From Chlorobium sp. (GTDB taxonomy: Bacteria; Bacteroidota; Chlorobiia; Chlorobiales; Chlorobiaceae), in contig SZXX01000036.1 of the NCBI GenBank assembly GCA_005843825.1, positions 1 to 36,530 of the forward strand: a stretch of 36,530 nucleotides of DNA, read 5' to 3'. Position numbers and translations under genes: made by a program. Positions 1-36,530 of the stretch are shown here, one piece after another. Numbering within the stretch: the stretch's first letter is position 1; the number at the start of each line of letters is the position of its first letter. The notes beneath the pieces were generated by a model, which saw only the letters and a program-made list of their open reading frames with translations, was not told where the DNA came from and did not search any database.

Positions 1-414
1 CCATTTTACGGGCTCACGTCCGGTGATCCTGATCGGCTTGAATTCAGCGTTGGCAGGCATGAGATAGATGCCGTCTTCCTTCAACGCCAGACGCTTCAGA
101 GTAAACTCACCGTCTATGAAGCAGACGGCAATATCCCCGTCTTTCGGCTCAAGCGCCTTGTCGATAACCAGCAGGTCACCATCTGCTATACCGGCATCAA
201 TCATTGAGTGCCCTTTCACTCTTGCGTAGAAGGTGGCTTCAGGATGCCTGATTAGCTCTTTATTGAGGTCAAGGGCCATCTCGATATAGTCTTCAGCAGG
301 CGAAGGAAATCCAGCAGAGACCGGAGAGCCTGCAAACGGAAGCTTGAGTTCGGTTGTGAAATCCGGAGTGTAGAATTCGAGTACAGGGCCGGAATGTATT
401 CTGGAGAGTCGCAT
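1..414 (-). CDS. umuD: UmuD-like SOS mutagenesis protein, partial (3' end outside window)
   Basis: The reverse strand is open from an ATG at 414 to the window edge, giving 138 residues of a family that is about 139-145 residues long, so only the last few residues are missing. The protein is an S24-family self-cleaving serine protease that becomes UmuD', a subunit of translesion polymerase V. An Ala34-Gly35 bond followed by FPSPAEDY matches the UmuD autocleavage site. Ser70 in GHSMID and Lys107 in FTLKRL form the Ser/Lys dyad, with the 37-residue spacing of E. coli UmuD. The close match around the cleavage site separates it from LexA, and there is no N-terminal DNA-binding domain. umuC would be expected just beyond the left edge (inference). 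No classical CTGT-N8-ACAG LexA box or strong ribosome binding site was seen upstream. Confidence 0.93.
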   Translation of the reverse strand, partial: MRLSRIHSGPVLEFYTPDFTTELKLPFAGSPVSAGFPSPAEDYIEMALDLNKELIRHPEATFYARVKGHSMIDAGIADGDLLVIDKALEPKDGDIAVCFIDGEFTLKRLALKEDGIYLMPANAEFKPIRITGREPVKW

Positions 415-474
415 GAAATACCAACTAATTTTTGGGTGCAATATAGTGAAAAGAAGTGGGCTGTGGGCTTCTTA

Positions 475-533
475 GTGCTGAGTTAAGAAAGATAGAGAGA
501 GAGAGAATGTGACCTATAGGACCTATAGGACTC
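475..533 (+). repeat. Composite intergenic repeat, copy A
   Basis: A GTGCTGAGTTAAGAAAGATAG-type lead (475-495) is followed by an AG dinucleotide run and then a decamer array CCTATAGGAC/CTATAGGACT (511-532). The array ends 4 bases before the stop codon of the minus-strand efflux pump gene. Same orientation as the other copies in the window. Confidence 0.8.
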
Positions 534-536
534 ACT

Positions 537-3500
537 TCACTCTTCCCTCTCAAACCAGCTGTAAACCGAAGGAATAACCAATAACGTCAGCAAAGTTGAA
601 GTAATAAGCCCACCCACAACAACCGTTGCCAGCGGCTTTTGTATCTCCGAACCGGCTCCGCTGGCAAGCAGCATAGGCATAAGGCTGAAAATCGCAATTG
701 ATGCCGTCATCAACACCGGTCGTAATCGGTCAAGGCTCCCTTTCCTGATCGCATCCTGCTGGCCATATCCCTCTTCGCGCAATTGTGCAATACGCGATAC
801 CAGAACAAGTCCATTCAGAACTGCAACACCAAACAGCACCACAAAGCCAACCGAAGCCGGAACTGATAAATATTGCCCGGTAAAAAAGAGAGCAAAAATC
901 CCGCCAATCAAAGCAAATGGCAAATTCGAAATCACCAGCAATGCCAGGCGGAATGATTTGAACGTAACATATAAAAGGAGCAGAATTAACCCGATCGCAA
1001 CGGGCGCAATGATCATCAGTTTATTCATTGCCCGCTGCTGATTTTCAAATTGGCCACCCCAGGTCAAATAATATCCGGCTGGCAACTTGACTCTTTCCTT
1101 AATTTTCTGCTTTGCTTCCGCAACAAAACCACCAATATCCCTGCCGCTTATATTCATCTCCACACCGATTCTTCTGATGCCGTCCTGGCGGCTTATCTGA
1201 ACCGGCCCCTCAATCATTTTCACCTCAGCCAACTGTTCAAGCGGAATGTTCATGCCGGATTTTGTGGTAACCAGAATGTTTTTAATCGATTCCACAGAAT
1301 TTCTATGTTCTTCCGCCAGACGGATAGTGATATCAAAGCTCCGGTTCTCCTCATAAAATTTTGAAGCCGATTTACCGCCAACCGCTATCTCAATCACATG
1401 CTGAACATCACTGATATTCAAACCATACCGCGCAATTTTTGCCCGATCAATATTGATGGTCAGATAAGGCTGCCCCGACACCTTTTCAGCTACAAGGTCT
1501 GTTCCCCCTTTGATTGATGAAAGCACTTTGGCAATTTCAGCCGACTTTGCATTCAGCACATCAATATTTTCACCAAAAAGCTTTACAATCAATTGCGCAC
1601 GGGTTCCGGCAACCAGTTCATCAATCCTGCACTGAATCGGCTGACTGAATCCGAAACTGATCCCGGCAATCGACTCCAGAGATTGACGCATCTCATTGAT
1701 CAGATCCTCTTTCGATATATCCCGCTTCCACATACTTTTCGGCTTGAATATGCCCACATACCCGGTTTTATCCGACCCCCTTGTATCAAGAGCTACACCG
1801 GTCTGCCCTGTTCGCGATGTAACAATATCCAGTTCATCAAACCGCTTCAGCTTTGCGGCCACACGCTGGTTCACCTCCATGGCAGTGGCAAGAGAAACGC
1901 CGGGAAGCATCGATACATCCATATCAAACGAGCCTTCATCCATGGTCGGAATAAACTCCGTGCCTAACTTTGTCAAAACCAGTAGCGAAACAAAAAGGGT
2001 ACCGACAGCAACGCTCAGGATTTGCTTTCTATGATTCATTGCATACTCAAGAAGCGGCACATACCCTTTCAAGGCATAGCTCATCAACACACTCTCTTTT
2101 TCCTGCTGTGGCTTCAGAAACATTATGCATAGTGCCGGAATAACAAATACAGAGAGAAACAACGATGCCAGAAGAGCAATGGCAACAGTTACAGCTAAAG
2201 GCCCGAACATCTTGCCTTCAATACCCGCAAGCGAAAGAATGGGCAGGAAGGTGATGGCAATAATAAATTCCCCGAAAATACTCGGTTTTCTTACCTCCAT
2301 AACGGCCTTAAGCACGGTCTGTAACTTCGGATGTTTATCGTCAACTTCGCTTAAATGCCGCTGCACATTTTCAACCTGAATGATTGTTGTATCAATGATC
2401 ATTCCGATTGAAATTGCAAGCCCTCCAAGCGACATCAGATTTGCACTTATACCGGCAACCTTCATCACTATAAACGTGGCCAAAAGCGAAAGCGGCAGGG
2501 CGATCAGCACAACAAAACTTCCCCTGAAGCTGTTCAGCAGCAGATACAGAACAATCAGAACCAGCAGCGACCCCTCAATCAATGCCTTGTTAACGGTGCC
2601 GACGCTTGCATTCACAATATCACTTCTGTCATAATAGGGCACTATTTTTATGCCGGCAGGAAGGATGTTATTGTCATTGATCTCTTTAACTTTTTCCGCT
2701 ACCTGACGCACAACGTCACGACTGTTGGCGCCTCTCAGCATCATCACTATGCCACCCACAGCTTCATCTTTACCATTCTTCATGGCAGCGCCCATACGAA
2801 CAGCTTCCCCACTCTTGATCCGGGCAACTTCCCTGATGTATGTAGGTGTTCCCTGCTTGGACTTAAGAACAATATTTTCGATATCGCTGATATCTTTTAT
2901 CAACCCGACTCCGCGGACGATATATTGATCTGAATACCGTTCGAGAAGATTTCCGCCGACATTTTGATTATTATTTTCCACGGCCGCAAAAACATCCTCA
3001 ACGGTCAACCCATAGTTTACAAGCTGTTCCGGCGACACAATCACCTGATACTCTTTGAAATACCCTCCAAACGAATTGATTTCATTAACACCAGCAACGC
3101 TTTTCAGTTGCGGAGTCACAATCCACTCCTGAATAGTCCTTAAATTTGTCAGGTAACTTTTCTTTTGCAGAGGATCTTTGGGCATATCGCCTTCAAGCGT
3201 ATACTGGTATATCTCGCCCATAGCAGTGCCAATTGGCCCCATGGCAACTTCAACACCTTTAGGCACCTTTTCTCTCGCTTCAGCTAAGCGTTCAAACACC
3301 AGCTGCCTGGCAAAATAAATATCAACATTATCCTTGAACACTATTGTGACAATAGAAAGGCCGAACTTTGTAACCGAACGCAACTGTTCAATATCGGGCA
3401 GGCCCCGCATTGCCATCTCAATCGGATAGGTAACATTACGCTCAATCTCAATTGCCGATAGGCCATCTGCACGACTGACAACTTCAACCTGAATATTGGT

Positions 3501-3626
3501 GACGTCCGGAAAAGCATCAATCGGCAGCCGGACGTAGGAATACAATCCGAAGGTGATAATCAACAGCGACAGAAGGAGGACAATCCCTCTACGCTGTAAT
3601 GTATAACTGATTATTTTTTCTAACAT
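537..3626 (-). CDS. Heavy-metal efflux RND transporter, CusA/CzcA family inner-membrane pump
   Basis: This 1029-residue protein is the normal length for the HME class of RND pumps, proton-driven trimers that export metal ions through a tripartite complex. It has an N-terminal membrane helix (LLLSLLIITFGLYSYV), the family stretch RLPIDAFPDVTN, a large periplasmic loop, a TM4 region GMIIDTTIIQVEN (Asp412, Glu419) expected to carry the proton relay, and a second matching half ending in VIPSVYSWF. In TM4 the first acidic residue of the CzcA-type D...D...E pattern is absent. This looks more like the CusA-type monovalent-metal pattern than the Zn/Co type, but the substrate cannot be fixed from sequence. 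The ATG overlaps the adaptor's stop by one base (TAATG), so translation is probably coupled. It is the last gene of a three-gene operon. Confidence 0.93.
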   Translation of the reverse strand: MLEKIISYTLQRRGIVLLLSLLIITFGLYSYVRLPIDAFPDVTNIQVEVVSRADGLSAIEIERNVTYPIEMAMRGLPDIEQLRSVTKFGLSIVTIVFKDNVDIYFARQLVFERLAEAREKVPKGVEVAMGPIGTAMGEIYQYTLEGDMPKDPLQKKSYLTNLRTIQEWIVTPQLKSVAGVNEINSFGGYFKEYQVIVSPEQLVNYGLTVEDVFAAVENNNQNVGGNLLERYSDQYIVRGVGLIKDISDIENIVLKSKQGTPTYIREVARIKSGEAVRMGAAMKNGKDEAVGGIVMMLRGANSRDVVRQVAEKVKEINDNNILPAGIKIVPYYDRSDIVNASVGTVNKALIEGSLLVLIVLYLLLNSFRGSFVVLIALPLSLLATFIVMKVAGISANLMSLGGLAISIGMIIDTTIIQVENVQRHLSEVDDKHPKLQTVLKAVMEVRKPSIFGEFIIAITFLPILSLAGIEGKMFGPLAVTVAIALLASLFLSVFVIPALCIMFLKPQQEKESVLMSYALKGYVPLLEYAMNHRKQILSVAVGTLFVSLLVLTKLGTEFIPTMDEGSFDMDVSMLPGVSLATAMEVNQRVAAKLKRFDELDIVTSRTGQTGVALDTRGSDKTGYVGIFKPKSMWKRDISKEDLINEMRQSLESIAGISFGFSQPIQCRIDELVAGTRAQLIVKLFGENIDVLNAKSAEIAKVLSSIKGGTDLVAEKVSGQPYLTINIDRAKIARYGLNISDVQHVIEIAVGGKSASKFYEENRSFDITIRLAEEHRNSVESIKNILVTTKSGMNIPLEQLAEVKMIEGPVQISRQDGIRRIGVEMNISGRDIGGFVAEAKQKIKERVKLPAGYYLTWGGQFENQQRAMNKLMIIAPVAIGLILLLLYVTFKSFRLALLVISNLPFALIGGIFALFFTGQYLSVPASVGFVVLFGVAVLNGLVLVSRIAQLREEGYGQQDAIRKGSLDRLRPVLMTASIAIFSLMPMLLASGAGSEIQKPLATVVVGGLITSTLLTLLVIPSVYSWFEREE

Positions 3627-4804
3627 TATGGCGCATCCCCTTCAAGTTCGCCTTTTTTCAGCTCTGACTTCAGAATAAACGAACCCCTGACGGCATAACG
3701 CTCCCCTTCGACGAGACCGGAAGTAATCTCAACCAGACCATCGGTAATGCTGCCAACTGCAACAGGACGTGCTGAAAAATCACTACCGTTTTTTGTGACA
3801 AACAGAACCTTTTTACCATCAACTTCCTGTAAAGCCTCTTCTGAAACAGCAATAACCGTTTCAGCTTGAGAAGTCTGGACAAGTTGAACAGTAGCAAACA
3901 TCTCCGGCTTCAATATTCGACCAGGATTTGGAACAGTCAAACGGGCCTTCACCGTATGAGTAGCGTCATCAACCATATCAGCGATATAGGTAATCCGGCC
4001 CTGCAACTCCTTGCCCGGCAAAGCCGCAACAGTAAAAACTGCTGCATGTCCTTTAACCACCTTGCTTATATCCTTTTCATTAATGTCCACCAGCACCCAT
4101 ACCGAAGAGAGATCGACAACAGTGAAAAGACTTTTTGAAGGATCGGACAACTCTCCAACGACAGCATGTTTCTCGGTTATAATGCCGCTGATTGGAGAGC
4201 GAACAATGAGATGTGGTTTCTTAAAGTTTACCGTTGTAAGGTCTGATTGCGAAACTCCATAAAGTGCCAGGCGCTCTTTGTTAGCCTGAAATTCAGTCTG
4301 CACAATCATCAACTCACTCTCTGCCTGCAAAAGCTCTTTACGAGCCGCAATTTTCTTTTCAACGAGGCTTTTGATCCTCTCCATGCTGGATTGAGCCAGT
4401 GCAACTTTTCTTTTTGACTGAAAATACCGACTCAAAGCATCACCCAGTTCGACACTTTCAATAACTGCCAGAGGCTGACCGCCCGAAACACTGTCACCCA
4501 GAGAAACCTTCACGGCACTGATTTTACCCTGTATATGCGGTGATACATGTGCCATGCCATCAGCATTGACTGCCACCTTTCCAGTAACATTGATCACCAT
4601 CCTCAATGGCTGTTTTTTTGCAACGACAACTGTCACGCCATTTTCTGCCTGCTTTTTGATGCCGATAGTGACGCTCCCCGGCTTCTGGTGAGCTTCTGAG
4701 ACATCTTTCTTTTCCACACTCCTACTGCTGTTTGAGCGATACAGCACCCCCCCTCCCACAGCAACAGCAAAGAGAATTCCTGCAATGACGGCATTCCTGT
4801 TCAC
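3626..4804 (-). CDS. Periplasmic adaptor (membrane fusion protein) of the RND metal efflux pump, CusB/CzcB family
   Basis: This 392-residue protein has one N-terminal membrane segment (AVIAGILFAVAVGGGVLY). It is followed by a lipoyl/barrel-sandwich region (VSPHIQGKISAVKVSLGDSV), a coiled-coil hairpin (roughly residues 125-180), the second lipoyl half (LIVRSPISGIITEKHAVVGE) and a beta-barrel region with VWVLVDINEKDI and GRITYIADMVDDATHTVKAR, all typical of HME adaptors. It would bridge the inner-membrane pump to the outer-membrane channel. The start is GTG at 4804, inside a 4-base GTGA overlap with the upstream channel gene, which suggests translational coupling. No His- or Met-rich N-terminal metal-binding extension is visible. 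Confidence 0.92.
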   Translation of the reverse strand: MNRNAVIAGILFAVAVGGGVLYRSNSSRSVEKKDVSEAHQKPGSVTIGIKKQAENGVTVVVAKKQPLRMVINVTGKVAVNADGMAHVSPHIQGKISAVKVSLGDSVSGGQPLAVIESVELGDALSRYFQSKRKVALAQSSMERIKSLVEKKIAARKELLQAESELMIVQTEFQANKERLALYGVSQSDLTTVNFKKPHLIVRSPISGIITEKHAVVGELSDPSKSLFTVVDLSSVWVLVDINEKDISKVVKGHAAVFTVAALPGKELQGRITYIADMVDDATHTVKARLTVPNPGRILKPEMFATVQLVQTSQAETVIAVSEEALQEVDGKKVLFVTKNGSDFSARPVAVGSITDGLVEITSGLVEGERYAVRGSFILKSELKKGELEGDAP

Positions 4805-6087
4805 TGCACACCTCCCTGAAGATTGGTCGCCGATACTGATTCCAGTTTAATAAAGGCCACGCGCCTGGCGTGTAAAGCCGAAAGATAGGTTTCGTGCACT
4901 TCTAAGAATTTTTTCTGTTGATCTGTTACCGAAAGAATCCCTACTTCACCGACTCGATAAGCTTCCTGAGTCAGCTTCAAATTCTCAGTCAATTGCGGAA
5001 TAATCCCTCGGTCAAACAGTGAAACAATACGATCAGCCGATGAAAGACCAGCTATTGCAGCCTCTACTTCTGCCTTAATCGTCCTTTCTAACGCCTTACG
5101 TCTGTAATCTGCAGCATCAAGCAGTGCCTGAGCAGCACTCCTCCCGCCATTGTTACTGTCAAACACCGGTATCGGCACTGAGAGACGAAGCCCTAGAATC
5201 CTGTCACGGTTGATTGCCGACATCCCCCCAACCTCTACAGAATTCTTTTGCCATTGAGCAAAAATCCCAACCGTTGGATTGGGAAGGCCCTCAACCCTGG
5301 CAAGCCGATACTCAGTTTCTGCTTTCTCCCGTTCCACAGAGAGAGCAAGATAATCAGGGCGCAAGGAAAGCGATTTCTTTACGAGATCCTGAGTTTGTGG
5401 TGAAGGAACCGCCGAAGAAAGCTTGTCGGAAAGCACTATATCTCCCTCTTGCAAACCGGTCAGAGAGGCAATATTTATCCGAAGCGCCAACCTTGCCCGA
5501 TCAACCTCAAGCAACCGGTTTTCAGCCCTTGCCAGTTCGACTTTTGTAATGTTTAATTCAAGTTCAGGGATATCACCTGCTTTAAAACGCTCTCCAGCTA
5601 TGGCAGCCAGCTCACGGTTAAGATTCACCATATCTGCCGCAAGTTCATACCGTTGCTCACTCAACAGGTAATCCAGCAGCATAGTGGATATCTCCTCCTT
5701 CAGCAGCCGGGCGGCGTTATCCCGCTTCCGAACCATAGCTTCTGCCTCACGTTCTAACGCTTTCCGCCGAAGACGCAGTTTCCCATACAAAGAAAACTCC
5801 TGGCTTATGCCAATCGATGCCCCACCGGTGTCAGGACTGCCTGTCAAGGTTCCTGTCGAACCTTCTAACTCCAGCGTCGGGTTACTTGGAGTACCCGCCT
5901 GTACAGCAAGCGATTTTTTTGCTTTTGCTTCATTGTCCAAAGCCGAAAGCTCCGCGCTATACTGCAGGGCAAACGCAACTATATCATTGATACTCCGGGG
6001 AACAGCTTCAGCACGCAACGAAAAACAGCCAACCCCCATCAAAAAAAAAGTAAAAAAAACAAAGCGACCAACCCAAAATCCACTCAT
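4801..6087 (-). CDS. TolC/CusC-family outer-membrane efflux channel
   Basis: Outer-membrane factor of the same efflux system. I chose the ATG at 6087 because it begins a good signal peptide: MSGFWVGRFVFF..., a hydrophobic core, then an AxA-type cleavage site LRAEA before VPRSIND. An in-frame TTG at 6177 would add 30 hydrophobic residues in front and is less likely. The mature part has two repeats of long alpha-helices joined by strand segments such as ELEGSTGTLTGS and TVGIFAQWQ, as expected of the duplicated OEP fold. Length is about 428 residues from the chosen start. First gene of the operon; its 3' end overlaps the adaptor by 4 bases. No N-terminal lipobox Cys is present, unlike CusC and some CzcC proteins. 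Confidence 0.88.
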   Translation of the reverse strand: MSGFWVGRFVFFTFFLMGVGCFSLRAEAVPRSINDIVAFALQYSAELSALDNEAKAKKSLAVQAGTPSNPTLELEGSTGTLTGSPDTGGASIGISQEFSLYGKLRLRRKALEREAEAMVRKRDNAARLLKEEISTMLLDYLLSEQRYELAADMVNLNRELAAIAGERFKAGDIPELELNITKVELARAENRLLEVDRARLALRINIASLTGLQEGDIVLSDKLSSAVPSPQTQDLVKKSLSLRPDYLALSVEREKAETEYRLARVEGLPNPTVGIFAQWQKNSVEVGGMSAINRDRILGLRLSVPIPVFDSNNGGRSAAQALLDAADYRRKALERTIKAEVEAAIAGLSSADRIVSLFDRGIIPQLTENLKLTQEAYRVGEVGILSVTDQQKKFLEVHETYLSALHARRVAFIKLESVSATNLQGGVQ

Positions 6088-6239
6088 AACAAATGTCGAT
6101 AGTATGTATAAAACAACAAGATATCCAACAACCCCAACCTTTTCAAAGCCGGAAAATAACCCTAAAAAATATACCAAAAATTAGCCCCCCCACTACCCAT
6201 CACCAACTCATAGGGCTTATAGCTGTACTTTGGAGGGTA

Positions 6240-6430
6240 TATCCGGGGAGAGAGATCCCTCACTGTGTATCGGGATAACAATTTGAGGAAAGTTTGCGCT
6301 GAATGGCGGCGCGGGTTTTTGCTGAGCGAACGGGGTGGATGATTCGCTTTCGCTCAGCATGAGAGCGGGTTGAATGCAGTTGGCAGTGAGGAGAAAGAGA
6401 GATCCCTCACTGCGTGTCGGGCTGAAAAAG
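6240..6430 (+). repeat. Cluster of three related REP-like repeat units (copy J)
   Basis: The gap 6088-6440, between the efflux operon and trxB, holds no convincing gene. It contains a unit AGAGAGATCCCTCACTG at 6249-6265, a close repeat of it at 6396-6412, and between them a variant TGGATGATTCGCTTTCGCTC at 6336-6355 followed by AGCATGA. Also present is GTTGAATGCAGT (6369-6380), repeated at 35645-35656. The flanking units resemble the GAGATTTCTCAC segment found at 22090, 29049 and 35596, and point the same way. Confidence 0.65.
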
Positions 6431-6440
6431 TGAAGAGGTG

Positions 6441-7376
6441 TCAGCGCATGGATTCCAGGAAGCGCTCGGCATCGACGGCTGCCATACATCCGGTTCCTAC
6501 TGCGGTGACGGCCTGGCGATAGGTAAAGTCCTGAACATCTCCACAGGCAAAAACACCGGGGACATTGGTTTCTGTCGATGATTTTTTTGTGAGAATATAG
6601 CCGTAGTCATCAGTATCGATCTGTCCGTTGAAGAGCTTTGAATTCGGCTCGTGACCAATAGCTAAAAAGACTCCATCACATGGGTGAATATGGAGTTCAC
6701 CGGTCTGCACATTTTTCAGGCGAATGCCGGTAACTTTTTGACCATCTCCGAGAATTTCATCAATTACCTGATTGACCATCGTGCTGATTTTCGCATTTTT
6801 ACGAGTACGGAGCGTCATTATTTTTGAGGCTCTGAACTCTTCGCGACGATGAACAAGAGTAACATGAGATGCGAATTTGGTCAGATAGAGGGCTTCTTCC
6901 ATTGCTGTATCTCCCCCACCAACAACAACGATATTACAATCACGGAAGAAAAATCCATCACAGGTCGCACAGGCTGATACGCCTTTACCTCGATAACGGT
7001 TTTCAGACTCTATGCCGAGCCATTTTGCGTTTGCTCCAGTCGCAATAATCAGCGAGCGGGTAAAATATTCTCGACCATCATCAAGCGTAAGACAGAACGG
7101 GCTTCTTGAAAGATCTACTTCAGTCACACTGCCACTGATAAACTCTGCGCCGAATTTGGTCGCCTGATCGCGCATTTTTCCCATAAGTTCAGGTCCACGG
7201 ATTCCTTCAGGAAAGCCGGGGAAATTTTCAATCTCTGTGGTGATCATAAGCTGGCCGCCCGGCTGGAATCCATCGATGACGAGCGGTTTGAGGTTTGCCC
7301 GTCCAGTATAGATGGCCGCCGCATATCCGGCAGGTCCGGTTCCCATGATGATTATATCGCGTACTTCAGAGTCCAT
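6441..7376 (-). CDS. trxB: Thioredoxin reductase (NADPH, FAD-dependent)
   Basis: This 311-residue low-molecular-weight thioredoxin reductase transfers electrons from NADPH through FAD and a redox disulfide to thioredoxin in the cytoplasm. Visible motifs are the N-terminal FAD Rossmann motif GTGPAGYAAA, the redox pair Cys136/Cys139 in ACATCDG, the NADPH-binding motif VVGGGDTAMEEA, and the C-terminal FAD motif GVFACGDVQD followed by YRQAVTAVGTGCMAA. Length is normal. It lies 89 bases downstream of a thioredoxin gene on the same strand, so the pair is probably a trxA-trxB operon. A strong hairpin sits in the spacer. Confidence 0.96.
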   Translation of the reverse strand: MDSEVRDIIIMGTGPAGYAAAIYTGRANLKPLVIDGFQPGGQLMITTEIENFPGFPEGIRGPELMGKMRDQATKFGAEFISGSVTEVDLSRSPFCLTLDDGREYFTRSLIIATGANAKWLGIESENRYRGKGVSACATCDGFFFRDCNIVVVGGGDTAMEEALYLTKFASHVTLVHRREEFRASKIMTLRTRKNAKISTMVNQVIDEILGDGQKVTGIRLKNVQTGELHIHPCDGVFLAIGHEPNSKLFNGQIDTDDYGYILTKKSSTETNVPGVFACGDVQDFTYRQAVTAVGTGCMAAVDAERFLESMR

Positions 7377-7394
7377 GCTTATTTTTTTGATAGA

Positions 7395-7449
7395 GTTACA
7401 GGGAGGAGATTCCGTCTAACCCGAAGCCAGGCCGGAATAGACGGGTAAC
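7395..7449 (-). other. Two-part hairpin in the trxA-trxB spacer
   Basis: Arms GTTAC (7395-7399) plus CCGTCTA (7412-7418) pair exactly with TAGACGG (7438-7444) plus GTAAC (7445-7449). A smaller internal stem is possible. No T-run follows on the minus strand, so it is not a standard terminator. RNA processing, partial attenuation or mRNA stabilisation between trxA and trxB are possible roles (inference). Confidence 0.5.
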
Positions 7450-7465
7450 TTGTCATAATGATCAT

Positions 7466-7795
7466 TCAGTTGAGATGCTCATCAATTTTTTTTGAGATCT
7501 GGTTTTTCGGCAGGGCTCCCAGCATTTGATCAACAACCTTGCCATTTTTAAACACAAGAAGAGCGGGAATACTCCTGATGCCAAACTGTGCTGCAACTCC
7601 GGGGTTTTCATCAACATTAAGCTTTGCAATGACTGCCTTTCCTTCATAATCACCTGCAAGTTCTTCAATAACAGGTCCCAGCATCATGCAAGGGCCACAC
7701 CAGGTTGCCCAGAAATCCACCAGCGCAACTTTATCTGAGTCGAGAATCTCGGATTTGAAATTCACATCGGTTGCTGCAAGATATTTTCCACTCAT
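7466..7795 (-). CDS. trxA: Thioredoxin 1 (trxB-proximal copy)
   Basis: A 109-residue classical thioredoxin with the active-site WCGPC (Cys33, Cys36), preceding VALVDFWA, and the cis-proline loop SIPALLVFKNG. It reduces protein disulfides and is recharged by the adjacent thioredoxin reductase. It differs from the second thioredoxin just upstream at about 14 of 109 positions, so the two arose by tandem duplication. Likely cotranscribed with trxB. Confidence 0.97.
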   Translation of the reverse strand: MSGKYLAATDVNFKSEILDSDKVALVDFWATWCGPCMMLGPVIEELAGDYEGKAVIAKLNVDENPGVAAQFGIRSIPALLVFKNGKVVDQMLGALPKNQISKKIDEHLN

Positions 7796-7929
7796 AGTAA
7801 TTGTGTTCCGTTAAATTAGTAAAAGTAAATAAAGATCATAGCAATGTTACTGTTACAAATATATCGTCACATACCTTTAAAAGCTCTAAATGCAAGCTTA
7901 AAAATTTCTTAAAAAGGAAGAGGGCGGGG

Positions 7930-8026
7930 AATAGGGCCTATAGGACCTATGGGACTTATAGGACTTATAAGCTGGAGGGACTATCGGTGAAAAAAGTGCT
8001 GAGTGAAGAAAGATAGCAGCGGGCAG
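7930..8026 (+). repeat. Composite intergenic repeat, copy B
   Basis: GAATAGGGCCTATAGGAC opens a run of about four decamer units (7934-7970). AGCTGGAGGG comes next, then GTGCTGAGTGAAGAAAGATAG (7996-8016) and GGGCAGT. It lies between the two tandem thioredoxin genes and reads on the plus strand, opposite to both genes. Confidence 0.8.
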
Positions 8027-8045
8027 TATCAAGAACTGCCATAGA

Positions 8046-8067
8046 TCCCGGCACAGGAACCGGGATA
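8046..8067 (-). other. Hairpin downstream of thioredoxin 2
   Basis: ATCCCGG and CCGGGAT form a perfect 7-bp stem with an 8-base loop just 3' of the second thioredoxin gene. Outer TCAAG/CTTGA arms can extend it. It sits at the same place relative to its gene as the hairpin between thioredoxin 1 and trxB, and the sequence between each hairpin and its gene (ACGGGTnACTTG...) is also similar. No T-run follows on the minus strand. Confidence 0.4.
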
Positions 8068-8093
8068 ACGGGTGACTTGACACAATGAGCGTT

Positions 8094-8423
8094 TCAGCTG
8101 ATGTGCTCGTCGATTTTTTTTGAGATCTGGTTTTTCGGCAGAGCACCAAGCATCTGATCAACGACCTGACCGTTTTTGAACACAAGAAGGGAGGGGATGC
8201 TTCTGATGCCGTACTGTGCTGCTGTAGCAGGATTTTCGTCAACATTGAGCTTTGCAATGACTGCCTTTCCTTCGTAATCACCTGCAAGCTCTTCAATAAC
8301 CGGACCGAGCATCATGCAAGGGCCACACCATGCCGCCCAGAAGTCGACCAAGGCAACTTTATCTGATTCAAGGATCTCTTTCTGAAAATTCTGGTCGGTT
8401 GCTACAAAATATTTTCCGCTCAT
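8094..8423 (-). CDS. trxA: Thioredoxin 2 (tandem paralogue)
   Basis: A 109-residue thioredoxin with an intact WCGPC active site (Cys33, Cys36) and cis-proline loop SIPSLLVFKNG. About 87 percent identical to the neighbouring copy by direct residue count; most changes are in the first 19 residues and around the loop after NVDENP. Both catalytic centres are intact, so neither copy is obviously decaying. It lies downstream of dnaE on the same strand, but with a 99-base AT-rich gap, so it may have its own promoter. Confidence 0.97.
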   Translation of the reverse strand: MSGKYFVATDQNFQKEILESDKVALVDFWAAWCGPCMMLGPVIEELAGDYEGKAVIAKLNVDENPATAAQYGIRSIPSLLVFKNGQVVDQMLGALPKNQISKKIDEHIS

Positions 8424-8522
8424 TTTTATCTACCCCTTTGAATTAGTGAATGTTTAAACCTTACTATCCATACAATCGAACAGTGAAGAAAGTAATAAAA
8501 ATAATTTATTATTTATACCGGA

Positions 8523-11500
8523 CTACCCTGAAATCCGCACATTATCGGGACCAAGAATTTCCTCAAGCTGTTCAATGATGCTTTCGGCAGGATCAATTGG
8601 AATAGTGCGGGCAAAGAGTGTAAGTGTTTCAATATTTTCACCCGACTGGGCTTTGACTTCAAAATCGACTTGCGTCCCTCCCCTGTTTCGGTCAAAGATC
8701 CGTTTTACTGCTACAAGCTTTTCAAGCTGCTGCTGATCGTCGGCATCGATTTTAAGGATAACTTTTTTAACGAGACCCTCTCTTACCTTTTTTATCGGTA
8801 CGATCTCTCTGACCAGAAGTTTGAGCATGCCACCACTAACCTCGCCTTCGGCAACAAGCATCAACACCTCTTCGGGTTTGATAAGATGCCCGTACTGCTC
8901 GTAGAGACTTGCAAACACGGTAAAGTCTGCTTTGCCGGTAAAGTCCTCAATGGAGCCAAACAGCATCTGCTTGCCTTTACGGTCCTGATAAGGCTTTATT
9001 GAAACGATAACCCCGATGACTTTATACTGTTTTGCCTTGACAACCTCTTTAGCCTGAAGCTGGAGTGTCGCAAATGCCTGCCAATCGCGCCGGTATGGGG
9101 TGAGCGGATGATGGCTCAGATAAAACCCGACCAGTTTTTTTTCGTATAGAAGCTTTTCAGGCTCAGGCATCATTTCGGCAGGCTCCATATCGGGGTAGTG
9201 CTCGGCCTCAAGCTGAGCCCCTTCTTCGGCTGAAAAAAAGCCGCATTGGCCGAGCGTGACGGAGCGGTTCTGCATCTGCCCGAATTTGATTGCCTTGTCG
9301 ACATTGGCAATAAGGCGGGCCCGATGCTTGTCAAGTTCATCAAAGGCTCCTGAAAGTATAAGGCACTCGAGGGCCTTGCGGTTCATGACTCTCAAATCGA
9401 CCGAGACCGCAAGATCAAAAATGTTTGTAAAGTCACGCTTCCGGCGGAGCCTGGAGGTGACCACTGCCCGTGCCGCTCCCCCAACCTGCTTGATAGCGCT
9501 GAGTCCAACCCGGATATATGAGCGTCCGTCAACATCTTCAACTGAAAAGAGAGCATCACTTTTATTGATCGATGGAGGCAAGGTTGATATTCCAAAACTT
9601 TTGGCCTCATCGGTCAAGTGCTTCATCCGTTCTGTATCACCTATTTCACTATTCAGAACGGCTGTCACAAACTCAATCGTGTAGTGGGCTTTGAGATATC
9701 CCGTCCAGTAGGCAAGAACTCCATAAGCAGCCGAATGGCTTTTGTTGAAACCGTAGCCGGCAAACTCGGCCATAAGTTCGAAAACCCTTGTTGCAAGCGT
9801 ATCGTGCACGCCTTGCTTAATAGCACCCTGAACAAAATCGGCCTTGTATTTCTCCATGATCTCAGGCATCTTTTTCCCCATCGCCTTGCGAAGATTATCC
9901 GCTTTGGCAAGAGAAAAGCCGCCCATAACCTGGGAAATCTGCATGACCTGTTCCTGATAGACAATGACACCATAGGTCTCTTTGAGAATCTCTTCGAGCA
10001 TCGGGTGCATATAATCGATTGCTTCCCTTCCATGTTTACGATCGACGAACAGGTCGACAGCATTTCGCTTTTCATCAATCCGGGCATTGAGAGCGCCCGG
10101 ACGATAGAGCGCGCTCATGGCTATGATATCGCCGATCTGGGTTGGCTGAAGGCGTGTCATATAGCTTTGCATGCCGGATGATTCGAACTGAAAAATACCG
10201 GCCATCTTGCCTTCCTGGAAAATGCGGAAGGTTTTCCGATCGTTCATCGGCACTTTTTCAAGCTCGATATCGAGGTTGTGCCGCCGTTTAATCATTTTGA
10301 GGGTTTCATCTATAACGGCAAGAGTTTCAAGGCCCAGATAGTCAATCTTGAGGAGGCCGGCTGTCTCTATCCAGTTTTTGTCAAACTGGGTGACGACCTG
10401 CTTTTCGTCACTGCCGTCGGAGTTTTTCGCCTTGACATGGTCTGGTTCGTCAAGATCAATTTCATCGGCGAACTTACGTACTTCGGTTTCGATTTTGTTG
10501 GAGACGTAGAGCGGCACCTGTTCTTCGAGCGGACCATCGGTAATGACAACAGCACCGGCATGCATTGAAACGTTACGCGCCCGACCCTCAAGAGCACGGG
10601 CATGGTTCATCAGTTCACGGATCTGTGGAGTGCTTTCGGCATATTCCTTCATCTCCTTTGCTTCGCCCAATGCTTTTTCAAGCGTGATGCCCGGCCTCGT
10701 CGGAACAAGTTTGGCGAGTTTATCGACCAGGGGCAGAGGAACTTCAAGAACCCTCCCTGCATCACGGATGGCTGCTTTGGCACCAAGCGTACCAATGGCA
10801 ATGACTTTTGCCACACTCTCGGCCCCATATTTTTCGACCGTATATTCAAGAACCTTCTGCTTGCCGACCGGGGTGAAGTCGATGTCGATATCGGGCATGG
10901 AGGAGCGCTCAGGATTTAAAAACCGCTCAAAGAGCAGCTTGTATCTGAGTGGATCGATCCGGGTGATTCCGGTAAGATAGGCTACAATACTGCCCGCGGC
11001 AGAGCCTCGACCGGGACCGACTGAGTAGCCAAGACGACGGGAGGCGGCTATAAGGTCACTGACGATGAGAAAATATGAGCTGAAGCCCATCTTTTCGATA
11101 ACGCCAAGCTCAAGTTCTATTCGTGATCTTACATCCTCAGCCGTTATTCCTTCTTTTTCGGAATCGGCATACTTTTCTTTTGCTCCCTCCCAGGTCAGGT
11201 GACTGAGGTATTCAAACTCATTTTGAAATCCATCAGGAAGAGGAAAATGCGGAACAATCGGCTCTTTATTGCTGAAGCTATAAGTGCATTTTTCGGCAAT
11301 GAGCAGAGTATTACTCAGTTCGCGGTGTTCGTCGCTGAAGAGACGGTTCATCTCTTCAGATGTCTTCAGGTAGTGATCGCTGCCGGGAAGTGCGATAAGA
11401 TTCTGGCTGGAGAGTTTTTCCTTGGTCCTGTTGGCAACCATCGCCCTGTAGCATCCGGCATCTTTTCGGTCGAGATAGTGAACATTGTTAGTCGCCACCA

Positions 11501-12107
11501 GCTCAATCGATAATTTTTTGGCCAGAGCAATGGTCTCGGCATTCAGGGTTTCATCGAAAGGGGTATTATGACGTTGAAGCTCCAGATAAAAGTTGTCTCC
11601 AAAAATCTCCCGATAGTAAGTTGCAAATGATTCTGCCTCATCGATTGCTCCGGCAATAAGAGCTCTGCCTACTCTTCCTGAAGAGTAAGCAGAGAGACAG
11701 ACAAGACCTTCATGAAAGGTTTCAAGGATGCGGCTCTCTATATGAGGCATTCCATGGACGAAACCATCTTTTGCCGCCCTGGACAACAGAATGCAGAGGT
11801 TTCGGTATCCGGCATCATTTTGAACAAGAAGTACCAGCGACGGTGAGACTGAAGCAGGGCCATGCTGATGTGCATCAGTTTCAAGAAGCAAAAGCTCACT
11901 GCCGATAATCAGCTTGATGCCGGCATTTCTGGCTTCATTGAAGAGCTCCGGCATATTGAATATTGCGCAATAATCGGTAACAGCAATACTCTTCATGCCA
12001 TACTTCAGCGCTGAGGAAAACATCTCTCCCGGAAAAACAGGACTGCTCTGCATCGAATAGTGCGTATGAGCATGCAAGTGTACAAAATCCATAGAGATAG
12101 AGGCCAT
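8523..12107 (-). CDS. dnaE: DNA polymerase III alpha subunit (replicative polymerase)
   Basis: This 1194-residue protein is slightly longer than E. coli DnaE (1160). The N-terminal PHP domain begins with FVHLHAHTHYSM and keeps its His-rich metal motif. The polymerase active site shows PDIDIDF (Asp406, Asp408) and the third catalytic Asp589 in LLKIDYLGLETL. GPGRGSAAGS and the finger motif FNKSHSAAYG follow. A C-terminal OB-fold region (KQYKVIGVIVSIKPYQDRKGK) and tail complete it. It is the catalytic core of the replicase. The start at 12107 is tentative; the ATG at 12092, just before DFVHLHAH, fits the family N-terminus equally well. Confidence 0.97.
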   Translation of the reverse strand: MASISMDFVHLHAHTHYSMQSSPVFPGEMFSSALKYGMKSIAVTDYCAIFNMPELFNEARNAGIKLIIGSELLLLETDAHQHGPASVSPSLVLLVQNDAGYRNLCILLSRAAKDGFVHGMPHIESRILETFHEGLVCLSAYSSGRVGRALIAGAIDEAESFATYYREIFGDNFYLELQRHNTPFDETLNAETIALAKKLSIELVATNNVHYLDRKDAGCYRAMVANRTKEKLSSQNLIALPGSDHYLKTSEEMNRLFSDEHRELSNTLLIAEKCTYSFSNKEPIVPHFPLPDGFQNEFEYLSHLTWEGAKEKYADSEKEGITAEDVRSRIELELGVIEKMGFSSYFLIVSDLIAASRRLGYSVGPGRGSAAGSIVAYLTGITRIDPLRYKLLFERFLNPERSSMPDIDIDFTPVGKQKVLEYTVEKYGAESVAKVIAIGTLGAKAAIRDAGRVLEVPLPLVDKLAKLVPTRPGITLEKALGEAKEMKEYAESTPQIRELMNHARALEGRARNVSMHAGAVVITDGPLEEQVPLYVSNKIETEVRKFADEIDLDEPDHVKAKNSDGSDEKQVVTQFDKNWIETAGLLKIDYLGLETLAVIDETLKMIKRRHNLDIELEKVPMNDRKTFRIFQEGKMAGIFQFESSGMQSYMTRLQPTQIGDIIAMSALYRPGALNARIDEKRNAVDLFVDRKHGREAIDYMHPMLEEILKETYGVIVYQEQVMQISQVMGGFSLAKADNLRKAMGKKMPEIMEKYKADFVQGAIKQGVHDTLATRVFELMAEFAGYGFNKSHSAAYGVLAYWTGYLKAHYTIEFVTAVLNSEIGDTERMKHLTDEAKSFGISTLPPSINKSDALFSVEDVDGRSYIRVGLSAIKQVGGAARAVVTSRLRRKRDFTNIFDLAVSVDLRVMNRKALECLILSGAFDELDKHRARLIANVDKAIKFGQMQNRSVTLGQCGFFSAEEGAQLEAEHYPDMEPAEMMPEPEKLLYEKKLVGFYLSHHPLTPYRRDWQAFATLQLQAKEVVKAKQYKVIGVIVSIKPYQDRKGKQMLFGSIEDFTGKADFTVFASLYEQYGHLIKPEEVLMLVAEGEVSGGMLKLLVREIVPIKKVREGLVKKVILKIDADDQQQLEKLVAVKRIFDRNRGGTQVDFEVKAQSGENIETLTLFARTIPIDPAESIIEQLEEILGPDNVRISG

Positions 12108-12132
12108 TCAGCGTTTTATGGTGAGATCATGA

Positions 12133-12180
12133 CGTAACGCCATTGTGGATTCTGCCCACCCATGCTCCGAATGCGTTACG
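12133..12180. other. Inverted repeat in the dnaE leader region
   Basis: CGTAACGC (12133-12140) and GCGTTACG (12173-12180) are perfect inverted arms. Inside them CATT/AATG and GTGG/CCAC can also pair, giving an interrupted hairpin. It lies 26 bases upstream of the dnaE start on the minus strand. It could be an operator, a leader RNA structure or a remnant of a small element; the role is unknown. Confidence 0.35.
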
Positions 12181-12254
12181 GGCTTTGATGGTCAAGGTAG
12201 TACATTTTTTTGGATCTTTCGCTGGCATTAACAACCATATGGAGTGATCACCCC

Positions 12255-12289
12255 AGAGAGAGCGCTGAACAGCAACATGGCTTCTCTCT
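12255..12289 (-). terminator. Possible weak terminator or stabilising hairpin after the GH65 gene
   Basis: AGAGAGAGC (12255-12263) pairs with GCTTCTCTCT (12280-12289) with a single bulge. It begins about 15 bases downstream of the GH65 stop codon on the minus strand. There is no T-run, so intrinsic termination is doubtful. Confidence 0.3.
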
Positions 12290-12303
12290 TAAACTTCCAT
12301 TGT

Positions 12304-14679
12304 TCAGTCCCTTCTTTTTTTTCTTCGCTCGGGAAGTTCATACCGTTGGTTGGTCATCAATGTATATGATTTTCCAAAAAGGCTTAACGGCAGCGAGATC
12401 TGTTCCTTCGAATGTATCAGCAATGAAACATACTCTTGATGGATCGTAACCTCAACAATTCTCGTTTTCCAGCGTACAGAAAACGAAAGACTTTGCCATT
12501 CCTTCGGCAGCCATGGCTTCAGCACCAACCTTTCAGACTTTATCGAAAACCCTCCAAAGCCATGGATCACGGTCTGCCACGTGCCGCCCACGGCAGCGGC
12601 ATGAATGCCCAGCCCTGTATTGCCATGAAGGTTTTCCAGATCAAACAGTGCGGTTTTCATAAAGTAATTGTATGCCTTTGTGTGCCTCCCGGAGGGAATG
12701 CCTACCATGGCATGAATACAATGGCTTAATGAGGATTTATGCACTGTCCGCTTTTCATAAAAATCGAAATTCGCTTGTTTTTGCTCAAAGCTGAATGCAT
12801 GAGGAAATAGCATCATCACAAGGATGACATCGGCTTGTTTAATGAGACGGGTGGACTGGATATTGCGGTAGTTAATACCACGCGGAAGTACTGGCTGGCC
12901 GTCCCGGCTATCATCCTTGATGACATAGTCCTTCAGGGCAAAGTAACCGTCAAACTGCTCAAAGAGCTTTGTTTCGGAATCGTATGTCAACTTGAGATTC
13001 TTGCTGATATCAAGCCAGGAATCAACCTCATTACTATTGAGTGTTAAGCGGGATGCAAGCTCATCAAGAAATTTGGAATTATTTCGGCCCATATACCTGA
13101 AAAGCGTAACAGCAAGGCGGAGGTGCCATTTTACTATGAAATTGGTATATGCATTGTTGTTGACATGCTCATGAAACTCATCGGGACCTATGACGCAACG
13201 AATCTCAAAGTCCACACCAGCATGAACGACCCTCGATGCCCAGAAGCGGGCAGTAAGAAAAACCATTTCAAGTCCGTAGTCCAGTAAAAAGCTTTCGTCA
13301 CCTGTGACACGAAAATACTTTTCGACTCCGTAAATAACATCGGAAACAATGTGATCTTCCTCCGTACCGGTATAGATCAGGCGTATGGTACGCTCAAGCT
13401 TTGAGGCAAATCTTGGAGTTACATCCTCTCCAGTAGTAGCAGACTCCCAAGCATATTTTGCTCCTTTATAGCCCATCTTCAGTGCATTCTGCTTGGCACC
13501 GGGAAGAGTATTGTAGCGGTAGAGAAGGAGGTTTCGGGCAATATCGGGAAAGTTGTAGATATAAAACGGCAAGATAAAAATTTCGGTATCCCAGAACGCA
13601 TGCCCCAGGTAACCCTCAGAGCTTAAAAATTTTGCACCGATTCCTGCCGGGCGAATTGGACCGTTTATCAACAATTGATAAATATTGAAACGCAAAGCAT
13701 GCTGAGCCGCAGCATCCCCGGTAATGACAATGTCAGCCTGTTTCCATTTTTCCTGCCAGACGTCAAGGTGAGCTGCTATTTCATGGGGAGCACCGCTTCG
13801 GACATAAGATTTAAGTTTTCCAATGGTCCCCCTGAACATCTCCTCGGCTGGCAGTTCCCTGCTTGTTGCAACAACTGCCAGCTTTTCAAATATATAGGTC
13901 TCTCCCTTCTGGACATCAAGGGTAATTTCGCTGGTAAACTTTTCGCCATAAATTCTAGGCTCCCATTTATAACTCTGGAGGGAGGGTGAAACAAGCTTCC
14001 ATGACGCCGCTTCGGAAATCCTTATTCCCCGTTCGCGGGTTTTCATTTCAAGATACATAAAGGCCCGGCCTCGCTCAATTCGTTCAAGTTGAAGATGTTT
14101 CAGCATTTCACGAGGAAAAAAGCCTCTATTGCAAACATCTCCATTCAAACCACTGAGCACACGAATGGGAGCGGAAAAATTCTTCGGAGTGACTTTTACC
14201 AGCAAATATCCCAAATGCACATTGTGCATGAAAACAAGTCGTATGGTTTCCAGTGTGAGAATCTGACCTGAAGGGTTTTTAAAGGTGGTACGGCGGTGCA
14301 GGACTCCTTTTTTCATATCCAGGATCTGCTCATGGAAGAGTGTTTTGCAGGTTGAGAGACAGAATTTATGTCCCTCGCTCCATATCGAGACATCGGTCCA
14401 CATAGGACACTTGACCAGTCCTTCAACATCGGCTTCTGATTTATTATAAATGCCGCTTAAGTACATACCTCCGGAATGTTCGGGTGGCAATTCCTCAAGA
14501 CTTCCCCTGATATTCAGATAACCATTGCCAATAGTCAAGAGAGTTTCATTGACCTGAATACTTTTTCTGGTATTCCGAAAACCCTTTCTCCTTAACAACC
14601 ATTGTTCATCTGACAACGCAAGCAACTGCTCATACACTGAACAGGGAGATGAACTTTCCTTCATAGAGCGCTCCACCAT
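12304..14679 (-). CDS. Glycoside hydrolase family 65 protein (probable alpha-glucosyl disaccharide phosphorylase)
   Basis: A GH65 protein of about 791 residues. The family phosphorolyses alpha-linked glucobioses such as maltose, trehalose, kojibiose or nigerose to beta-glucose-1-phosphate and glucose. Key signs are the general-acid motif IGPDEFHEHVNNNAYTN (catalytic Glu at about 501), the preceding GHAFWDTEIFILPFY, KQADVILVMML, and the C-terminal GIHAAAVGGTWQ. The ATG at 14679 is preferred because GGAGAG lies six bases before it; a GTG at 14703 and an ATG at 14664 are alternatives. The substrate cannot be told from sequence. No beta-phosphoglucomutase, the usual partner, is in the window. It is divergent from the LRR gene. 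The C-terminus is a basic tail, ERRKKRRD. Confidence 0.88.
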   Translation of the reverse strand: MVERSMKESSSPCSVYEQLLALSDEQWLLRRKGFRNTRKSIQVNETLLTIGNGYLNIRGSLEELPPEHSGGMYLSGIYNKSEADVEGLVKCPMWTDVSIWSEGHKFCLSTCKTLFHEQILDMKKGVLHRRTTFKNPSGQILTLETIRLVFMHNVHLGYLLVKVTPKNFSAPIRVLSGLNGDVCNRGFFPREMLKHLQLERIERGRAFMYLEMKTRERGIRISEAASWKLVSPSLQSYKWEPRIYGEKFTSEITLDVQKGETYIFEKLAVVATSRELPAEEMFRGTIGKLKSYVRSGAPHEIAAHLDVWQEKWKQADIVITGDAAAQHALRFNIYQLLINGPIRPAGIGAKFLSSEGYLGHAFWDTEIFILPFYIYNFPDIARNLLLYRYNTLPGAKQNALKMGYKGAKYAWESATTGEDVTPRFASKLERTIRLIYTGTEEDHIVSDVIYGVEKYFRVTGDESFLLDYGLEMVFLTARFWASRVVHAGVDFEIRCVIGPDEFHEHVNNNAYTNFIVKWHLRLAVTLFRYMGRNNSKFLDELASRLTLNSNEVDSWLDISKNLKLTYDSETKLFEQFDGYFALKDYVIKDDSRDGQPVLPRGINYRNIQSTRLIKQADVILVMMLFPHAFSFEQKQANFDFYEKRTVHKSSLSHCIHAMVGIPSGRHTKAYNYFMKTALFDLENLHGNTGLGIHAAAVGGTWQTVIHGFGGFSIKSERLVLKPWLPKEWQSLSFSVRWKTRIVEVTIHQEYVSLLIHSKEQISLPLSLFGKSYTLMTNQRYELPERRKKRRD

Positions 14680-14928
14680 AATATTCTCTCCGCAGGCTAT
14701 CACACATTCTGAGACTCGACCTCAAATATTTCATATATAAATCCTATATAACAAACACCCGCTTTATTGTATAAGTTTATAAAGTGATCACGATCATTAT
14801 ACCATGACCATCAAGAGCAAATAACGGGGTGTATTTTTCCCTTCAAGTATGTCGGTAACGCTTTTTTTCTTATTATTATAGCAAGATGCCATCTTGTACC
14901 CTTTCAACACATTAACCACCCTATCGTT

Positions 14929-16131
14929 TTGGAGCAAAACACCTATAATCAATGCCCAGTATGCGCCTATCCTCTCACTATAGAAAGTGCTGTATGCCCT
15001 AGATGCGGGAATGATATTCTTGAAGATATATCATCACTTGACCAGCAATCACGGGAACTGCACACTCAGAACATAGAGGATAAAAAGGCTGCCTGGTACA
15101 TCAACTGCCTTACAGAAAAGCTTAATTTCGAAACACCCCCTCCTTCAGATAGTTCTGACGAAATCAGCCATCAAGAACAATCACGACAGATTCCATCCCG
15201 AACTGTTGAAAATGAGTTTCTTCGTACCATCAGCAAAGCAGAGCTTCTGCGAGAGAGTTCGGCTCGAAGAAAATGGTGGAACTCCATGACCGATGACTGG
15301 AAAGATATTGTTAAAACAACACTGAAAATTGTACGTGAACCATCCGAACAGGAGTTACTTGACTTTCTTGAGACCACGCACCTTCGATGTGATAACCGGA
15401 GAATTCACAATCTCCTGCCTGTAAGGGTACTTGAAAAGCTCCAGCAGCTTCGTTGCGATGAATCTCCTGTTGAAAGTCTTGAGCCTCTGCTGCATCTCGA
15501 GAAGCTGCAACGCCTCTATGCTTTCGACTGCGACTTTTCATCCCTCGAACCTCTTCGCAATTTGAAGAGCCTGAAACTCCTGTGGGTATCAAGTACCCAA
15601 GTCCGATCACTTAAGCCGATTCAGAACCTGCTTAATCTTGAGGAGCTCTATTGTTCAGAAACGCAGATTGAGGATCTTTCACCCCTCAAAAACCTTATCA
15701 ATCTGGAAAAACTCAGCTGCTATAAAACAGGAATTTCTTCTATTGAGCCACTCGGCGAGCTTGAAAATCTCATCGAACTCGGAATCAACAGTTCAAAGAT
15801 TGTCGATATAGCCCCTCTCTCCTCTCTAAGCAGTCTCGAATATCTCCGATGCAACAAAACAAGTATCACCAGTATTGAACCGCTGAAAAACCTGATAGAT
15901 CTAAGGGAGTTAAGCATAGCACATACTCCTCTCACGACTATTGATGCTTTGGAGGGACTGGTAAATCTAGAAGAGCTGGATATATCGAATACCCAGATAA
16001 ACTCGATTGGCCCTATCATGCATCTTCAGAACCTTGAAAAACTGGAGCTTTCGTCCAGTAACATTCCCAGAGAGGAGGTTGAGCGGTTTATTGAACTGCA
16101 CCCAGGGTGCGAGGTGGGGATGAAGCAGTAG
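14929..16131 (+). CDS. Zinc-ribbon, leucine-rich-repeat protein of unknown function
   Basis: A 400-residue protein. The N-terminus has two CxxC pairs (Cys9/Cys12 and Cys23/Cys26; CPVC...CPRCG) forming a probable zinc ribbon. Residues 40-165 are a charged linker with WWNSMTDDWKDIV. From about 165 to 395 there are nine or ten 22-residue leucine-rich repeats of the internalin/SDS22 type, with period L-x-x-L-x-x-L and xxTxIxxIEPL. There is no signal peptide or membrane segment, so it is probably cytoplasmic. The start is TTG; the ribbon makes a later start impossible without losing it. The TAG stop lies inside a GCAGTAGGCAGT repeat unit. The family is a protein-interaction scaffold; no specific partner can be inferred. 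Confidence 0.85.
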   Translation: MEQNTYNQCPVCAYPLTIESAVCPRCGNDILEDISSLDQQSRELHTQNIEDKKAAWYINCLTEKLNFETPPPSDSSDEISHQEQSRQIPSRTVENEFLRTISKAELLRESSARRKWWNSMTDDWKDIVKTTLKIVREPSEQELLDFLETTHLRCDNRRIHNLLPVRVLEKLQQLRCDESPVESLEPLLHLEKLQRLYAFDCDFSSLEPLRNLKSLKLLWVSSTQVRSLKPIQNLLNLEELYCSETQIEDLSPLKNLINLEKLSCYKTGISSIEPLGELENLIELGINSSKIVDIAPLSSLSSLEYLRCNKTSITSIEPLKNLIDLRELSIAHTPLTTIDALEGLVNLEELDISNTQINSIGPIMHLQNLEKLELSSSNIPREEVERFIELHPGCEVGMKQ

Positions 16132-16195
16132 GCAGTGAAGAGGAGGAATAGGTCCTATAGGACTTATAAGACCTATAGGACTTATACTTTTTTGG
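16125..16195 (+). repeat. Composite intergenic repeat, copy C
   Basis: GCAGTAGGCAGTGAAGAGG (16125-16143) is followed by GAATAGGTCCTATAGGACTT and further decamer units to about 16186, then ATACTTTTTTG. It fills the convergent gap between the LRR gene and the carboxylase gene, and it supplies the LRR stop codon. Confidence 0.8.
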
Positions 16196-16202
16196 GGCCG
16201 GG

Positions 16203-18143
16203 TTAGCCGATAGTCATCATTACTTCGCCCATTGATACTGTACCGCCTTTTACTGCTGTGATGGTTAGCACTTTACCTGCACAGGGTGCTTTGACCGGGT
16301 TTTCCATCTTCATTGCCTCTATAACAGCGACCTCTTCTCCTTCTTTTACTTCATCACCGACGCTGACTGATATGGCGTGCACGTTGCCTGGCATGACGGC
16401 GAGGACGGGAGTGCCCTCTAAGTCCTGAGTGCTGAGTGCTGAGTGCTGAGTACTCAAGGCTGAGGGTTCTGAAGAAGAGGGGGTCGGGTTGAGGGATGAG
16501 CCTTCGGCGAAAGAGACTGTGAAAGGGGCTCCGTCGACGAAGACGTTGAAGCTACCTGACATTGAGATGACTTTTGAGCCGGTTGCAGATGCCGGGGTGG
16601 TTGCCTGCGGGACAGGTTTTGAAAAGAGATCAACAAGCCTTTTGTTGACCTCCTCCTGATGGACATCATGTTTGTGAGCTTCGTGGTAAGCCGCGACGAC
16701 TTCCTCTCTGGTTTTTGCCTTGATTTCGACAGCGATATCGGCTTTGTAGCGGATGCCGGTAGAACAATCACCCTTGAGGAAAGCGATACCTTTGTCGCCG
16801 CATGTTGCTGCGATAAAAATATTTTCGTCGGTTTCGGGTAGACCGGCTTTCTGAAGAAGCGAAATATTATAAGGGATGCCGAGCACAGGGTTACGGTCGT
16901 TGATGTCGTGAACGTCTTCAATCGTGGGCTCAAGACCAAGCTGCTCGGATGCCAGACGGACAACTTCAGGATCAGGGCTTGCCGGCGTATGACCGAAGTA
17001 ACCGAGCACCATTTTTCCATATCCGTCAGTGATCTTTTTCCAGGGGCCTTGAATGGTATTAGCAAACGCCTGCTGAATGTAGAACTGGGAAACTGGGGTG
17101 ACCGATGAGCCGTAGCCGCCCTTCACAACTGCTTCGCGCATATTTTTAATGACCTGGGGCAAGAGATGAAGCGTATTGTTGTCGCGCATCATCTGGGTAT
17201 TGGCTGTAAGGGCTCCTCCGGGCATGGGAGAAAATGAGATCACGGGATTGACCGCTGTGGCCTCGGGGGGCATGTAATATTTGTACATCTGATCGATAAA
17301 GAGAGCCTCGACTTCAAGGTATTTTTCATGATCGATGTCAAGGGTATAGCCGGTACCCCGGAGCCTCTGCCACATGGTAAGAATATCGACAGCTGCCGTT
17401 CCTCCGCTGACCGGAGCCATTGAAAGATCAATGATATCAGCACCACCTTCTATTGCTGCAAAGTTGCATGCGACGCCCATCCCTGCTGTATCGTGTGTAT
17501 GAAACTCGATTTCGGTGCCTGCGGGAAGCATTTTTCTTGCGCCTTTAATGGTCTCGTGGACAACAGCTGGTGTCGTTGTTCCGGACGCATCCTTGAAGGC
17601 AACACTGTCGTAAGGGATTCCGGCATCAAGTATTTCCTGCAGTTTGTCGAGATAGAACTGCGGTGTATGACAATAGGTTTCGGTCAGTCCGGGAGGAAGA
17701 CCCATCATGGCTATGACGACCTGATGCCGAAGGCCTGCATTATGAATACATTGACCGGAATAGGCAAGATTGCGAACATCCATCAACGCATCAAAATTAC
17801 GGATAGTTGTTATTCCGTGCTTTTTGAAAAGCCGGGCATGAAGATCGATAATATCGCGGGATTGAGATACCAGACCGACAACGTTAGCTCCTCTTGAAAG
17901 AGTCTGCAGGTTGATGTCAGGCCCTACAATCTTGCGCGCAGCATCCATCATGGCAAATGCATCCTCTTCGCAATAAAAGTAGAGACTCTGAAAACGTGCT
18001 CCACCGCCTATTTCAAAGTTGTCGGTACCTGCGTGAACAGCTGCTTCCAAAGCAGGAAGAAAATCTTCCGTCTTTACCCTGGCGCCAAAACATGACTGAA
18101 ATCCGTCACGAAAGGAGACGTCCATAAATCTGATTTTTTTCAT
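16203..18143 (-). CDS. Biotin-dependent carboxyltransferase: pyruvate carboxylase subunit B / oxaloacetate decarboxylase alpha type
   Basis: A 646-residue protein with an HMGL-like carboxyltransferase TIM barrel (MDVSFRDGFQS near the N-terminus; VAFKDASG with the catalytic Lys; EFHTHDTAGMG with metal-binding His). A conserved carboxylase middle domain and a C-terminal biotinyl domain with IEAMKMENP follow, biotin on about Lys612. There is no biotin carboxylase domain, so it must work either with a separate BC subunit as a two-subunit pyruvate carboxylase or as an OadA-type decarboxylase. Given the fumarase neighbour, a role in making oxaloacetate for the reductive TCA cycle is the likelier reading (inference). 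The linker at about residues 560-580 contains SALSTQHSALSTQ, encoded by an intergenic-type heptamer repeat. Confidence 0.9.
   Translation of the reverse strand: MKKIRFMDVSFRDGFQSCFGARVKTEDFLPALEAAVHAGTDNFEIGGGARFQSLYFYCEEDAFAMMDAARKIVGPDINLQTLSRGANVVGLVSQSRDIIDLHARLFKKHGITTIRNFDALMDVRNLAYSGQCIHNAGLRHQVVIAMMGLPPGLTETYCHTPQFYLDKLQEILDAGIPYDSVAFKDASGTTTPAVVHETIKGARKMLPAGTEIEFHTHDTAGMGVACNFAAIEGGADIIDLSMAPVSGGTAAVDILTMWQRLRGTGYTLDIDHEKYLEVEALFIDQMYKYYMPPEATAVNPVISFSPMPGGALTANTQMMRDNNTLHLLPQVIKNMREAVVKGGYGSSVTPVSQFYIQQAFANTIQGPWKKITDGYGKMVLGYFGHTPASPDPEVVRLASEQLGLEPTIEDVHDINDRNPVLGIPYNISLLQKAGLPETDENIFIAATCGDKGIAFLKGDCSTGIRYKADIAVEIKAKTREEVVAAYHEAHKHDVHQEEVNKRLVDLFSKPVPQATTPASATGSKVISMSGSFNVFVDGAPFTVSFAEGSSLNPTPSSSEPSALSTQHSALSTQDLEGTPVLAVMPGNVHAISVSVGDEVKEGEEVAVIEAMKMENPVKAPCAGKVLTITAVKGGTVSMGEVMMTIG
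16423..16467 (+). repeat. GTGCTGA heptamer array inside the carboxylase coding sequence
   Basis: At least three full GTGCTGA units, flanked by degenerate ones, lie within the linker-coding part of the carboxylase gene. On the minus strand each unit reads TCAGCAC. Seven codons of it give SALSTQH with no stop in any frame, so the reading frame survives. On the plus strand the same array would introduce TGA. Confidence 0.85.
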
Positions 18144-18197
18144 ATATCCTGCTCTTTGCGGTTATCCTAAGCAATTGTTGGTTATTTCAGGAATCAA

Positions 18198-18230
18198 ATC
18201 CCTGCCGTTATTAAGCTGATCGGCAGGGAT
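18198..18230 (-). terminator. Strong hairpin downstream of fumarase
   Basis: ATCCCTGCCG (18198-18207) and CGGCAGGGAT (18221-18230) form a perfect 10-bp stem with a 13-base loop. The hairpin starts 51 bases past the fumarase stop and lies before the carboxylase start. Only a weak T-rich tail (TTTGATT) follows on the minus strand. It may partially terminate, or protect the fumarase mRNA end. Confidence 0.5.
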
Positions 18231-18280
18231 CAATACCTGTTATCTTTTCATTATATAGCGACTCTGCAAAAAAAGATCAC

Positions 18281-19813
18281 TCAGTGCGCATCATCGGCAA
18301 GTGTACTGAGCTGATTGAATGAATCCTCTTCAATCCGGCTGTGAAGGCTGTTGCCATGAGCGTCCATGGTTACAATAGCTGGAAATGATTCCACCTCTAA
18401 ATGCCACATTGCTTCAGGGACACCCATCTCTTCGAGAAAATCCACACCGGTCACCTTTGTAATGCAGCGGGCGTAATACTGGGCAGCACCTCCAATGGCA
18501 TTGAGGTAGACTGCGCCATGTTCCTGAAGCCCTTTTAGAGTTTTTGGACCCATACCTCCCTTACCTATGATCGCCCTCAATCCAAGTTTTTTAATAACAT
18601 CGGCCTGATAAGGCTCTTCACGGCTCGATGTGGTTGGACCGGCAGCGGTAACCCGGTAAGTTCCGTCCTCATTTTTCAGGACCACAGGACCGCAATGGAA
18701 GAGAACTCCTCCCTGTGTATCGAGAGAGGCAGGAAGATCATGATGCATGACATAGTGATGGAAGGCATCGCGGCCAGTGTGCATTGTCCCATTGATGAGC
18801 ACTACATCGCCGACTTTCAAGCTACGAATCTCTTCGTCAGTGAGTGGCGCCTGAAGAGTTACCTCTTTGCCGGTCAATGGCATCCCCTCTCCTTTTGCCA
18901 TTCGTTTGATCTCGTTAGCATCGCGGTATTGCCAGTTGGTTATAGAGCCTGACTGCGGGTCGATGAGGATACCAAGCCTGCGATATGCCCAGCAGTTGTA
19001 GGCGACAGAAACATAAAAGCTAGCCGGAACCCTGTGCGATTTTCCAATTTTGCAGCCAAGCAGAGTGGCTTTTCCGCCAAACCCCATCGGGCCGATCTCC
19101 ATTGTGTTGGCTTTTTCAAGAATATACTGTTCAAGGCTATCGAGTTCAGTGTCGGGGTTGCGGTCATCAATTCTGCGCAAGAGCTGCTGTTTGGCAAGAT
19201 CAAATCCACTGGTACGGTCGCCACCGACACCAACACCGATGAATCCGGGACTGCATCCTTGTCCCTGAGCCTGGAATACCGCGTGAAGGAGGCATTTGCG
19301 TACACCATCAAGGTCACGGGATGCACTGCCGAGGCCTGGAATTTCCGCAGGCAGAGAGTACTGTATATTTTTGTTTTCACAGCCTCCACCCTTGAGGATA
19401 AGCTTTACCTCTATCTCGCTTTTATCCCATGGTTCAAAGTGGATAACCGGAAAATGAAAACCGAGATTGTTGCCTGAGTTTTTGCCCGTGAATGCATCAA
19501 CAGCATTAGGGCGGAGTTTACCGGTTTTTGAGGCCTCCTCAATAGCAAGCTCAATATCGCGCTTCATCTGAAGCTGATCTACACCTGAGGGGGTATGGAT
19601 GAAAAAGGTCGGCATGCCGGTATCCTGGCAGATCGGCGAGATATTGTCGACAGCCATATCGATATTGACTGATATGGTTGACATGGCAAGGCCTGCCTGA
19701 GAGTTTGGATCTTCACGCTCAATAGCATCGGCAATGGAACATCGTACATCACTTGGAAGGTTTGCCGATGTTTCGGTAATAAGAGCAAGTATTGATTCCC
19801 TGAAATTTTTCAT
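18281..19813 (-). CDS. Class I (iron-sulfur) fumarate hydratase, fused alpha-beta form
   Basis: This 510-residue single-chain class I fumarase interconverts fumarate and malate using an oxygen-sensitive [4Fe-4S] cluster. Likely cluster ligands are Cys62 in PICQDTG and the cysteines in GGGCENK and GCSPGF. GVGVGGDRTSGFDLAK and the C-terminal beta half with GKGGMGPKTL, AAGPTTSSREEPY and HGNSLH are also visible. In an anaerobic autotroph it would run towards fumarate in the reductive TCA cycle (inference). It lies between the universal stress gene (upstream, 41-base gap) and the carboxylase gene (downstream), all on the minus strand. Confidence 0.94.
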   Translation of the reverse strand: MKNFRESILALITETSANLPSDVRCSIADAIEREDPNSQAGLAMSTISVNIDMAVDNISPICQDTGMPTFFIHTPSGVDQLQMKRDIELAIEEASKTGKLRPNAVDAFTGKNSGNNLGFHFPVIHFEPWDKSEIEVKLILKGGGCENKNIQYSLPAEIPGLGSASRDLDGVRKCLLHAVFQAQGQGCSPGFIGVGVGGDRTSGFDLAKQQLLRRIDDRNPDTELDSLEQYILEKANTMEIGPMGFGGKATLLGCKIGKSHRVPASFYVSVAYNCWAYRRLGILIDPQSGSITNWQYRDANEIKRMAKGEGMPLTGKEVTLQAPLTDEEIRSLKVGDVVLINGTMHTGRDAFHHYVMHHDLPASLDTQGGVLFHCGPVVLKNEDGTYRVTAAGPTTSSREEPYQADVIKKLGLRAIIGKGGMGPKTLKGLQEHGAVYLNAIGGAAQYYARCITKVTGVDFLEEMGVPEAMWHLEVESFPAIVTMDAHGNSLHSRIEEDSFNQLSTLADDAH

Positions 19814-19854
19814 GACCGGTAAAAAAATTTATATGGACTGAGAGTATTGGATAA

Positions 19855-20319
19855 TTATTCAGAAACAATTTTTGCAGCTGCGTCCTGTTTAACCAGCAGA
19901 ACGGGAATATCGGAAGAACGGAATACCTCTTCGGCCACACTGCCCATGATGAGCCGATGCAGGCCGCTTCGACCATGGGAGCCCATGATGATGAGGTCGG
20001 CACCCCATGATGTAGCCTGTTCAGTGATAACTTTGGAAGCTTCGCCCTTAAGAACGCGAATATCGGCGCTCAGACCTTTCTGCTTTTCTGCCAACAGGAC
20101 AGTGGAAAAACTTTCCGGAAGAACATCATCCTCTTCAACTGGATCTATGGAACCATCCTCAGTGGCGGTAACTTTCGTAAGAGGATTTGCGGCAGTCTGA
20201 ATATGGATAAACCTGATATGTGCACCGACTTTTCGTGCAAATTCCACGGCATACCGTACAGCGTTATCCGATGTTAAGGAATAATCGGTCGGACAGAGTA
20301 TCTTTGAAAGATGGATCAT
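19855..20319 (-). CDS. Universal stress protein, UspA family
   Basis: A 154-residue single Usp domain. It starts LSKILCPTDYSLTSDNAVRYA and ends with the nucleotide-binding signature G-x2-G-x9-GS (GSHGRSGLHRLIMGS), so it is probably an ATP-binding Usp. The family responds to starvation and energy stress; the exact role is unknown. It is encoded 41 bases upstream of fumarase on the same strand, so cotranscription is possible. An acidic insert (DGSIDPVEEDD) lies mid-domain. Confidence 0.92.
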   Translation of the reverse strand: MIHLSKILCPTDYSLTSDNAVRYAVEFARKVGAHIRFIHIQTAANPLTKVTATEDGSIDPVEEDDVLPESFSTVLLAEKQKGLSADIRVLKGEASKVITEQATSWGADLIIMGSHGRSGLHRLIMGSVAEEVFRSSDIPVLLVKQDAAAKIVSE

Positions 20320-20441
20320 AGGCGTGGGTTAAATAGATACGTATGACGAACTCCACAAGCTTTGCACCAAACCTTTAATTTACATTTTTTTTAATCCTTA
20401 TCTATTCGATTGTTTATTTGTAATTCCATTGAAGGAGCGCT

Positions 20442-21998
20442 ATGGAGCAGTTAGCCGAGGCATTGAGACACGAAAGTGCATATCCCCATGCAACGGGCAG
20501 AATTGAGGTTGTTGAAACCCATATTTCCTGGATATTCCTCACAGAGTCATTTGCCTACAAGGTAAAAAAAGGAGTGGAGCTCGGGTTTCTTGATTTTTCA
20601 ACTCTGGAGAAACGCCGATACTTCTGCAATGAGGAGCTTCGCCTCAACCAAAGACTTTGCCCTGAAATTTACCTCTCTGTAGTACCTGTGGTGCAATCGG
20701 GAACCTCTTTTTTTATTGACGGCGAGGGAGAAATTGTTGACTATGCCGTTAAGATGGTGCGGTTTGACAGAACAATGGAGCTTGACAGGATGCTTTCATC
20801 CGGTGAGCTCAATACAATGCATGTCGATATTCTTTCCTCCCTTATTTCCGGATTTCATCAAAGCATTCCCGCGGTTTCGGCTGAAACTGGATTTGGTCAT
20901 CCCGACAATCTCATCAAGCCGATGCTTGCCAATTTCACCCATACGGAACCGGCAGCGTCAAACAGGGCTGAAGCAATAAGGCTTGAGTCTCTAAAACAAT
21001 GGACTCTCGAGGAACATCAACGGCTCTCTCCCCTTTTTGTAGAGAGACAACAAGGAGGTTTTATCCGGCAATGCCACGGTGATATGCATACCGGCAATAT
21101 GGTCTGGTGGAAGAAGAGGATTTTTATTTTTGACTGTATCGAGTTCAATGATAATCTCAGCATAATAGATGTTATCAGCGATCTGGCTTTTCTTTTCATG
21201 GATCTTGAACATGCCGGATACCCTGCATTTGCCTGGAGGCTTGTGAACAACTATCTGACGGAAACCGGTGATTACGGCGCACTCCCCCTGCTCAGGTTTT
21301 ATTGTGTATACAGAGCTATGGTAAGGGCAAAAGTCACCGCTATCCGCTACACACAAACCACAGAACAGAGCGCCCTGAAAACAATCCTGCAAGAACATTT
21401 TTCTTACCTCCAACTGGCAGAGCACTACACTCATAAACCAAAGCCATTACTGATTCTGACTTCCGGAGTTTCAGGAAGCGGAAAAACCAGCCTTTCACGT
21501 GAAATCGCTCAAACACTACAGGCTGTGCATGTGCGGTCGGATGTTGAGAGGAAGAGGCTTGCGGGGTTGAAGGCATTGGAAAAAAGCGATAAAGCAACAG
21601 ATGCTTCACTGTATAGTGAGGAAAAGAGTCGTGCGACTTATAAACGACTGCTTACTGTTGCAACACTCTGCATTGCGGATGGATTGAGAGTGATTGTGGA
21701 TGCAACTTTTCTCACCGCTGAAACCCGTCAACTTTTTTTGGCTGAGGGCCGACAGTTGCATTGCGAATGCAGGATTCTTCATTTTCATGCTCCAAGAGAG
21801 GTACTTATTGAACGAGTTCAGAGGCGCTTTCTGATGGGGAACGATGCATCCGAAGCTGATATCAGTGTGCTTATGTCACAGCTTGAAAAGCAGGAGGCGT
21901 TGACTGTGGAAGAGGAGATGATTACGATACGAATCAACACTGCTGAGGCTGTTGATGTTGGGGATGTTTGTGAGAAAGTGCTGAGTGCTGAGTGCTGA
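20442..21998 (+). CDS. Bifunctional aminoglycoside-phosphotransferase-like kinase fused to a P-loop ATPase/kinase domain
   Basis: A 518-residue protein with two nucleotide-binding halves. The N-terminal half is a kinase-like phosphotransferase: AYKVKK, catalytic loop HGDMHTGN (His212, Asp214, Asn219) and metal motif FIFDCIEFN. The C-terminal half has Walker A GVSGSGKTS (342-350) and a zeta-toxin/gluconate-kinase-like fold with VIVDATFLTAE and a lid-like HFHAPREVLIERVQRR. Fusions of this sort are widespread but of unknown substrate; true aminoglycoside resistance should not be assumed. A strong AAGGAG at 20432-20437 fixes the ATG. The last residues, VLSAEC, and the TGA stop are encoded by GTGCTGA repeats, so the C-terminus was rewritten by the repeat. 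Confidence 0.9.
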   Translation: MEQLAEALRHESAYPHATGRIEVVETHISWIFLTESFAYKVKKGVELGFLDFSTLEKRRYFCNEELRLNQRLCPEIYLSVVPVVQSGTSFFIDGEGEIVDYAVKMVRFDRTMELDRMLSSGELNTMHVDILSSLISGFHQSIPAVSAETGFGHPDNLIKPMLANFTHTEPAASNRAEAIRLESLKQWTLEEHQRLSPLFVERQQGGFIRQCHGDMHTGNMVWWKKRIFIFDCIEFNDNLSIIDVISDLAFLFMDLEHAGYPAFAWRLVNNYLTETGDYGALPLLRFYCVYRAMVRAKVTAIRYTQTTEQSALKTILQEHFSYLQLAEHYTHKPKPLLILTSGVSGSGKTSLSREIAQTLQAVHVRSDVERKRLAGLKALEKSDKATDASLYSEEKSRATYKRLLTVATLCIADGLRVIVDATFLTAETRQLFLAEGRQLHCECRILHFHAPREVLIERVQRRFLMGNDASEADISVLMSQLEKQEALTVEEEMITIRINTAEAVDVGDVCEKVLSAEC

Positions 21999-22140
21999 GT
22001 TAAACAAGATAGCCGCAGGCTGGGGAATAGGACCTATAGGACTTATGGGGCTTATAGGACGTATACTTTTGCCGGGTGGATTGATAGGGAGAGATTTCTC
22101 ACTTTCAGTTCGAAATGACAGAGGGCTTCTGAGGGATGGT
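21978..22140 (+). repeat. Composite intergenic repeat, copy D (most complete)
   Basis: Order of modules: three GTGCTGA heptamers (21978-21998, the last giving the stop of the preceding gene); GTTAAACAAGATAG; CTGGGGAATAGG; decamers CCTATAGGACTTATGGGG and on to 22060; TATACTTTTGCCGGGTGGAT; then GGGAGAGATTTCTCAC and TTCGAAATGACAGAGGG (to about 22125). This is the fullest version of the cassette in the window. The rest of the gap up to 22441 holds the sigma-54 promoter and an AT-rich leader; no gene is seen in it. Confidence 0.85.
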
Positions 22141-22328
22141 TGATAGGAGCACAAACTCACCAGAATATATAGTCTCATTACAACACGACTTGAGCCACTA
22201 TAACACGTATTGAGGGTGTTGATTTGATGGAGCGGTTATAGGAGGGATGTGCAGAAGATATTACTATCAATTTAACCGATCATAATCATATAGGTTAGCA
22301 CCCGATATTTATACATCAAAATAAATCC

Positions 22329-22344
22329 TGGCATGTAAATTGCA
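22329..22344 (+). promoter_or_regulatory. Sigma-54 (RpoN) promoter of the PEP-CTERM protein gene
   Basis: TGGCATGTAAATTGCA matches the -24/-12 consensus TGGCACG-N4-TTGCA with one difference. The invariant GG (22330-22331) and GC (22342-22343) have the required 10-base spacing. Transcription would begin near 22355, about 87 bases before the ATG. Sigma-54 control of PEP-CTERM genes through an NtrC-type activator is known in other bacteria. Confidence 0.75.
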
Positions 22345-22441
22345 AATCTTCTGTTGGTTATTGGTTATGGCTGGATCAGCATAATTTCAAGTAGGTCTTT
22401 TCAGCTTATTCTGCAAAGTCTACTTATAAACAGAAGGTAGT

Positions 22442-23197
22442 ATGACTTTTTTCATTGGGAGAAGGAAAATTGCAGAAGCAGTTATAGCGTTTGCTTTGGT
22501 TTTACTGATTGGGCCGGTTCAAGCTGGAGGTGCTGAGTTGATCAATATTCAATTTCAGACGGGTGTGCCTGATTTTAGTGGTACCGCAGCGAATCCCTTA
22601 CTTGGAGGTATGTGGAACCAGCTTACTGCTGCTTCTGGAACTTCAAGTTCGCTTGTAAATTCTGCAGGTGTACAGACTAATACGTCTATTTCATGGACTG
22701 GCGATGGGTTGTTTAGTAGCGGAAATGGATTTTCCAAACAACCAGAAAGCGCATTGATGACTTCATACCTTTATTCCCATGGCTTACAAACAATAACTTT
22801 CTCCAAGCTGCAAGAAAACTCCACTTACAATATTTATATCTATACTCAAGGCGCAGGTGATGGTAAAGGCAGGATACTCACTGTCGGAGGAACGCAAATA
22901 AATGGAGGGACGGAAACATCAAAACCTATGGATCCTTGGGCCACTACATTTATTTCAGGCCAGAATTATCTTACCCTCACCGGAGCAACAAATAGTAACG
23001 GAGTATTATCGATTACGTACAGTGCCATTGGCACGAGCGGTGGTAGAGAAACCGGCTTTTCTGAAGCTGATATCAACGGCATACAGTTGATGCAGGCTTC
23101 GGGATCTGTTCCTGAACCTAGCACCTATGTACTTATGGGGATTGGTGGATTGCTGTGTGCCTTTAAGCTTAAAAGATTCTCCAAGTCTGAGTGCTGA
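22442..23197 (+). CDS. PEP-CTERM sorting-signal protein, secreted
   Basis: A 251-residue exported protein. It has an N-terminal signal peptide (basic RRK, then AEAVIAFALVLLIGPVQAGGAE) and a Gly/Ser/Thr-rich, beta-rich body with no cysteines. The C-terminal tripartite PEP-CTERM signal starts near residue 223: VPEPSTY, a hydrophobic helix, then basic KLKRF. Such tails are recognised by exosortase (EpsH), which removes the signal and releases the protein to the surface or the exopolysaccharide layer. No exosortase is in this window. The last residues and the stop codon lie in a GTGCTGA unit. GAAGG lies just before the ATG. A sigma-54 promoter precedes it and an intrinsic terminator follows, so it is a single-gene unit. 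The body matches nothing I recognise. Confidence 0.9.
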   Translation: MTFFIGRRKIAEAVIAFALVLLIGPVQAGGAELINIQFQTGVPDFSGTAANPLLGGMWNQLTAASGTSSSLVNSAGVQTNTSISWTGDGLFSSGNGFSKQPESALMTSYLYSHGLQTITFSKLQENSTYNIYIYTQGAGDGKGRILTVGGTQINGGTETSKPMDPWATTFISGQNYLTLTGATNSNGVLSITYSAIGTSGGRETGFSEADINGIQLMQASGSVPEPSTYVLMGIGGLLCAFKLKRFSKSEC

Positions 23198-23266
23198 GGC
23201 AAGAAAGAAATAAGTGTAGCAGGATTGAAATATCTACATATCATACAAAACCTGGTGTTTTGTGAA

Positions 23267-23290
23267 GGCCTCCTTTTGGGGGCCTTTTTT
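23267..23290 (+). terminator. Rho-independent terminator of the PEP-CTERM gene
   Basis: GGCCTCC-TTTT-GGGGGCC followed by TTTTTT: a 7-bp GC-rich stem (one G-T pair), tetraloop and a six-T tail, 70 bases after the stop codon. Confidence 0.9.
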
Positions 23291-23312
23291 GTTGGTCTGA
23301 TGAAATGGACAT

Positions 23313-23382
23313 AGAAAGAATAGGACCTATAGACTGGAGGGTCTCTCAGGAAGAGTGGTGAGTGGAAGCTGGTGAAAAGGAG
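23313..23382 (+). repeat. Composite intergenic repeat, copy E (shortened)
   Basis: GAAAGAATAGGACCTATAG followed by ACTGGAGGG and a degenerate tail. It contains one decamer unit only. The separate heptamer GTGCTGAGG at 23191-23199 overlaps the stop of the PEP-CTERM gene. Confidence 0.65.
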
Positions 23383-23404
23383 ACCCCTCACGGGAGTGAG
23401 GGGT
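23383..23404 (-). terminator. Hairpin after the ferritin-like/VIT1 gene
   Basis: ACCCCTCAC and GTGAGGGGT form a perfect 9-bp stem with a 4-base loop, starting 20 bases past the stop codon on the minus strand. CTCCTTTT follows on the minus strand. A plausible but weak-tailed terminator. Confidence 0.5.
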
Positions 23405-23423
23405 GAATGCTGAGGTGCCAGGT

Positions 23424-24299
23424 TTAGATTACTATTCCGAAGGCAAAGCGAATGGCGTAGCCGGCTAGAAAACTCAGGGCGGCGACGGTAAAGCTGAGGC
23501 CTACCATTTCGAGGAAACGGCTTTTGAAGGGCAGATCGCGCGCTACTGAAATATAGAAGTTGAAGAAGCCTATAATACAGACTGCTGCAAAAAACGCCAG
23601 ACCGAGACAGACATAGAGGTCTGTCAAAAACAGATATGGGGTTATTAACAGCGCTACGGTGACGATATAGGCCACACCGGTATAGAGTGCCGCAACAAAA
23701 GGGTTTTTGCCGGCAGGATCTGATTTCGTTGACAAATAACCGGATGCTGCCATGGAAAGGGCTGCTGCGACGCCGGTAATGGCTGCAGTCAACGCGACAA
23801 GAGCGGTATTCTGCAAGGCAAAGGTCAGACCTGCAAGAACACCCATAAGCTCTACAAGCGCATCGTTGAGACCGAGAACTATAGAGCCTGTGTATTTGAG
23901 GCGCTCTTCATCCAGGAGGGTAATCAGAGCCTGTTCGTGCTCTTCCTCATCACGGATTATGCCATTGATCTCCTTGAATGAATCGGGAATCCGGCTATAG
24001 CTGTCGTGTGCATTTTTTTCGCCGTTTTCCATCAGCTTGATGCCGAATGTAAAACCGAACAACAGACTGACAAGGGTGTAAAACCAAACCTTTACGCCGT
24101 TGGGTTTGATATCTTTTCGGGTGTAGGTTTTCCAGACATTGTAATGACGCATCTCATCATCTGCTATCTGAAAAAGTATCCGGCGATTTTTGACGCCGCT
24201 TACTCTTGTCGAGAGCTTTTTGTAGATAAAATGCTCGGTTATTTCATTTTTCTGAAAAACCTCAATGTGTCTGGCCTGGATATCCCTTCCCTTGTTCAC
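23424..24299 (-). CDS. Ferritin-like domain fused to VIT1/CCC1 membrane domain (erythrin-VIT1, MbfA-like)
   Basis: A 291-residue protein. Residues 1-125 look like a rubrerythrin/ferritin-type four-helix bundle with candidate di-iron ligands Glu19, Glu49/His52 (DDEMRH) and Glu118/His121 (RDEEEHE). Residues about 130-291 are a VIT1/CCC1-type transporter with [32 protein letters not shown] and several membrane helices, including one at the C-terminus. Related MbfA proteins export iron and protect against peroxide. Here the likely role is iron or manganese efflux or storage at the membrane (inference). The start context has no clear ribosome binding site. It lies 32 bases beyond the htpG stop on the same strand, so it may be cotranscribed with htpG. 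Confidence 0.88.
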
Positions 24300-24331
24300 A
24301 AGTTCTGAAGTTAAAAAGTTTTAGAATCCTC

Positions 24332-26230
24332 TTATCTGGATAGTGTAGCCGCCTCGATCAATTCATTCATTCTCGATAAAAATGCAGTGGTCGAATCAAG
24401 CCCGCCCTCAAGAAGCAGTGCACCTTCGTAAAGCTGTTTCATAGCTGTTCTGATAAGTGGATTCTTTTCATCAGCCATGATCATGCCGGCAAGATTACGG
24501 ATAATAGGATGTGATGTATTGACCTCAAGAATCTTTTTACCAGCGGGCATGTTATTCTGCATCATCTTCATCATCTTTTCCATCTGGCTGTCGAGACCGT
24601 CCTTTCCACTGACAAGGGTGACAGGAGAGCTGACAAGGCGATGAGACTCAATGACATCTTCGATTCCTTCTCCAAGCGTTTCGCGGAAGAGTTTGAGAAC
24701 CGGCTTCAGAAGCTTGCCTGAAAGGGGTTTATCCTTTTCATTTTCCGATTCTTTTTTCTGCTTCGAAAAGTCAATATCCGCTTTTTCAATCGATTTGAGA
24801 GGCTTTTTATCGTACTCATGGATCGATGGAATCACAAAAACATCAACCGGATCGCTGAGGAGCAGAACCTCGATACCCTGATTCTGGAAATATTCCAGAT
24901 TTGGATGAGCAAGAAGCTGTGAGCGGCTTGAACCGGAATGATAGTAGATCTCTTTCTGGTCCGACCCCATTCTTTCAGCGTAGGCTTTGAGTGTCACATA
25001 TTCATCAACCTCGGTTTTGGTACTTTCAAACCGTAAAAGCTCAATAAGCTTGTCGCGATTGGTAAAGTCGGTATTCAACCCGATTTTGATAATGGGACCG
25101 AATGCCTTGTAGAATGTTTTGAATTTATCGGGCTGTTCCTCGGCAAGAGTTTCAAACCAGCCAAGAATCTTGGTGGTCAGGATCTGGCGGATTTTTGCAA
25201 GTACAGGGCTTGACTGAACTACTTCGCGCGACACATTGAGCGAAAGGTCTTCGGTATCAACAACACCTGAAATAAATCGAAGGTATTCCGGCAACAGATC
25301 ACGGCATTCCTGCTGGATCAGCACTTTCTTCACATAGAGCTGAGGTCCGCGGTTTTCGAGGTCGCCCTGGCGATAGAGCATTTCAGGAGGAGCTTCTTTC
25401 GGCAAAAACAGAAGCGCCTTGAACGTTACCATACCCTCAACAGAAATCGGCAGATAATCCAATGGGTCCTGATAGTCGTTTGCAATAAACTTGTAGAACT
25501 CATTGACCTCTTCATCCTTCAACTCGCTTTTTGGGCGCTGCCAGAGGGCTGTAATACTGTTGACCTGCTTTTCGCCGAGATAGATGGGGAAATCGACAAA
25601 GTTGGAATACTTTTTGACAATCTGTTCAACCCTATACTCTTCGGCAAACTCTTTGGATGCCTCTTTAAGCTTGAACGAAATTTTTGTACCCCGCTCTGCC
25701 TTGTCGATTTTTTCAATCGTATAGGTTCCCTGACCGCTGGAGCGCCAGCGATAACCATCCGAACCGGGCCGGGCACTTCTTGTTTCGACCGTGACTTCGT
25801 CAGTGACCATAAACACAGAGTAGAACCCTACACCGAACTGTCCGATAAGATTTCCATCAAGCTCTTTCTGCTGCTCTTTCAATGCCTGCATAAAGCCTAG
25901 AGTGCCTGACTTGGCAACCGTTCCGAGATTAGCTATAAGCTCTTCTTCAGTCATTCCAACACCGCTGTCTTCAATAACAACGGTCAGCTCTTTTGAGTCG
26001 ATGCTTATCCTTATTGCAAGTTCGGCATCACGGTCAATAATATCCTGATCAGTCAGGGAATTAAAACGAACTTTGCTCAACGCATCTGACGCATTGGAAA
26101 TCAGCTCCCTGAGATAGATTTCAGGGTGAGTATAGAGAGAGTGCACAATAAGGTCAAGCAGCTGCTTCATCTCGGCCTTATATTCAAACTCCTGAACAGG
26201 TACCGTATCGTTATTACTCTTGTTGCTCAT
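24332..26230 (-). CDS. htpG: HSP90-family chaperone HtpG
   Basis: A 632-residue cytosolic ATP-dependent chaperone. The N-terminal GHKL ATPase motifs are visible: [37 protein letters not shown] and [12 protein letters not shown]. The middle domain has [24 protein letters not shown], where the catalytic Arg is expected. The C-terminal dimerisation domain ends with [15 protein letters not shown]. Length is normal. No typical heat-shock operator (CIRCE) is seen in the short 33-base upstream gap, so it may be read with the NeuB-like gene upstream or from a promoter within that gene's end. Confidence 0.96.
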
Positions 26231-26263
26231 AATGAGAATGCTTTATTTTGTAAAAGATTAAAA

Positions 26264-27133
26264 TCAGGATCTCCGCAATTTTTTGCGTGCTGCTGCCTCA
26301 CCATCGTAAACGCGCTTTACTCCATCACCCAGCGATTTCTCTATATCACGAATGTTTGAGACAAGTCTTGCCATGCCTGACAATTCGACTGAGGCCGCCT
26401 GATCGGAACCCCACATTGCGCGGTCAAGGGTTACATGACGTTCAACGAAGGTTGCTCCAAGTGCTACGGCCGCCCAGGTGGTTGAAAGCCCTACCTCATG
26501 GCCTGAATAGCCTACCGGCACGTTTGGAAAGAGTGTTTTGTAGGTAGTGATCATCCGGAGATTAAGCTCTTCAATCGGAGATGGGTATGTAGAATTGGTA
26601 TGAGCAATAAGAAGATTGTCAGTACCAAGCTCTTTAACGGTTGCGTCAACCTCTTCCATTGTTGACATACCGGTAGAGATAATAAGCGGCCTTGCGGTTG
26701 CAGCGGTTTTTTTCAAAAGAGGAAGATCGGTAAGAGATGCTGATGCTCCCTTGTAGCATGGAGGATTAAACTGCTCCATAAAATCAACAGATTCCTCATC
26801 CCAGCAGGAGGCAAACCATAAAATACCATGCTCTTTGCTGAAGCGATCTATTTCAAGGTATTCTTCACGTCCGAACTCTACCTTGTAACGGTAATCAATG
26901 TATTTCATGCGACCCCATGGTGTGTCACGCTCGATATCGCGCTGATCCTTCGGCACGCAAAGCTCAGGCGTGCGCTTTTGAAACTTTACTGCATCACATC
27001 CGGCATGAGCCGCGCCTTCGATAAGTTTTTTTGCAACCTCCATCGAGCCGTTATGATTGATGCCGATCTCAGCTATAACAAAAACGGGATGATTATCCCC
27101 TACTAGTCTGTTTCCTATGGTGACTTCCGCCAT
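26264..27133 (-). CDS. NeuB/SpsE-family sialic-acid-type synthase lacking the SAF domain
   Basis: A 289-residue NeuB-fold TIM barrel that condenses phosphoenolpyruvate with a hexose-type acceptor to give a nonulosonic acid. Motifs: AEIGINHNGS, DAVKFQKR, TPWGRMKYIDY, ISTGMSTMEE, PVGYSGHE and VERHVTLDR; the two His residues of the last two correspond to the metal ligands of NeuB. Standard NeuB proteins have about 340-350 residues with a C-terminal SAF (antifreeze-like) domain that closes the partner active site; here the chain stops after the barrel with a basic tail, RKKLRRS. The next gene upstream is a KdsC-type phosphatase, so the pair could make a 9-phosphate nonulosonate such as KDN and then dephosphorylate it (inference). 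Confidence 0.86.
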   Translation of the reverse strand: MAEVTIGNRLVGDNHPVFVIAEIGINHNGSMEVAKKLIEGAAHAGCDAVKFQKRTPELCVPKDQRDIERDTPWGRMKYIDYRYKVEFGREEYLEIDRFSKEHGILWFASCWDEESVDFMEQFNPPCYKGASASLTDLPLLKKTAATARPLIISTGMSTMEEVDATVKELGTDNLLIAHTNSTYPSPIEELNLRMITTYKTLFPNVPVGYSGHEVGLSTTWAAVALGATFVERHVTLDRAMWGSDQAASVELSGMARLVSNIRDIEKSLGDGVKRVYDGEAAARKKLRRS

Positions 27134-27254
27134 ACATTACACTGGATAAAACGAGCTGAACCATTACAATAGTGGTTGATTGTCGAGCTCGATATTGTTT
27201 ATAAAACCTGTACCTTTAAATATAAATCGAAAAAAATTGATGAAACTGAGCCGC

Positions 27255-27791
27255 TTAAGATTTCCTTAGAGCTATCAGCCACTCGGCAAAATCCCTGAAT
27301 GCTCCGTATCCCCCATCAGCATCACAGTGATAGTGGACATAAGGAAGTACAAATACTGTTGCATCACGAGGGCAGGCCGTTAATCCCTTACGGCCGATCT
27401 CTTCCAAAATCTCTACGTCATTGACATCATCACCTATATAGGCGAGTTCATGCTTTTGAAGCCCTGTTTCAGCAAGAACCGTATCAAGAATAGACAACTT
27501 ATCCTTAACCCCAAGGTAGAGCCTTTTCATTGCAAGCTTTTCAGCTCTTTTTTTAATACTTGGCGACATCTCACCAGTCATGATGCATGTCTCTATACCG
27601 GCGTTTCTGAGCCTTTCAACACCCATCCCGTCACGAATGGAATAGCGCTTCATCTCCTCGCCATTGGCCGAATAATAAACCCCGTTATCGGTAAAAACCC
27701 CGTCATTATCAGAGATCACCAGTTTTATCTGTTTCCCTCTTTTGGTCAGTTCTTCAAGCGATAATGATAGCATAAAAGCAGAGGGTTTCAA
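27255..27791 (-). CDS. KdsC-like HAD phosphatase (HAD-IIIC, nonulosonate/KDO 8- or 9-phosphate type)
   Basis: A 178-residue capless HAD-superfamily phosphatase. Motif I is ISDNDGVFTD (nucleophile and acid Asp with Asn between, where KdsC usually has Val or Ile); motif II TGEMS; motif III Lys in GVKDKLSIL; motif IV YIGDDVNDVEIL. Proteins of this type act as tetramers on KDO-8-phosphate, N-acylneuraminate-9-phosphate or KDN-9-phosphate. The adjacency to a NeuB-like synthase on the same strand (121-base gap) favours a nonulosonate substrate, but a KDO role in lipid A synthesis is not excluded. Confidence 0.85.
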   Translation of the reverse strand: MKPSAFMLSLSLEELTKRGKQIKLVISDNDGVFTDNGVYYSANGEEMKRYSIRDGMGVERLRNAGIETCIMTGEMSPSIKKRAEKLAMKRLYLGVKDKLSILDTVLAETGLQKHELAYIGDDVNDVEILEEIGRKGLTACPRDATVFVLPYVHYHCDADGGYGAFRDFAEWLIALRKS

Positions 27792-28195
27792 CTGAACATT
27801 TCAATAAGAGCTGATACAGGGTCACACATGATTTTAACGGCCAATATATGACTTTTCCCGCATTTAACAGGAAGAGGCAATAAAACGCAGCGCTTTGAAA
27901 GATTACAAAGAGCTGTTAACAAGTTATCAACACTCTGCCAACAAATCAAAAAAGCTATACAATATCATCACAAAGAGCCAAACGGAATAGTTATCCTATC
28001 AACGAAGATTACAGCTATTCTATTATTTAATAGAACTTTAGCCGCATTCTTCCGGGAAAACGTTTTATATCAATTTTCTTCCCCGACAAGTTTATAGCCA
28101 TTTCATCGCTATAACAAATCAACATTGCAACAACACCCTTTGGCAATAGTGAAAAAGCGGCAATTTCAAGGAGATATCAAGCTGAAAATAAACAT
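27792..28195. other. Long AT-rich gap upstream of the KdsC-like gene
   Basis: About 400 bases with no confident gene, no repeat cassette (unusual for a gap of this size here) and no recognisable RNA family. It includes a possible DnaA-box-like TTATCAACA at 27922-27930 (one mismatch to TTATCCACA), but single boxes occur by chance. A small reading frame at 28027-28125 is listed separately. Confidence 0.4.
28027..28125 (-). CDS. Possible small protein or gene remnant (32 residues)
   Basis: The minus strand is open for 32 codons from ATG at 28125 to TAA. It ends with AINLSGKKIDIKRFPGRMR and then LKFY, a composition (basic, alternating hydrophobic) that looks more protein-like than the surrounding DNA. 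The frame is also open upstream for another 15 codons without an ATG, which suggests a truncated gene. No ribosome binding site is seen, and no family is recognised. Confidence 0.2.
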   Translation of the reverse strand: MLICYSDEMAINLSGKKIDIKRFPGRMRLKFY

Positions 28196-28234
28196 AAAAA
28201 GGCGGTCACATGGTATTAGAATGGCCGCCTTTTT
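28196..28234 (-). terminator. Bidirectional rho-independent terminator after ppa
   Basis: AAAAAGGCGGTCA pairs with TGGCCGCCTTTTT across a 13-base loop (one G-T pair). Both strands end in a T-run, so it works for minus-strand ppa transcripts, whose stop codon lies 43 bases away. Confidence 0.9.
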
Positions 28235-28277
28235 ATATGTCAAATATCCATGAATCTATCACACAACTGAATGAAGC

Positions 28278-28811
28278 TTATGCGTAAACCTTTTTGTAGT
28301 TCTCAATCGCATGCGCCACACTCTGACGGGCAATTTCAGCGTTCTGGAAATCCTCTACAAGAACGGTTTTCTCTTCGAGAGCCTTGTACTCTTCAAAAAA
28401 GTGCTTCAGTTCGGAATTGAAGTATGGTGGCAGCTGGTCGATATTGTGAATATTGCTCAAACTGATATCATCTTCAGCTACAGCAATAATCTTGTCGTCG
28501 CCTTCTCCATGATCGATCATGCGCATAACACCGATGACCCTTGCCCTTACCATGCACATAGGAACAATGTCGCACTGGGAAATGACAACAATATCAAGCG
28601 GATCATGATCATCACCGAGAGTTTTTGGAATAAAACCGTAATTTGCAGGGTAAAAAATAGAGGAGAAAAGCACTCGATCGAGCCTCAGCATTCCTGTTTT
28701 TTTATCGAGTTCGTACTTTGTTTTACTGCCTTTTGATATCTCAATAATGGCATTGACGATATTGGGCTGATGCTCGCCTATCTCAACATCATGCCAGGGA
28801 TTAAAATTCAT
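28278..28811 (-). CDS. ppa: Inorganic pyrophosphatase (family I)
   Basis: A 177-residue soluble family I pyrophosphatase, which hydrolyses pyrophosphate with Mg2+ and so drives biosynthetic reactions. Visible features: [42 protein letters not shown] (the Asp-rich metal site, slightly variant at the second position), [20 protein letters not shown] with further metal ligands, and [12 protein letters not shown] near the C-terminus. Length is normal. It is a monocistronic unit with its own promoter and terminator. Confidence 0.96.
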
Positions 28812-28847
28812 AATACAAGAGTGCTTATATTGTTAAAATACTGGCCT

Positions 28848-28878
28848 ATTATAGTGATTTTTTCAGGGATTTTTTCAA
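28848..28878 (-). promoter_or_regulatory. Probable sigma-70-type promoter of ppa
   Basis: On the minus strand TTGAAA (28873-28878) and a perfect TATAAT (28848-28853) are 19 bases apart, or 18 if TGAAAA is taken as the -35. The start codon lies about 37 bases downstream of the -10. Confidence 0.55.
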
Positions 28879-28989
28879 CACTACTGTAAAAAAAATACAG
28901 AATTCCGCCATCGCGGCCAATCGATAAAGAGAGATTCTTTTTATTAGTGTGGTTCTTTGTATCTTTGGCGGCTTGGGGAAGAAGAGGGG

Positions 28990-29100
28990 CATAGGTCTTA
29001 TAGGGCCTTATAGTACTTACACTTTTGACTCGACGAAGAACAGGGGGAGAGATTTCTCACTTTCAATTCTAAATGACACGGAAGGGTTTGAGTTAAGAAA
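28990..29100 (+). repeat. Composite intergenic repeat, copy F
   Basis: CATAGGTCTTATAGGGCC with TTATAGTACTTACACTTTTG, then GGGGGAGAGATTTCTCAC and TTCTAAATGACACGG, and last GAGTTAAGAAAGACG. Here the GAGTTAAGAAAG module follows rather than precedes the decamers. It sits between the divergent ppa and prfC genes. The rest of this 389-base gap holds the ppa promoter and, at 28884-28900, the palindrome CTGTA-A7-TACAG; no gene is seen. Confidence 0.75.
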
Positions 29101-29200
29101 GACGTTGATTATTGATATATAAAAGGGTTACCGGTTTAGGGTATTTTTTTACAACACTCTGCATGTGCATGTGCACTGGAAACAGAGAGCAGAAACAACA

Positions 29201-30790
29201 ATGGATTTAATAAAGGAAACGGCGAAACGGAAAACGTTTGCAATCATCAGCCATCCTGATGCGGGAAAAACAACGCTGACTGAAAAATTTCTTCTTTTTG
29301 GCGGTGCAATTCAGACCGCCGGTGCAGTAAAAAGCAACAAGATCCGTAAAACGGCGACCAGCGATTTCATGGAAATCGAAAAGCAGCGAGGAATATCTGT
29401 TGCTACTTCGGTCATGGGATTCGAATATGCAGGTAAACGTGTCAATATTCTCGACACGCCAGGTCACAAGGACTTTGCGGAAGATACATACCGGACGCTG
29501 ACTGCGGTTGACAGTGTCATTCTTGTAGTCGATTGCGTCAAAGGTGTTGAGGAACAGACTGAAAAGCTCATGGAGGTCTGCCGGATGCGGCATACACCGG
29601 TTATCATCTTTATCAACAAGATGGACCGTGAAGGCAGAAACCCTTTTGAATTGCTTGACGAGCTTGAAAACAAACTGCATATAAAAGTCAGACCGCTCAC
29701 CTGGCCTATCAGTCAGGGGCAGACATTTAAAGGCGTGTACAATCTTTATAATAAAGAGCTAAACCTGTTTGAAGCAAATACCACCCGTATCAGCGAAAGC
29801 CTGATCAAGGTCAAAGATCCTTACGACCCTGAACTTGAAAAATGGATTCCTGAAAGTTTCTGCGAAAAACTCCGAGAGGCAGTTTCGCTTATTGAGGGTG
29901 TTTATGATCCGTTTGATGAAAATATTTATCGCGACGGAGAGCTGGCCCCGGTTTTTTTCGGCAGTGCCATCAACAATTTCGGGATCAAGGAGCTGCTTGA
30001 AACATTTCTCACTATCGCGCCAAGCCCGATTGAGCGGGAGGCAACTGAACGTATAGTTAAAGCTTCTGAAGAGGCGTTGAGCGGATTTGTCTTTAAAATA
30101 CATGCCAATCTTGATCCGAACCACCGGGATCGCACAGCATTTTTCAGAATCTGCTCCGGCAGGTTCGAGCGTAACAAATTTTATTTCCACACCAGACTGC
30201 AGAAGAAAATCCGCTTTTCAAGCCCGACGCACTTTATGGCCAATGAAAAAAGCGTTATTGATGAAGCATGGCCTGGAGATGTTATAGGCCTTTACGACAA
30301 CGGCTCTCTGAAAATAGGCGACTCTCTTACCGAAGGTGAACTGCTTCATTTCCGAGGAATCCCGAGTTTTTCACCGGAAATTTTTAAAGCGCTTGAAAAC
30401 CGCGACCCGATGAAGGCAAAGCAGCTCGATAAGGGCGTTCGACAGCTTACCGAAGAGGGCGTTGCCCAGCTTTTCATACAGCATGGCGTCCGCAAAATCA
30501 TCGGCACTGTCGGAGAGCTGCAGTTTGACGTTATCAAGTTCCGTCTTGAACACGAATATGGTGCGCAGTGCGACTTCACTCCCCTTCGCTTTCACAAGGC
30601 ATTCTGGATCACCAGCAACAACAAGGAAATGCTGGAAGAGTTTTTACGACGAAAATGGAATGCCATTGCGCTCGATAAGGAAGATCATCCTGTGTTTTTT
30701 GCAGAAAGTGAATGGATGCTGAAAATTGCAAAAGATGACTACCCTGAGATAGAGTTCCATACGACTTCAGAATTCAAGACGGAAGGATGA
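29201..30790 (+). CDS. prfC: Peptide chain release factor 3
   Basis: This 529-residue GTPase recycles RF1/RF2 from the ribosome after termination. Motifs: G1 [14 protein letters not shown]2 region [11 protein letters not shown]3 DTPGHKDF, G4 NKMDREG. Domains II and III then follow, with [13 protein letters not shown] and the RF3-typical [18 protein letters not shown]. The ATG at 29201 is preferred: it gives [20 protein letters not shown], matching the E. coli N-terminus. An upstream GTG at 29165 would add 12 unlike residues. Confidence 0.96.
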
Positions 30791-30797
30791 AGAAGAA

Positions 30798-31005
30798 GTG
30801 CTGAGTGCTGAGGGCCGAGGGCTGAGCGAAATCAAAAAAGTCGGCAGTTGGCAGTCTGCAATTGGCAGTGGAAGATAGTGCTGAGTGATAAGGCCTGAGC
30901 GAAATCACAACCGTTGGCAGGGGGAAATCAGGATCGTTGGCAGTGAGCTGTGAAGACTGGGTGAATAGGGCTTGGGACTGCCTACTGCGCACTGCTGACT
31001 GGACT
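30798..31005 (+). repeat. Composite intergenic repeat, copy G, with an inverted GGCAGT section
   Basis: GTGCTGAGTGCTGAGGGCCG, GCTGAGCGAAATCA (twice, 30821 and 30894), GGCAGTTGGCAGTCTGC (30843-30859), GTGCTGAGTGATAAGG, a decamer remnant GAATAGGGCTTGGGAC, then GACTGCCTACTGCGCACTGC (30977-30996), the reverse complement of GGCAGT-type units. The opposed arms could fold into a long imperfect hairpin. It lies between prfC and the histidine kinase. Confidence 0.75.
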
Positions 31006-31022
31006 TACGGGGATTAATTGAT

Positions 31023-32135
31023 ATGACTACTATTACCCGAATACTGGCCCTTTCTGGATGCATCATCGGCATCAGCCTGCTTCACTACCTGACTCCCCTT
31101 CACCTCCACTATCTGCACGATATTTTTCAGCGTCTCTACTATCTGCCGATCATACTGGCTGCTTTCTGGTTTGGACTCAGAGGCGGGCTTTGCTGTTCAT
31201 TAATCGTCAGCATTGTTTATGCTCCTCATATCCTTTTCCAGTGGGGTGGACATTTGACCATGGAGATGGAAAAATATATGGAAATACTCATCTACAATAC
31301 GGTCGGCGGGGTAACGGGTCTCTTGTCGCAACGGGAGCAGGAGAGAAGCGTTCAACTGCAAAAGACTGCCACAGGGTTGAAGGAGTCATACCAGAAACTG
31401 CAGCATCAATCGGAACAGATCATCGTCATTGAAGAACAGTTGAGACGGACTGAGAAGCTCTCTACCCTGGGCGAGATGGCGGCTGTTTTAGCTCATGAGA
31501 TTCGAAACCCGCTCGGCTCCATTCGAGGGACAGCCGAAATTCTTAAAGACGACTACCAACCCGGTGACCCCAAGTACGAGTTCATCGAAATCCAGATTAA
31601 AGAGACCGAACGCCTGAACCGCGTTGTTCAGGATTTTTTGCACATGGCTCGCCCGCAACAGGCTGAGATGCAACCCTGCCCGGTACAGAAAGAACTGGAC
31701 ACAATAGTCACACTGGTGTCAAATGAAGCCAAGGACCGGCAGGTCAACCTTGTGCTGCAACCCCAGCCTCTACCGGCCATCATCAATGCTGATGGAGAGA
31801 AACTCCGTCAAGCTTTTCTGAATATTGTCATCAACGCACTGCAGGCAACGCCAAAGGGAGGAAGCGTCACTATCTCCACGACAATTTCAGAAAACGGCTT
31901 CTGTGAGATCAGTTTCCACGATACAGGGGCGGGAATTGATGCAGATACGCTGGGAAAAATATTTGAACCGTTCTTTACCACAAAGCCCGAAGGGACTGGA
32001 CTGGGACTCGCCATTTCAAAAAAAATCATTGAAAGCCACAACGGTACGCTGGTGATTGAAAGTGAGCACGCCTGTGGCGCCACCGTTACCGTCAGATTAC
32101 CGATACTGGATCCAATCAATGGAGAAAAAGGGTGA
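31023..32135 (+). CDS. Membrane-bound sensor histidine kinase (NtrB/AtoS-like)
   Basis: A 370-residue protein. The N-terminal third has about four membrane helices (residues 4-24, 39-55, 57-72, 86-103) without a large periplasmic domain, suggesting it senses within the membrane. A coiled coil (about 108-150) leads to the HisKA domain with AHEIRNPLGSIRG (phospho-acceptor His158). The ATPase follows: N-box NIVINALQATP, G1 DTGAGID, PFFTTKPEGTGLGLAISKKI. Such kinases usually pair with a sigma-54 activator, and the NtrC-type gene overlaps by 4 bases (GTGA). Signal unknown. Confidence 0.93.
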   Translation: MTTITRILALSGCIIGISLLHYLTPLHLHYLHDIFQRLYYLPIILAAFWFGLRGGLCCSLIVSIVYAPHILFQWGGHLTMEMEKYMEILIYNTVGGVTGLLSQREQERSVQLQKTATGLKESYQKLQHQSEQIIVIEEQLRRTEKLSTLGEMAAVLAHEIRNPLGSIRGTAEILKDDYQPGDPKYEFIEIQIKETERLNRVVQDFLHMARPQQAEMQPCPVQKELDTIVTLVSNEAKDRQVNLVLQPQPLPAIINADGEKLRQAFLNIVINALQATPKGGSVTISTTISENGFCEISFHDTGAGIDADTLGKIFEPFFTTKPEGTGLGLAISKKIIESHNGTLVIESEHACGATVTVRLPILDPINGEKG

Positions 32136-33487
32136 AAGCAAAAATACTGGTCATTGACGACGACACCTCGCTTCGGCGTGTGCTGGAATATAATCTTCAG
32201 GAGGAAGGGTATGATGTCGCGGCGGCGGCATCAGGAGAGGATGGCTTGAGGTTGTTTAAACAGCTTCAGCCTGATCTGGTGATTACCGACATGAAAATGT
32301 CGGGTATGGATGGCTTGAAGGTACTCAAATCCATCAAGGAGAGTTCCGCAGATACTCTTGTAATTATAATCACAGCATTCGGAACTGTTGACGTTGCGGT
32401 TGAGGCAATGAAGGCCGGCGCATACGACTACATAACAAAACCGTTCAACCGGGAAGCTCTCAAGCTGACGGTAAAAAAAGCGCTACAGTTTTCGGGCCTT
32501 GCTGAAGAGAACAAACGGTTGAAAGATGAGTTGGCGGATAAGTCTGATTTCCGCTCGATTGTTGGTTCATCGCCTGAGATGGAGAAGGTCTTTGCTATGG
32601 TTCGCAAAGTAGCAGACACTGAAGCTTCCGTGTTTATTACAGGAGAATCAGGCACTGGAAAAGAGTTGATTGCCCGTTCCATTCATGCAAACAGTTCTCG
32701 TCGAGACGGACCATTTGTGGCTATAAACTGTTCGGCAATTCCTCGAGACCTTCTTGAAAGTGAACTCTTCGGCCACACCAAAGGGGCGTTTACCGGGGCG
32801 ATAAAAGAGAAGAGCGGAAAATTTCAGCTTGCCGATTGCGGCACAATTTTTCTTGATGAAGTCGGCGAACTGCTGCTGGAGCTTCAGCCAAAACTGCTTA
32901 GGGTACTGCAGGAAAAAGAGGTGGAGCCGTTAGGCGGAACAAAGCCGCAGAAACTTGATGTCCGGGTTATATCGGCAACAAGCTTGAATATGGAGAAGGC
33001 AATTGCTGACGGTACGTTTCGTGATGATCTCTATTACCGGTTATCTGTCATTCCCATACACCTGCCTCCACTCCGCGAGCGACGAAAGGATATTCCGCTG
33101 CTGATTAAATATTTCTCTGCAAAACATGGCAGCGACAAGATATCTTTTGATAAAGAGGCGCTTGAAGCTCTCAGCATGTTCGCCTGGCCGGGTAATGTTC
33201 GGGAACTTGAAAACACAGTTGAGCGACTGCTCATCATGCGGAGCAGCGATGTGATCCGTTTCGGAGAGCTGCCGGATAAATTCCGGGAGCCCAGTAGTTC
33301 CCATAAAAATAGAGTGGTAAGGCTTCCTGACGAGGGATACTCTCTAGAACAACTTGAACGCGAGATTGTTATAGAGGCCTTGGAGCGCAATGCATGGAAC
33401 CAGACTGCAGCTGCCCGCTTTTTAAGAATTCCGAGACACACACTTATCTACAGGATTGAAAAGTATAACATCGAACAGGAAAGATGA
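32132..33487 (+). CDS. NtrC-family sigma-54-dependent response regulator
   Basis: A 451-residue protein. The receiver domain has the acidic pocket DDD (9-11) and phospho-acceptor Asp53 in VITDMKMSG. An AAA+ domain has Walker A GESGTGKE (171-178), sigma-54 contact loop GAFTGA (218-223) and Walker B TIFLDEVGEL. A Fis-type DNA-binding C-terminus has NQTAAARFLRIPRHTLIYRI. It activates sigma-54 promoters once phosphorylated by the overlapping upstream kinase. GTG start at 32132 inside the GTGA overlap. The one sigma-54 promoter I could find in the window drives the PEP-CTERM gene, a candidate target (inference). Confidence 0.95.
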   Translation: MKAKILVIDDDTSLRRVLEYNLQEEGYDVAAAASGEDGLRLFKQLQPDLVITDMKMSGMDGLKVLKSIKESSADTLVIIITAFGTVDVAVEAMKAGAYDYITKPFNREALKLTVKKALQFSGLAEENKRLKDELADKSDFRSIVGSSPEMEKVFAMVRKVADTEASVFITGESGTGKELIARSIHANSSRRDGPFVAINCSAIPRDLLESELFGHTKGAFTGAIKEKSGKFQLADCGTIFLDEVGELLLELQPKLLRVLQEKEVEPLGGTKPQKLDVRVISATSLNMEKAIADGTFRDDLYYRLSVIPIHLPPLRERRKDIPLLIKYFSAKHGSDKISFDKEALEALSMFAWPGNVRELENTVERLLIMRSSDVIRFGELPDKFREPSSSHKNRVVRLPDEGYSLEQLEREIVIEALERNAWNQTAAARFLRIPRHTLIYRIEKYNIEQER

Positions 33488-33493
33488 AAGATA

Positions 33494-33603
33494 GTTCCGA
33501 GTTAAGAAAGAAAGCAGTCGGCAGTTTGAGAGAAGAATAGGCCCTATGGGACTTATGGGACTTATATGGCTTATACATTTGCCGGGCGGATGGATAGGGA
33601 TTC
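33494..33603 (+). repeat. Composite intergenic repeat, copy H
   Basis: GAGTTAAGAAAGAAAGCAGT, CGGCAGTTTGAGAGAAGAATAGG, decamers CCCTATGGGACTTATGGGAC and CTTATATGGCTTATACATTTG, then CCGGGCGGATGGATAGGGATTC. It follows the response regulator stop. The remaining AT-rich 33604-33870 has a small hairpin TATCCC/GGGATA (33660-33680) and a TTGACA at 33735-33740 without a good -10. No gene is seen in this 383-base gap. Confidence 0.8.
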
Positions 33604-33870
33604 AAGGCGTTATACACTTTTCATATAAGCCGCAATCAAAACCGTGCTTTATAGCTTACTATCCCCTTATAACCGGGATAATATTTGTAAAAAATTAATA
33701 CTTTGAAGAAAAGAGTTATTTATTTATCTTTTTATTGACAGTATTCTTAAAGAATTTTGCCAACGACCCTCACACAGATGCTTCATTATGCGTAACTTGT
33801 AAGCATGGTTATAGTGATTTTATGTGAATTGGTTTTTCATTTTGCGTTTTAGCTCGAAGAATCGTCCCCC

Positions 33871-35514
33871 ATGGCAAAAAAACAGCACATCAGCCAACCA
33901 TCTGACGGCTCTCGGTTGAGCAGAGTGGATAACCAATCTACCTCAAAGGAGATGCACCGGATAATCCAGGAGCTCTCACTTCACCAGATCGAACTTGAAC
34001 AACAGCAGAAGGAGCTTGAAAAGCGTCTTTCCCGATATATTGATCTTTATGAGTCGGCTCCTTTAGGCTATCTCACCCTTACTCGCGACGGCAGGATTGT
34101 GGAGGCGAACAGGACCGCAATAAATATGATAGCTGCTGGGTGCGGGCAGTTAACAGGTATTCCATTCAAAAGATTTGTTGCCGCTGAAAACCATTCTGCC
34201 ATAGAGGCATTGCTTGATGGCGTTTTCAGCACGAGAGTACCTGCAATCGGTGAGGTTATACTTTTACCCGCTGATATCAGGCCGCAACAACACTCTCCCC
34301 AATGCCTTACTGTTCAGATTTCTTTTCAGATTGATGCTTTCACGAGTGACAGTTCCAATCAATGCAGGGTTATTCTGACGGACATTACCGATCGAAAGCA
34401 GGCAGTCGAGGATGGGAAGCAAATAAGATCGGCTTTTCTCAGCAATGTAAGCCATGAATTACGATCTCCGATAAATGGCATTCTTGGCTTGGCAGATCTG
34501 CTGAAAAGCCCTGATATAAGCCAGGATGAACAGTTAAAATATATCGGGCTTATCCGCCATGCCGCAGAGATCCTTCTGCATCTCGTCAATGATCTCATTG
34601 ATATTTCACGTATTGAGGCCGGACAGATAAAGCTGCAGATTACTCAAACAATGATCAACCCTCTCCTGCGTGAACTTCATGCTTTTTTCGAGGTTCAAAC
34701 CCAAAAAAAGGGGTTGCATTTTCACTGCACAACAGGACTTGAGGATAGTGACAGCATTATTGAGACCGATCGTTTAAGAGTAAGTCAGATATTGATAAAC
34801 CTCATCCATAATGCGCTGAAGTTTACTGATAAAGGAAGCATTCATATCGGGTATAGCAAAAAAGATGGTATGCTTGAGTTTTATTGTGTTGATTCAGGAT
34901 GCGGGATTCCACCTGATATGAAAGAGAGGATTTTCGATCGTTTCCAGCAGGTTGATAACACCACAATCCTGAATAACGAGGGGGTAGGGCTCGGATTGAA
35001 CATTTCGAAATCATTGACTTCATTGCTGGGCGGCACTATCGGTGTCGAATCAGAAGAGGGAAAGGGAAGCAGATTTTTTTTCACACTGCCCTACAATCCT
35101 CCAAAAGCTGCACCTTCTCCCATTTTACTGGAGCTTGCCCGTTCATTACCCGGGATAACAATTCTCCTGGCTGAAGATGACAAGGTGAACGCTCTTCTGA
35201 TGAATGCGATTCTGAAAAACGAAAACATGACCATCATAACAGCCGAAAACGGCCTGGCTGCATTGCAACTTGCAGAAAATCATCCGGAAATCAATCTGGT
35301 TCTTATGGACATCAATATGCCGGTTATGAACGGTTACGATGCAACAAGCAGGATCAAACAGCTCCGGCCAGAACTTCCGGTTATCGCACAAACAGCACTT
35401 ACTACACATGAGGAGCGGGAAATGGCTAAAAAGGCTGGATGTGACGGATTTATCGCTAAGCCTATCAAAAAGAATGAACTCCTTGAAATGATAAATAAGC
35501 TGCTTAACCAGTGA
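33871..35514 (+). CDS. PAS-domain hybrid histidine kinase with C-terminal receiver
   Basis: A 547-residue soluble protein. An N-terminal coiled coil (ELSLHQIELEQQQKELEKRL) precedes a PAS domain (ESAPLGYLTLTRDGRIVEAN), then HisKA with FLSNVSHELRSPINGIL (His195), ATPase (NLIHNALKFTDKG, DSGCGIPPD, GVGLGLNISKSL) and a receiver (LLAEDDKVNALL; phospho-acceptor Asp480 in VLMDINMPVMNG). No membrane segments and no output domain, so it probably feeds a phosphorelay through an unlinked Hpt protein. Its stop TGA lies in the first unit of a CAGTGAA/CAGTGGG heptamer array. Confidence 0.93.
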   Translation: MAKKQHISQPSDGSRLSRVDNQSTSKEMHRIIQELSLHQIELEQQQKELEKRLSRYIDLYESAPLGYLTLTRDGRIVEANRTAINMIAAGCGQLTGIPFKRFVAAENHSAIEALLDGVFSTRVPAIGEVILLPADIRPQQHSPQCLTVQISFQIDAFTSDSSNQCRVILTDITDRKQAVEDGKQIRSAFLSNVSHELRSPINGILGLADLLKSPDISQDEQLKYIGLIRHAAEILLHLVNDLIDISRIEAGQIKLQITQTMINPLLRELHAFFEVQTQKKGLHFHCTTGLEDSDSIIETDRLRVSQILINLIHNALKFTDKGSIHIGYSKKDGMLEFYCVDSGCGIPPDMKERIFDRFQQVDNTTILNNEGVGLGLNISKSLTSLLGGTIGVESEEGKGSRFFFTLPYNPPKAAPSPILLELARSLPGITILLAEDDKVNALLMNAILKNENMTIITAENGLAALQLAENHPEINLVLMDINMPVMNGYDATSRIKQLRPELPVIAQTALTTHEEREMAKKAGCDGFIAKPIKKNELLEMINKLLNQ

Positions 35515-35636
35515 ACAGTGGGCAGTGGGGAGTCGGCAGTTAGAGAGAAGAATAGGGCCTTTAGGACTTATTCTTTTTGCTGGAGGATTTACAGGGAGAT
35601 TTCTCACTGCGTTTCGAAATGACAGTGGAGGGATTG
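35509..35636 (+). repeat. Composite intergenic repeat, copy I
   Basis: Heptamers CAGTGAA, CAGTGGG, CAGTGGG, GAGTCGG, CAGTTAG (35510-35544), then AGAAGAATAGGGCCTTTAGG with one decamer, TTCTTTTTGCTGGAGGATTT, and the segment AGGGAGATTTCTCACTGCG plus TTTCGAAATGACAGTGGAGGG. The remaining 35637-35811 contains GTTGAATGCAGT, also present at 6369, and reading frames on both strands that I do not recognise. Confidence 0.8.
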
Positions 35637-35811
35637 AATTTAGAGTTGAATGCAGTGGGGCCATCCCCTGCCAGCCCGAGTTCTTGCCTGACTGCTGATA
35701 ACAATTCAAAAAGAAGACCCGGGATGGGCAACCGCATGGCAAGCAACTTTGCGATGCTGTTTGCCATGCTCAAGGCCTTTCTGCAATAACGTTACAATAT
35801 CCCCAATTCTC

Positions 35812-36471
35812 TTAGTGGCATGAAGCGCAGCTTGCCTTTGTCCGGCGATGTAATTCGTCGTTCGGGGCTCCGTTGTTTACTGGTTGGCTGCTGCTGGTAT
35901 TTCCAATGGAATTGAATCCCGGGCTTGCAGGCTCTTCAGATTCCTGCAAGCGGGAAGCAGGAGGCTCAGACGCTTGTTTCTCGTTATCATCCTCTTCGAA
36001 GTCGTGCCGCTGGGATTGTTCAACATCTGCCGTTGCATTGTCATTCGCTGCCGGGACTTCATCATCAAGTAGTTCCTGCGAACTGGCAATCTCTTTTCCG
36101 GAAGTCAGAACGGACGAAGACGGCTGAAAGTGGGCGTAGGTGCCTATGGCAACACATGATGTTACAATCACTGTAACCAGCAGCTCTGCGGGACGGCGAA
36201 ACCCTTCGGCTTTCTTCTTCGTGAGATATGATAAAAAAGCTGTCCGGTTGACGAAAAAAAGATGGTAAAGAGCAAAAAGGGTAAAAACAAGACTGAAGAT
36301 AATATGCTGATTCAGCCATGCAGGTTTTGTGAGGCCACCGAAACTCGTTACAAAACCAGAAGCACTTACGCCCGGATAAACGTAGAGGATCACTCCTGAA
36401 ATGAGCAGAATCAAAAAAGAGAGAAACAGGGTATAGCTTGTAAGTATTCGCCAGCTGAAAGACTTTTTCAT
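35812..36471 (-). CDS. Small membrane protein (DUF4405/cytochrome-b-like) ending in a C-terminal CxxCH motif
   Basis: A 219-residue protein. Three membrane helices in the first 125 residues: LFLSFLILLISGVILYVY, HIIFSLVFTLFALYHLFF (two His 14 residues apart, as for a b-haem or the DUF4405 pattern) and LLVTVIVTSCVAIGTYAHF. Then a long, acidic, Ser/Gln-rich linker of low complexity (about 126-205), and last KASCASCH immediately followed by TAA. CASCH is a canonical covalent haem c attachment site, but no residues follow for a distal ligand. It may be a tail-displayed electron-transfer haem, or a truncated c-type cytochrome. No partner gene is visible before the window edge. Confidence 0.75.
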   Translation of the reverse strand: MKKSFSWRILTSYTLFLSFLILLISGVILYVYPGVSASGFVTSFGGLTKPAWLNQHIIFSLVFTLFALYHLFFVNRTAFLSYLTKKKAEGFRRPAELLVTVIVTSCVAIGTYAHFQPSSSVLTSGKEIASSQELLDDEVPAANDNATADVEQSQRHDFEEDDNEKQASEPPASRLQESEEPASPGFNSIGNTSSSQPVNNGAPNDELHRRTKASCASCH

Positions 36472-36530
36472 CGTTTGTCGCCATTAAATCATCGTTATAA
36501 GTACACCACACTCTAGCAGCCTGTCGGAAT

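Follow-up and report, generated by a model that had tools for sequence, protein, structure and literature searches.

A DUF4405 membrane protein of Chlorobium that ends in a conserved haem c attachment motif

The window, i.e. the whole stretch of 36,530 nucleotides that was analysed, is an entire contig (G000:C29) of a Chlorobium genome of 2.55 Mb that is 98% complete. Close to one end, an ORF with an ATG start encodes a protein of 219 aa with the C-terminus ...NDELHRRTKASCASCH; the positions of its parts are listed in Table 1. An earlier sequence-only reading had placed a haem c motif, CASCH, directly before the stop codon, and this was confirmed by reading the ORF: the TAA follows straight after the final His (sequence end LHRRTKASCASCH). 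The contig edge lies 59 bp upstream of the ATG, so that the gene is whole but its upstream neighbour is absent from the contig.

Table 1. Features of the gene for the 219-aa protein (window positions; residues numbered from the start of the protein)
Feature	Position	Strand	Basis
Whole gene, DUF4405 membrane protein with C-terminal haem tail, 219 aa	35812..36471	-	PF14358 match
Membrane helix 1, residues 7-31	36379..36453	-	AlphaFold2 model and hydropathy
Helix 2, residues 49-74, with invariant His56 and His70	36250..36327	-	AlphaFold2 model and alignment
His56 codon, predicted haem b ligand	36304-36306	-	His in 62/62 rows
His70 codon, predicted haem b ligand	36262-36264	-	His in 62/62 rows
Membrane helix 3, residues 94-112	36136..36192	-	AlphaFold2 model
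Acidic disordered linker, residues 114-201	35869..36132	-	pLDDT mostly <50; low identity, dN/dS 0.58
Conserved haem tail APNDELHRRTKASCASCH, residues 202-219	35815..35868	-	Conservation and tail profile
His208 codon, probable distal ligand	35848-35850	-	Invariance in alignment
CASCH haem c attachment motif, residues 215-219	35815..35829	-	Sequence
TAA stop	35812..35814	-	Directly after His codon

The protein matched the Pfam family DUF4405 (PF14358; E 8e-12, 45.9 bits against a curated cut-off of 26.7), as did 16/16 relatives scanned with Pfam. AlphaFold2 and hydropathy gave three hydrophobic helices, the approximate limits of which are given in Table 1, in a model of the 219-aa protein that was weak (pTM 0.45 at best). 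His56 and His70, which are 14 residues apart, are the sole conserved His of the DUF4405 domain and are invariant in 62/62 aligned relatives. The pair of His ascribed earlier to the three membrane helices thus exists, but helix 2 holds both. Two haem b ligands spaced 14 residues apart on one helix are also found in cytochrome b of the bc1 complex. A Foldseek search with the weak model returned nothing significant, and a PDB sequence search with the family profile gave no relevant match. In a second structural alignment, hydrogenase-1 cytochrome b and mycobacterial cytochrome b were listed at Z about 6 together with unrelated helical proteins, a result without weight either way.

According to PMC11334425, a DUF4405 protein and FezC have been purified, both with haem b spectra. 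The DUF4405 protein described there is made of six helices, with four His at the centre; FezC, for which a homodimer was modelled, forms a similar haem site by homodimerisation. The 219-aa protein shares the Pfam family with these DUF4405 proteins and has a conserved membrane His pair, and its three-helix chain would fit the FezC arrangement. Because each chain has three helices and one His pair, this half-size form is expected to dimerise as FezC does, and a homodimer that completes the haem sites is likely. The membrane part had been read as an anchor; it holds the tail but probably does more, since DUF4405 proteins tested elsewhere are haem b cytochromes (PMC11334425). Unlike the 219-aa protein, the DUF4405 protein and FezC are linked there to flavinylation or ferrosomes, and the text consulted does not mention a tail with a haem c motif for them. 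Among the neighbours in the window or at locus L032, no P-type ATPase of a ferrosome fez cluster was recognised by eye.

The helices are followed by a region, from about residue 114 to the late 190s, with pLDDT mostly <50. Residues 133-201 contain 17 Asp/Glu versus 3 Lys/Arg, which bears out the long acidic disordered linker proposed earlier. Among relatives, the linker is 56-142 aa long and variable in sequence. In 34 sequences, mean pairwise identity was 0.62 for the membrane part, 0.19 for the linker and 0.78 for the tail, and the median dN/dS values were 0.19, 0.58 and 0.15, respectively. This pattern says that the tail and the membrane part matter and that the linker would need only to be long, flexible and usually acidic. 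In this respect the earlier reading is supported: a membrane domain with a conserved His pair carries a flexible acidic tail with a haem c motif, under purifying selection. In the 35 tail-bearing rows, the net charge averaged +2.5 at the N-terminus, +1.1 in loop 1, +3.8 in loop 2 and -7.4 in the C-terminal part. By the positive-inside rule, applied to the loop charges, the N-terminus would lie inside and the tail in the periplasm, which is the site of c-type haem attachment.

The tail has the consensus [QG]AP[DN]D[EAD]LHRRTxxSCx[SA]CH in the 35 rows, although the second R of HRR is not present in all forms (HR(R)). The residues P, D, L, H, R, C, C and H are invariant in 35/35 rows, His208 and His219 being as invariant as the cysteines. 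In 26/35 rows the chain ends at CH, and the other nine add five residues (xxSRW). Homologues from two genera thus keep the terminal CxxCH. Since the 35 aligned sequences keep these residues while the linker varies, the motif exceeds what chance would give; the terminal CASCH is neither chance nor truncation.

Truncation had been the alternative put forward in the sequence-only reading. A folded class I cytochrome c domain, which would comprise about 80 residues starting at the CxxCH, is absent in 35/35 rows, as the stop follows CH directly or five residues later. No continuation of a cytochrome was found in any frame downstream of the stop, and a frameshift or truncation was rejected because no such frame resembles a cytochrome. 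In the genomes searched, we found neither a longer version of the gene nor a relative with a full cytochrome c domain past the CxxCH, and both genera conserve the tail. A truncated or decaying cytochrome would account for the damaged copies in G019 (His lost), G083 (in-frame TGA) and G031 (linker and haem lost), but the aligned sequences all end within five residues of one place and the tail is their best conserved part, so that decay is a most improbable explanation.

In class I cytochromes the distal ligand lies far downstream of the CxxCH, which is what had made a terminal motif seem odd. That rule holds for class I, but the tail site is class III/c7-like, and in multihaem sites of that kind the distal His precedes the CxxCH. 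The distal ligand is probably the invariant His208, located before the CxxCH rather than after it. As the distal His precedes the CxxCH in class III-like sites, a protein can end at this motif, and such an ending would be expected for an excised single haem unit.

A profile built from the 35 tails scored 18-28 bits on every second haem site in the 16- and 18-haem cytochromes of the genus and 22 bits on haem 2 of a secreted dihaem protein; the remaining CxxCH sites scored <8 bits. The SRW of the longer tails corresponds to K/Q-W of the multihaem repeat. Judged by these matches to alternate sites, the tail is one haem unit of the multihaem repeat. The profile of the whole family also picked up small tail-only ORFs, and in four cases a longer DUF4405 paralogue lies just downstream of the ORF. 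These ORFs encode the secreted dihaem protein (e.g. ...IDHSRLSASAQCIRCHKRDQPDDNLHRRTQANCSTCHTTRQWTP) and often follow a class I cytochrome gene. The genome of the window itself has a set of three genes, for a class I cytochrome c, a secreted dihaem protein of 77 residues and, just downstream of the latter, a long DUF4405 paralogue without haem tail (G000:C2, L182:2860-4434). About 20 Chlorobium genomes encode the dihaem protein, in most cases immediately beside DUF4405, and its 48-residue dihaem unit is the one that recurs as a repeat within the 16- and 18-haem cytochromes. On the same contig, a 16-haem cytochrome of 429 aa with 48-residue dihaem repeats adjoins a 191-aa membrane protein (L182:12432-14301), and an 18-haem version is found at G015:C1 (L183:2326-4324). 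The tail may have come from the multihaem cytochromes or from the dihaem protein; the two sources cannot be told apart. With the Pfam models Cytochrome_C7 and Cytochrom_CIII, the dihaem relatives reached 20.8 bits against a cut-off of 24.8, and the tail-bearing proteins scanned gave no match. The 219-aa protein shares with cytochrome c7 and class III multihaem proteins the upstream His ligand and, with those of its own genus, the homology of the site, but it differs from them in being a membrane protein that bears a single haem at the end of a disordered arm, with no second haem next to it.

Taken together, these results indicate that a DUF4405 haem b cytochrome with a minimal class III-like haem c tail is a real, conserved variant that is absent from the literature we found; in the open-licence literature, no description of a DUF4405 protein with a terminal CxxCH was found.

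The magnetochrome domain of MamP/E/T/X (PMC3971196) is likewise a minimal unit for one haem, about 20 residues long, and its sixth ligand also comes a short way ahead of CX2CH. Its minimal unit, [P/T/H]HX5-9CX2CH, has a similar layout, and two members of the family gave weak MamX matches (E about 0.1). In the tail, however, Leu stands before the ligand His in 35/35 rows in place of P/T/H, and in 26/35 rows nothing follows CH, so that the closing hydrophobic residue is mostly missing; on these two points membership was rejected. The organisms and the origin are different as well. Pfam magnetochrome was absent among the matches listed and the Chlorobium multihaem sites matched clearly instead, and it is hardly credible that the tail is a magnetochrome domain.

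We searched genomes of the phylum of the window and added one pattern-limited scan of all species. The tail gene was present in 29/65 Chlorobium genomes (with damaged copies in G019 and G083) and in eight genomes of a sister genus of the Chlorobiaceae; the named relatives are Chlorobium, including C. ferrooxidans DSM 13031, in which the gene is present (L056), and uncultured Chlorobiaceae. Other groups gave no full-length match in a sample of 394 genomes of the phylum, and plasmids gave no match. A tree built from the membrane part alone accounted for the 35 rows with a tail by three changes, versus a mean of 20 after shuffling, and a clade of 39 rows had a support of 97. One gain with later losses is the simplest reading of these counts, and the tail was probably gained once. 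Both the repeat of the long paralogue and the tail are retained in two members (L009 and L055/L117). At L023 (G031:C193) the linker and haem site are apparently lost and the final residues ...HKRSRW are kept, perhaps a recent tail loss. As the tail gene is missing in more than half of the Chlorobium genomes and lost in some lineages, it is dispensable.

No gene neighbourhood was shared beyond subclades, and the neighbours therefore indicate no partner or pathway. In one subclade, a small cytochrome c and a porin-cytochrome fusion are encoded some 2 kb away from the tail gene (L057:8001-12339). Photoferrotrophy was considered and rejected, since co-occurrence of the tail gene with a C. ferrooxidans-type Cyc2 was as expected by chance (10 versus 9.8). 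The values for a second porin-cytochrome type (p 0.02) and for the union (p 0.004) were post hoc and uncorrected for kinship, and were set aside as evidence.

Matches to ResB and CcsA are located about 300 bp apart on contig C33 of the genome of the window. In purified form, CcsBA loads haem onto short peptides with a CXXCH, and the helix next to the motif is not required (PMC8112865). On this basis, CcsBA should also attach haem to a CxxCH at the C-terminus. One might still suppose that the CxxCH carries no haem and is a dithiol or metal site on a flexible arm, as the haem is deduced here from the sequence and the motif comprises 18 residues without a surrounding cytochrome fold. We regard this as very unlikely, given that His219 and His208 are invariant like the cysteines, that homologues of the tail occur as haem sites in multihaem cytochromes and that bacterial systems readily load an exposed CxxCH.

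Our findings suggest that the gene quite probably encodes a small b/c hybrid, i.e. an electron carrier composed of a b-type DUF4405 cytochrome and one class III-like haem c unit. The three DUF4405 helices would hold haem b via His56 and His70, most likely as a FezC-like homodimer, and the C-terminus would leave the membrane on the periplasmic side as a long acidic disordered arm. Its last 14-18 residues would form a single haem c site akin to the 48-residue dihaem repeat, with a His six residues before the CxxCH, and the CcsBA system would attach the haem covalently. The tethered haem would most likely exchange electrons between the membrane haem b, presumably in contact with the menaquinone pool, and periplasmic or multihaem cytochromes, in one direction or the other.

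The tail haem might instead be a fixed link that docks as an extra haem into a multihaem cytochrome, a dihaem protein or the second tail of the homodimer and so ties the wire to the membrane. This reading is close to tethered exchange, most steps being common to both. It would suit the match of the tail to alternate sites of the multihaem repeat, the neighbouring site of which is missing in the tail, and the position of the dihaem protein gene next to a DUF4405 paralogue. However, co-occurrence with the standalone dihaem protein was not above expectation (11 observed versus 9.4 expected) and a conserved neighbourhood with a multihaem gene was not found, and we consider docking unlikely.

Returning to tethered exchange, we tentatively propose, with somewhat less than even confidence, that the last 14-18 residues could be a self-contained bis-His haem c unit smaller than any other described, taken from a multihaem repeat and carried on the disordered arm of a haem b membrane dimer, which would make a one-gene relay from quinol to periplasm by tethered diffusion. 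The case would show how one haem site of a multihaem repeat can be taken out and put to new use as a redox tag at the end of a protein, a natural equivalent of the haem attachment sites introduced by engineering. The magnetochrome, with 19-28 residues, has been called the smallest mono-haem cytochrome (PMC3971196); the Chlorobium tail would equal or undercut it, with an independent origin. At the level of the gene, the tail would also connect the c-type cytochromes of green sulfur bacteria with the DUF4405 haem b cytochromes, a group recognised only recently. PscC (cytochrome cZ, PMC10968294), the reaction-centre cytochrome of green sulfur bacteria and thus from this bacterial family, likewise works with a membrane-anchored mobile C-terminal haem c domain. 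It is built differently, with two membrane helices and a haem domain that is folded and of known crystal structure; no PscC chain was among the PDB sequence matches up to E 10.

Elsewhere in the window, the dispersed repeat TCAGCACTCAGCACTC and its variants gave eight matches versus 0.03 expected (16420-16456, also 21976-21998 and 30796-30818). The repeat lies between genes or at their ends, but is also part of the reading frame of a gene resembling pyruvate carboxylase subunit B (16203-18143), where it encodes SALSTQHSALSTQ before the biotinyl domain. Two near-alike thioredoxin genes stand in tandem (7466-7795 and 8094-8423), with a thioredoxin reductase gene alongside (6441-7376).
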